A stretch of 51,133 nt of DNA from Candidatus Nitrotoga sp. BS. Its GTDB lineage: Bacteria > Pseudomonadota > Gammaproteobacteria > Burkholderiales > Gallionellaceae. This document shows positions 1-51,133 of the stretch, piece after piece; within the stretch, counting starts at the first letter, position 1; the number at the start of each line of letters is the position of its first letter. The stretch is taken from positions 1 through 51,133 of the forward strand of contig NZ_CAKMLL010000050.1 of NCBI RefSeq assembly GCF_927797785.1, written 5' to 3'. The notes beneath the pieces were generated by a model that was not told the origin of the DNA, ran no database searches, and saw only the letters and a program-made list of their open reading frames with translations. The translations under genes were made by a program, and so were the position numbers.

Positions 1-380
1 GTACCGGAGGGGGTGGTTAGGGGAGTTGAGGGGGAAGAGACACCATCGATTTTCCGACCCTTGAGGGAAGCGTGACCACTCACCTCAAGGCCTGGAGCAA
101 AGGCTCTCGAATACGTGATATCAACAATCAGGTAATCCGCGCCGCGTTCAACAAAATTGACGGATTTTATTTTTGGGGCTGCATATTTTTTGATGGAGTC
201 GCCGGCGGCTTCGCCCAGCAGGTCATCGGTGAGTTTTTTAAACAGATCCCCAAAACCGCCACCTTTGTCGGAATCTTCCGCCGTGTTTACACCCGGACTG
301 GATTCACCATTCTGGCCATAGGCAGTATGCTGCGGTAACACTAGAATAGCGAACAGCACCAGAAAACATATCCCTTTCAT
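1..380 (-). CDS. Secreted protein of unknown function, C-terminus beyond the window edge
   Basis: Reading the minus strand from an ATG at 378-380 gives 126 uninterrupted codons up to the window edge, so only the N-terminal part is present. A purine-rich ribosome site (AAAGGA) lies about seven bases upstream of the ATG. The protein opens with a short basic stretch (MKG) and a hydrophobic core of about 15 residues, ending near 'TAYGQN', which looks like a Sec signal peptide. The mature part has a Gly/Asp-rich linker, a 'GDLFKKLTDDLLGEAAGDS' segment and then a beta-strand-like region. I do not recognise the family. The product is expected in the periplasm or outside the cell. It is separated from the recombinase remnant by about 550 bases. 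Confidence 0.6.
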   Translation of the reverse strand, partial: MKGICFLVLFAILVLPQHTAYGQNGESSPGVNTAEDSDKGGGFGDLFKKLTDDLLGEAAGDSIKKYAAPKIKSVNFVERGADYLIVDITYSRAFAPGLEVSGHASLKGRKIDGVSSPSTPLTTPSG

Positions 381-930
381 ATATCCTTTCACGTATTATG
401 TTTTTAACGGAACGGCCAACGGTCGCGGATAGAAAGCAATGGATATCTTTTGAACTCAAAACGGGGACTCACTGGGAATACTTAAGATTGAACCCCCGAT
501 TATCTTTGGAACTCCTTTGCTTTCCTTGGTGTATACCATGAATTTTTAAAATTGTCATCCCCCGGGAGGTGGGTTGTTGGAGGTATTCTTTACCCAAGCA
601 CAGCAGGAAAAATCCGTTACAGTAAACCGAATTATGTGAAAACGTCTTTTAAAAAATGCCGGATGATTTTACAGAATCAATCATTCAATGTCGCAATTAC
701 CTATTGAATTGAGTGTCGGATCGGCATCAGTCATTGAAAAAATGGTCCGTAGAAAATCCAGGTTTACTTGTTAAACGTTTTTATAAACAGGCAGAACTTG
801 ACAGTTAGTTGGTTAGACGAAGCCGCTACGCGGAGGAAACCCAAACTGCGATGCCACGATTTATGCTTCCTCTTAGTCCCCTCGTCTTCTGAGGGGTTGA
901 TTTTGCACACAATCATGAGGACACGCCAGC
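381..930. other. Gene-free stretch before the recombinase remnant
   Basis: This segment must contain the promoter of the leftward secreted-protein gene. The open frames that cross its right end (from about 768) have no recognisable product and overlap the recombinase in another frame. The only clear structure is the GC stem-loop at 878-896. I see no tRNA and no complete terminal repeat of a mobile element. Confidence 0.4.
878..896. repeat. Small GC-rich stem-loop upstream of the recombinase remnant
   Basis: CCCCTC and GAGGGG flank a seven-base loop, giving a perfect six-pair stem. It lies 34 bases before the recombinase start codon. IS91-like elements carry short hairpins near their ends, so this may mark an element boundary, but it could equally be a terminator or leader hairpin. 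It has no adjacent T-run. Confidence 0.35.
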
Positions 931-1806
931 ATGCGCACAACATTTTCATCGCAATTGCACTTCGACCAACAGTACCAGACATCTCTCAAGCATTTCAAGC
1001 TCAAAGGTTTGCAGCCCAAGACCATCGAGGCGTACTCGCGCACCCTACGCCGCATCGGCGCGCGCTTCGATCATCAAATCGACAGCCTGACCGAGGCACA
1101 ACTGAGGGAGTATTTCACCGAACTGGTGGCGTCGCACGCGTGGAGTACGGTCAAACTCGACCTGTACGGGTTAAAGTTTTACTACCCGTACGTCTTGCGC
1201 AAGCCTTGGGTCGCGCCCGGACTGATCAACCCCCCGAGGTGCCAACGCCTGCCGGATGTCGTCACGGTCGACGAGAGTCCGGTGGATATTAATCGCCACG
1301 CGCGTGGTCAGTTACCGGGTGTGCTTCTTCACGCTGTATAGCCTGCGCTGCGCCTGGGCGAAGGGCTACGGCTGCAATTGGCGGATATCGATGCGGCACG
1401 CGCTCGCGCGCATATCCGCGATACCAAGGGCAACTAGGCTCGCTTCGTTCCGCTGCCGCATGCGACGCTCCTGCTCCTGTGCCGTATTGGCAAACGCATC
1501 GCAACCCGTTGTTGCTGTTCCCCAACCACCATTCCGGCAGAAAAGTGGCCGCAACTGCCAGGACGCTGCTGGATCATGACGGTGTGCAAACCACTCTGCA
1601 CAAAGTGACCGAAGCCTGCGGCCTAAAAAAGAGCACGCCTCACAGTTTGCGCCACAGCTATGCGACCCATCTGATCGATGGCCGGGGTCGACCTGATCGA
1701 GGTGCAGAAGTTTCTCGGCCATCACTCCCTACTCACCACCGCCCGCTATACCCACCTGACCGACCAGACCAAACTTCTCGCCATAGAGCGTATCAACGGG
1801 AAGTAG
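931..1806 (+). pseudogene. Tyrosine recombinase/integrase remnant of the IS91-associated type
   Basis: The N-terminal SAM-like DNA-binding domain is readable from the ATG at 931 ('HFKLKGLQPKTIEAYSRTLR'). The catalytic domain follows in other frames. Landmarks include 'RVCFFTLYSL', the box with 'HSLRHSYATHL' (conserved His and Arg), and 'FLGHHSLLTTARYTHL' with the nucleophilic Tyr, ending at a TAG at 1804-1806. At least four lesions separate these pieces: a frame change near 1275, another near 1345, an in-frame TAG at 1435-1437, and frame changes near 1480 and 1680. Intact relatives are about 290 residues and usually sit next to an IS91-family transposase, which is absent here. The gene is therefore a dead relic of a mobile element. 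Confidence 0.8.
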
Positions 1807-1883
1807 CACTTTTGTCAGTCTAACCTCGAAAATCTGGCCAGAACTCGCAGCGAAACAACAGCGATAAGATCAGAATAAAAATG

Positions 1884-3205
1884 TCACATTGCTACGAGGG
1901 AGGCGAGCAACCTTTTAGTCCAATTGTCGAAATGATGATTCTCACCTTCGTTTAAGGCGACACGGATGAGCTCTCTGCGACGGCAAATTTCCCGTTCGAG
2001 ATCTATGAATTGCCATTCAATTTCGTCTAGCACCACAGCCAATTCGTTGGCAATGTGGTGATCAGTCATTGCGATTTCGATCAGCGACTCCAAACCGCTT
2101 GGGTCGAAACCGAATTGAAAAAGTATTGAACGTAAACTTGCCATACGATCGAACATAAACTCCAGCTCTCCAGGCGGGCTATAGTTAGCAGCAGCTGCTA
2201 GACCCAGTAAAGCGCGAAACTCATCCCATGTTTCAAATAGTTGTGAAGCCGCCTCGAGCCGAGTTAGCTCAACATTGTTAGTTGCAATGGGGTCAATGGT
2301 TATGGGACCGAAGCCTTCCAGTAACAAGGAAAGCAGTTCAGGGCCATATTTTTTGGAATTCAGGCGAATCCAAATGCTCATTCGTTTGCTGTTGCCGAAG
2401 CGAGCAAAAATGGAAGCACAGGCATCGGAAATGCTGACGATGCGAGCTACAATGCTGATTTTGTCACCATGCAACCAATAGGGATAACCACTGCCATCCA
2501 GTCTCTCATGGTGCTGCAGAATAGCGGTTGAAACAGCTGGGTTAATACCTGCCACTTCACGAACTATAAGACAGCTTATAATTGGATGTGCATAGATGTG
2601 GTGACGCTCGATTTCACTGAGGTCGTTTTTTGAGTTCAGCACTTCAGGGTTGATATGAAGCTCTCCCAAGTCATGAAATAGGGCTGCAGATAGCAGATTT
2701 TCCATGTCCATTCCTGACAGTTTTATACGGACTGCCAAGTAGTGGGCAATCAGGGTCACAAGCAGAAGGTGTTGGAACAAATCTGGTTGTTGCTCTTTGG
2801 CTACGGTGAGCTTGAACGCCATATGTGGTGATAGCACCAACAGAACGACTTCTTGAGGCAGTGCCCGTAAATCCCCATTGAAGGCCGCCAAATATTGCAG
2901 GCCGGGATTTTTTTAATGAGAAGGGATACTTCTCTTGCTAGGGAGTCTAGCGTGACTCCATTCTGGACTGTAAGGCTTTGGTCGATCGGTTTACACAGCT
3001 TATGCTTTATCAATACTTCACGTAGGTTACTACCTATAATCGTGTTCTCTTTAATTAGTTTGATCCCGCTGGCCGAGTAAATATCCTCAGAGGAAGTAAC
3101 TTCCTTATGGTCTGACATATCAGTAACTTTGGTCACATAATGCGAGTCTTCCTCGGCAGCTTGATGCGCTATTTCTTCATATACAGTCTTGTCTATAGTT
3201 GTCAT
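1884..3205 (-). pseudogene. HD-GYP-type phosphohydrolase, interrupted by a frameshift
   Basis: Two minus-strand frames together encode one protein of about 440 residues. The N-terminal part runs from an ATG at 3203-3205 ('MTTIDKTVYEE') to about 2900. The C-terminal part continues in the next frame to a stop at 1884. The frame changes at a run of seven T's (2908-2914), the classic site of an indel or a sequencing slip. The C-terminal part carries 'HDLGELH' and 'HHERLDGSGYP', the signature of HD-GYP cyclic-di-GMP phosphodiesterases, plus a later 'SISDAC' Asp. The N-terminal part has no domain I can name. An IS5-like element sits just upstream and may have displaced the promoter. If the indel is a sequencing error, the gene is intact. 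Confidence 0.7.
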
Positions 3206-3245
3206 GTGGCAATACAAGTAAATTCGAGCGTAGTTCGCCGGGATT

Positions 3246-3268
3246 TTGCCAACTTTTAAAGTTGGCAA
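3246..3268. promoter_or_regulatory. 23-bp perfect dyad upstream of the HD-GYP gene
   Basis: TTGCCAACTT and AAGTTGGCAA are perfect inverted copies around a three-base centre. The dyad lies 41 bases upstream of the HD-GYP ATG and 17 bases inside the left end of the IS element. It resembles an operator for a dimeric repressor, or a leader hairpin. There is no T-run to make it a clear terminator. Confidence 0.4.
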
Positions 3269-3285
3269 TCTGTTTTGAATATTTA

Positions 3286-3318
3286 AAGGGCACTTCTATA
3301 AATCCCGTTAGTTTTCAC
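3286..3318 (+). repeat. Left terminal inverted repeat of the IS5-like element
   Basis: This 33-bp sequence matches the reverse complement of 4097-4129 at most positions. The outer AAGGGCAC, the TCTATAAA block and the inner TTTTCAC are conserved. Confidence 0.75.
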
Positions 3319-3322
3319 CCGC

Positions 3323-3350
3323 CATCATCAAATTTCATTTTTTGATGATG
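3323..3350. repeat. Hairpin inside the left part of the IS element
   Basis: CATCATCAAA and TTTGATGATG form a perfect 10-bp stem around an eight-base loop. It lies five bases inside the left terminal repeat and downstream of the transposase stop, so it could end transposase transcription or block read-through into the element. Confidence 0.45.
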
Positions 3351-3433
3351 TTCCGGTGAGACTTACAATATCTACGGCGGTTTGTTCATTGCCTCCCAGC
3401 CGATGTCGGCTATTTTGAGTGGTCACCCCCCTT

Positions 3434-4038
3434 TTATACCATTGCCTGCGCGACAGGCGCACCCATCCTGTCTAAGTCAAACACTTTCAAACGAATCAGC
3501 GTCTCAATGCGCTTTAGGTTGTACGTCAAGCTCATCAAGCCCACCCCCCCTTGGCGCGCGCTGCGCCAATACTGCGCAAGAAGATGCCGCCCATGTCGTT
3601 TTCCATCGCACCAAAAACATGCTCGACCCGTGCACGAACGCGCGATTTCTCTGTGTTGCTCAGCGCTTGTGCTTCGGTCAACGGTTTGTTGCGATAGGCA
3701 CGTTCATGAATCCGGCTCTCGTGCCGACTTCCCTTGAGGCTTTGCGCCTGTTCGTCTGAACGGTAGGCGCTATCTGCCCACACTTCTTTGCCGCCTGTCG
3801 CCTCGTCGCGCAGCACCCCATCGAGCACCTGACTGTCATGGTTGCTGGCGGCGGGTCAGGCGGCGGCGGTGATGAGCTTGGTGTCCTGGTCGATGTTGAT
3901 GGGGTTCTTATAGCCATAGTGGCTTTGACCGCTTTTCTTCGCCCAGCGGGCAATGACGGCGTTGAGCCGCTCCAGCGGGTCGCCTGCTTCAGACAGGCTG
4001 GCGTAGCGGTTCTGAAGGTCAAACAGGCCGTTTTGCAT
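3434..4038 (-). pseudogene. IS5-family transposase, internally deleted and inactivated
   Basis: The reading frame starts at 4038 with 'MQNGLFDLQNRYASLSEAGD', a typical IS5-family N-terminus. It then jumps directly to 'ARWAKKSGQSHYGYKN', so the intervening segment with part of the DDE catalytic region is missing. An in-frame TGA at 3856-3858 follows 'KLITAAA', and the same frame resumes with 'HDSQVLDGVLRDEATGGK' and 'WADSAYRSDEQ'. A second lesion, in a C-run at 3541-3547, moves the C-terminal 'GLMSLTYNLKRIETL' segment to another frame, with a TAA at 3434-3436. The protein cannot be functional. Confidence 0.8.
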
Positions 4039-4096
4039 GGGATGGGGGGCGTCGAATGGCTGTGTCTATTATAGGCGTGGTGAACTTTCGGCGCTT

Positions 4097-4129
4097 GTGA
4101 AAATCGAGGAGGTTTATAGAGGTGCCCTT
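4097..4129 (-). repeat. Right terminal inverted repeat of the IS5-like element
   Basis: Read on the minus strand it begins AAGGGCACCTCTATAAAC and ends GATTTTCAC, mirroring the left end. It lies about 60 bases upstream of the transposase start codon. Confidence 0.75.
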
Positions 4130-4301
4130 ATGAAAACTTGACCATTGATATTGCTCTGACGTAAGAACCATATTAGCGCGTACTGATTCAGTACTATATT
4201 AACGCACAGGTAATAGATAACTTTCTTCCTAACAGCCTGAAGTATCTGATGCGGAGGTGTGGCCATGCTCTAAGGTACCAGAACGAACTGGTTCGCCCGA
4301 A

Positions 4302-5069
4302 TCAACTCGAACCAGGCATTTTGCGGCGCTCCCACTCTTTTTCCAGCGCCTGGATATCGCGCAACCAGTCAATTTTTACTACACTCAGCACTTCGTGTTG
4401 ATGATCCTCTAACGATTCCTTCATGCCATGGATCTTGGCGAGCTTGGACAGTGTCGTGTCCCTTTGATGCAGAAGATATTCGATGATAGGAATGTACATA
4501 CCAACGAAACCGGTGAGCCACTCGGCCGACACCGAGTTTTCGCCTTCAATTTGAAAACGGAAACGTTGAATCGCCGCTAAAATAATGGAAGTATTGAGCC
4601 AGTGGCCACTAGTCACCCAATGATTTACCGTAAATAAACTTACGGGCAGACCACGACTATCCAGGCTAATAGCAAAAAGATGGGATGGGGCTGTTCGTTG
4701 CCATGGATTATTTTCTCCATTAACGTAGCGCCTATTCCCTGAAGCGGTAGCGTGATAGAAAAGATGAAGGTGGCCATGCTCGACCGTTGCATGCCGATGG
4801 GAGTGATAAAAAAACTGATAGCCATGACGACGATCCAAGACATCCGGATCGGGATAGCGCTCATCTTCGCGGACTTCCTTACCACTAATCCAGTTTTGCA
4901 GTAGCGAACCAAACTTTTGAGTGGCATCGCCCCAAGCATGCACGCTGCGCTGTGCATACTCATAAACGTGTACAAACTCTGTATCACCCATAGCACGCAA
5001 CATTGATCGGTAACTCACATTACACCCACCAAACCTGCTCCAAAGAAATCTGCTCAAAACACGGATCAT
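4302..5069 (-). CDS. His-rich conserved protein of unknown function, cotranscribed with the Cys-repeat lipoprotein
   Basis: The protein has 255 residues from the longest start. GTG at 5018 and an internal ATG at 5003 are alternative starts, and none has a strong ribosome site. No signal peptide or membrane span is evident, so it is probably cytoplasmic. The conspicuous feature is a cluster at about residues 85-105 reading 'FFYHSHRHATVEHGHLHLFYH', rich in His with one Glu, which could hold metal ions. From memory it resembles proteins labelled DUF6969, but I could not confirm this. The C-terminus is helical and charged ('KEWERRK'). It begins 44 bases after the lipoprotein gene ends, in the same direction, so the two are likely one transcription unit. 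Confidence 0.7.
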   Translation of the reverse strand: MIRVLSRFLWSRFGGCNVSYRSMLRAMGDTEFVHVYEYAQRSVHAWGDATQKFGSLLQNWISGKEVREDERYPDPDVLDRRHGYQFFYHSHRHATVEHGHLHLFYHATASGNRRYVNGENNPWQRTAPSHLFAISLDSRGLPVSLFTVNHWVTSGHWLNTSIILAAIQRFRFQIEGENSVSAEWLTGFVGMYIPIIEYLLHQRDTTLSKLAKIHGMKESLEDHQHEVLSVVKIDWLRDIQALEKEWERRKMPGSS

Positions 5070-5113
5070 TCCGAGGGGGTAGCCCCCCTTTTTTGAATAT
5101 CAGCTATTCCTTA

Positions 5114-5368
5114 TTATTTTGCTTTGCAGGTCCGATAATAATTTACGCTACTCGCGCCTGATTTAGCGCCGCATTTAGCGCCGCATTTAGCACCACATTT
5201 AGCGCCACATTTAGCGCCACATTTAGCACCGCATTTAGCTTGGCTTTTTGATGTGCCACAGCTGCGGTTGCTGTGACACGTCGTCGAGCATCCAGTAGAT
5301 GCCAATGCAGCAGTTGTAATTACAGCACCAACAATAGACCGCTTGAGAAGCTGAGACAAATTTGCCAT
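5114..5368 (-). CDS. Small lipoprotein with tandem Lys-Cys-Gly-Ala repeats
   Basis: The ATG at 5366-5368 is preceded by AGGAGA with ideal spacing, so I prefer it over an upstream in-frame start at 5437. The 84-residue product begins 'MANLSQLLKRSIVGAVITT' and has a lipobox ('ASTGC'), predicting a lipidated Cys at about residue 27. The mature part contains ten Cys: the lipid Cys, a 'TTCHSNRSCG' segment, six consecutive KCGA units followed by a degenerate KSGA, and a C-terminal 'YYRTCKAK'. Low-complexity Cys-repeat precursors are known among peptide metallophores such as HvfA. Here, however, no DUF692/DUF2063 maturation genes are nearby, and the partner is the His-rich protein. Copper, zinc or thiol stress are plausible cues, but this is inference. 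Confidence 0.75.
   Translation of the reverse strand: MANLSQLLKRSIVGAVITTAALASTGCSTTCHSNRSCGTSKSQAKCGAKCGAKCGAKCGAKCGAKCGAKSGASSVNYYRTCKAK
5161..5239. repeat. 12-bp tandem repeat encoding the Cys-repeat region
   Basis: Six complete 12-base units (atttagcgccgc and variants) are followed by seven bases of a seventh. On the coding strand each unit reads AAA-TGY-GGY-GCT (Lys-Cys-Gly-Ala). Every difference among the six units is in a third codon position and is silent. Confidence 0.85.
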
Positions 5369-6014
5369 GATAATTCTCCTATAAAGATTAAATAAATTGC
5401 TACCGTATGAATCCGCTGACAAACTTACAAACGGCACATAGCATATAGAGGCAACGATGTAATTTCGTTACATCTACGAGCATCTTACATGTATTTGGCT
5501 CACTGACCAAGACACAAGAACACGTGATTCACACACCGTTCGGACCTACTTCAGACGCCATCCTAACAAGGCAAGTGACTGGTACTGACGCAATATTTAC
5601 GCCATGAAATCGTTCAGCTGCACTATCTGATTTCCATCTCGGCGCAGATTCGCGACATGATAATATTCAGCAGTGTAAGATGTTTGATCACATGCATGGC
5701 GGGCTCTCCTTCGCAGCTTGGTTGCGATGAAAGTGACAATAAATCTGCCGTGCATGTACTTTTTTGGAGCAGATAATAAACCTTATTTTATTGAAATGTA
5801 ACGCATTTTTAGGAAAAACCTCAGGGTCTGACTTTATTTAACCTGATCTATTGGTTACCGTCGATGACAATTAATGAAAGAAGTATTGGTGTAAAATGTT
5901 AGACTTTTTCGCAAGGTGCTCTTAAATAGTGCAATCTAAAACTTCAGCATTAATCCTTAAACTGGATCATCGTTTTAGTGTCGGCAAGCCTTACGCACAT
6001 TGGACGTTGACTAA
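5369..6014. other. Intergenic region between divergent genes
   Basis: This stretch must hold the promoters of the leftward lipoprotein unit and the rightward Sel1-repeat gene. A 24-codon minus-strand frame at 5623-5697 with a good ribosome site is listed separately. I see no tRNA or strong terminator. Confidence 0.4.
5623..5697 (-). CDS. Possible 24-residue small protein
   Basis: An ATG at 5695-5697 is preceded by GGAGAG about eight bases upstream. It opens a frame reading 'MHVIKHLTLLNIIMSRICAE' plus four more residues before a TAG. The peptide would be hydrophobic and Met/Ile-rich. Length alone gives no statistical support. It lies upstream of the lipoprotein unit in the same direction and might be a leader peptide or a chance frame. 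Confidence 0.22.
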   Translation of the reverse strand: MHVIKHLTLLNIIMSRICAEMEIR

Positions 6015-6869
6015 ATGATATGCGCGCGTTGCGAAAGTTTGAACGTGCGCCGCTCTTCGTGGAAAAAAAACGAAGACCACATGAACCATATCCTTTATGC
6101 ACCGTACCGTTGCCGTGACTGCAAGCATCGTTTCTTTAAATTCAGTAAAACTTTTAAGCTTTCTCTCACAGCCATCTTGGGTTTGCTTGCCTGCGTAGGA
6201 TTTTTTGCCACGATTTATCTATTATCCAAACCTGACTCTATTATCGCCGCACCACCTATCGCCCATGAAATAAAGCCAAGCAGAACATTTGTACTCGAGA
6301 AAGCCAAACAGGGTAGGGCCGATGATCAATACGCTGCAGGACTCATGTACTTGCCAGGTGGCGACTTCACAGTAAATTACCAGGAAGCGCTAAAGTGGTT
6401 TGATTTAGCTGCCAAGCAGGGACATGCAGGGGCGGAATTCAATCTCGGCCTGCTTTATCAAAATGGACATGGCGTCTTGCAGGATTTCACCGCTGCTGCT
6501 CAATGGATTGAGAAAGCAGCTCACAAAGGTTACCCTGAAGCTCAACATCACCTTGGAAAACTTTACAAAACTGGTGAAGGAGTCCAACGTGATCTGACGC
6601 AGGCTTATGTCTGGTTTAACCTCGCGTCCGCACAAGGCTACCAACCCAGTATTTCTGGACGAAATAATGTAGCAAATCTCATGAGTGCAGCTGAAGTGCT
6701 GAAAGCACAAACCTTGTCGCGTAATTTCAAGCTAACACTACCCAATCGCGGTGAAGACAAAAAGCTTGCGGACAACGTCGAAAAGCATATCCAAAAAGAT
6801 ACACCTGAGAGAAGCGCGAAGCAACCTTCACAACTAGACAACGAATTTAACAAAAATGTCTCAAAGTAA
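6015..6869 (+). CDS. Membrane-anchored Sel1-repeat protein with N-terminal zinc ribbon
   Basis: The 284-residue protein starts with a CxxC pair ('CARC', residues 3-6) and a second pair ('CRDC', about residues 34-37), forming a probable zinc ribbon. A single hydrophobic segment ('LSLTAILGLLACVGFFATIY', about 49-69) would anchor it in the inner membrane. From about residue 95 to 205 there are three Sel1-like repeats of about 36 residues with the AxxxG/LG..Y..G.GV pattern ('NLGLLYQNGHGVLQDFTAAA', 'HLGKLYKTGEGVQRDLTQAY'). The C-terminal tail is charged and low-complexity. Sel1 repeats usually mediate protein contacts, so the partner cannot be named from sequence. It is followed by 269 bases before the convergent glmM. 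Confidence 0.75.
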   Translation: MICARCESLNVRRSSWKKNEDHMNHILYAPYRCRDCKHRFFKFSKTFKLSLTAILGLLACVGFFATIYLLSKPDSIIAAPPIAHEIKPSRTFVLEKAKQGRADDQYAAGLMYLPGGDFTVNYQEALKWFDLAAKQGHAGAEFNLGLLYQNGHGVLQDFTAAAQWIEKAAHKGYPEAQHHLGKLYKTGEGVQRDLTQAYVWFNLASAQGYQPSISGRNNVANLMSAAEVLKAQTLSRNFKLTLPNRGEDKKLADNVEKHIQKDTPERSAKQPSQLDNEFNKNVSK

Positions 6870-7013
6870 CCGCCATCGCCACTAAATTCACTTACAAAAA
6901 TTGCGCTTCAGATTTGAATCTGCCTTACTATTTAATGTGAAGACGCTACTTAAATATATTTCAATGTCTCAGGTTGTTGACAAGCTATAGCCACAATATT
7001 TACTGACTTACTG

Positions 7014-7029
7014 AGGAGGTTCTATGTAA
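7014..7029 (+). other. Strong Shine-Dalgarno followed by a start-stop codon pair
   Basis: AGGAGG at 7014-7019 is followed, with good spacing, by ATG (7024-7026) and immediately by TAA (7027-7029). This could be the relic of a lost gene, a mutated start, or a minimal start-stop unit acting in cis. No open frame follows. Confidence 0.3.
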
Positions 7030-7138
7030 GCAGTAATTTTTTTCGAGTAACGCTGTATTGTGATAAAGCGGGGTAACCAGGCAAGCCGCGAAGCGGCTAC
7101 TCGCAAAATTTTGATTTTTAGAGGTACTCTTAAGTTAT

Positions 7139-8494
7139 CTACCCCACCTCTCGAACGGCTTGAGCGATGGTTTCCGCCCAGTGCCGCACTTTTTCGCCGT
7201 CCTCGCCTTCCACCATGACACGCAACAACGGTTCTGTTCCAGAAGGCCTCAGCAATACTCTGCCACAACCATCGAGCGCCGTTTCAGCAGCCATCACTAC
7301 TTCACGTATGCTGGCATGTGCAGAGCAATCAGCCCCTCTGGCAACACGTACGTTCAGCAGAATTTGTGGATACAGTGTCAAATCTGAAACAGCCTGAGCC
7401 AAGGTCTGCTGGTTAATACGAAGTGCATGCAATACTTGCAGGGCGGAAATAATGCCATCGCCTGTTGTATGCCGATCAAGACAAATGATGTGGCCAGAAT
7501 TTTCCCCACCCAGTTGCCAACCTTGTTGCAACATTGTTTCCATTACATGACGATCACCTACCTTGGCGCGCGTGAAGGGAACGTCCATACGTTGCATTGC
7601 ATGCTCGAAAGCCAGATTGGTCATGAGTGTCCCCACCACCCCGCCCTTAAGCGTGCCCTGCATATGACGATGTTTGGCAATAATGTAGAGAAGATGGTCG
7701 CCATCGTACAAACATCCATCCGCATCCACCATCACCAGTCGGTCGCCGTCACCGTCAAGGGCGATACCCATATCTGCATGATGATCTTTAACGGCTTGCT
7801 GCAAATTGGCCGGAGCAGTCGCGCCATAACCGTCATTGATGTTTATACCATCCGGTTGCACACCGATAGTTACAACGTCCGCGCCCAGCTCGTGGAAAAC
7901 ATGTCGGGCAATGTGATAGCAAGCACCGTGCGCGCAATCCACCACTAATTTCAGACCACGCAGATCTAAATCATAGGGAAAGCTACTCTTGCAGAACTCT
8001 ATATAACGGCCTGCAGCATCCTGTAAGCGTTTCGCTTTACCCAGCTTAGCCGAAGGCATAGTTTCTATTGATGTTTCCAGCTTTGCTTCGATGGCGTATT
8101 CCATTTCATCTGCCAGCTTGCTGCCTTGGCTGGAGAAAAACTTGATGCCATTATCTTCGAACAGATTATGCGAAGCAGAAATCACAATACCTGCCTGCAA
8201 ACGCAATGCCCGAGTTAGATAAGCCACTGCAGGCGTTGGCACCGGTCCTGCCAGATAAACATCTACCCCGGCAGCAATCAAACCCGCCTGCAAAGCCGAT
8301 TCAAGCAGGTATCCAGATATACGCGTGTCCTTGCCAATCAGTACTCCTGGATTTTCACCATGTGACAATTGCCAATCTGCAGAAGCAAGTACTTTGCCTG
8401 CGGAATAGCCCAAGTGCATTACAAGTTCCGGCGTAATAGGATATTCACCTACCCGTCCGCGTACACCATCCGTACCAAAAAATTTTTTGCTCAC
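7139..8494 (-). CDS. glmM: Phosphoglucosamine mutase
   Basis: GlmM converts glucosamine-6-phosphate to glucosamine-1-phosphate in the cytoplasm, on the route to UDP-GlcNAc for peptidoglycan and lipopolysaccharide. The 451-residue length is normal. The start has the family signature 'FFGTDGVRG' (5-13). The phosphoserine loop is 'ISASHN' (105-110), the Mg-binding loop 'DGDGDR' is at 247-252, and the C-terminal phosphate-binding loop is '[10 protein letters not shown]'. One difference from the usual is Leu instead of Pro after the ASHN motif. The start codon overlaps the end of folP by four bases (ATGA-type), implying coupled translation in the common folP-glmM order. Confidence 0.97.
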
Positions 8495-9318
8495 AAGTCG
8501 ACTTCCTTCACCGCGTACAAAATTTTCAAAGCATCTACTGTAGCACGCACATCATGCACGCGCACCATGCATGCCCCTCGCATCACTGCCAGCAACGCTG
8601 CTGCAACGCTGGCGTGCACTCGGTGCTCCACGTCTTGCCCAGTAATTGTTCCCAGCATGGATTTACGTGAAATACCGGCTAGTAGAGGCACCCCCAAAAC
8701 AGAAAACTCATCCAGACGCCTTAACAGGGCGAGATTATGCGCCAAGGTTTTGTCAAAACCAAAACCCGGATCAACCATGATACGTTCCCTAGCGATACCT
8801 GCCTTTTGCACGGATACTATACGTGAACGTAAGAATTGAAGCACCTCTGCCACTACATCCTGATAGTGCGACTGCTGAATAGTCTGGGGGAGGCCTTGCT
8901 TATGCATTAGACACACCGCTGCATCGCTTGCAGCCACGGCGGCCAGCGAACTCGGTTGCTGCAACGCGTGGATATCATTAATCATGCTTACTCCTGCCAC
9001 CAATGCCGAGCGCATCACTTCTGGTTTATAGGTATCCACCGAAAGGGGAACCAAGGCACCCTGCAAACCTTCAATCACCGGCATAATACGATCCAACTCT
9101 TCCTGCACGCTGATCGGTTGCGCACCAGGACGCGAGGATTCGCCGCCTATATCGAGAATATCAGCGCCTTCTTGAATCAGTTGATGTGCATGAACCAGCG
9201 CTGCATCGCGTTGCGAATGATGGCCGCCATCATAGAATGAGTCGGGGGTGACATTGACAATACCCATTACCAAAGTGCGGGATAGATCAAGCTTGAATAA
9301 GCCGCAGTGGAGAAGCAT
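8491..9318 (-). CDS. folP: Dihydropteroate synthase
   Basis: FolP condenses para-aminobenzoate with dihydropterin pyrophosphate in folate synthesis. The 275-residue protein shows both PROSITE-type signatures: '[15 protein letters not shown]' near the N-terminus and '[11 protein letters not shown]' at about 57-67. It also has 'DPGFGFDKT' and 'GISRKSMLG', which line the pterin and sulfonamide/pABA sites. A terminator-like hairpin separates it from ftsH, so folP-glmM may also have its own promoter in the 98-base gap. Confidence 0.97.
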
Positions 9319-9335
9319 ATGTCAGGTGAAGAGAA

Positions 9336-9394
9336 AATAAAAAAGGGAAGTGGAAACATAAAGATGCGCGAAAACATGCACCCCACTCTTCCCC
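9336..9394 (-). terminator. Probable Rho-independent terminator downstream of ftsH
   Basis: On the minus strand GGGGAAGAGTGG pairs with CCACTTCCC (with a two-base bulge) around a loop that contains a smaller GC hairpin, and TTTTTTATTTT follows directly. It starts 23 bases after the ftsH stop codon and would separate ftsH from folP-glmM. Confidence 0.55.
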
Positions 9395-9416
9395 TTAAAC
9401 TATACTATTCAGCTAC

Positions 9417-11321
9417 TCAAGCTTCTGGCGCTGGCTGAGCGGATGGAGCTTCCGATGCCGTTGGCGCCGCATCCTTAGGCGGCTGCGTATCTTTACTTGA
9501 CTGGACGACCTTGGGCGGGCGTGGCGGTTTGCCAGCCATAATATCGTCGAGCTGGTCAGAATCCAAAGTTTCAAACTCCAGCAATGCTAGCGCCATCGCT
9601 TCGACTTTGTCCCTATTAGCTTCAATCAGTCCCCGAGCCAATGCGTACTGCTGGTCAATAATTCGACGAATTTCTTCATCCACTTTCTGCATGGTCGCTT
9701 CTGAAACATTTTTATGGGTAGTCACGGATCGGCCTAGAAATACCTCGCCATCATTTTCGCCGTATACCATGGTTCCCAAAGCTTCCGACATACCCCATTG
9801 AGTTACCATGCGACGCGCCATTTCAGTGGCACGCTCAAAGTCATTGGAAGCTCCGGTAGTCATTTGATGCATGAAAATTTCTTCCGCAATACGACCACCA
9901 AACAATACCGCAAGCGTATCAAGTATGCGATTCTTGTCCATGCTATAACGGTCTTCTGCTGGCAATTGCATGGTCAACCCCAGTGCACGTCCGCGCGGAA
10001 TGATGGTGACCTTGTGAACCGGATCAGTTTTGGGTAGCAACTTGGCCACAACAGCATGGCCAGACTCATGATAAGCAGTGTTACGACGCTCCTCCTCAGG
10101 CATAACGACTGAGCGTCGTTCCGCACCCATCATGATCTTATCTTTGGCTGCCTCAAAATCGTCCATCTCTACGAATCGCTTGCTACTCCGTGCGGCAAAA
10201 AGTGCCGCCTCGTTTACCAAGTTCGCCAAGTCAGCTCCAGACATGCCGGGTGTACCACGCGCCAAAATATCGGCTTTCACATCAGGCGCAACAGGCACTT
10301 TACGCATATGCACCGTCAGAATCTGTTCGCGGCCACGAATATCCGGCAACGGTACTACTACTTGGCGATCAAAACGGCCCGGACGCAACAGTGCTGCGTC
10401 AAGCACATCGGGACGATTGGTCGCAGCGATTACAATCACGCCGCTAGCTCCTTCAAAACCATCCATTTCTACTAGCAACGCATTCAGAGTTTGTTCGCGC
10501 TCATCATTGCCGCCGCCCAAGCCCGCGCCGCGCTGGCGACCGACTGCGTCAATTTCATCAATGAACACAATACACGGCGCCTGTTTTTTTGCCTGCTCGA
10601 ACATGTCACGCACACGCGCCGCGCCCACACCGACAAACATTTCTACAAAATCAGAACCTGAAATTGAGAAAAATGGCACCTTAGCCTCGCCTGCAATGGC
10701 CTTTGCCAGCAGTGTTTTACCGGTACCGGGGCTACCTAGCAACAGCACCCCGCGCGGAATGCGACCACCCAAATTTTGAAATTTGGTTGGGTCGCGCAAG
10801 AAATCTACAATCTCGGATACTTCTTCCTTGGCCTCATCGCAGCCTGCCACATCGGAAAAGGTAACACGTTCTTTAGTCTCGTCCAGCATCCGCGCCTTGC
10901 TCTTGCCAAAAGAAAAAAGCCCGCCTCCTTTGCCACCTCCTTGCATTTGGCGCATGAAAAAAACCCACACGCCAATGAGTAGCAGCATTGGGAACCACGA
11001 AACAAAAATGCTCATCAGAAAAGATTGCTCTTCTTCCGGCTTAGCCTCAATCGCAACACCATTTTTGATCAAGTCGGATACCAACCACAAATCTTGCGGC
11101 GCATAGCTGACAATACGCTTACCATCACTAGTAACAGCCTTCAGCATACGTCCTTCGATAATGACCTTAGAGATACTTCCCAGCCTGACTTCTTCCAGAA
11201 AGCGCGAGTAATCCATCTGCGTCTGCGAGGTCTGCTGGCGCGTGTTGAATTGATTGAATACGGTCATCAGCACCAACGCCACGACCATCCAAATTCCAAT
11301 GCTTTTAAACAAGTTGTTCAA
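9417..11321 (-). CDS. ftsH: ATP-dependent membrane zinc metalloprotease FtsH
   Basis: FtsH is a hexameric inner-membrane AAA+ protease that degrades membrane and short-lived cytosolic proteins. The 634-residue protein has two transmembrane segments (about 8-23 and 103-123) flanking a periplasmic loop. The AAA domain has Walker A 'GSPGTGKT' (196-203), Walker B 'IVFIDEID' (251-258) and the second region of homology 'LLRPGRFDR'. The M41 protease zinc site 'HESGH' is at 418-422. The C-terminal tail is rich in Pro and Ala and low in complexity, as is common in betaproteobacteria. The upstream neighbour rlmE in the same direction is the usual arrangement, with a 198-base gap here that can hold a promoter. 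Confidence 0.98.
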
Positions 11322-11519
11322 AGTTACTCCTTAAACCAGCGCACAATTGCTACCATGCGTCCATTAGACTACGTCTGACCCGATTACTCAAGGGCATCAC
11401 TATATACCCATCAATATTGCAATACTGCGTTAATCTATAGGTTCTACCGCTTACATGTTCAAAGCATACTGCGTATTAAGCTTATTTCGCATTTAATATC
11501 AACTCAGAAATTTAAACAT

Positions 11520-12149
11520 TTAAAATGTGTTCTCAAGCTTTGAGGTTCCCAAGAGATATAGTTCATTACTTCTGTCGCGCGAAGAATCCGGCTTGCGCGT
11601 CACTACACGATCAAAGTAACTGCGCATCAGCTTAATATAATCCTCAAAACCTACGCCTTGAAACACTTTCACCAGAAATGCGCCGCTTGGTTGCAAATGG
11701 AATAATGAAAAATCCAGCGCTAGTTCTGCCAAATGCATGGCACGCGCCTGATCGGTCATGTTGACGCCACTAATATTGGGGGACATATCTGAAATTACAA
11801 GTCCAATTTTTTTGCCACCTAACTTACCCTCTATTTGCCCCATCACACTCTCTTCGCGGAAATCACCTTGAATAAACTCCACGCCATGTATCGGATGCAA
11901 TGGTAAAAGATCGACTGCAATTACTTTGCCACCCTCGCCCACCTTGCTGGCAGCGACTTGCGACCAACCGCCTGGGGTCGCACCCAAGTCAACAACCACC
12001 ATACCACGTTTGAGTAAGTGGTCACGCTCATCAATTTCCAATAATTTGTATGCCGCACGCGAGCGATAACCTTCTTTCTGCGCACGCTGCACATATGAAT
12101 CATTCACATGTTCATTCATCCACTGTTTGCTACTTTTGGATCGTTTCAT
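11520..12149 (-). CDS. rlmE: 23S rRNA (uridine-2'-O)-methyltransferase RlmE
   Basis: RlmE (also FtsJ/RrmJ) methylates the ribose of a uridine in the A-loop of 23S rRNA during late large-subunit assembly. The 209-residue protein has the SAM-binding motif I '[15 protein letters not shown]' (52-66). The catalytic K-D-K-E residues are recognisable in 'AAYKLLEID', 'VISDMSPN', 'FLVKVFQG' and 'RSNELYLLG'. It is divergent from yhbY with only 36 bases between start codons, so the two promoters must overlap the coding starts. Confidence 0.96.
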
Positions 12150-12185
12150 CGTTTAAAATGCCAGCCTTATCAGGAGCCAATAAAA

Positions 12186-12527
12186 TTGCTAACACTATCT
12201 GTATTACAACGTCAGAACCTCAAAGCACGCGCCCATCCGCTCAAACCCACCGTTATGATTGGATCAGCGGGGCTGACTCCCACTGTACTGGGAGAAATTT
12301 CTTGCGCACTGAAGAGCCATGAATTAATAAAAGTCAGGGTTATGAATGAGGATCGAGGAGCTCGCGCGGTTATCTTGGAAGAAATTTGCACGCAATTAAG
12401 CGCTGTAGCGGTGCAGCATATTGGCAAAATCCTGGTGGTATACCAACCACAAGAAGATGTGCCCAAGAATAAACCTGCAAAGCACAAAGGTAAACTGCTC
12501 AGCAAAAAACAATTGGGGAGCCGCTAA
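12186..12527 (+). CDS. yhbY: YhbY-type ribosome-assembly RNA-binding protein (CRM domain)
   Basis: The product binds pre-50S ribosomal particles through a CRM fold. I place the start at TTG 12186 because AGGAG lies nine bases upstream (12172-12176) and the N-terminus 'LLTLSVLQRQNLKARAHPLK' then matches the family. A longer in-frame start at 12108 would overlap rlmE. The resulting 113 residues include 'VMIGSAGLTPTVLGEI' (the GxxG-type RNA-binding loop region) and 'SHELIKVRV'. The tail is lysine-rich. It is divergent to rlmE and convergent with greA, a standard proteobacterial arrangement. Confidence 0.88.
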   Translation: MLTLSVLQRQNLKARAHPLKPTVMIGSAGLTPTVLGEISCALKSHELIKVRVMNEDRGARAVILEEICTQLSAVAVQHIGKILVVYQPQEDVPKNKPAKHKGKLLSKKQLGSR

Positions 12528-12628
12528 ACCTCCCACGATGTGGCCATATGCCCCCCTGGAAGCAGCGAGGTTGCCGCAAGCGAGGAAGGGGCTCACCTTC
12601 TTGGGCTACCAACGGTAGCTGAGAAGAC

Positions 12629-13105
12629 TTAAATGTATTGCACATTCACGATCTCATATTCGCGAACTCCGCCTGGAGCTTGAACTTCAGCAACATCTCC
12701 GCTGTACTTGCCTATCAGTGCACGCGCAATCGGAGAGCTGATGGAAATCTTGCATTGTCTGATGTCAGCTTCGTCATCTCCAACAATCTGGTAACTCACT
12801 ACATCGCCGCTTGCGAGATCCTCCAGCTTCACGGTCGCGCCAAACACACAACGACCATCCGCGTTAAGGGTCTTTGGATCTATAACTTGAGCATTACCCA
12901 GCTTGCTACCCAACTCTATGATGCGCCCCTCAACAAAACTTTGACGCTCTTTAGCCGCTTCATATTCAGCATTTTCCGACAGGTCACCTTGTGCGCGCGC
13001 TTCGGAAATGGCATTTATAACCCACGGGCGATCCACAGCTTTTAAGTGATGTAGTTCGTTACGCAATAGCTCAGCACCTACCACTGTTAATGGAATCTTG
13101 CTCAT
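12629..13105 (-). CDS. greA: Transcription elongation factor GreA
   Basis: GreA rescues backtracked RNA polymerase by stimulating transcript cleavage. The 158-residue length is typical. The N-terminal coiled coil is visible with 'RPWVINAISEARAQGDLSEN' and 'AEYEAAKERQ', which places the acidic tip residues. The C-terminal FKBP-like domain contains 'ISISSPIARALIGK'. An AAGGA ribosome site precedes the ATG. It follows carB by 21 bases in the same direction, as is common in betaproteobacteria, so carA-carB-greA is probably one transcript. Confidence 0.97.
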   Translation of the reverse strand: MSKIPLTVVGAELLRNELHHLKAVDRPWVINAISEARAQGDLSENAEYEAAKERQSFVEGRIIELGSKLGNAQVIDPKTLNADGRCVFGATVKLEDLASGDVVSYQIVGDDEADIRQCKISISSPIARALIGKYSGDVAEVQAPGGVREYEIVNVQYI

Positions 13106-13126
13106 ACTGGTTTTCCTTCTACGTTT

Positions 13127-16100
13127 TTAATGAGTCAGACGCTGATGCTGCGTCTGCAAGTCATACACATTTAATTCAGCGATGTGCTGCATGCCTAGAC
13201 AAGCTGCACGTGCACCAGCCAACGTGGTGTAATAAGTCACACGTCCCTGCAATGCGGCATGGCGGATTGAATATGAATCTTGCATCGCACTGCGCTTACT
13301 GTCCACGGTGTTAACAATCAAGTTAATCTCGCCGTTTTTGATCATATCCACGATGTGCGGACGACCTTCTGCCACTTTGTTCACCACAGTCACCGCAACA
13401 TCTGCGGCCACTAATGTTTCAGCAGTACCACGCGTAGCTAACACGGTAAAACCCATATCGCGCAGGCTTTTGGCAATTTCCACAGCCCCCAACTTATCTG
13501 CACCTCGCACACTGATAAACACCTTGCCGGCAGACGATAGTTTGACTCCTGCCGCCAATTGTGATTTAACAAAGGCTTCGGCAAAGGTATCACCCACACC
13601 CATCACCTCCCCTGTGGATTTCATTTCTGGGCCAAGAATGATATCCACACCCGGGAATTTAATAAATGGGAACACCGCTTCCTTGACTGAATAATACGAC
13701 GGAATAACTTCCTTAGTCACGCCCTGCTGCGCTAAAGTTATACCAACCATGCAACGTGCAGCCACCTTGGCCAACGGAATTCCGGTAGCTTTTGACACGA
13801 AGGGTACTGTGCGTGAGGCACGCGGATTTACTTCGAGTACAAATACAGATTCACCCTGAATGGCATACTGTACATTCATCAGGCCGACTACATTCAGTGC
13901 TCTAGCCATTGCCTTGGTCTGGCGGCGCAACTCCTCCTGAAGCTTTGACGGCAAACTAAAAGGTGGCAAGGAACAAGCTGAGTCGCCAGAATGTACACCA
14001 GCCTCTTCGATGTGTTCCATGATACCGCCGACCAGCACGTCTGTGCCGTCACTTACCGCATCTACATCGACCTCGATCGCGTCATTAAGAAAACGGTCAA
14101 GCAAAATCGGCATTCGTTCTGGAAAAATATAAGCGCTCTCTATTGCCTCGCGCATATAACGTTCCAAATCAGGCTGAGTATGAACAATTTCCATGGCACG
14201 CCCACCCAACACGTTGCTGGGTCGCATTACCAGCGGGTAGCCAATTGCTTGGGCTGCCAGCACCGCCTGTTCCGGGGAGCTGACCGTGCGATTGGGCGGT
14301 TGTTTTAAATCTAATTGCTGCAACATCAGGCGGAACCGCTCACGGTCTTCCGCACAGTCGATCATGTCCGGCGTGGTGCCTATGATAGGCACACCGTTTT
14401 TCTCTAATCCACGCGCCAGTTTCAACGGCGTCTGCCCCCCAAACTGCACAATCACGCCGATCGGTTTTTCCACAGCCACAATTTCCAGCACATCTTCTAA
14501 CGTCAGCGGCTCGAAATACAGACGGTCGGACGTATCATAATCAGTAGACACTGTCTCTGGATTACAATTGACCATAATGGTCTCATACCCATCATCACGC
14601 AACGCCAGTGCAGCATGCACACAGCAATAATCAAATTCGATCCCTTGACCAATTCGATTAGGCCCACCACCCAGCACGATAATTTTTTTTCTGGTCGTAG
14701 ATTGTGCCTCACATTCCTCTTCATAAGTAGAGTACATGTAAGCAGTATCGGTGGCGAATTCGGCGGCACATGTGTCCACCCGCTTGAACACTGGGTGAAT
14801 ACCCAGTGCATGACGGCACGCGCGCACGGCAGCGGCATCACTCCCCAGCAACCTGGCCAAGCGACTATCCGAAAAACCTTTGCGCTTTAATCCTCGCATT
14901 TCTGACATACCCAAGCACTGCAGCGTACGGCCTGACAGCGCAACTTCGTGCTTGATCAAGTCTTCGATCTGCGTCAAGAACCAAGGGTCAATTTTGCTCA
15001 GATTGAACACATCTTCCAGCGTCATGCCTATGCGAAAAGCATCTCCTACATACCAGATACGATCTGGCCCCGGCGTGCCCAATTCAGCGGCAATTAATTC
15101 TTGATCGCTTGTTTTTCCATCTAACCCATCGACACCCACTTCCAGTCCGCGTAGCGCCTTTTGAAACGATTCCTGGAAAGTGCGACCGATTGCCATCACC
15201 TCGCCCACAGATTTCATCTGTGTAGTTAAACGGTCATTGGCCTGCGTGAATTTCTCAAAAGCGAAACGCGGAATTTTAGTCACTACGTAATCAATTGTCG
15301 GCTCAAATGAAGCCGGAGTTGCCCCACCCGTAATGTCGTTCTTTAACTCGTCCAGCGTATACCCTACCGCCAGTTTCGCCGCCACTTTGGCAATTGGAAA
15401 GCCGGTAGCCTTGGATGCAAGCGCCGAAGAGCGCGATACACGCGGATTCATCTCTATTACCACCATATGCCCATTTTCGGGGTTAATGGCGAACTGCACG
15501 TTAGAACCACCCGTATCCACGCCAATTTCGCGTAGCACGGCTATACTTGCGTTGCGCATGATCTGATATTCCTTGTCAGTCAGCGTCTGCGCAGGTGCCA
15601 CAGTGATGGAGTCACCAGTGTGCACACCCATCGGGTCTAAATTTTCAATCGAGCAAATGATTATGCAGTTGTCAGCACGGTCACGCACCACTTCCATTTC
15701 AAACTCTTTCCAGCCAAGCAGTGACTCTTCAATCAACAACTCCTTAGTGGGGCTAGCCTCCAAACCGCGTTCACAAATTTCAACGAACTCTTCACGATTA
15801 TAAGCAATGCCGCCGCCCGAGCCACCCATGGTGAAGGATGGTCGAATAACGGTAGGGAAGCCCATCACCTGCTGCACCTGCAATGCCTCTTCCATGCTAT
15901 GCGCAATCGCTGAGCGGGCTGATCCCAAACCAATACGCGTCATCGCCTGCTTAAATTTTTCGCGATCTTCCGCCATATCGATAGCTTCGCGCGAGGCGCC
16001 TATCATTTCTACGCCATATTTTTCCAGCACACCGTGTTTAGCCAAATCTAGCGCGCAATTCAATGCGGTCTGCCCACCCATGGTAGGCAGAATCGCGTCC

Positions 16101-16348
16101 GGCCTTTCCTTGATAATGATTTTTTCCACTATCCGCCAAGTGATCGGCTCAATATAGGTAGCATCCGCCATGTTTGGATCGGTCATGATGGTGGCAGGAT
16201 TCGAGTTCACCAGAATCACGCGATAACCTTCTTCGCGCAGCGCCTTACATGCCTGTACGCCGGAATAATCAAATTCACATGCCTGTCCAATGATAATGGG
16301 ACCCGCTCCGATGATCAGGATAGATTTTATGTCAGTACGTTTGGGCAT
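13127..16348 (-). CDS. carB: Carbamoyl-phosphate synthase large subunit
   Basis: CarB makes carbamoyl phosphate from bicarbonate, ATP and ammonia channelled from CarA, feeding arginine and pyrimidine synthesis. The 1073-residue length is standard. Two homologous ATP-grasp halves are visible, each with its dinucleotide-like start ('[20 protein letters not shown]' near the N-terminus and '[18 protein letters not shown]' in the second half) and its '[16 protein letters not shown]'/'[16 protein letters not shown]' active-site segment. The C-terminal allosteric MGS domain has '[10 protein letters not shown]' and '[10 protein letters not shown]'. It starts one base after the carA stop codon, which implies coupled translation and equal subunit amounts. 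Confidence 0.98.
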
Positions 16349-16349
16349 A

Positions 16350-17477
16350 TCAGGAACTCTTGCGCATCAGCGCTAAAAAGCGATCAAACAAATAATCCAC
16401 ATCATGTGGGCCGGGGCTTGCTTCGGGATGACCCTGAAAACCAAACGCAGGCTTATCGATCAACTCGAAGCCCTGCAGCGTGCCATCGAACAGAGAAACA
16501 TGTGTCACTCGCGCATTCGCCGGCAGGGTCGCCGCGTCCACCGCAAATCCGTGGTTCTGACTTGTAATCATCACACGTTTACTCTGTATATCCTGAACAG
16601 GATGGTTTGCGCCTCGATGACCAAGCTTCATTTTCACAGTCTGAGCTCCCACTGCCAAGCCAAGAATCTGATGTCCCAGGCAAATACCGAACAACGGCAT
16701 ACCCACGCGTAAAAATTGCTGCGTTGCAGCGATAGCATAATCGCATGGTTCAGGATCACCAGGCCCATTTGGCAATAACACACCATCCGGCTTAAGTGCT
16801 AAGACATCTTCGGCGCTGGTCTTAGCAGGTACAACGGTAATCTGGCAGCCGCGTTCGGCCAGTTTGCGCAGAATATTGTGTTTAGTGCCAAAGTCATATG
16901 CCACCACATGACACTCAGATTGCACATTACTGCTGTATCCGTCCTTCAAATTCCACTCTCGCTGCGTCCAATCGTAATTTTTTTCACAAGAGACATGCTG
17001 CGCCAAATCCATCCCGGCTAGTCCCACAAAGTCACGCGCCGCTTGCCGCGCCGCCTCCACGTCCATATCGGTAGAAATGCAGCCATTCTGAGCACCCTTT
17101 CTGCGCAAAATGCGCGTTAGCTTACGGGTGTCAATGTCAGAAATCGCCACTATTTTATTGGCTTTGAGGTAATCGGAAAGTGATTGCGTGCTGCGCCAGT
17201 TGCTCACCGTCAAGGACAAATCACGGATCACCAGTCCACTGGCAAACACCTGGCGCGATTCCTCGTCCTCAACATTTACACCCACATTACCAACATGGGG
17301 ATAAGTCAGGGTAACAATTTGTTTACAGTAAGAAGGGTCCGTAAGAATTTCCTGGTAGCCGGTCATCGAGGTATTGAAAACCACCTCGCCCACGCACATG
17401 CCAGAAATGCCAATGGCAGTACCACGAAACACCGTTCCATCGGCAAGCACAAGAATGGCAGGGTTCGTTTGCGACAC
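16350..17477 (-). CDS. carA: Carbamoyl-phosphate synthase small subunit (glutaminase)
   Basis: CarA hydrolyses glutamine and passes ammonia to CarB. I choose the GTG at 17477 because GGAG sits eight bases upstream and the N-terminus '[18 protein letters not shown]' matches the family. An in-frame ATG at 17513 has no ribosome site and would add 12 residues. The 375-residue product has the small-subunit N-domain ('[20 protein letters not shown]') and a class I amidotransferase domain with the Cys nucleophile in '[14 protein letters not shown]'. The His/Glu pair lies in '[11 protein letters not shown]'. The long upstream region could carry regulation, but no PurR or ArgR box is evident to me. 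Confidence 0.96.
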
Positions 17478-17711
17478 CAGATATTCTCCAAGGCTAGCTA
17501 CTAGCCTGAACATTGCATAAATTTACGTGATGATCACGCAAGATTTTGCGATCTGGGAAATACTTTCCATCCCAGCGAACCTTACTTGTTTGATTAGCCA
17601 GCCTTGTGAACGAACGGAGCCATACACCCGAAAGAACAAAACCTTGCTTGACAACCAAAAGACCACGCGCTAATTTATGAAACATTCCAGCTAACAGCTT
17701 GAATGACATAA

Positions 17712-17742
17712 AGAAGCGGGACGAACCGATCGTTCATCCCGC
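17712..17742 (-). terminator. Rho-independent terminator on the minus strand
   Basis: On the minus strand GCGGGATGAAC and GTTCGTCCCGC pair completely (one G-U pair) around a five-base loop, followed by TTCTTT. On the plus strand the same position is a C-A mismatch with no T-run, so the active direction is leftward. The nearest gene ending upstream is the DUF4202 gene, 330 bases away. Confidence 0.6.
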
Positions 17743-17985
17743 CATTGCTATCCAGCAATTATACCTGAGAGCGGAGGGGGTATCAAATGCAAAAACTGTG
17801 TTCGTAAATCATGTTGGTAGCCCATCTGGTGAGCTACTCTGGTGTGTATATTTTGTGTCACGGCGTATATGCACTAGTTCACTAGTTCATGCAGAAGGCA
17901 GAATGAGGAGGCCGGAATTGAAACGAACCACTGCCGCGTTGCGGCAACTGGCGCCAGATCATCGTAATAGTGTAGCAGTTGAATT

Positions 17986-18019
17986 GGTCGCGCTGGATGC
18001 GCAGCTAGCCAGCGCGACC
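17986..18019. repeat. Strong 11-bp GC-rich hairpin
   Basis: GGTCGCGCTGG and CCAGCGCGACC are perfect inverted copies around a 12-base loop. There is no flanking T-run in either direction. It lies 53 bases downstream of the DUF4202 stop codon and may protect an mRNA 3' end or form part of a small RNA. Confidence 0.5.
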
Positions 18020-18071
18020 TCTCGCACAAACAGGTGCACGGTACTGGAGCTGACTATGGCGATCGGTGAAA

Positions 18072-18689
18072 CTATCCAACAACATGATTTGCGGACACAG
18101 CCTTATTAATTACCCCCCGCACCGCTGCTGTGAAATTAAGTTCCAATGCAGTTATGTGGCCTTTTTCGGACATTTTTTTCCAAGTCTTGCGAAGAATGTT
18201 AAGCAGCTTTTCTTCTTCAAAATAGTTATATTTGTTAACAAAATCTACCAGATAATACTGAAGGAATACCAAGCCAACGACATCTTCCAATATCTGGCTT
18301 TCCGGGTTAGTTTTGAGCTTTTCTTTGCGTAGCAGTGCTTGCACGTAAGCAATCATGTCCTCATCGTAGCCTACCTCGCGCATAATTCCACCAGTAATTT
18401 CACCGTGGAATTTATACAATTCAATCCGCCAACATTTGTATCCCACCCTACCCATCGGATAATTGTTACGTGGAATTTTCCAGCGACAGATATGCTGGCA
18501 ACGCGCCGCCAGTTGCAATGCCTCGGAAGCATCAGGCTCATAATCATTAAGCACGGCAGTCATGCGTTTAGAATAGAGCAATTCTTTTGGATAAATCACA
18601 CCCTCAAAAACATCCTGATTAGGATCCGCAGCGTTAACGGCATCAAATTTAACAAGCGCTTGCTCACAGCGGGAGACATTAGCAATCAT
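18072..18689 (-). CDS. DUF4202 family protein
   Basis: The protein resembles the DUF4202 family, recognised by 'AVNAADPNQDVFEGVIYPKE' near the N-terminus, 'LQLAARCQHICRWKIPRNNY' and 'GYKCWRIELYKFHGEI'. The family is widespread in proteobacteria and has no settled function. The length of about 205 residues is normal. I start at the ATG at 18689, which has an AAAGATGG-like site upstream. An in-frame TTG at 18716 would add nine residues. It is likely cytoplasmic, with no signal or membrane segment. It lies between dapB and carA and may be transcribed separately. Confidence 0.8.
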   Translation of the reverse strand: MIANVSRCEQALVKFDAVNAADPNQDVFEGVIYPKELLYSKRMTAVLNDYEPDASEALQLAARCQHICRWKIPRNNYPMGRVGYKCWRIELYKFHGEITGGIMREVGYDEDMIAYVQALLRKEKLKTNPESQILEDVVGLVFLQYYLVDFVNKYNYFEEEKLLNILRKTWKKMSEKGHITALELNFTAAVRGVINKAVSANHVVG

Positions 18690-18780
18690 GTAGCCATCTT
18701 TCACATCTGAGCACAATTGGTAAGCAAAATGATTGTGTGGATATTAATTTTCATCTAGTTGAGACGCCCCACCTATGCAC

Positions 18781-19587
18781 TTACTTCAACCCCAGCACAT
18801 CCTGCATGTCATACATCCCCGTTGAATTGCCTTGCAAGAAACGGGCGGCGCGTAGCGCACCGAGAGCAAAAGTGGCGCGACTACTAGCCTTGTGAGTAAT
18901 CTCTATACGTTCGCCTGTGCCTGCAAATAATACAGTGTGGTCTCCCACAATGTCGCCACCACGCACAGTGGCGAAGCCAATGGTTGACGGATCGCGTTCA
19001 CCAGTTGTGCCTTCACGACCATATACAGCGCATTTAGCAAGGTCGCGCCCTAAAGTTTTTGCAATGACTTCTCCCATACCTAGCGCGGTGCCAGAGGGCG
19101 CATCTACTTTATGACGGTGATGCGCTTCGATGATTTCAATATCAAAGCCATGACTTAACACTTTGGATGCCATTTCCAGTAACTTAAAGGTAAGGTTTAC
19201 ACCTACGCTCATATTGGGAGCAAACACGATACCGATTTGCTGCGCTGCAGCACCCAGTTGTGCCTTTTGCTGCGCAGAAAAACCCGTGGTGCCTATCACC
19301 ATAGGCACGCCAAGTTTCGTACATATATCAAGGTGATGCACCGTTCCTTCTGGGCGAGTAAAATCAATCAATACGTTCGCACCTTGCAAAGCGTCCTCCA
19401 CATCAGCAGTGATCTTCACGCCACATGTGCTACCAACCAACTCTCCAGCACTCTTCCCTAGCTGCACACTTGAGGCATGCTCCAAAGCCGCATGTAATGT
19501 CAAATCATCAGACTGCAATATGCCTTCGAGCAAAGCTTTACCCATTCGCCCGCTACAACCAGCAATTGCGACTTTTATTTTATTCAT
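18781..19587 (-). CDS. dapB: 4-hydroxy-tetrahydrodipicolinate reductase
   Basis: DapB reduces the dihydrodipicolinate precursor with NAD(P)H in lysine and diaminopimelate synthesis. The 268-residue protein has the nucleotide-binding 'GCSGRMGK' (10-17), the 'IGTTGFS' loop and the catalytic/substrate motif '[20 protein letters not shown]' containing the His-His pair, Lys and the PSGTA loop. Downstream '[20 protein letters not shown]' also matches. It follows bamE by 25 bases in the same direction. Confidence 0.97.
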
Positions 19588-19612
19588 GGCTACTCCTTAA
19601 CTATTCTCAGAG

Positions 19613-20011
19613 CTAATTCGCGCCGACTGGTGGCTCAACTGATACGGGCACGACCACTATAGGCAGCACGGGCATATTGCCATCGTCAATACGAGTTAGG
19701 AATTCACCTTCGAAATATAGCGTCATACGTTGCTCCTCAAGCAATTTGGCCTTTTTTTCAAGCCTATACACATAATCCCAACGGTTAGCATGAAAGACGT
19801 CATTGACCAGTGGCGTACCAAGGATAGCCTGCACCTGCAATCGCGTCATACCCAACTTGAGTTTATGACGCATCTCTGGAGTAACCATATTTCCTTGATT
19901 AATTTCCATCTTGTGCGCAGTGAACGTGGGTAGCTTGGGCATAGTCATTTCGCTGCACGAAACGAGCAACACAGAAACAATAATTAACTTAATGAGCATA
20001 GTAAAAACCAT
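19613..20011 (-). CDS. bamE: Outer-membrane assembly lipoprotein BamE
   Basis: BamE is a small lipoprotein of the BAM complex that inserts beta-barrel proteins into the outer membrane. From ATG 20011 the product has 132 residues; ATG 19999 is also possible. The signal peptide ends in the lipobox 'LLVSC', giving a lipidated Cys. The mature part contains the SmpA/OmlA core: 'INQGNMVTPEMRHKLKLGMT', 'RLQVQAILGTPLVNDVFHAN' and 'RWDYVYRL', followed by 'RMTLYFEGEFLTRIDDG'. It starts 13 bases after the recN stop. The fur gene that often neighbours bamE in betaproteobacteria is not here. Confidence 0.93.
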   Translation of the reverse strand: MVFTMLIKLIIVSVLLVSCSEMTMPKLPTFTAHKMEINQGNMVTPEMRHKLKLGMTRLQVQAILGTPLVNDVFHANRWDYVYRLEKKAKLLEEQRMTLYFEGEFLTRIDDGNMPVLPIVVVPVSVEPPVGAN

Positions 20012-20024
20012 TGATAACGGAACT

Positions 20025-21722
20025 TCAGCATGATACATCAAAGCCACTGCTAGACGGCAGACCGAGTCCAACCTCAAGCATTTCGGCCGCATGTTTGCGT
20101 GTGGTATCAGTAATTGTTACTCCGCCCAACATGCGTGCAATTTCCTCGACACGCTCCGCTTGCTGAAGGATAGAGATGGTACTCACAGTGGCACCGTTTC
20201 GCATGGACTTACTCACCTGCCATTGAGCATCAGCCATCGCTGCTACCTGCGGTAAATGCGTTACGCACATCACCTGATGACGCTGCCCCAAGCGCTTAAG
20301 CAAAGCACCGACGATTTCCGCCACACGCCCGCCTATGCCGCTATCCACCTCATCAAAGATCAGCGTGGGCACGGTAGCTGCCTGACTAGCAGCTACCTGT
20401 ATCGCCAGACTAATCCGTGATAATTCGCCACCAGAGGCAACTTTTGCCAAACTCCGCAACGGCGAGCCGGGATTGATCGCCACCTGAAATTCGAGCATTT
20501 CCAACCCCTGCGCAGTCCCTTCGGCAAGCGGTTTTAGTACCACGGCGAATTTACCACCCTGCATGGCCAGAGTCTGCATTGCAGCAGTAATTTCACACGA
20601 TAATTTTTCAGCTGCTTTCTGGCGCTCTGCGCCCAATTTTTTCGCAGCAGACAAATAATTTTTAAGTGCGGCAGCTTCTTGCTGCGCCAATATGGCAAGA
20701 TCAGCATCGCTACCCAGATCATCTAGCCGCGCGACAATACGCTGCAAAGCTTCGAGCAATTGCTCCGGCGTTACCCGATATTTGCGCGATGCATCCACCA
20801 CCGCTGCCATACGTTGTTCTTGCTCGCGTAATTTTTGCGGATCAGCATCAACTTTCTGTGAGTAATGGCGTAATGCATACACAGCTTCCTGCAAATCGTT
20901 TTGGGCGCTTTCCACCATGTTAAGTGCGTCCTGCAATGATTCGTCGAATTCTATGCCCACGCGTAAACGAGCAGTAAGCGCATTCAATTGCGCAAGACAG
21001 GCAGTATCAGCTTCACTTAATACTTCCACGCCAAACTGTGCGGTTTCCAGCAGGTCAGTGGCGTGCGACAGTCGCGCATAATCGGCCTGTAATTCTATCC
21101 ACACTGGCACACTGAAGCTCAGCATCTCCAGCTCCTGCCGCTGGAACAACAGTAATTCACGCTCGCTAGCCACCGCTTCAGCGCTTTGCTCCAACTTTTT
21201 ATGGCGGCGATGCAACATTTGCCACTCGCGGAATAATCCCGCCTGCTCTTCCACCTTGCTTATCAAGCCGGCATAACCATCCAGCAGATCGCGCTGAGCA
21301 TCGGGATGTAACAAGGACTGATGCGCATGCTGACCGTGGATATCAAGCAGATACCCACCCGCATCGCGCATTTGCTGCAACGTGGCGCTTCGCCCATTAA
21401 TAAAACCGCGCGAACGCCCGTTGGCATCCAGCAATCTGCGCAACAGGCATACATTTGTATCACCTACCAACTCTTGCTCGAACAACCAGGATTGCACTTC
21501 AGGCAAGTCAGCTATATCGAATTCCGCACTGATTTCGGCACGCTCACAACCGCTACGCACCATGACCGTATCTCCACGCCCGCCCAATGCCAGCGTCAAG
21601 GCATCAATCAAGATGGATTTCCCCGCACCGGTCTCGCCGGTGAGTGCGGTGAAGCCGGAAGAAAAATCAAGCTCTAGGAAATCAACGATGACAAAATCGC
21701 GGATACTAAGAAATTTCAACAT
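20025..21722 (-). CDS. recN: DNA repair protein RecN
   Basis: RecN is an SMC-like ATPase acting early in double-strand-break repair. The 565-residue protein has Walker A 'GETGAGKSILIDAL' near residue 30, a long helical coiled-coil middle region, the ABC signature segment 'LAKVASGGELSRISLAIQVA', and Walker B with D-loop 'TLIFDEVDSGIGGRVAEIVG'. 'QVMCVTHLPQVAAMAD' follows. It overlaps the nadK stop by one base (TAATG), so the two are translationally coupled. LexA control is common for recN, but no clear SOS box was seen upstream of nadK. Confidence 0.97.
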   Translation of the reverse strand: MLKFLSIRDFVIVDFLELDFSSGFTALTGETGAGKSILIDALTLALGGRGDTVMVRSGCERAEISAEFDIADLPEVQSWLFEQELVGDTNVCLLRRLLDANGRSRGFINGRSATLQQMRDAGGYLLDIHGQHAHQSLLHPDAQRDLLDGYAGLISKVEEQAGLFREWQMLHRRHKKLEQSAEAVASERELLLFQRQELEMLSFSVPVWIELQADYARLSHATDLLETAQFGVEVLSEADTACLAQLNALTARLRVGIEFDESLQDALNMVESAQNDLQEAVYALRHYSQKVDADPQKLREQEQRMAAVVDASRKYRVTPEQLLEALQRIVARLDDLGSDADLAILAQQEAAALKNYLSAAKKLGAERQKAAEKLSCEITAAMQTLAMQGGKFAVVLKPLAEGTAQGLEMLEFQVAINPGSPLRSLAKVASGGELSRISLAIQVAASQAATVPTLIFDEVDSGIGGRVAEIVGALLKRLGQRHQVMCVTHLPQVAAMADAQWQVSKSMRNGATVSTISILQQAERVEEIARMLGGVTITDTTRKHAAEMLEVGLGLPSSSGFDVSC

Positions 21723-22594
21723 TACAATGTCTTATTCCAGAACAATTTTTCACGCAATGTATGGTAATAGCTATGCCCTACCGGATGCAACAGACAGGCC
21801 GGCTGTTTATGACGGCTCACCACCACTTTGTCATTTTCCTGCAAGTCAAAATAAGCGTGACTATCAAAATGTACGCGCGCATCCGAAATGCGGTGCGGCA
21901 GAATTTCCAACAGCGATTCGCTTTTAACAACAATAGGACGATTACTTAAAGTATGCGGACAGACAGGAACCAGAACGATAAGGTCAAGTGAAGGATGCAA
22001 GATAGGGCCGCCAGCGGATAACGCATATGCTGTTGAGCCCGTAGGGGTCGCTACAATTAAACCATCTGCACGCTGAAGATACAGATACTCACCGTCGATG
22101 CGCACCTCAAATTCAACCATGCTGCTGGCATTGCCGCGGTGTAACACTACTTCGTTGAACGCTAATGAATTAAATACTTGCACACCATCGCGCAAGATAC
22201 ATGTAGCCAACAACATGCGCTGCTCAATGACAAAATTACCACCCAGCATAGCGGCTATTGTTTGCTGCATAGTATCAAGCGAAATGTCGGTAAGAAAACC
22301 TAGCCGCCCTTGATTCACTCCTACTAGCGGAATACCGAGGGGCGCCAAGGTACGCGCAATGTTCAACATGGTTCCATCGCCGCCCAACACAATTGCCAGA
22401 TCAACCTCATCCCCCATCGTGTCCAGAGCCATGACACTATAGTCATGCGGCTTTAGGTGCTCGGCCGTGAGACTATCCACCACGACAAAAATATCTTGTT
22501 CGGACAGATAGGTAGCCAGCCGCAACAGCGGCTCTGTAATTTCCGGTGCCTTGTATTTTCCAATCAGTGCGACCGTTTTAAAAGGAAATTTCAT
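21722..22594 (-). CDS. nadK: NAD kinase
   Basis: NadK phosphorylates NAD to NADP. The 290-residue protein contains the catalytic 'LGGDGTMLNIAR', 'GVNQGRLGFLTDI', 'LAFNEVVLHRG' and 'ADGLIVATPTGSTAYALSAG', all diagnostic for the family. It is the first gene of a nadK-recN-bamE-dapB series read leftwards. No hrcA lies upstream, which differs from many betaproteobacteria. Confidence 0.97.
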   Translation of the reverse strand: MKFPFKTVALIGKYKAPEITEPLLRLATYLSEQDIFVVVDSLTAEHLKPHDYSVMALDTMGDEVDLAIVLGGDGTMLNIARTLAPLGIPLVGVNQGRLGFLTDISLDTMQQTIAAMLGGNFVIEQRMLLATCILRDGVQVFNSLAFNEVVLHRGNASSMVEFEVRIDGEYLYLQRADGLIVATPTGSTAYALSAGGPILHPSLDLIVLVPVCPHTLSNRPIVVKSESLLEILPHRISDARVHFDSHAYFDLQENDKVVVSRHKQPACLLHPVGHSYYHTLREKLFWNKTL

Positions 22595-22769
22595 AGCAAA
22601 ACTTGGGGCTCTCTATATCTTCTTGGCAACAACCCCTTCAGCATCCTATTTGGATTTAGAATTGATGGAGTGCAGATTCTCATTTAGAGCATAAATTTGT
22701 CACAATAAAAACCATGGATGAAATTAAACCTCAACAATAACTTAATTTCAAAGCACGAAGCTCACACCA

Positions 22770-22957
22770 TGCTTATCCGGTTAGCACCCACAATGCCCTG
22801 AGCTGAATTGATGCCGAGCAGAGGATCCAATCGATGGACCATAAAATCTATTCGCATAAACCGAGAGTCGACATCCACTCAAAACGCGCTACACCAAGCG
22901 ACTGCATGAGTCATCAATACGCGACTTATACGCTTGTGTGCGAGAACCGGATAAGCA
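22770..22957. repeat. 188-bp segment bounded by 13-bp perfect inverted repeats
   Basis: TGCTTATCCGGTT at 22770-22782 is matched by AACCGGATAAGCA at 22945-22957. The interior has no intact frame. Its minus strand reads into short fragments broken by stops. The form fits a miniature inverted-repeat element, but no target duplication is obvious. Confidence 0.4.
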
Positions 22958-23040
22958 CGGCTCAAACTTCGCAGCCGGATTAGAAAAACACAGTATTGCC
23001 ACTCTGTATACTATTTGAAGTTCACCAGAACAAATCCAAA

Positions 23041-23136
23041 GCTATAGAAACGGCCACCAAATAGATTGGCACAATATCCAGATTCAAATCTTCGCAGGTA
23101 TAGCAAATCGTATTACTAAATGGCCGACTCTATAGC
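23041..23136. repeat. 96-bp segment bounded by 16-bp near-perfect inverted repeats
   Basis: GCTATAGAAACGGCCA at 23041-23056 and TGGCCGACTCTATAGC at 23121-23136 are inverted copies with two mismatches. It could fold as one long-range hairpin or be a mini-element. Confidence 0.4.
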
Positions 23137-23346
23137 TTGAGACCATCAATTAAACTACGCCCCCTACTATAAACAAATAAAGAGGCTCATCAAGTTTTAG
23201 TAAAGGCTAATCATCATTCGCTATTCAAACTCATGCGACTATTTGAATATGTTTAAAATGTCGCGTGACAATTGTTTTGCACAGTCGTACATTTCTAAAC
23301 ACCAATCAAAAATTATCCTTCTGGATTCAATAGCTAACGGTAAAAG

Positions 23347-23378
23347 AGCCTTAGCAAGATATATATCTTGCTAAGGCT
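23347..23378. terminator. Perfect 32-bp palindrome, probable terminator of the PEGA/FGE-like gene
   Basis: AGCCTTAGCAAGATAT is followed directly by its inverted copy. On the minus strand the hairpin is followed by CTCTTTTACC, a weak T-rich tail, and it lies 92 bases after the stop codon of the leftward gene at 23470. The plus-strand side has no T-run. Confidence 0.55.
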
Positions 23379-23469
23379 ACCCTAATCCAACAACCACTTC
23401 ACGTTACTTACCTCAATTGCCTGTATTCCTTACGCAAAAAGATAAATAACAAAAGCTTGTACACTATAT

Positions 23470-24936
23470 TTATGGGAGCGTTCTAGCGAGACGGATCCCA
23501 ACTTTGTGCTCATCACGTCTTACCTCAGCACTTCCCAAACGGTAAGTTGCCGACATAAACAACGAATTGACTTTCCAAGCTCCGCCGCGAATAATTCGTC
23601 CAACAGACCTCTCTTGGCCAGTCGTTATTTGCACCCAAGCACTTCCATCCGTTGGCGCACCTTTATAATCATTATGGTATGTATCCTCCGTCCATTCCCA
23701 TAAATTGCCAAGCATGTCGTACAATCCAAAAGCATTGGGCTTGAAACTGCCGACTGGGGAAGCTAGTCCTCCAATCCAAGGGGAATCACTCCCATCCCAC
23801 TTGGTGACGCAATCGCTGCAATTAGCATTGTTTTGTCCGACCTCGTTACCCCAATAGCGGGAGGTTGTTGTACCGGCGCGGGCTGCATATTCCCATTCCG
23901 CTTCTGATGGCAGACGATAGTTCTTTCCGGTTTTCTCTGACAACCATTTGACGTAGGCTTTTGCATCATGCCAGTTAACACAGGAAACCGGGCTCTTGTC
24001 AAACTGGCTGTCGCCCTCAAGGCCTTTACGAAAGTTAAAGTCACCCGAATTGCGGCCAACTCGTTCTTCAACCATGCCCATTTCGTTGACTGCCCAACAT
24101 GTTCCCGCCTCATATTTAGTCTCGTTCACGAATTCACCATACTGAGCTCGGGTAACTTCGGTTGCACTTAAGGCAAAAGACGGTAGCGTAACCCGATGAA
24201 CAGGAGCTTCATCACCGTGCTCGGATCCCATGTCAAAACTTCCTGCGGGAATGACAACCATTTCTGGACAGGTTGGGCAATCTTTGAACGTTCCTTTTTT
24301 AACCTCAACCTGCTCAGGTTCGCGTCGTTTACCTGCAGCATTAAGTTGCGCCGCACCTAATTGAACCTCGATCTTTTTGATCGCACCATCTCCTGCACGG
24401 ACTTCTTGTTCAAATATGCGATCACTCCAATCATCAACTTTCTTTTGTACCCGCAACTTATGCGTGCCCTCAGGCACCTGCACGTCCAGCGAACATACGC
24501 CCTTGAGTATATTGTCGACAAACACTTCAGCGCCCGTATCATCAATTTTACAGATGACACTCAGCAATGCCCCCTTCTTCGACTCAACCTGTCCCAGGCT
24601 CGACTGCGCTGGCCCTTGACGCAAGCCTTTGACGTTACTTTGCGGCGCACCCAATACCACTTCGACCGTTTTGATCACGTTTTCGCCCAAGCGAATTTCT
24701 TGCTCAAATACGCGTGCATGGGAAGCATCAACTTCCTTTTGCACCTTCAACTTTAGTTTGCCTTCCTGTACCAGCACGTCCACAGGGCACTCGCCCTTAA
24801 ATTTGCCATTAACCAACACATCCGCGCCAACGTCATCACCTTTGCAGGTTACGCTCAGCGTGGAGCCAGCCGCGTATACGTCAGAAAACGCCATGAGGGC
24901 ACCGACTAGTAGGGTTGAAATATAAACTAACTTCAT
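23470..24936 (-). CDS. Secreted protein with two PEGA-like domains and an FGE-sulfatase (SUMF1) domain
   Basis: The 488-residue protein begins with a signal peptide ('KLVYISTLLVGALMAFSDVY', cleavage after about residue 22). Two similar beta-rich repeats follow (about 27-95 and 124-192), each with a 'G(A)xVxVxxxxKGxCxxDVxVxEG' pattern typical of PEGA domains. A formylglycine-generating-enzyme-like domain runs from about 215 to 485 with 'MVVIPAGSFDMGS', 'RLPSEAEWEYAARAG', 'LYDMLGNLWEWTED' and 'RIIRGGAWKVN'. The C-terminal segment reads 'KVGIRLAR' where catalytic FGEs carry an active-site Cys. It is therefore probably a binding or structural SUMF1 protein rather than a true FGE. It has its own long flanking intergenic regions, so it is likely monocistronic. 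Confidence 0.85.
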   Translation of the reverse strand: MKLVYISTLLVGALMAFSDVYAAGSTLSVTCKGDDVGADVLVNGKFKGECPVDVLVQEGKLKLKVQKEVDASHARVFEQEIRLGENVIKTVEVVLGAPQSNVKGLRQGPAQSSLGQVESKKGALLSVICKIDDTGAEVFVDNILKGVCSLDVQVPEGTHKLRVQKKVDDWSDRIFEQEVRAGDGAIKKIEVQLGAAQLNAAGKRREPEQVEVKKGTFKDCPTCPEMVVIPAGSFDMGSEHGDEAPVHRVTLPSFALSATEVTRAQYGEFVNETKYEAGTCWAVNEMGMVEERVGRNSGDFNFRKGLEGDSQFDKSPVSCVNWHDAKAYVKWLSEKTGKNYRLPSEAEWEYAARAGTTTSRYWGNEVGQNNANCSDCVTKWDGSDSPWIGGLASPVGSFKPNAFGLYDMLGNLWEWTEDTYHNDYKGAPTDGSAWVQITTGQERSVGRIIRGGAWKVNSLFMSATYRLGSAEVRRDEHKVGIRLARTLP

Positions 24937-25947
24937 GGTTTCTCCGTTTCAAAAAATGATTGAGGTGAAAATTTTATTCATATTTAAATCTTATACCGCC
25001 ATTATCTATGGGCACCGTAATGTACCACGGTCAAGTTCATTATTGTCAGGAACCACTAATTGAAAAATGGTTCACAACCTGCAGGATAATTTTGAGGGTG
25101 CATTGTATTTTTTAGAAACAATCACCTACAGTGATCTATAACCATACCTACATTCTCGAACAATATGTTTGGCTTGTAACTTCATTTAATAGCTCACCGG
25201 TTAAACAAACAATTTTCGTAACTACTCCCTCCTTGAATATATTTCAAAAAGTGCTTCGACAGGTTTTGAGTGTATAAAGTTCGCAATTCGATCCTTACTT
25301 ATATTTTGCTATAGCAAGACGGTTAAAGCTGTGCATGGCAGCTTCTTGATCCAGTTTTGCTGAGCTGGCATCATCGCGCCATTTCACGGGTTTTATTGGA
25401 GCTTATTACTGAGTGTCAAAAAACACCCTGCCAAGCATGTCGTTGGTCAAAATGATAGCAAGCCTGGATATCACCTTGATTCTTAGGCTGTCACAACTTT
25501 GCAATGCCCTCAGCTTGATCGCACAGACGATAGCGACATCCGCTAAAGCGCGAAGACTGTATTCAAGCTACTCCAGCAATCTGATGCTGTGGGCAAGACA
25601 GCGCCGCCATCACAGTTGACTTTCCTGATGAACAGGCCGTTATGATGACCATGACCTTGAGGCACGTCAAAGCCACCGCCCGGAACAGATGCATTCGCCT
25701 TTGCGCCTCATATTAGATTAGCTGAGAATGTATGCTTGATGCGGTTTGCGCAAGCCGGAGGGAAGAGGCTTGCCTTAGCATTTGCGGAGGGGGTAAGCGC
25801 CACTATTTGAGTCAAACGGCACAAACATCGAAAAGAATCCACAATTTTTTTACGGCTGGGCAACCGAATGTTTTTCGGCTGATGGCTCGAAGAAAAATTG
25901 AGTTAGTGCATGTGATCCCACTTTGACGGCCCACGACCAAAAATTTT
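24937..25947. other. 1-kb intergenic region without a convincing gene
   Basis: Two short plus-strand frames (25413-25619 and 25732-25926) and small minus-strand frames have no recognisable product. Their Ser/Leu-rich composition is typical of antisense or degraded sequence. The right half (25300-25930) has a more even base composition than the left and may be the remains of a lost gene. The left end must hold the promoter of the PEGA/FGE-like gene. Confidence 0.35.
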
Positions 25948-26496
25948 TTAAGGGAATAGTTCCGCCTTGATAAAAAGCGAACCCTCTTGATCTTTTTTGG
26001 ACAAAATAGGAGCATTCTGGTTTAGATGCCAATCAATAGCTAAGTCGGGATCGCTCCATAAAATAGATCGCTCATCTTCAGGCGCCCAATAATTTGTTGT
26101 TTTATATAGAAATTCTGCATACTCGCTAAGCACAATGAAGCCATGGGCAAACCCTTCCGGCACCCATAACATCCGTTTGTTTTCTGCTGAAAGAATAACA
26201 CCCTCCCATAAACCGAAGGTAGGTGATGATTTACGGATATCCACTGCCACATCAAATACCTCTCCTGCCACCACACGAACTAATTTTCCCTGTGGTTGTT
26301 TGATTTGATAATGCAGTCCACGTAGCACATGCTGTGCCGATCGGGAGTGGTTATCCTGGACGAAGTTGACGGATAGTCCTGTGAGGCTCTCAAAGACTTT
26401 CTGATTGAAACTCTCGAAAAAAAATCCACGCGCATCACCGAACACTTTGGGTTCTATAATTAAAAGATCGGCTATTGCAGTTTTTATAACTTGCAT
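25948..26496 (-). CDS. rfbC: dTDP-4-dehydrorhamnose 3,5-epimerase
   Basis: RfbC epimerises dTDP-4-keto-6-deoxyglucose at C3 and C5 on the way to dTDP-L-rhamnose. The 182-residue cupin protein shows 'DARGFFFESFNQKVF', 'NFVQDNHSRSAQHVLRGLHY' with the catalytic His, 'VRVVAGEVFDVAVDIRKSSP' and 'WVPEGFAHGF'. It starts five bases after rfbA in the order rfbB-rfbA-rfbC. The rhamnose-forming reductase rfbD is not in the window. Confidence 0.96.
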   Translation of the reverse strand: MQVIKTAIADLLIIEPKVFGDARGFFFESFNQKVFESLTGLSVNFVQDNHSRSAQHVLRGLHYQIKQPQGKLVRVVAGEVFDVAVDIRKSSPTFGLWEGVILSAENKRMLWVPEGFAHGFIVLSEYAEFLYKTTNYWAPEDERSILWSDPDLAIDWHLNQNAPILSKKDQEGSLFIKAELFP

Positions 26497-26501
26497 ATTT
26501 A

Positions 26502-27374
26502 TTAAACTTTCTCTTTTAGAATATCAAGCAGATACCGACCATAGCCATTCTTTGCCAATGGCTCAGCCAACCGTTCCATTTGTTCCATCGTGATATAACC
26601 TCGGCGATATGCAACCTCTTCAGGGCAGGCAATTTTCAAGCCTTGACGTTTTTCTAGCGTTTGAATAAATAGTGAAGCCTCCAGCAACGAATCATGCGTC
26701 CCGGTATCCAACCATGCGTAGCCACGGCCCATTACCTGCACATCCAGCTTTCCGTCATCGAGGTATATCTGATTGACGGCTGTAATTTCCAATTCACCAC
26801 GTGTAGAAGGTTTAACGGATTTAGCAATCTCAACTACGTTGGTATCGTAAAAATAAAGACCCGTTACGGCATAATTGGACTTGGGCATGACAGGCTTTTC
26901 TTCCAGACTGATTGCGCTACCCGTAGCATCAAATTCAACTACTCCATATCGTTCTGGGTCATGGACATGGTAGGCAAATACAGTGCCGCCCTCTAGCTTG
27001 GTTCTGGCGGCTGAAAGCTTTTTTTCAAAGTCATGACCGTGAAAAATATTATCTCCCAACACCAATGAGCAGGAATCATTTCCGATAAAAGACTCGCCTA
27101 TTATAAACGCTTGAGCGAGCCCATCCGGTGAAGGCTGTATAGCAAAGGAAAAATTCATTCCCCACTGTGAGCCATCCCCTAGCAGCTGTTCGAAACGCGG
27201 TATGTCCTGCGGAGTAGAGATGATCAAAACATCCTGAATGCCGGCCAGCATAAGCGTGGTCAGTGGATAGTAAATCATTGGTTTATCATAAACGGGCAAT
27301 AATTGCTTGGAGATGGATCTGGTAGCTGGGTAAAGTCGGGTGCCGGAGCCACCGGCGAGTATGATGCCTTTCAT
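26502..27374 (-). CDS. rfbA: Glucose-1-phosphate thymidylyltransferase
   Basis: RfbA makes dTDP-glucose from dTTP and glucose-1-phosphate. The 290-residue length is standard. The N-terminal nucleotide-binding loop is '[20 protein letters not shown]', and '[19 protein letters not shown]', '[13 protein letters not shown]' and '[20 protein letters not shown]' follow. It overlaps the end of rfbB by four bases, indicating translational coupling. Confidence 0.97.
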
Positions 27375-28438
27375 GATGTTCCCCTGTCACCGTAATTTTG
27401 TTGGATCCAATTCTGGTACTCTCCACTAATTACAGCATCAACCCAGTCTGGATTTGTTAGATACCATTCCACTGTTTTACGCAACCCCGTTTCAAAAGTT
27501 TCCAGCGGTTTCCAGCCCAGTTCATGGGCAATTTTACCGGCATCTATCGCGTAGCGATGATCATGTCCGAGCCTGTCCTGCACGTAGGTGATAAGGGATG
27601 TATGCGGCGTGCCTTGAGGACGGAGCTCATCTAGAATAGCGCAAATTGCATGAACCACTTCCAGATTGGATTTTTCATTCCATCCACCGATATTGTACGT
27701 TTCCCCCACTCGGCCCCGCTCTAGTACCAGACGCAAGGCACGCGCATGATCATCCACATACAACCAATCGCGGATGTTGTCGCCCTTGCCATAAATGGGT
27801 AGCGGCTTACCATTGCACGCATTCAGAATGATCAACGGAATCAGCTTCTCCGGGAAATGATAAGGGCCGTAATTATTGGAGCAGTTGGTTGTAACCACGG
27901 GCAAGCCGAAAGTATGATACCAAGCACGCACCAGATGATCTGAAGACGCTTTGCTTGCCGAGTAAGGTGAGTTTGGCTGGTAAGCGGTATTTTCGGTAAA
28001 AAAACCAGTTTCACCTAGGCTACCATATACCTCATCTGTGGAAATATGGTGGAAACGAAAAGCGTTTTTTCGTTCCGTAGAAAGCTCGCTCCAGTATTCC
28101 CGTGCTGCTTGCAGGAGGGTGTAAGTGCCAATAATATTAGTTTCAATAAAGGCTGCTGGGCCGGTAATAGATCGATCAACATGGGATTCCGCAGCCAAAT
28201 GCATCACCGCATCCGGCTGATGTTCATGAAATAGGCTCGCGACTGCAGCAGCATCACAAATATCCACATGTTCGAAGCGGTAGCGGGGATTGTCTGCTAC
28301 CGATTTCAAAGACTGTAAATTGCCTGCATAGGTCAGCTTATCGACGTTAATAACCGTAGCGTCAGTTTCCGTGATCAATTGGCGAATAACTGCGGAGCCA
28401 ATAAAGCCGGCACCGCCGGTAATAAGGATTTTATTCAT
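27371..28438 (-). CDS. rfbB: dTDP-glucose 4,6-dehydratase
   Basis: RfbB converts dTDP-glucose to dTDP-4-keto-6-deoxyglucose with a tightly bound NAD. The 355-residue SDR protein has '[14 protein letters not shown]' (5-18), '[12 protein letters not shown]', the catalytic '[11 protein letters not shown]' (Thr-Asp-Glu) and '[15 protein letters not shown]' (Tyr and Lys). '[18 protein letters not shown]' is also present. It is the first gene of the leftward rfbBAC set. The stop of waaA lies 43 bases upstream in the same direction, so waaA-rfbBAC may be cotranscribed. Confidence 0.97.
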
Positions 28439-28480
28439 GTCTTGGAGGATTGATATGTCGTTTTAACTTGCATGATTTTA

Positions 28481-29749
28481 CTAGACGTGGCTATCAAGAA
28501 AATAGTTTATATGCCGTAACGCTTGCTCTGTAGCGCCACGATGGGTGCGGACAAAATGTAGTCCGGCGTGGCCAATTTTTATCAGTTGATCGGGATGGGC
28601 AAGTAAGTTTTGTAAACCTTGCGCTAAGTCAGCTGAATTCCGTATGCGCACGGCTGCTCCGCATTCGACAGCAAGCTGACTGGCTTGCGCGAAATTGTAC
28701 GTGTGTGGGCCGATAAACACAGGCTTTCCTACTGAACAAGCCTCAATGAGGTTTTGCCCTCCAAATGGCAGCAAACTGCCGCCAATGAAGGCAATGTCGC
28801 AGGCGGCATAATAAGCAAACATTTCTCCCATACTATCACCCAATACCACCTGAGTGTCTGGCGCAACCGGACAGTTTTCACTTCTGCGCTGAAATCGAAT
28901 ACCTTGCTGGGTGAGCATCTCAGCCACGTCGTCGAAGCGCTGCGGGTGGCGTGGCACAATAACGGTTAGCAGATAGGCAATATCTACTTGCTTGAGCATT
29001 GATATTAACAGCACCTCTTCTCCGGCGCGCGTGCTGGCTAGCAGAAAAACCTTCCTGTCTTTGCCAAACTGGGTACGCATTTCTGCACCCAGTTTCAGCA
29101 TCACCGATGGAGGTTGAATATCAAATTTCAGATTGCCCATGACAGATACATTATTTGCACCTAATCCAGTTATGCGTTCGGCATCAACTTCGCTTTGCGC
29201 AGAAATAGCGCTCAGTTCGTTCAAACCCAATCGTGTCAAATTCGGATAGCGCGCATAACGTGCAGCAGATTTCTCGGATAACCGTGCATTAAGCAGCAAC
29301 AAGGGAATTTGCATAGTGTGGCAGCTATGGATCAGATTAACCCAGATTTCGGTTTCCATCAAGATTCCGATGCGTGGGCGAAAATGCTGCAAGAAACGTT
29401 TGACAGCAAATGGGTAGTCGTAAGGCAAATAAACCCGCAGGACATCATTGCCGTATAACTGTTCACTAGCTACACGGCCGGTCGGGGTGGTGTGTGTAAG
29501 CAGCAGTTGATGATGCGGGTAACTTTTCTGCAAACGTTGCACCAAGCTAGCCGCTGCGTGCGTTTCTCCAACTGATACAGTATGCAGCCATATCAACGGC
29601 TTATCACTGCGAGCAGAGTAGCGCCCGAAACGCTCGTCAATATGCTGCAAGTACTCACGTTGTTTGCGTGCACGCCAGAGCAGATGGAAAAATATATATG
29701 GCAAAAAAAGCCACAGCAAAACAGTATAAGTCCGGCGAGGGTTAAACAT
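28481..29749 (-). CDS. waaA: 3-deoxy-D-manno-octulosonic acid (Kdo) transferase
   Basis: WaaA adds Kdo residues to lipid IVA, the first step of LPS core assembly, at the inner membrane. I start at ATG 29749 ('MFNPRRTYTVLLWLFLPYIF'), which gives 422 residues, the normal length. In-frame starts as far as 29860 would add about 37 residues without support. The N-terminus is one membrane anchor. Family landmarks are 'WLHTVSVGETHAA', 'LLTHTTPTGR', 'VYLPYDYPFAVKRFL', 'ETEIWVNLI' and 'GGSLLPFGGQNLIEACSVGK'. Its place next to nucleotide-sugar genes fits LPS assembly. Confidence 0.95.
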   Translation of the reverse strand: MFNPRRTYTVLLWLFLPYIFFHLLWRARKQREYLQHIDERFGRYSARSDKPLIWLHTVSVGETHAAASLVQRLQKSYPHHQLLLTHTTPTGRVASEQLYGNDVLRVYLPYDYPFAVKRFLQHFRPRIGILMETEIWVNLIHSCHTMQIPLLLLNARLSEKSAARYARYPNLTRLGLNELSAISAQSEVDAERITGLGANNVSVMGNLKFDIQPPSVMLKLGAEMRTQFGKDRKVFLLASTRAGEEVLLISMLKQVDIAYLLTVIVPRHPQRFDDVAEMLTQQGIRFQRRSENCPVAPDTQVVLGDSMGEMFAYYAACDIAFIGGSLLPFGGQNLIEACSVGKPVFIGPHTYNFAQASQLAVECGAAVRIRNSADLAQGLQNLLAHPDQLIKIGHAGLHFVRTHRGATEQALRHINYFLDSHV

Positions 29750-30017
29750 AACTAAGCGAATATCATACAACCAGAGTTGATTTGGCAGACCAGCAAGAAA
29801 TGCGGGCGAATCATCAAGAATGAGGGGAACCATACAAACGGCTTTCATACATCTGCACACCCCGAATTTAGTTTGGGTCTTTCGTGTCAGTGATGATCTC
29901 GCGCAATATTTTTTCTATGCAACATTCTTAAAGACAAGCGAAAGCATTTATCCAAATGAAATATTCAGTTATAAATTTAATTGCCACCTTCAATTCATCA
30001 ATGCAACTGGAAGGGGA

Positions 30018-31433
30018 TTAACTACGTTTATAATCATCGTCAAATCGCACGATATCATCTTCGCCGAGATAAGAGCCAGACTGAACCTCAATCAAATAAA
30101 GCGATCCGGTGCCAATATTTTCCAGACGGTGTTTCATGCCAATAGGAATATAAGTGGACTGGTCCTCTTGTAGAAGCAGGATATCCTCGCCTCGAGTCAC
30201 TTTGGCATAACCGGAAACCACAACCCAATGTTCGGCGCGATGATGGTGTTTCTGCAAAGACAATTTTGCACCGGGCTTTACCATAATGCGCTTGGCCTGG
30301 AATCGGTCGCCTATATCGATGCCTTCATAATAGCCCCACGGGCGATAGACACGTCGGTGAATCAGATGCTCGGTGCGTTCAGCCTGCTTAAGATATTCAA
30401 CGGTATGTTTTACATCCTGGGCAAAGTCTTTATGCATCACCAATACTGCATCGGCAGTTTCCACAATGACCAAATCTCGCACGCCGATAGTTGCCACCAT
30501 ACGACTTTCGGCGCGAACATACGTTTGTGTGGTTTCAGCAGTATAAACATCGCCACGCAAAGCATTGCCTTGCTCATCTTGTGGACTGACATCGTAGAGT
30601 GATGCCCATGAACCGATATCGCTCCAGCCGATGTCCACTGTTACCATAGCTGCCGCTTGAGTGTGCTCCATCACTGCATAATCGATAGAATCCGATGGGC
30701 AGGAGGCAAAAGCCTTTTCATCCAGACGACAAAAATCCAGATCACTAGTACTATGTTGCCATGCTTGTTGTGCGGCTTGATAAATGTCCGGGCGGTAGCG
30801 TTGCAACTCAGTCAGGTAGATGGATGCCTTGAACACGAACATGCCACTGTTCCAAAAAAACTTTCCTGAAGCCACAAATTTTTGAGCCATATCCAAATCT
30901 GGTTTTTCCACAAAACGCGCCACCTCAAAACTGTCTTCACCGGCTGCTAGTATTGCTCCCCGTTCAATATAGCCGAACCCTGTAGCGGGTTCATTAGGTG
31001 TGATACCGAAGGTCACCAACTTATCTTGTTGTGCCAACGCAAAGGCTGATTGAATCGCCGTGTGAAAGCCTGAAATATCTTGAATAAGGTGATCTGCAGG
31101 CAGCACCAACAAAATTGCCTGAGTATTTCTAGCTTGTGCGGCGAGTGCAGCAATAGCCACTGCAGGTGCAGTATTGCGGCCGAATGGCTCAAGCACCTGC
31201 AATAAAGGATTAACGCTAACAGCGCGCAATTGTTCGGCTACGAGGAAGCGATGCTCGTTGTTACAGATAACCAATGGCGCAGCGATGCTGGGAAAGTCTT
31301 TAAGGCGCAACAATGTTTCCTGAAATAATGTTTGTTCGGAAACTAGCGGCAAAAACTGCTTGGGTAATGCCGCACGAGATAAAGGCCACAAACGGGTGCC
31401 AGAACCTCCTGACAAAATAACGGGATAGAGCAT
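30018..31433 (-). CDS. Mannose-1-phosphate guanylyltransferase / mannose-6-phosphate isomerase
   Basis: This bifunctional type II enzyme (ManC/CpsB/AlgA family) makes GDP-mannose and can also isomerise mannose-6-phosphate. The start at 31433 gives 471 residues beginning 'MLYPVILSGGSGTRLWPLSR'; an ATG at 31463 would add ten. The pyrophosphorylase motif is followed by 'FVEKPDLDMAQKFV'. The C-terminal cupin isomerase domain has 'YEGIDIGDRFQAKRIMVKPG' and 'LSLQKHHHRAEHW'. GDP-mannose would feed the GDP-mannose-dehydratase-like gene at 37878. It is divergent from ugd. Confidence 0.93.
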   Translation of the reverse strand: MLYPVILSGGSGTRLWPLSRAALPKQFLPLVSEQTLFQETLLRLKDFPSIAAPLVICNNEHRFLVAEQLRAVSVNPLLQVLEPFGRNTAPAVAIAALAAQARNTQAILLVLPADHLIQDISGFHTAIQSAFALAQQDKLVTFGITPNEPATGFGYIERGAILAAGEDSFEVARFVEKPDLDMAQKFVASGKFFWNSGMFVFKASIYLTELQRYRPDIYQAAQQAWQHSTSDLDFCRLDEKAFASCPSDSIDYAVMEHTQAAAMVTVDIGWSDIGSWASLYDVSPQDEQGNALRGDVYTAETTQTYVRAESRMVATIGVRDLVIVETADAVLVMHKDFAQDVKHTVEYLKQAERTEHLIHRRVYRPWGYYEGIDIGDRFQAKRIMVKPGAKLSLQKHHHRAEHWVVVSGYAKVTRGEDILLLQEDQSTYIPIGMKHRLENIGTGSLYLIEVQSGSYLGEDDIVRFDDDYKRS

Positions 31434-31463
31434 AGCGACTTTCAAAAGGTTGTTGACAAACAT

Positions 31464-31916
31464 TTCTGGAGATACTTAGCTTGAATTATAATCCGCAATC
31501 CAATATTCAAGGAGTGGGAATCTTGCCCGCTGTAAATTTTTATGAAAGTTGCTAAATAAATGAAGCAGCGCTGACTGCTGGCATCACTGGATTAAACGTT
31601 ACCTATTTGGCCGATTTCCTGCTGAATTAAAGGTAATATCGTACATGGCATCAAAAGACCACGTCTTCTTATTTAATTTTACCGTCCGATCACCCGGTGA
31701 ATACCGCAGCCCAAGAGATGAATATTGATATGCACTTACAGTGTGTTGGGATTTACGCAAAGGTTATAAAACCGCATTACCAACGAATTATTTATTTCAT
31801 ATAGACTATACAGATGCAGCGTCATGCACGGATTTTCGCAATATGATAAACCTACTGCTGCTTACAGAAGATCATAGAACACTCTACGCAGGCTTTATTA
31901 ATATTGGAGATAACGC
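31464..31916. other. Divergent promoter region between the GDP-mannose and ugd genes
   Basis: These 450 bases separate the leftward mannose-1-phosphate guanylyltransferase and rightward ugd genes and must contain both promoters. I see no convincing gene. GGAG at 31905-31908 is the ribosome site for the TTG start of ugd. Confidence 0.4.
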
Positions 31917-33239
31917 TTGAAAGTCACCATTGTAGGGTCCGGCTATGTAGGACTAGTCAGTGGCGCATGCCTCGCAGAGGTCGGTAACCATGTCCTTTGC
32001 CTTGATCTCGATCCAGCAAAAATACGCATACTGGAAAACGGGGACATTCCCATCCACGAACCTGGCTTAATTGACGTTGTGCGCCGAAACGTCGCTGCTG
32101 GCCGCCTCAGCTTCACCACAGACATAGACCGCGCAGTTGCTTATGCCCGTATTCAGTTCATTGCCGTCGGCACTCCACCTGATGAAGACGGCTCCGCTGA
32201 CCTGCAATATGTTTTGGCAGCGGCCAGAAACATAGGCCGCCGTATGACCAAAGACAAAATAATCGTAGACAAAAGTTCGGTTCCTGTTGGCACCGCCAAC
32301 AAAGTTAGCGCAGTTATCGCAGATGAGTTGAATAAGCGCGGTATTAAACTTAAATATAGCGTCGTCTCCAACCCCGAATTCCTTAAAGAAGGCGCGGCGA
32401 TCGAAGATTTCATGCGCCCGGATCGCATCGTCATCGGTGGCGATGATACACACGCCATAAAAAAAATGCGGGAACTATATGCCCCATTTAATCGCAACCA
32501 TGACCGTATTATTGTCATGGATGTCAAAAGTGCAGAACTGACTAAGTACGCCGCCAATGCCATGCTCGCCACCCGCATTAGCTTCATGAACGAACTGGCC
32601 AATGTCGCAGAAAAACTCGGTGCCGACATTGAAATGGTAAGACTAGGTATTGGTTCCGACTCCCGCATCGGCTACCATTTTCTTTACTCAGGCTGCGGCT
32701 ATGGGGGATCATGTTTCCCTAAAGATGTAAAAGCACTCATCAAAACTGCCAATGACGACGCCGGCATTACCCTTAAAGTACTTAATGCCGTAGAAGCAGT
32801 TAACGATGCACAAAAAAAAGTCCTCACAAACAAAATAAAAGCTAGATTTGGCACTAATCTCATTGGAAAAAACTTTGCCATTTGGGGCCTTGCTTTCAAG
32901 CCCAACACCGATGACATGCGCGACGCTCCGAGTCGCAAGCTGATTTCAGATTTATTAGAGGCAGGTGCCACCGTTACTGCCTATGACCCGGTAGCCATGC
33001 CAGAAGCACAACGAATCTTTAGCACAGACCCCAGAATTTCTTATGCAGACAATCCGCTCACAGCCTGTAAAGATGCGGATGCATTGGTTATCGTCACTGA
33101 ATGGAAAGAATTCCATAATCCGGACTTCGCAACAATCAAAACCCAGCTCAAAAACCCACTAATCTTCGATGGCCGCAGCATGTATGAGTCGGCTGCAGTA
33201 AGTGCACACGGACTGGAGTATTTTCCCATCGGCCGTTAA
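31917..33239 (+). CDS. ugd: UDP-glucose 6-dehydrogenase
   Basis: Ugd oxidises UDP-glucose to UDP-glucuronate in two NAD-dependent steps. The start is a TTG with GGAG eight bases upstream. The 440-residue protein has the Rossmann motif '[20 protein letters not shown]', '[11 protein letters not shown]', '[20 protein letters not shown]', and the catalytic Cys at about residue 265 in '[12 protein letters not shown]'. The C-terminal UDP-binding domain has '[18 protein letters not shown]'. It opens the plus-strand half of the polysaccharide locus. UDP-glucuronate may be an O-antigen or capsule component. Confidence 0.97.
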
Positions 33240-33450
33240 CGGAGATTGATTTTAAATTTGAAATCCATAAAAAAAATAAATATAAAACCCTCTACACTCG
33301 TAAACCTCGTCACGTGCCACTAGCTTTGAACCCTGAATCGTTTGTCATTTGCCCCTTGAATCCAAGATTTGCATTGTGGGCCATCACGACTTGGACGGCA
33401 GCACGATTTAATGGGCATTCTAATGACACGACTCCCGTGAATTTCCCAAC

Positions 33451-34995
33451 ATGAGGCTGAGTGGAAACCTATTTGCAGGATTAGCAAACTCGATCTGGTC
33501 GGCGCTGATCGGCTTGGCAGTAGTTCCCTTTTATCTTAAATACCTCGGAATAGAAGCCTATGGTTTGATCGGTTTTTTTGTAACGACTCAGGCACTGCTC
33601 TCCCTTCTTGATATGGGATTAGCTCCAACGATTAACCGGGAGGTCGCACGGCACTCGGCATCGGGAAATTTAAAGGAAGCCGGGAAGTTACTACACACAC
33701 TTGCTATCGTTTATTGGGGAATGGCTGGAATAATTTCTTTGTTGATTGTGTTATTGGCTCCATTGATTACGGAACACTGGCTACAATCGAAATCTCTTTC
33801 TCAGCAAACAATCGAACATGCCGTAATATTGATGGGGTTGGTTGTTGCTTGCCGCTGGCCAATTGGATTATATCAAGGTGCCTTGATAGGGGCGCAACGC
33901 TTGACAATATCGAGCGGCATCAATATTGCGATGGTGACACTAGGAAGCTTGGGCGCCGTGATGGTGCTTGCCTTTGTGGCGCCGACAATCGAGGCTTTCT
34001 TTATTTGGCAAGCTGGGGTCGGGCTCGTTTATGCGACAACTATGCGATGGGCAGCATGGCGGGTAATAGGACGATTAAAGGATATAAGATTCGACATTGA
34101 TAAGCTAAAACAGATATGGCGGTTTTCTGCAGGCATGAGCGGAGTTGCAGTATCGGGAATCATCCTGATGCAATTGGACAAGGTACTGTTAAGTAGAATA
34201 CTTAGTTTGGAAGATTTTGGACGTTATGCGCTAGCCGGGGTAGTTGCAAATGGCTTGTATGTATTGCTTACGCCTACTTTTAATATTATTTACCCGCGCC
34301 TGTCCGCGCTTGTCGTTATTGGAGATACTGAAAAGCTGATTGAGCTGTATCGGTCAGGGACTCGTTTACTTTTAGCAGCCCTTTTCCCAATAGCAACGGC
34401 TATCGCTGTTTTTGCTGAAGAAATACTTGCATTGTGGACCGGAAACTTGTCGTTTGCGTCGAGCATGGCTCCAATAGTTTCGTTACTCTTGATCGGTACC
34501 GCGTTAAATGGGGCTATGCATTTTCCTTATGCTTTGCAATTAGCTTTTGGCATGACGCGCTTGCCACTTATGATCAATGTCATATTGGTAATCATTATGA
34601 TACCGTTGACCATTTTGCTCGCTATGCAGTTCGGGGTTATTGGTGGAGCTACAGCGTGGGCATTATCCAGTTGTATATACTTATTAATTGGTACATTGTT
34701 CACGCACCAGACATTATTAAAAGGGCTTGGTTTGAAGTGGTTGTTGTGGGATGTTGGAATGCCACTTTGTTTGTCACTGTTGGTGGTAGGAATTGTGGGA
34801 GGCGAAGTTCGCGAGTGGGGGTATTCTAACAACGTGGAATTATTTATCGGGAGTGGATTGGCATTTTTTACTTTTTTGTTAGTCATTTTATTGTCACCGC
34901 GTTTAAGGTTCGCTGTGCAAAACAACTTTTTTTCTGATGAGAAAAATCCCATGATTGAGATAAAAGTTAATAAAGCACTTAGAAGGAGATTGTGA
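33451..34995 (+). CDS. Wzx-type polysaccharide flippase
   Basis: The 514-residue protein is almost wholly hydrophobic, with about 12-14 membrane segments. It belongs to the MOP superfamily of polysaccharide transporters, indicated by 'YLGIEAYGLIGFFVTTQALL' near the N-terminus and 'LDKVLLSRILSLEDFGRYAL' in the middle. Such proteins flip undecaprenyl-linked repeat units across the inner membrane. It overlaps the next gene by one base (TGATG). The gene is visibly A/T-richer than the housekeeping genes to the left. No wzy polymerase was recognised to accompany it. Confidence 0.88.
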   Translation: MRLSGNLFAGLANSIWSALIGLAVVPFYLKYLGIEAYGLIGFFVTTQALLSLLDMGLAPTINREVARHSASGNLKEAGKLLHTLAIVYWGMAGIISLLIVLLAPLITEHWLQSKSLSQQTIEHAVILMGLVVACRWPIGLYQGALIGAQRLTISSGINIAMVTLGSLGAVMVLAFVAPTIEAFFIWQAGVGLVYATTMRWAAWRVIGRLKDIRFDIDKLKQIWRFSAGMSGVAVSGIILMQLDKVLLSRILSLEDFGRYALAGVVANGLYVLLTPTFNIIYPRLSALVVIGDTEKLIELYRSGTRLLLAALFPIATAIAVFAEEILALWTGNLSFASSMAPIVSLLLIGTALNGAMHFPYALQLAFGMTRLPLMINVILVIIMIPLTILLAMQFGVIGGATAWALSSCIYLLIGTLFTHQTLLKGLGLKWLLWDVGMPLCLSLLVVGIVGGEVREWGYSNNVELFIGSGLAFFTFLLVILLSPRLRFAVQNNFFSDEKNPMIEIKVNKALRRRL

Positions 34996-35708
34996 TGATT
35001 ATGGAAGTTTTACAAAATAAATTGCAAATAAGCAAAGCACGTCAAGTACTGGCAAACAAAGGGGTATCTCTTGTCGAATCACCCTTGCGATCTCTAATGA
35101 GAAAGCTTGGGCTAGTGCGCGGGGTGGCGATAGGAGATATGGTAAAGAGTTGGGATGTACTTGCCACTGTAGATTTTCTTGAGAGCAATGTAAAAAAAAA
35201 TGAGCCGATACTTGATATTGGGTGCTATGCATCAGAGGTCATTATTGCACTGCACAAACTAGGTTATTCAAATTTAACAGGTGCCGATCTAAATCCTGAT
35301 TTGCAGAAAATGCCATATCAAAATGATATCCGGTATGAGCTTACCAATTTCATGCACACAAAATTTAAAGATGCCTCATTCCGGGCGATTACATCAATTT
35401 CAGTAATTGAACATGGCTTTGATGGGCAATCGTTATTGAAGGAGATGTCACGTCTTTTAAACCCGGGTGGTTATTTTATTGCGTCGTTTGATTATTGGTC
35501 AGAGAAAATTGATACGACCGGCAAAAAATTTTTTGACATGGATTGGAAGATTTTTTCAAAGGATGAAATCAGAAATTTCGTCACTGAAGCAGCTGGTTAT
35601 GGATTATATCCAGTCGGCGAGATGATGCATGACGGTAAAGATAAACCCATTGATTGTGCAGGGAAGCAGTACACCTTTGGATGGTTGGTGCTTACAAAGT
35701 TGGTCTAA
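34995..35708 (+). CDS. SAM-dependent methyltransferase, class I
   Basis: The start at ATG 34995 follows AAGGAG with six bases spacing; an in-frame GTG lies three bases upstream. The 237-residue product has SAM-binding motif I 'PILDIGCYASEVIIALHKLG' and post-I Asp in 'LTGADLNPD'. It also has 'SVIEHGFDGQSLLKEMSRLL' and 'NPGGYFIASFDYW', typical of Methyltransf_11 proteins. The substrate is probably a sugar or terminal residue of the O-antigen, judging from its neighbours. It is translationally coupled to the flippase gene. Confidence 0.82.
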   Translation: MIMEVLQNKLQISKARQVLANKGVSLVESPLRSLMRKLGLVRGVAIGDMVKSWDVLATVDFLESNVKKNEPILDIGCYASEVIIALHKLGYSNLTGADLNPDLQKMPYQNDIRYELTNFMHTKFKDASFRAITSISVIEHGFDGQSLLKEMSRLLNPGGYFIASFDYWSEKIDTTGKKFFDMDWKIFSKDEIRNFVTEAAGYGLYPVGEMMHDGKDKPIDCAGKQYTFGWLVLTKLV

Positions 35709-35710
35709 AT

Positions 35711-36802
35711 ATGCGTGTGTTGCTAGTTACAGGCTCCTTTCCGCTAATGAGATGTGGTGTTGGCGATTACACCTACAATTTGGCCGAAGCACTCGCTGTT
35801 GATCCGGAAATCCATGTTGGCGTACTTACAAGTATATCTGGTGGGGCAAAGGGTAAGTCCGCTGAAATTGAAATTTTTCCTGTCATCAAGAATTGGAGTC
35901 TTTTTGAAGCAGTTAAGGTTATAAAAATCATTCTGCATTGGTCACCAGATATTGTGCACGTTCAATATCCGACTCAAGGTTACGGCAATGGTTTATTGCC
36001 TTGGGTGTTGCCGATGATTTCCTACTTAATAGGAAAAAAGGTTGTGCAGACTTGGCACGAAGGGTATAGCAGGCGAAATGCGCCAAAACTTTTTTTAAAG
36101 TCAATTGTGCCTGGTGGGTTAGTGTTTGTACGCACACAGTATGAGAAAAATTTGCATCCACATCTTCGTTGGGCCTTATGGAAAAAAAAGACGGTGCTCA
36201 TACCTAATGCATCGGCTATTCCTCGCGTTGATCTTGACGAGCGGGAAAAGAACATTTTAAAGAAAAAATATTTGAAAAACCAGAAACGGCTGATTGTATT
36301 CTTTGGTTTCGTATATCCCCACAAGGGCGTTGAGCTGTTATTTGAAATTGCTGATCCTGCTTCAGATCAAATTGTTATAGCAGGAGAAATTGCCAAGGAA
36401 GAGGTTTGTCGGCATGAAATTATGAGGCGAGCTTCGGCTGAATCATGGTCAGAAAAGGTGATTATCACCGGTTTTCTTCCTGCTGCTGATGTGTCGGCGT
36501 TGCTGGCAGTTGCGGATGCAGTAATTCTACCTTTTCGAACTGGTGGCGGCGAATGGAATACCTCGATTCATGGAGCGGTGTTAAATGGAGCGTTTGTAAT
36601 AACAACATCGCTAACCCAAAACGGATATGTTAAAAAGTGTAATGTGTACTTCGCAAAAGTGGATGATATTCAAGAGATGAAGCTGGCTCTCGCTGTTTAT
36701 GCGGGAATGCGGCGGGAATATCATGCCGATATTGACAGAGATGAATGGCGGCAAATTGCGGACAAGCATCGTATGTTATATGAGGGTCTTCTGTTTGAAT
36801 AA
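35711..36802 (+). CDS. Glycosyltransferase, GT4-like
   Basis: The start at ATG 35711 ('MRVLLVTGSFPLMRCGVGDY') lies two bases after the methyltransferase stop. Earlier in-frame starts would overlap that gene. The 363-residue protein has two Rossmann-like halves. The N-terminal half shows 'CGVGDYTYNLAEAL' and 'DIVHVQYPTQG'. The C-terminal half shows 'IVFFGFVYPHKGVELLFEIA', 'KVIITGFLPAADVSALLAVA' and a donor-site-like 'ILPFRTGGGEWNTSIHGAVL'. The fold fits retaining GT-B enzymes using an NDP-sugar. Its donor cannot be read from the sequence. Confidence 0.85.
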   Translation: MRVLLVTGSFPLMRCGVGDYTYNLAEALAVDPEIHVGVLTSISGGAKGKSAEIEIFPVIKNWSLFEAVKVIKIILHWSPDIVHVQYPTQGYGNGLLPWVLPMISYLIGKKVVQTWHEGYSRRNAPKLFLKSIVPGGLVFVRTQYEKNLHPHLRWALWKKKTVLIPNASAIPRVDLDEREKNILKKKYLKNQKRLIVFFGFVYPHKGVELLFEIADPASDQIVIAGEIAKEEVCRHEIMRRASAESWSEKVIITGFLPAADVSALLAVADAVILPFRTGGGEWNTSIHGAVLNGAFVITTSLTQNGYVKKCNVYFAKVDDIQEMKLALAVYAGMRREYHADIDRDEWRQIADKHRMLYEGLLFE

Positions 36803-36813
36803 CCTAAAGAACA

Positions 36814-37869
36814 ATGAATAGTAACTCTAACTATCTTAACGGCAACATGGACCTCCCGAAATTATCCATCTGCATTTCAACCTACAACAGAGGGCAATTT
36901 ATTGGTGAGACACTGGATTCCATCCTTGGTCAGATGGTGTCTGATGTTGAGCTTGTTATTGTGGATGGTGCATCACCGGACAACACTCCTGAAGTGATGG
37001 CACAGTATTTGTTGCGTTATCCTGAAATTCGTTATTTCCGTGAGCAAGAAAATTCGGGGGTAGACGGTGACTATGATAAGGCTGTTGGCTATGCAAGGGG
37101 AAAATATTGTTGGCTGATGACCGATGACGATTTATTGTATCCCAAGGCTATTTCTCGTGTTCTGGAGTCTATCAATGGAGCATTTGACCTAGTCGTTGTA
37201 AATTCAGAAATAAGAAATATTGATTTTTCAAGAGTGCTTAAAACTCGTTTTCTCAAGTTTGCGAGTGACAGGGAATATACAGCAAAGGATGGAGAAAAAT
37301 TTTTTTCCGAAGTGGGGAATTGTCTTTCATTTATCGGTGGGGTCGTCATTAAACGTAATCTATGGCATGAGCGAGACCGTTCGTCCTATTACGGAACATT
37401 ATTCATTCATGTCGGCGTCATCTTCCAGCATCCACCTATAAATAGAGTCAAGGTTATTGCGGACCCGCTAATAATTATACGTTATGGCAATGCAATGTGG
37501 ACATCTCGAGGTTTCGAAATTTGGATGTTCAAATGGCCGCAGTTGATTTGGTCGTTTCCCGACTTCTCAGATCAATCGAAGTCTGTTGTGTGCTCTAAAG
37601 AGCCATGGAGGCTAATTAAAAAGCTCATTTTATATAGAGCTACCGGGGGATATGCCATGTCTGAGTATCACCATTTTATTGAAGATAAGACGAAGGGCCT
37701 ATCTCGTGGGATGTATATGGCAATTGCAATGTTCCCTGCCACCATTGCAAATTTCCTTGCCAGTCTTTACTGTGTTTGTATGAATAGAAATGCCCGTTCA
37801 GGACTGTATGAGCTTTCACGTAGTCGGCATGCTACTTGGGCCAGTCGTTTCTTGACCCGATTTCTCTAA
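36814..37869 (+). CDS. Glycosyltransferase family 2 protein
   Basis: The 351-residue protein has the GT-A opening 'KLSICISTYNRGQFIGETLD', 'ELVIVDGASPDNT' and the metal-binding Asp motif 'CWLMTDDDLLYP'. The remainder is variable, with aromatic-rich helices in the C-terminal third and a possible membrane-associated segment ('MAIAMFPATIANFLASLYCV'). An internal ATG at 36847 could be the true start. It is in the same direction as its neighbours, with 11 bases before it. It is likely one of the transferases that builds the repeat unit. Confidence 0.87.
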   Translation: MNSNSNYLNGNMDLPKLSICISTYNRGQFIGETLDSILGQMVSDVELVIVDGASPDNTPEVMAQYLLRYPEIRYFREQENSGVDGDYDKAVGYARGKYCWLMTDDDLLYPKAISRVLESINGAFDLVVVNSEIRNIDFSRVLKTRFLKFASDREYTAKDGEKFFSEVGNCLSFIGGVVIKRNLWHERDRSSYYGTLFIHVGVIFQHPPINRVKVIADPLIIIRYGNAMWTSRGFEIWMFKWPQLIWSFPDFSDQSKSVVCSKEPWRLIKKLILYRATGGYAMSEYHHFIEDKTKGLSRGMYMAIAMFPATIANFLASLYCVCMNRNARSGLYELSRSRHATWASRFLTRFL

Positions 37870-37877
37870 AATATACT

Positions 37878-38867
37878 ATGAAAGCAGCCTTAATCACCGG
37901 TATAACTGGTCAAGATGGCTCATACATGGCAGAGCTGTTGCTTACAAAAGGCTACCGTGTCATTGGTGCAGTTAGAGATATGCAAAATGCAAAAGAGACG
38001 CTCCCTACAGCATTAATGCAGCGTGTTGAGTTGGTCGTGTGGGATATGTTGGATCAATGTCGAATGGCAGAAATATTAGCTGAATATCGCTTAACGGAGA
38101 TTTATAATTTGGCCGCCTATTCGTCAGGAACAGGAATGTTCAATGATGCTGTCGATATCGGAGAGGTAAATGGGCTAGCGGTTGCTCGTATTTTGGATGC
38201 CATTCGCACAGTGGATGCAAACATCCGTTTCTGTCAGGCGTCGAGCAGTGAAATGTTTGGCAATGCACTCGAAAGTCCTCAATTAGAAGCAACGCCATTT
38301 CGACCTCGCACTCCATATGGCGCGGCAAAACTTTATGCGCATTCGATGATCCAGATTTACCGCCAGCACTATGGATTATATGGCTGCTCGGCAATCTTGT
38401 TCAATCACGAAAGTCCACGCCGTGGGTTAGGCTTTGTAACAAGGAAAATAACACATGCAGTGGCAAAGATTAAACTGGGACTGGTGAATGAGCTTTGCCT
38501 GGGAAATCTTGATGCGCGCCGTGATTGGGGATTTGCGGGAGATTACGTGCGCGCAATGTGGCTGATGTTGCAACACCCGGACGCGGATGATTATGTGGTT
38601 GCTACTGGTGAAACGCACTCGGTGCGAGAACTTTGTGAAATCGCCTTTGGGCATTTCAATTTGGATTACCGCGACTATGTCCGAGAGGATTCTGCTTCTT
38701 ATCGTCCCATTGAATCAATACAGCTAGTGGGAAACTCCAAGAAGGCGAGAAATCAGCTTGGCTGGATACCTGAGATAGGATTTCACGAGATGGTTAGCAG
38801 AATGGTGGATGCCGATTTGCGTAAGCTCATTGAACAGCCTGGCGCAACAAAGATAGGAGTCAGTTAA
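37878..38867 (+). CDS. GDP-mannose 4,6-dehydratase-like protein
   Basis: I choose the ATG at 37878. The 329-residue SDR protein begins 'ALITGITGQDGSYMAELLL', which is characteristic of Gmd. It has the catalytic 'ASSSEMFGNA' (Ser/Glu) and 'TPYGAAKLYAHSMIQIYRQH' (Tyr and Lys). 'FNHESPRRGLGFVTRKI' and 'LGNLDARRDWGFAGDYVRAM' are also diagnostic. It would turn GDP-mannose into GDP-4-keto-6-deoxymannose. Its donor is presumably made by the guanylyltransferase at 30018. The stop overlaps the following methyltransferase start by one base. It is slightly shorter than many Gmd proteins. Confidence 0.88.
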   Translation: MKAALITGITGQDGSYMAELLLTKGYRVIGAVRDMQNAKETLPTALMQRVELVVWDMLDQCRMAEILAEYRLTEIYNLAAYSSGTGMFNDAVDIGEVNGLAVARILDAIRTVDANIRFCQASSSEMFGNALESPQLEATPFRPRTPYGAAKLYAHSMIQIYRQHYGLYGCSAILFNHESPRRGLGFVTRKITHAVAKIKLGLVNELCLGNLDARRDWGFAGDYVRAMWLMLQHPDADDYVVATGETHSVRELCEIAFGHFNLDYRDYVREDSASYRPIESIQLVGNSKKARNQLGWIPEIGFHEMVSRMVDADLRKLIEQPGATKIGVS

Positions 38868-40105
38868 TGTTCAAAAAAATTGAAAAGTGCAGAATTTGTG
38901 GCAATAAACATCTGGAATGTGTGCTCGATTTGGGGGTGCAGATGCTGACCGGGATATTCCCGCGTGAGAAGAGTTCAAAACTTACGGCAGGCCCGCTGCG
39001 TTTGGTTAAATGCATAGGTGGGGATGATATCTGTGGGCTATTGCAGCTTGAGCATTCTTACAATTCTGATGAGATGTATGGCGAGAACTATGGTTATCGC
39101 TCCGGCCTCAACGCAAGCATGGTAGCTCACCTCAGCAACAAGGTTAAAAAAATCTTGGAGCAGGTTGAATTACACAAAGGCGATCTTGTTATTGATATTG
39201 GTAGTAACGACAGTACTACTTTACAGGCATATCCGTCCTCTGGGCTAGATTTGGTAGGCATTGACCCGACGGGAATTAAATTTCACAGCTATTACCCACC
39301 GCACATTCAGCTAATTCCAGATTTCTTTTCTTCAGCTTTAGTGAATGAACATTTTCCAAAGAGAAAAGCCAAGGTAGTCACTTCATTCTCAATGTTTTAC
39401 GATCTGGAAGACCCAACGGATTTTATGCAACAAGTGTATGACATACTTGCTGATGATGGAGTTTGGGTATTTGAACAAAGCTATATGCCGACGATGCTTG
39501 AGATGAACTCATATGACACAGTTTGTCATGAGCATGTTGAGTTTTATGCCCTGCGCCAGATCAAATGGATGACTGATAGAGTGGGCTTCAAGATTGTTGA
39601 TGTAGAGTTCAATGAAGTTAATGGCGGCAGCTTCTCAATCACGGTATCAAAATTGCATGGCGATTTAATACCAGCTCTTTTGGTGAAAAAAATTCTCGAT
39701 CTCGAACATGCTAATGGGCTAGATACGCTTGCGCCTTATAAAAAATTTGCGGAACGTATTGCTAAAACGAAACATGACTTACTGGCTTTCGTTAGATCAG
39801 CTCATGTAAAAAATAAAAAAGTCGCGGCACTCGGTGCATCTACGAAGGGAAATGTATTATTGCAATATTGCGGAGTTACAGGGGAAGATATTGCATTTGT
39901 TGGTGAGGTTAACCCAGAAAAATATGGCTGTTATACCCCAGGCACATGGATACCCATCATTCCAGAAGCAGAGTTGCTATCGCAAAAACCGGATTACCTG
40001 ATCGTGTTGCCATGGCATTTTAGAAAGTTCTTCCAAGAAAATGATAAATACAGAGGAGTAAACTTGGTGTTTCCGCTCCCAAACATCGAAATTGTTAAAC
40101 GATAA
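38867..40105 (+). CDS. Sugar C-methyltransferase (NovU/TylCIII-like class)
   Basis: The 412-residue protein has the three-part layout of deoxysugar C-methyltransferases. The N-terminal zinc-binding part is 'KCRICGNKHLECVLDLGVQM', with a further Cys at 'RLVKCIGGDDICG'. A SAM-binding middle domain has 'GDLVIDIGSNDSTTLQAY' and 'GLDLVGIDPTG'. The C-terminal domain has 'VAALGASTKGNVLLQYCGVT' and 'WIPIIPEAELLSQKPDYLIV'. Catalytic 'YDTVCHEHVEFYAL' is typical. Such enzymes add a methyl branch to an NDP-4-keto-6-deoxysugar. Its coupling with the Gmd-like gene suggests a GDP-linked substrate, but dTDP-4-keto-6-deoxyglucose from RfbB is also available. Confidence 0.87.
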   Translation: MFKKIEKCRICGNKHLECVLDLGVQMLTGIFPREKSSKLTAGPLRLVKCIGGDDICGLLQLEHSYNSDEMYGENYGYRSGLNASMVAHLSNKVKKILEQVELHKGDLVIDIGSNDSTTLQAYPSSGLDLVGIDPTGIKFHSYYPPHIQLIPDFFSSALVNEHFPKRKAKVVTSFSMFYDLEDPTDFMQQVYDILADDGVWVFEQSYMPTMLEMNSYDTVCHEHVEFYALRQIKWMTDRVGFKIVDVEFNEVNGGSFSITVSKLHGDLIPALLVKKILDLEHANGLDTLAPYKKFAERIAKTKHDLLAFVRSAHVKNKKVAALGASTKGNVLLQYCGVTGEDIAFVGEVNPEKYGCYTPGTWIPIIPEAELLSQKPDYLIVLPWHFRKFFQENDKYRGVNLVFPLPNIEIVKR

Positions 40106-40240
40106 GTGTATCTGTGACGTTTTGAAGTTAAGTGTGGCAATGTAATAATTAACTTATGGGATATAAAAACCCAATATTAATCATTTAGCGTAGGTAAAAT
40201 CTAAACATTAGAAATAATTTGACGATGACTCAAGTCTAGT

Positions 40241-40324
40241 ATGGCGAGTTTCAGAAGTTCCATACAGGCAATAAAAGATGTAGAAGATACCGGGACACAT
40301 CTATATGGAAGAGTCCATGATTGA
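40241..40324 (+). CDS. Possible 27-residue small protein or gene remnant
   Basis: An ATG at 40241 opens a frame with protein-like composition ('MASFRSSIQAIKDVEDTGTH' then seven residues) and a TGA. No ribosome site is visible. It may be the decayed start of a lost gene between the C-methyltransferase and the next glycosyltransferase. Confidence 0.2.
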   Translation: MASFRSSIQAIKDVEDTGTHLYGRVHD

Positions 40325-40357
40325 AGCAGGTAGATTTGTCAAGGGTGGAACTAAACG

Positions 40358-41299
40358 ATGACGCCAAAGGTATCCAAACCAAATAAGGTCACAGTGCTAC
40401 TTTCTACATACAATGGGAGCAAGTATCTTCAGCAGCAACTAAATTCATTGTATGAACAAACCTATCCGAACATTAGGATTTTGGTAAGAGACGATGGATC
40501 GTCGGATTCAACAAGAAGCATTTTAGAAAATGAGCAATTAAGTGGGCGCATAGATATATTAAGAGAGCATGAAAACCTGGGCCCAGCCTTGAGTTTCTTT
40601 AAGTTACTGCATAATGCTGCGTTAACTGAAACAGAATACATTGCTTTTTGTGATCAAGATGATGTTTGGCAACCTCATAAAATTGAACATGCGGTTACGG
40701 CCTTGTTAGTTGTCGCCGATAACCGTCCGGCATTATTTTGCTCCAGGTTAGAAATTGTAGATGAACAATTAAACCATATTGGATTTACCAATACACCAAG
40801 AAAAGTTGGCTTTGGCAATGCTTTAGTTGAAAATATTGCTACCGGCTGTACGATGGTACTTAATCGAAAAGCAGTGGAACTTATATGTAAGCACCTTCCA
40901 AGTAAAGTGTTGATGCATGATTGGTGGTGCTATTTAGTTCTCTCTTGTTTTGGCGAAATTGTTTTTGATAGTTACTCCAATATTAAATATCGACAGCACG
41001 GAAATAATACCATTGGCGCAACCGCGAATATGTTTGATGAATTAAATAGAAAAATGCATAGATTTATTTACAGCGGAAGAGGATTGCTTTGGTTGCAAGC
41101 TTGGTTGCAAGCTTCCATTTTTTTAAATCTGTTTGAAAAGAGCATCCCTTTATCTCAAAGATTAACTCTCGATAAATTTATCGCAGCAAAATCATCACTG
41201 TGGTGTCGTGTTCAGTTAGTACTATCCCAAGAAATATGGCGGCAAAAATGGTTTGATAATTTGGTCTTGCGGTTAATAATATTTATTAATCGAATCTGA
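40358..41299 (+). CDS. Glycosyltransferase family 2 protein
   Basis: The 313-residue protein opens with 'VTVLLSTYNGSKYLQQQLNS' and has 'ILVRDDGSSDSTRSIL' and the metal-binding 'YIAFCDQDDVWQPHKIE', which is typical of rhamnosyl- and related transferases in O-antigen clusters. The middle has 'NIATGCTMVLNRKAVELICK' and 'MHDWWCYLVLSCFGEI', also usual for this subgroup. A GGTGGA site precedes the ATG. It is a cytoplasmic, membrane-associated enzyme by analogy. Possible donors are the dTDP- or GDP-deoxysugars made in the locus. Confidence 0.9.
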   Translation: MTPKVSKPNKVTVLLSTYNGSKYLQQQLNSLYEQTYPNIRILVRDDGSSDSTRSILENEQLSGRIDILREHENLGPALSFFKLLHNAALTETEYIAFCDQDDVWQPHKIEHAVTALLVVADNRPALFCSRLEIVDEQLNHIGFTNTPRKVGFGNALVENIATGCTMVLNRKAVELICKHLPSKVLMHDWWCYLVLSCFGEIVFDSYSNIKYRQHGNNTIGATANMFDELNRKMHRFIYSGRGLLWLQAWLQASIFLNLFEKSIPLSQRLTLDKFIAAKSSLWCRVQLVLSQEIWRQKWFDNLVLRLIIFINRI

Positions 41300-41469
41300 G
41301 CTGAAGCGAAAACTGGCGTTTTAATCTGCCGGGAATTGATGTCCTTTCTTAATTTTATTTTTCCCAAAGGGTATGTGTGATTATCGCTCCTCACCAGCGG
41401 AACAGACTTTATGGATAAAAGCCTAACAGCGAGGCAAGTTACTCAAGTACGTCAGGTTCGTTATTTTTG

Positions 41470-42261
41470 ATGAACCAAATTGCCGCGAAGCAGCCCCCTG
41501 AAATTTCCATTTCTGTTGTCAGTCATGCACAAATTCAGTTGATTGAATGTCTACTGCATGATATCAACCGCCATTGCCGGGCTTCATTGATCGAATTGAT
41601 ACTCACACTTAACCTGGATGAGATACTGCCCTTCGCGGCAGATAGTTTTTCATTTCCAATAAAAATTATTCGCAACCCCATTCCTATGGGATTTGCTACC
41701 AATCACAATCAAGCATTTACATACGCAGAGGGACGATTCTTTTGTGTAATGAATCCAGATATCCGGTTGAATAGCGACCCATTTAAAGCTTTGCTTGCGT
41801 GCCTACAGGATTCTAAAGTTGGCATGTCTGCGCCGCTCATATTCAATATGAGCGGCAAGATAGAAGACAGCGCCCGCCGTTTCCCGACGCCTCTCAAGAT
41901 ATTTTGCAAAGCATTCGGCAGATGTAAAGGCAGTGATTATCTTGTAGAAAATAGTTCGATATTTCCTGATTGGGTGGGCGGGATGTTCATGTTATTCCCG
42001 CGTGACGTATTCAAAGAACTAGGTGGATTTGATCAGCAATACTTTCTTTATTATGAAGACGTAGATTTATGCGCGAGGTTGAGACTCAAGAGTTATGCAG
42101 TAATCTTATGTCCTGATGCCAAGGTGATTCACCTTGCTCGTAGGACTAGTCATCACAGCTTCAAGTATTTTCAGTGGCATCTTATGAGCATGATGCGATT
42201 TTTTTGTTCTTCTTTGTTTTTAAAAATATTATGGTTGCGTTTGACAAAAGAAAATCCATGA
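41470..42261 (+). CDS. Glycosyltransferase family 2 protein, WbbL/rhamnosyltransferase-like
   Basis: ATG 41470 gives 263 residues; a TTG three bases earlier is in frame. The pattern 'ISISVVSHAQIQLIECLLHD', 'NPIPMGFATNHNQAF', 'FFCVMNPDIRLNSDPFKALL' and 'DWVGGMFMLFPRDVFKELGG' followed by 'FLYYEDVDLCARLRLKSY' matches the family of single-domain GT2 enzymes that include WbbL. The usual acidic DxD is represented by 'NPDIRL'. It lies 167 bases after the preceding transferase and 65 bases before the wbpV-like gene. Confidence 0.9.
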   Translation: MNQIAAKQPPEISISVVSHAQIQLIECLLHDINRHCRASLIELILTLNLDEILPFAADSFSFPIKIIRNPIPMGFATNHNQAFTYAEGRFFCVMNPDIRLNSDPFKALLACLQDSKVGMSAPLIFNMSGKIEDSARRFPTPLKIFCKAFGRCKGSDYLVENSSIFPDWVGGMFMLFPRDVFKELGGFDQQYFLYYEDVDLCARLRLKSYAVILCPDAKVIHLARRTSHHSFKYFQWHLMSMMRFFCSSLFLKILWLRLTKENP

Positions 42262-42326
42262 ACAAATGTACGGTAGCGCAATGAAAGCTAATCCAACTTA
42301 ATTATGCTTAGTCGTAAGCTGTCATC

Positions 42327-43286
42327 ATGAAATTTATGATCTCCGGGGCTGCTGGCTTTGTTGGTAAAGCACTCTGTGCTGAATTGCTGCGTCGAGGACA
42401 ATCTGTAAGCGCGACAGTACGTTCAAGGAGTTCAGTGATTGAAAAAGCGGAAACCATAATCATTGGCGCTATTGATAGTAAGACGAATTGGGCTGAGGCA
42501 TTACGCGATGTGGATGTAGTGATTCATCTTGCCGCACGAGTGCATGTAATGCACGAGAGCACTACCGATCCACTGGCGGAGTTTCTTAAGGTCAACCTGC
42601 ACGGCACTTTAAATCTCGCTCGGCAGGCAGCTTGTTCTGGGGCGAAGCGGCTAGTCTACGTTAGCTCGATCAAGGTGAATGGCGAGCAGACCAGCACAAC
42701 TCAATCATTTACAGAGTTGGATGAACCCTGCCCACAAGATTTTTACAGTATCTCGAAATGGCAAGCCGAACAAGCGTTGTGGCGCATTACCCAAGAAACC
42801 AGCATGGAAATTGTTGTTGTGCGTCCTCCATTGGTATATGGTTCTGGCGTGAAAGGCAACTTTGCACAAATGCTAAAGGTGGCGGCCACACACATTCCTT
42901 TGCCATTTGCTTCTGTACATAACCGTCGCAGCTTGATTTACGTTGAAAACCTAGTGGATGCCTTGATAAGCTGTGCAACCCATCCTGTCGCCGCAGGCCA
43001 AACTTATTTAGTATGTGATGGTGAGGATGTTTCCACCCCAGATTTATTGCGCCAATTAAGAGGCGCGACGAAATGTCCGGCACGCCTATTTCCGTTCCCG
43101 TCAAGCTGGTTAGGTAAGCTGGGCAAGTTATTCGGCAAATCTAAACAAGTCGAACGGTTACTCGGCTCGTTGCAGGTCGATAGTGGTAAAATCCGCCGTG
43201 ATTTAAAGTGGGTTCCTCCTTATACTTTGCATCAGGGGCTGCAAGCGACTGCAGAGTCGCACCGACGCTTAGGTAAGAAAAGCTAA
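42327..43286 (+). CDS. NAD-dependent epimerase/reductase, WbpV-like
   Basis: The 319-residue SDR protein has 'MISGAAGFVGKALCAELLRR', 'VVIHLAARVHVMHE', 'VYVSSIKVNGEQT' and the catalytic 'YSISKWQAEQAL' (Tyr and Lys). In Pseudomonas and many proteobacteria this type (WbpV) reduces a UDP-4-keto-6-deoxy-HexNAc made by a WbpM-type dehydratase. The product is UDP-FucNAc or UDP-QuiNAc, the first sugar used by WbpL. The same three-gene set follows here (42327, 43435, 44408). The substrate assignment is by context. Confidence 0.86.
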   Translation: MKFMISGAAGFVGKALCAELLRRGQSVSATVRSRSSVIEKAETIIIGAIDSKTNWAEALRDVDVVIHLAARVHVMHESTTDPLAEFLKVNLHGTLNLARQAACSGAKRLVYVSSIKVNGEQTSTTQSFTELDEPCPQDFYSISKWQAEQALWRITQETSMEIVVVRPPLVYGSGVKGNFAQMLKVAATHIPLPFASVHNRRSLIYVENLVDALISCATHPVAAGQTYLVCDGEDVSTPDLLRQLRGATKCPARLFPFPSSWLGKLGKLFGKSKQVERLLGSLQVDSGKIRRDLKWVPPYTLHQGLQATAESHRRLGKKS

Positions 43287-43434
43287 TACATATGTTACTT
43301 ATGTTGCTATCAATTGTTGAAAAAAGTATACCAACATAGCCGAGGGTTTGTTAAGCAACTTTCCATACGGTAACCACCTCGCATGAAAGTAGATTGCGCG
43401 GAAATTATCAATTTTGTTATAGAGTAACGTTCCC

Positions 43435-44415
43435 ATGTCGCATTTCGCTCCTATGATCGCAGCACTAATCACGATGTTGGTGATTACTATTATTGTATTT
43501 AGTAAAACCGGTAAAAAAATTCAAGATATCCCCAATGAGCGCTCATTGCATGAGACACCAATTCCGCGCGTTGGCGGAGTAGGATTGATGGCAGGACTCC
43601 TGTCTGCCTGGGGATTAATGGTGATGTCCTTAGCTTGGTGGGTGGTATTGCCCATGCTTTTACTGTTTGCTGTTTCTTTACTAGATGACGTACGCGGCCT
43701 GCCAGTAAGACAACGCTTGTTAGCGCACATCACTGCTGCTGCGATTCTGGTGCTCGGCTCGGGTTTGCTGGCGCAGGGTATTGCAACGACTTTACTCGTG
43801 ATGCTGTGCGTAGTTTGGATGACAAATTTATTCAATTTCATGGATGGATCAGATGGTTTGGCTGGAGGTATGGCGTTTTTCGGTTTCACCATGTATGGCG
43901 TAGCAGCGCTGATGCATGGTGCAGATACTCAGGCCATGCTAAATTTCTCAATAGGTGCCGCTGGCTTGGGATTGCTTTATTACAATTTTTATCCGGCTCA
44001 AGTTTTCATGGGTGATGCAGGCTCCATTCCTCTTGGTTTTTTATCTGCCGCGATGGGATTGTGGGGCTGGCAACAGGAACTATGGCCTGGATGGTTTCCG
44101 TTGTTGGTATTCTCTCCTTTCATCATAGATGCTAGTGTCACCTTGCTGAAACGCATGTTGCGTCGTGAAAAAATCTCTCAAGCACATCGCGAACATTATT
44201 ATCAACGCTTGGTGCAGATCGGTTGGGGGCATCGTAATGTCGCATTTTTTGAATATACTCTGATGCTTGCGGTGGGCGCATCTGCCGTTTGGTATTTGAG
44301 TCAGTCCACCGAATGGCCATGGCTTCTGTTCCTGATATGGGGTGGTGTGTATGGTGGGCTAATGCTGATCTTAGATAATCGTTGGAAAGCATTTCAGCGA
44401 AGCCAGCGTGGCTAA
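43435..44415 (+). CDS. Undecaprenyl-phosphate glycosyl-1-phosphate transferase, WbpL/WecA-like
   Basis: The 326-residue integral membrane protein has about ten hydrophobic segments and the MraY/WecA landmarks: 'ERSLHETPIPRVGGVGLMAG', the cytoplasmic 'LLDDVRGLPVRQRLLAH', 'NLFNFMDGSDGLAGGMAFFG', 'VFMGDAGSIPLGF' and 'AHREHYYQRLVQIGWGHRNV'. It would transfer a HexNAc-1-phosphate to undecaprenyl phosphate to start O-unit synthesis at the inner membrane. The last eight bases overlap the following GTG start. 148 bases without a gene separate it from the preceding epimerase. Confidence 0.93.
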   Translation: MSHFAPMIAALITMLVITIIVFSKTGKKIQDIPNERSLHETPIPRVGGVGLMAGLLSAWGLMVMSLAWWVVLPMLLLFAVSLLDDVRGLPVRQRLLAHITAAAILVLGSGLLAQGIATTLLVMLCVVWMTNLFNFMDGSDGLAGGMAFFGFTMYGVAALMHGADTQAMLNFSIGAAGLGLLYYNFYPAQVFMGDAGSIPLGFLSAAMGLWGWQQELWPGWFPLLVFSPFIIDASVTLLKRMLRREKISQAHREHYYQRLVQIGWGHRNVAFFEYTLMLAVGASAVWYLSQSTEWPWLLFLIWGGVYGGLMLILDNRWKAFQRSQRG

Positions 44416-46255
44416 ACTAGATTCACGTACCCTGCTGGCCATGTTGCATGACCTCGTGGCGGCCGCATTTGCCTGGAGCTTAGCTTATCTGTTGCGCTTC
44501 AATTTCGAACCACCACCACACTTCATTAATGAGATGCTGCACACCCTGATCTGGGTAGTGCCATTGCAAGGTATCGTTTTCTGGCGCTTTGGCTTATATC
44601 GTGGCCTATGGCGCTATGCCAGTGTAACTGACTTGCGCCGAATTTTTTTGGCGGTGCTGATGGCTGCCTCATTGATTCCCTTGGTGATATGGATGTTTCG
44701 TATCAATGCCGTAATTCCTCGCTCGGTACTGGTGATTAACCCTGCGCTCTTGCTACTTGTAATGGGCGGAAGCCGTTTTATTTACCGTCTCTGGAAAGAG
44801 CATGGCTTGTATAGCAATCTTAAATTAAATGTAGAACCAGTACTCGTGTTAGGAGCGGGCGATGCAGCCGTAGGCTTGTCCAAGGAACTGGCTCGTAGCC
44901 GCGATTGGCGGCTGGTGGGTTTTCTGGACGACAATGTTGATAAGCATGGGCGTATCCTCAATGGGATCAAGGTGCTAGGCGCGCTGGATAGCCTGCCGCA
45001 GTGGGCGGAACGCATAAGTGTAAAGCAAGCCATTATTGCCATGCCATCGACCTCACACCAAGTGCGCAAGCGTGCGGTTGAAATTTGCAATCAGGCCAGC
45101 GTCAAGGTACTAACGGTGCCGTCATTCGATGATCTGCTAAGTGGGCGTATTGCCATTTCGCAATTGCGTGCCGTGGAGCTGGATGACTTGCTGGGGCGCG
45201 ATCCGGTTCAATTGGATGCGGCCGGGCTGCACGAATTATTCACCGGAAAAACCGTGCTGGTAACAGGTGCCGGCGGATCCATCGGCTCTGAATTATGTCG
45301 CCAGATCATACAATTCAAACCGCGTATTTTAGTGATGTTCGAGTTGAGTGAATTTGCACTGTATAACATGGAACAGGAGCTGGTCGCGAAATTTGATGAC
45401 CTGGAAATTGTTTGCCTGATTGGCGATGTACGTGATACTGCCCGTCTTGATCAAGTCTTTTCTGAGTATAAGCCGGCGATGGTTTTTCACGCAGCCGCAT
45501 ACAAGCATGTTCCCCTCATGGAGCAACATAACACTTGGCAGGCGATACGCAATAACGTGCTAGGCACATGGTCGGTCGCCACAGCTGCACAGCGTCATGA
45601 TGTAGCGAAATTTGTATTAATCTCTACCGATAAAGCAGTCAACCCAACCAATGTGATGGGGGCGAGTAAACGTCTGGCAGAAATGGTATGTCAGGGATTG
45701 CAGCAACCTAGCGGAACGCGCTTCATAATGGTGCGTTTCGGCAACGTTCTCGGCAGCACTGGTAGCGTCATTCCAAAGTTCCGCGAACAGATTGCGAAGG
45801 GTGGACCAATTACTGTCACACATCCGGACATTACACGCTATTTCATGTCGATTCCGGAAGCTGCGCAATTAGTATTGCAGGCCAGTTTAATGGGCAAAGG
45901 CGGAGAAATATTTGTATTGGACATGGGCGACCCGGTAAAAATTGTTGATCTGGCGAATGACCTTATTCGTCTTTCCGGCCTAAGCAAGGATGATATCCGG
46001 ATTGAATTCATTGGCCTGCGCTTGGGTGAAAAGCTGTATGAGGAATTGCTGGCTGACAATGAGCACACTTTACCCACACCTCATATAAAATTGCGCATCG
46101 CACAGGCTCGTGAAGTGAACGCAGCATGGTTGGGAAATTTATTGATTTGGTTCAATACCGACGCTACACAGGACGATGCAGAAGTTAAACATGCCTTGAC
46201 ACAATGGGTACCAGAATATTGCCCAGATTTTAATGGTGAAAAAAAACCAATATGA
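44408..46255 (+). CDS. UDP-HexNAc 4,6-dehydratase, WbpM/CapD family membrane protein
   Basis: The GTG start at 44408 overlaps the wbpL-like stop. The 615-residue protein has four N-terminal membrane segments (about 10-110), a first Rossmann-like domain with 'PVLVLGAGDAAVGLSKELAR', and a catalytic SDR domain with 'TVLVTGAGGSIGSELCRQII'. It also has 'VFHAAAYKHVPLME', 'ISTDKAVNPTNVMGASKRLA' and 'DMGDPVKIVDLANDLIRLSG'. This is the WbpM-type architecture that dehydrates UDP-GlcNAc to the 4-keto-6-deoxy intermediate. The family often uses Met/Thr in place of the usual catalytic Tyr, and the 'NVMGASKR' segment agrees. Confidence 0.93.
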   Translation: MAKLDSRTLLAMLHDLVAAAFAWSLAYLLRFNFEPPPHFINEMLHTLIWVVPLQGIVFWRFGLYRGLWRYASVTDLRRIFLAVLMAASLIPLVIWMFRINAVIPRSVLVINPALLLLVMGGSRFIYRLWKEHGLYSNLKLNVEPVLVLGAGDAAVGLSKELARSRDWRLVGFLDDNVDKHGRILNGIKVLGALDSLPQWAERISVKQAIIAMPSTSHQVRKRAVEICNQASVKVLTVPSFDDLLSGRIAISQLRAVELDDLLGRDPVQLDAAGLHELFTGKTVLVTGAGGSIGSELCRQIIQFKPRILVMFELSEFALYNMEQELVAKFDDLEIVCLIGDVRDTARLDQVFSEYKPAMVFHAAAYKHVPLMEQHNTWQAIRNNVLGTWSVATAAQRHDVAKFVLISTDKAVNPTNVMGASKRLAEMVCQGLQQPSGTRFIMVRFGNVLGSTGSVIPKFREQIAKGGPITVTHPDITRYFMSIPEAAQLVLQASLMGKGGEIFVLDMGDPVKIVDLANDLIRLSGLSKDDIRIEFIGLRLGEKLYEELLADNEHTLPTPHIKLRIAQAREVNAAWLGNLLIWFNTDATQDDAEVKHALTQWVPEYCPDFNGEKKPI

Positions 46256-46361
46256 CACTAAATGCAACTCGCCACGAATTTACTGTAAATATTCGGCATA
46301 TAATCCTCCGAGCTTACATCCATAGTGCACAGAAAATTCAAAAACTGACTGTTCGCGAATA

Positions 46362-47183
46362 ATGGCAACCTACGCGGTAGGAGACATACAGGGGTGTTAC
46401 ACCGAGCTTTTGCGGTTGCTGGAGAAGATATGCTTCGACCCAGCAATAGATAGGCTATGGCTGGTAGGTGATTTGGTGAATCGCGGGCCGGATTCGGTGA
46501 ACGTACTGCGTCTAATAAAATCGTTAGGTGATGCCGCCATCACCGTGCTGGGTAACCATGATCTACACTTGCTTGCAATAGCTGAAGGCGCAGCCAAATT
46601 ACACCGTAGCGACACACTACATGACATTCTTGACGCGCCCGACAGAGACGAATTGCTAACCTGGCTACGTGCGCAGCGTCTGCTATATGTAGAGGGTGAT
46701 TTCGTCCTGGTACATGCCGGGTTGCTGCCGAACTGGACGGTGGACCAGGCACAACAATTGGCGCATGAAGTAGAGGCTACATTAGTGGGTAAACACTACC
46801 ACGATTTTCTCGTGTACATGTATGGCAACAATCCTGACCATTGGGAAGATGGCCTTTGCGGTTACGAGCGCCTGCGCGTCATTACTAATGCTTGCACGCG
46901 CATGCGCGTTTGTACCCCGAACGGTGAAATGGAATTCAAATTTAAGGGGGAGGTGCACAATATACCCGAGGGATACATGCCGTGGTTTGATGTGCCAGGG
47001 CGCGCCAGCGCCAATGCAACATTAGTATGCGGACATTGGTCGGCACTAGGGTTGAAAGTTACCCCTCAAATCATTGCGCTCGACACCGGTTGTTTGTGGG
47101 GCGGCACACTTACCGCCATCCGCCTTGAAGATCGTGAGCTGTTTCAGATACCATGCGAACTCAAACCGATGACAATGCCATAG
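46362..47183 (+). CDS. apaH: Symmetrical bis(5'-nucleosyl)-tetraphosphatase
   Basis: ApaH hydrolyses diadenosine tetraphosphate to two ADP and can remove Np4N caps from RNA. The 273-residue protein has the metallophosphoesterase motifs in order: '[10 protein letters not shown]' (3-12), '[14 protein letters not shown]', '[11 protein letters not shown]', '[13 protein letters not shown]' and 'CGHWSALG'. The length is typical. No ribosome site is obvious before the ATG at 46362. It is not obviously part of the polysaccharide operon, and in other betaproteobacteria it is a stand-alone housekeeping gene. Confidence 0.97.
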
Positions 47184-47814
47184 CAGCAATTGTAATTTTT
47201 ATAACTTTAAAGTTGGAGTCTCGAAAAAGCCTAAGGGATAGTTTTAAAATTGTCGCGTTTAAAAATAGTAACCTAATTTACGGTGGTTAAACTTCAACTG
47301 CGTTTAGCCGATTACCTGAAGAGCTAAAAGCTACATTATTAACGTTTATTTGAAACAAAAAAAGACGTTTATTATAATAATTTACATAAAAATCAAATTG
47401 TTAACAAATTTTTACTAGTGTCTGTTATGATGTCTGTCATTAAAATAATGGACAGGAGGAGCGGGGTTTTACTCCGCCCTATGAATATCAGTAGTAATCG
47501 TTTACTTACATATATATCTTCCACTGAAATTAGTACAAGCAAACTAAATTGGGGATATTCCTTAGTAGAGAACTTATTTTGTTATCTGCTCTCCCGTCTA
47601 TTCACCGTTCGAGTTATCGTCATCTTTTTGGTGTTCGGAAAAAAACGTAGCGGCGGAATGGAATTGCTGCTCTTGTTAATTTACAAGACTGTAGCAAATT
47701 CAATTACTCGGGCATTATGTTTCCGTCCATCTCTCATTTGGCAATCCCTCAGCCAAAGCAGCCGTTCCGTTATTTGCAAGTCATCTCCTCATTACCATTC
47801 TTTCGAATAATCTC
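47184..47814. other. Intergenic leader region upstream of the CNNM-type gene
   Basis: The left half is A/T-rich with a promoter-like pair around 47400-47437 (TTAACA and TATGAT, 19 apart). Just downstream lie a near-palindrome with CTGTCATTA/TAATGGACAG and a GC hairpin (GCGGGG/CTCCGC) ending near 47486. A frame of 130 codons (47418-47810) is open to just before the next gene, but its composition has no family resemblance. The region may be a structured 5' leader. Confidence 0.35.
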
Positions 47815-49152
47815 ATGGATATACTGTTCCTGATAACCCTAATTTTGCTAAACGGGATCTTCGCCATGTCGGAGCTTGCCCTTGTGACTTCTCGACACTC
47901 ACGCCTAGCACGTCTAGCGGCAGACGGCGACGCCTCGGCAGAAGTGGCGATACGTCTGGGTGAAAATCCAACACGTTTCCTTTCCGCCATTCAGATCGGA
48001 ATCACCTCAATCGGCATCCTGAATGGTATCGTTGGCGAGGCGGTATTTGCTTCCCCGTTTGCAGCATGGCTGCAAACGCTCGGCGTTAGTCAACGCCCAA
48101 GCGAGCTGGGCGCAACCGTTTTGGTTGTTGTGGTGATTACCTATCTATCCATTGTAATCGGCGAACTAGTACCCAAACGCATCGCTCAATTTAACCCGGA
48201 AGGGATTGCGCGCCTAGTGGCCAGACCCATCCACATCTTGGCATTAATTACGCACCCGTTCGTAAAATTACTGTCGACATCTACTGATGCTGTTCTGAAA
48301 ATGATGGGAATGAGTCAGCAAGTGGAACGTAGCTTAACGGAAGAAGAAATTCACGCAATGCTGGAAGAAGGTTCCGAAGCAGGAATTATTGAGCGGCACG
48401 AACATGATATGGTTCGCAACGTTTTCCGCCTGGATGAACGACAAGTTGGCTCCCTCATGATCCCTCGAGCGGATATAGAATATCTGGATATCAACCAGCC
48501 ATTGGAGGCCAATCTCTTACGGATAGCAGAATCTGATCATTCACGCTTCCCAGTTTGCCGGGGTAGCTTGAGCGACCTGCTGGGAGTGACCTCCTTCAAG
48601 CAACTGTTCAGCCAGACAATTAATGGTGGGCGACCCGATCTGACCGCACAGGTAAACCCATGCGTTTTCGTGACCGAATCGTTAACTGGATTGGAACTTC
48701 TGGCTCAATTCCAAGCGTCAGGTACTCACATGGTTTTCGTCATAGATGAGTATGGCGAGGTTCAGGGCTTGGTCACCCTTCAGGATGTATTGGAAGCGGT
48801 TACTGGCGAATTCATATCGCTCGATAATACGGATCGTTGGGCGGTTCAGCGCGAAGACGGTTCGTGGTTACTGGATGGAATGATTCCAGTGCCCGAGTTG
48901 AAAGATGAATTAGAGTTGAAGTCTGTTCCTGAAGAAGATAAGGGTCGATACCATACGCTTAGCGGCATGATGATGTGGTTGCTTGGACGACCGCCTAATG
49001 TGGCTGACGTCGTAGTGTGGGAACAATGGCGGTTGGAGGTTATTGATCTTGACGGAAAACGAATTGACAAGGTACTCGCAAGCCGTTTATCAGAATCAAC
49101 CCAGGTTTCGGGCGCTAGCGAAGTGCAACCCAATACCGAGCTATCGGATTAA
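47815..49152 (+). CDS. CNNM/HlyC-type membrane protein (DUF21-CBS-CorC_HlyC)
   Basis: The 445-residue protein has an N-terminal DUF21 domain with about four membrane segments ('DILFLITLILLNGIFAMSEL' at the start and 'TVLVVVVITYLSIVIGELVP' near 110-130). A pair of CBS domains follows (about 205-330; 'MIPRADIEYLDINQPLEANL', 'HMVFVIDEYGEVQGLVTLQD'). The C-terminal CorC_HlyC domain (about 345-430) has 'SWLLDGMIPVPEL'. Such proteins are annotated as hemolysin-like, but most evidence from the CNNM/CorB family points to divalent cation (Mg) transport. It lies in the inner membrane. An unusual 630-base upstream region separates it from apaH. Confidence 0.92.
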   Translation: MDILFLITLILLNGIFAMSELALVTSRHSRLARLAADGDASAEVAIRLGENPTRFLSAIQIGITSIGILNGIVGEAVFASPFAAWLQTLGVSQRPSELGATVLVVVVITYLSIVIGELVPKRIAQFNPEGIARLVARPIHILALITHPFVKLLSTSTDAVLKMMGMSQQVERSLTEEEIHAMLEEGSEAGIIERHEHDMVRNVFRLDERQVGSLMIPRADIEYLDINQPLEANLLRIAESDHSRFPVCRGSLSDLLGVTSFKQLFSQTINGGRPDLTAQVNPCVFVTESLTGLELLAQFQASGTHMVFVIDEYGEVQGLVTLQDVLEAVTGEFISLDNTDRWAVQREDGSWLLDGMIPVPELKDELELKSVPEEDKGRYHTLSGMMMWLLGRPPNVADVVVWEQWRLEVIDLDGKRIDKVLASRLSESTQVSGASEVQPNTELSD

Positions 49153-49412
49153 AGAGCTGGCTTCAATTATTTTACGATATAGCCTTGACGCTTGCCAGTT
49201 AACAAATTCCCTGATTAGACAAAATGTTCAGCCGCGCAATTTCATCATCCGTAAATTTGAAAAAACATTTGAAACTGCACGTCTCTGATCCAACTTTCAC
49301 ATCACCATTCGCCGAAATGAGCATATCTTGCTCCTCATTCAAACTTGTCGATTACGCTGGCTAAGCTTCATGGCTAATCAGGACATGTTTTATTTATAAC
49401 ACTAATAAATCA

Positions 49413-49418
49413 TATAAT
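49413..49418 (+). promoter_or_regulatory. Possible -10 element upstream of trpG
   Basis: TATAAT lies 12 bases before the trpG ATG. A -35-like sequence at the usual distance is poor. If used, the message would have almost no leader, and there is no clear Shine-Dalgarno before the ATG. Confidence 0.25.
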
Positions 49419-49429
49419 TAGGCATAACT

Positions 49430-49999
49430 ATGTTGCTAATGATAGACAACTACGACTCCTTCACCTACAATTTGGTGCAATATTTCGCCGAGCTAGGCGC
49501 AGATGTGCTTGTGCATCGCAATGACGAGATTACACTGGAACAGATTGAGACGCTACAACCGCAGTGTATCGTGGTTTCACCAGGGCCATGCACGCCCAAC
49601 GAAGCAGGAATTTCGGTCGCTACCATTCAACGCTTCGCCGGCCGCATCCCCCTTCTTGGGGTGTGCCTCGGCCATCAGAGCATCGGCCAGTCATTCGGTG
49701 GAAAGATAGTTCATGCCAAACAACTAATGCACGGCAAAACATCAGCCATCTTTCACAACAACAGTAGTGTTTTCAAAGGCCTGCCAAACCCACTCACCGC
49801 TACACGCTACCATTCGTTGGTGATCGAACGAGCCACCCTGCCCGACTGTCTGGAAATTACTGCATGGACTGAAGACGGCGAAATCATGGGAGTACGTCAC
49901 AAAACAATGGCGATAGAAGGGGTGCAATTTCATCCGGAATCCATTCTCACTGAATATGGTCACGAGCTACTTGCTAATTTTTTGCGCGGTGAACGTTAA
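49430..49999 (+). CDS. trpG: Anthranilate synthase component II (glutamine amidotransferase)
   Basis: TrpG supplies ammonia from glutamine to TrpE for anthranilate formation, and the same protein often serves PabB for folate synthesis. The 189-residue length is standard. It begins '[20 protein letters not shown]' and has '[15 protein letters not shown]', the nucleophile in '[18 protein letters not shown]' and the His-Glu pair in '[10 protein letters not shown]'. Its stop overlaps the trpD start by one base (TAATG). No trpE precedes it; the upstream neighbour is the CNNM-type gene. Confidence 0.95.
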
Positions 50000-51012
50000 T
50001 GAACTACGCCAGCCTACTCAATCGCTTGCTTAAGCGTGAAGACTTGCCGCATAACGATATGCTCGAGTTGATGCGGAACATTATGGGCGGGAAGCTGACT
50101 CCAGCTCAAATCGCAGCAGTTTTGGTCGCATTAAACATGAAGGGAGAGACTGTCGGCGAGATTGCGGCGGCAGCGCAGGTAATGCGCGAGCTGTCGAACA
50201 AAGTGACGGTGCAGGATGATAAGCATTTGATTGATACCTGCGGCACTGGCGGTGATGGTGCGCAGACCTTTAACATTTCCACAGCCAGTGCGCTGGTCGC
50301 TGCGGCAGCGGGAGCGCGCGTAGCCAAACATGGCGGACGTTCCGTTTCCAGCACCTGCGGCAGCGCCGATATTCTGGAAATGCTTGGCGTTAATGTCAAT
50401 CACACACCGCAGCAAGTGGCGCGCTGCGTGCAAGAGCTTGGCGTGGGCTTCATGTTTGCGCCCAATCATCACAGCGCGATGAAATACGCTGCTCCAGTGC
50501 GGCGCGAACTCGGCGTGCGCACGCTGTTCAATCTGCTGGGTCCGCTTACTAATCCGGCAGGCGCACAGAACCAAGTAATAGGGGTATTCCAGCGGGATCT
50601 AACTGTAAAATTGGCACACGTAATGCAGCAATTAGGTAGTCAGCACGTGTTGGTGGTGCATGGTGCAGATGGCATGGATGAAATTTCAATTAGCGGACCA
50701 ACTTATATTGCAGAACTGATCAACGGTGCGGTACTCGAATACTTAGTGCAACCACAAGACTTCAGTTTACAGGCAGCACCGCTGGACAGCATACGCGTTG
50801 CCAATGCCGATGAGGCGCGCACGATGCTGTTGTCGGTGCTGGATAACCAGCCCGGTGCCGCACGTGATATCGTACAGCTTAACGCTGGTGCGGCTATTTA
50901 TGTGGCGGGGTTAACTGCAACGCTACAAGAAGGTGTACAGAAAGCAAAAGAAGTTATCGCCAGCGGCGCGGCGAAAAATAAGCTGGAAGCGCTAGTCCAT
51001 ATTCATACTTAA
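49999..51012 (+). CDS. trpD: Anthranilate phosphoribosyltransferase
   Basis: TrpD couples anthranilate with PRPP in tryptophan synthesis. The 337-residue protein has the PRPP-binding 'DTCGTGGDGAQTFNISTASA' and 'KHGGRSVSSTCGSADILE'. 'FAPNHHSAMKYAAPVRRELG' and 'TLFNLLGPLTNPAGAQNQV' follow. It is translationally coupled to trpG. The 120 bases to the window edge show no ribosome site and no recognisable trpC start. Confidence 0.97.
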   Translation: MNYASLLNRLLKREDLPHNDMLELMRNIMGGKLTPAQIAAVLVALNMKGETVGEIAAAAQVMRELSNKVTVQDDKHLIDTCGTGGDGAQTFNISTASALVAAAAGARVAKHGGRSVSSTCGSADILEMLGVNVNHTPQQVARCVQELGVGFMFAPNHHSAMKYAAPVRRELGVRTLFNLLGPLTNPAGAQNQVIGVFQRDLTVKLAHVMQQLGSQHVLVVHGADGMDEISISGPTYIAELINGAVLEYLVQPQDFSLQAAPLDSIRVANADEARTMLLSVLDNQPGAARDIVQLNAGAAIYVAGLTATLQEGVQKAKEVIASGAAKNKLEALVHIHT

Positions 51013-51133
51013 GGTTGTAGCAGACCAATTTTTCGGGGAGGTGAAATATTTTTCGCCGAACGTACCTGCTCTCCTTCCGATTAATTCCATGGTGTCTACA
51101 TTAATAAATTTAAATTGGCTTTACGTTGCCTGT

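Follow-up and report, generated by a model that had tools for sequence, protein, structure and literature searches.

MNIO enzymes have recently opened a large field, that of exported, Cys-modified copper-binding peptides. The described systems closest to the locus considered here are those of the captophorin/HvfA type (Buf_EGKCG/oxazolin), with MNIO and DUF2063 (PME1) as partners, and that of bufferin 1 (DUF2282-like precursor, MNIO, DUF2063, DoxX). Metallothioneins and copper storage proteins are likewise small proteins with many thiols. Here, we describe a two-gene unit from a 51,133-nt stretch of Candidatus Nitrotoga sp. BS (contig NZ_CAKMLL010000050.1, positions 1 to 51,133; “the window” refers to this whole stretch). 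Like the captophorins, the unit has an exported Cys-repeat precursor with KCG units and an adjoining partner gene, with DoxX nearby in some loci. It differs in that the window has no MNIO, the neighbor is DUF6969 instead of DUF2063, and the repeats read AKCGAKCGA instead of EGKCG; in relatives, the repeats are of the NPC, KCAP, or GCCAAKK kind, or cytochrome c is fused. With bufferin 1 it shares an exported precursor, partner genes and, as we infer here, a possible role in soft-metal stress. However, bufferin 1 is present as a separate operon in the same genome (L110), with another precursor, another partner, and no gene shared at this locus. In contrast to metallothioneins and copper storage proteins, which it resembles in having many thiols in a small protein, the unit is exported, consists of tandem repeats of low complexity, and comes with a partner gene dedicated to it.

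Within the open-licence literature, we found no paper on DUF6969, PF22308, or the repeat strings. The main text of the survey of the MNIO landscape (PMC12452194) has no words that begin with NPC, KCGA, or rhodanese. In the portions of text available, the captophorin paper (PMC13097082) does not contain DUF6969, and the SoxT paper (PMC11582611) does not describe the Cys-repeat/DUF6969 pair. The features of the unit are as follows.

5376-5380, minus strand: likely ribosome-binding site (AGGAG) of the Cys-repeat gene, 7 nt upstream of the ATG (by reading)
5114-5368, minus strand: exported Cys-repeat protein of 84 aa, possible lipoprotein and candidate substrate/precursor (ORF reading; same-genus homologue in L029)
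5291-5368, minus strand: signal sequence, residues 1-26, with a lipobox-like ASTG before Cys27 (by reading)
5165-5236, minus strand: six KCGA units, residues 45-68 (sequence reading)
5073-5090, no strand assigned: G/C hairpin between the two genes (minus-strand RNA fold z -2.44), at most a stem for this unit
4302-5069, minus strand: DUF6969 protein of 255 aa, candidate metal-dependent partner enzyme (Pfam PF22308); the true start may be further in
4764-4805, minus strand: segment H89-x-H91-x5-E97-H98-G99-H100-x-H102, likely metal-site core (H98 in 82/87 sequences, the rest invariant in 87/87)
4680-4682, minus strand: codon of H130, a sixth conserved His, kept in 84/87 sequences

The original prediction, a Cys-repeat protein with six KCGA units and ten Cys followed 44 nt later, in the same direction, by a 255-residue His-rich protein, is confirmed; by reading, no signal peptide is obvious in the second protein. 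The start of the Cys-repeat gene is taken as the ATG at 5366-5368, giving 84 aa; the program-made ORF list has an earlier GTG (107 aa). The N-terminus is hydrophobic and ends ALASTGC, and the ten Cys are counted from the lipobox Cys27 onward. By our strict test (defined below), this is the sole exported Cys-repeat ORF in the whole 51-kb window. The protein contains no EGKCG and gave nothing above cut-off in Pfam or NCBIfam. The residue after Cys is mostly small in these proteins (for the KCG type, G follows 75 and A follows 66 of 186 Cys). The lipid anchor that had been proposed may apply to some members and is not general. In the window and in L029, the lipobox is A-S-T-G-C, with Ser at -3, and so is not a strict [LVI]xxC; the strict pattern was found in 7 of 61 neighboring Cys-repeat ORFs, with L037 an eighth by eye. 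Relatives L030, L033, and L034 carry an LGGC lipobox, as does L037 by eye.

An intrinsic terminator between the two genes was considered and rejected for this unit, as the T-run lies on the plus strand and would serve plus-strand transcripts only. Near the unit are fragments of a phage-type integrase (931-1823, plus strand; Pfam match 931-1341) and of a DDE transposase (3535-4038, minus strand; Pfam match 3535-3828), with the further pieces of both identified by reading, and these suggest a mobile history. An HD-domain protein (Pfam HD_5) is encoded at 1884-2891 on the minus strand; upstream of it is an ORF of 155 aa, with which its start overlaps.

The second protein is not the orphan it had been taken for. 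It matches Pfam PF22308 (DUF6969, classed as a family of unknown function) over residues 39-233 (E 9.3e-50, 169.5 bits against a cut-off of 27), and all 87 aligned relatives (87/87) match the same family; NCBIfam models matched neither it nor two relatives that were searched. Its start is uncertain: no clear ribosome-binding site was seen by reading before the ATG at 5069, and close relatives have 57 to 76 residues ahead of the conserved HYP motif. The protein bears the His cluster HSHRHATVEHGHLH, and H89, H91, E97, H100, H102, N149, R203, and D204 are invariant in 87/87 sequences. In an AlphaFold2 model built from 11 sequences (mean pLDDT 84, pTM 0.84), the core consists of strands, with helices at the flanks, and H89, H100, H102, and H130 sit on three consecutive strands. 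The His cluster, which the original prediction raised as a possible place for a metal site, forms the core of an invariant set consistent with one, and a metal site around the invariant His/Glu residues is likely. A sulphurtransferase mechanism using a DUF6969 Cys was considered and rejected: no Cys is conserved, with any alignment column holding Cys in at most 34 of 87 rows. Foldseek found no fold match for the model in the PDB (best E 0.27), and the best that profile searches of PDB sequences yielded was not below 0.13; neither result points to an enzyme class. We also considered whether the HxH-x5-E segment resembles a cupin, for which no tool gave support. A same-genus genome carries a second DUF6969 copy with three in-frame stops (L025; G345 contig C24) in addition to an intact copy on another contig (L029).

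To survey the pairing, we kept the best 80 loci from at least 564 relatives of the window's DUF6969 protein; these are the best-scoring loci and not a random sample. An exported Cys-repeat ORF was required to have a hydrophobic 11-mer near its start, at least four Cys, one Cys tripeptide occurring at least three times, and no more than 12% Arg. It should be noted that this criterion is our own, that it missed L012, L092, and L108 (where ORFs are present by eye), and that it can accept shadow frames. Such an ORF lies within 3 kb of DUF6969 in 61 of these best 80 loci; at 56 of them the distance is no more than 1 kb. Of the 61 ORFs, 58 share the strand of DUF6969, 52 are upstream of it and nine downstream, and the median gap is 65 nt. 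The density of these ORFs falls steeply with distance, from 60 in 158 kb within 1 kb (0.38 per kb) to nine in 150 kb at 1-2 kb, four in 140 kb at 2-3 kb, and two in 507 kb beyond 3 kb. Twenty arbitrary 20-kb stretches from eight DUF6969 genomes, used as a control, gave one match in 400 kb, probably a spurious shadow frame.

The pair was also found in 20 of 28 short-flank loci (own copy included; some genomes occur again in this set, e.g., L003/L076 and L005/L053). Of the five plasmid regions viewed, which were picked from 153 and 168 matching records, four have the ORF by the strict test (Sinorhizobium meliloti pSymB, S. medicae pSymA, a Burkholderia glumae plasmid, and Skermanella) and the fifth, from an Azospirillum lipoferum plasmid, has none. 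The idea that homologues of the two genes co-occur as neighbors is therefore upheld: the pairing recurs, and is specific, across alpha-, beta-, and gammaproteobacteria. The small Cys gene is missing from the (incomplete) PLSDB gene table in both Sinorhizobium records; in S. meliloti pSymB (L160), it is an exported 4-Cys ORF at 6610-6984, between the YeeE/YedE gene and DUF6969. In the B. glumae plasmid (L163, 4064-8595), the genes that come after the Cys-repeat gene and DUF6969 encode an MTA phosphorylase and two glycosyltransferases with an arsenosugar biosynthesis annotation, and clusters whose representatives match these same two families occur at 8 and 6 of the 80 loci.

No partner was detected within 3 kb at 19 of the 80 loci, some on cut contigs; L108 and L092 (at a contig end) have one by eye. 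For the other 17, a genome-wide search with an NPC profile, which KCG types would escape, found a match elsewhere in six and none in 11. Three Ferrovibrio loci and two magnetospirilla loci without an adjacent partner each form a clade.

Profiles of the repeats give a view from the other side. Among 300 genomes of the window's order, a KCG profile matched 10 at E <= 1e-3 and six at E <= 1e-5. In five of these six the match is directly beside DUF6969 (four of five once the window's genome, itself part of the profile, is set aside), and the sixth (G528) is without DUF6969. DUF6969 itself is patchy, being present in 20/300 genomes of the order and 16/100 of the window's family. Among 299 genomes of the phylum, an NPC profile matched eight of 11 with DUF6969 (in two of the eight, G016 and G081, not beside it) and 40 of 288 without, 35 of the 40 being from one family, f33. 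Coupling to DUF6969 is looser for NPC types than for KCG types. We fetched 20 NPC-protein loci, most (not all) from DUF6969-negative genomes. In five of 11 viewed f33 loci (L112, L116, L117, L118, and L122), exported NPC-repeat proteins and cytochromes of the SoxA/TsdA type occur without DUF6969 and share a gene run with an ArsM-like methyltransferase, an ArsS-type radical SAM gene, or both; in the stretch shown for the other six, neither of these two genes was seen (labels from one representative, L112, with the other loci by reading). NPC proteins thus have contexts other than DUF6969, and the f33 gene run is possibly another context of Cys-repeat maturation.

The neighboring peptides fall into two classes, KCG-like (KCGA, KCAP, GCCAAKK; the class of the window) and NPC-like. 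On a tree of 87 DUF6969 proteins with 66 typed rows (19 KCG-like and 47 NPC-like), two class changes are sufficient, against 11 to 19 (mean 16.8) in 500 shuffles, which leave genome relatedness in place. With the 31 betaproteobacterial rows only, there is one change (shuffles 5 to 14, mean 10.7). The tree is of a quick kind, with a long-branch warning for L008 and L012, and we assigned the type by hand for the window, L008, L009, L010, and L012. The window's own family holds both classes, which means that taxonomy by itself does not account for the match. Gallionella- and Sideroxydans-like genomes seem to belong to that family, given that two family peptides equal those of loci so named. As judged from these sequences, repeat type follows DUF6969 clade, and linkage together with type matching shows the two genes to be one functional unit.

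What might DUF6969 do? Our preferred reading, which we hold at slightly less than even confidence, is that it works in the cytoplasm as a metal-dependent partner of exported Cys-repeat peptides, probably as the enzyme that matures them, and that it has no need of MNIO. In this view, one gene of the unit specifies the peptide for export and the other the protein that serves it in the cytoplasm; DUF6969 would coordinate one or two metal ions with its invariant His and Glu residues and act on the repeat Cys residues ahead of Sec export of the peptide. Any such action would probably precede export, since the peptide is exported and no signal peptide is obvious in DUF6969. The invariant His and Glu, together with the match to repeat motif, favor a DUF6969 that acts on the repeats themselves, and a metal-dependent modification of Cys is the simplest form this could take. 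Such an activity would parallel that of MNIO on bufferins and captophorins, through an unrelated protein. Of the possibilities raised by the original prediction, the one with the best support is that of a modified-peptide system whose maturation protein is a different one, both modification and metal binding being predictions.

The same residues could also serve a partner that does not modify the peptide at all. DUF6969 may instead load metal, passing it from the His cluster to the Cys repeats, or hold the repeats in a reduced, export-competent state. A dense set of invariant His and Glu with no conserved Cys is what such a role might show, the clade match with repeat type suits binding as well as catalysis, and thioredoxin or DsbD neighbors (15/80 loci) suggest thiol upkeep. 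However, N149, R203, and D204 are invariant too, which we judge to be beyond the needs of simple metal binding. In addition, Sec substrates normally cross the membrane without bound metal. On balance, we consider metal loading or holding doubtful.

Genomic neighbors provide clues to physiology. They were counted over the best 80 of at least 564 loci, with flanks of up to 7 kb and clusters named from one or two representatives. The most frequent are an ECF sigma factor (25 loci), Pfam Sulf_transp (18), a pyridine-nucleotide oxidoreductase cluster (18), and a zf-HC2 cluster (17), followed by a DsbD-type membrane protein (15), thioredoxin (13), DoxX (8), and rhodanese (8). Thioredoxin, DsbD, or DoxX is nearby in 12 of 17 KCG-like loci, three of 44 NPC loci, and three loci of no typed repeat. 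Sulphur transport or rhodanese, which recall the modules of SoxT/TsuA (YeeE/YedE) import and rhodanese, is nearby in 17 of 44 NPC loci and one locus of no typed repeat, and in none of the 17 KCG-like loci, the type to which the window belongs. The nearest ORF also has CxxCH in 23 of 44 NPC loci, and a SoxA/TsdA cytochrome c match was found in three scanned DUF6969-linked proteins (L108, L047, and L096), as well as in L112, which is without DUF6969. A radical SAM gene cluster occurs at 13/80 loci (L052, 10892-11893, and 12 more), about 4 kb downstream of DUF6969 in Marinobacter and in other genera too; the best NCBIfam match of one scanned member is Rv1681-like, below its cut-off.

Under the preferred reading of DUF6969 as a maturation enzyme, the finished peptide of the KCG type, as in the window, would buffer soft metal ions outside the inner membrane. 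Periplasmic soft-metal buffering is our best guess for this type because the thiol-redox and DoxX neighbors resemble published bufferin/captophorin clusters. For the NPC type, often fused to SoxA/TsdA-type cytochrome c, sulphur handling is as likely, and the finished peptide would handle sulphane sulphur and electrons.

The sulphur genes also allow for a peptide that is an unmodified carrier of, or sink for, sulphane sulphur, with DUF6969 working on a small sulphur compound of the same pathway. Sulf_transp at 18 and rhodanese at 8 of the 80 loci, the SoxA/TsdA cytochrome domains fused to NPC repeats, and the gene order in S. meliloti and S. medicae (sulfurtransferase, YeeE/YedE, Cys ORF, DUF6969) all point this way. 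However, the confinement of sulphur neighbors to NPC loci (apart from the one locus without a type call) leaves out the KCG type of the window, and the way in which repeat motifs follow enzyme clades suggests that DUF6969 contacts the repeats directly. We regard this sulphur-carrier role as unlikely.

The MNIO question is more complicated than the original prediction, which had MNIO-type partners absent here, would imply. That statement stands for the window: it (contig C50) has no MNIO (PF05114) gene, and DUF2063 was not matched among the seven ORFs scanned around the locus, a scan that structure-only PME-type 2 proteins would escape. It does not stand for the genome, in which the only MNIO match is on contig C45, in a separate bufferin-type operon (L110; G000) comprising an exported Cys precursor of its own, MNIO, and DUF2063-like and DoxX-like genes (labels other than MNIO by reading). 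MNIO was matched in nine of 25 other DUF6969 genomes and not found in 16, some of them incomplete; among the 21 of these 25 with a completeness of 90% or more and a contamination of 5% or less, it was found in eight and not in 13. MNIO lies near DUF6969 in five of the best 80 of at least 564 loci. L033 and L050 have a bufferin-like precursor of their own ahead of MNIO. In L031, L037, and L106, no separate one was seen before MNIO among ORFs of at least 60 aa within 0.9 kb upstream, so in these few genomes it is possible that one peptide is shared by both enzymes; the order in L106 is KCAP peptide, DUF6969, MNIO, DUF2063, DoxX.

It could be argued from the single MNIO gene on C45, from the resemblance of KCG to the EGKCG motif of MNIO substrates, and from the five loci with both genes (three of them lacking a visible separate precursor) that the KCGA peptide is modified in trans by an MNIO encoded elsewhere, DUF6969 being accessory or incidental. 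We find this very unlikely, given that the MNIO operon of the window's genome has its own precursor, as do L033 and L050, and that MNIO was not found in 16 of the 25 other DUF6969 genomes. That the two genes are mere neighbors with no functional link, as the patchy distribution (16/100 family genomes) and the transposase and integrase remnants would permit through hitch-hiking, is contradicted by the recurring, specific pairing across three proteobacterial classes and can practically be dismissed.

A bolder form of the preferred maturase reading, which we put forward with a little more reserve, is that DUF6969 founds a new class of peptide maturases that depend on metal and have no relationship to MNIO. 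Such maturases would act on the Cys of tandem-repeat peptides destined for export (KCGA, KCAP, GCCAAKK, NPCAAK) and on that of cytochromes with a repeat tail, giving a new modified residue that binds soft metals or sulphane sulphur. If true, this would be a large RiPP-like class across the alpha-, beta-, and gammaproteobacteria; precursor and DUF6969 partner are genetically coupled and matched in type, as would be expected of such a class.

The findings indicate a second set of exported Cys-repeat proteins with a dedicated partner family, often in genomes where MNIO was not found, and they connect peptides of this kind with the import of sulphur and with c-type cytochromes. DUF6969 gains a testable role and named natural substrates, for which Sinorhizobium meliloti offers a laboratory model. 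The recurrence of the pair in many bacteria points to a system, not described so far, that handles metals or sulphur outside the cell membrane.
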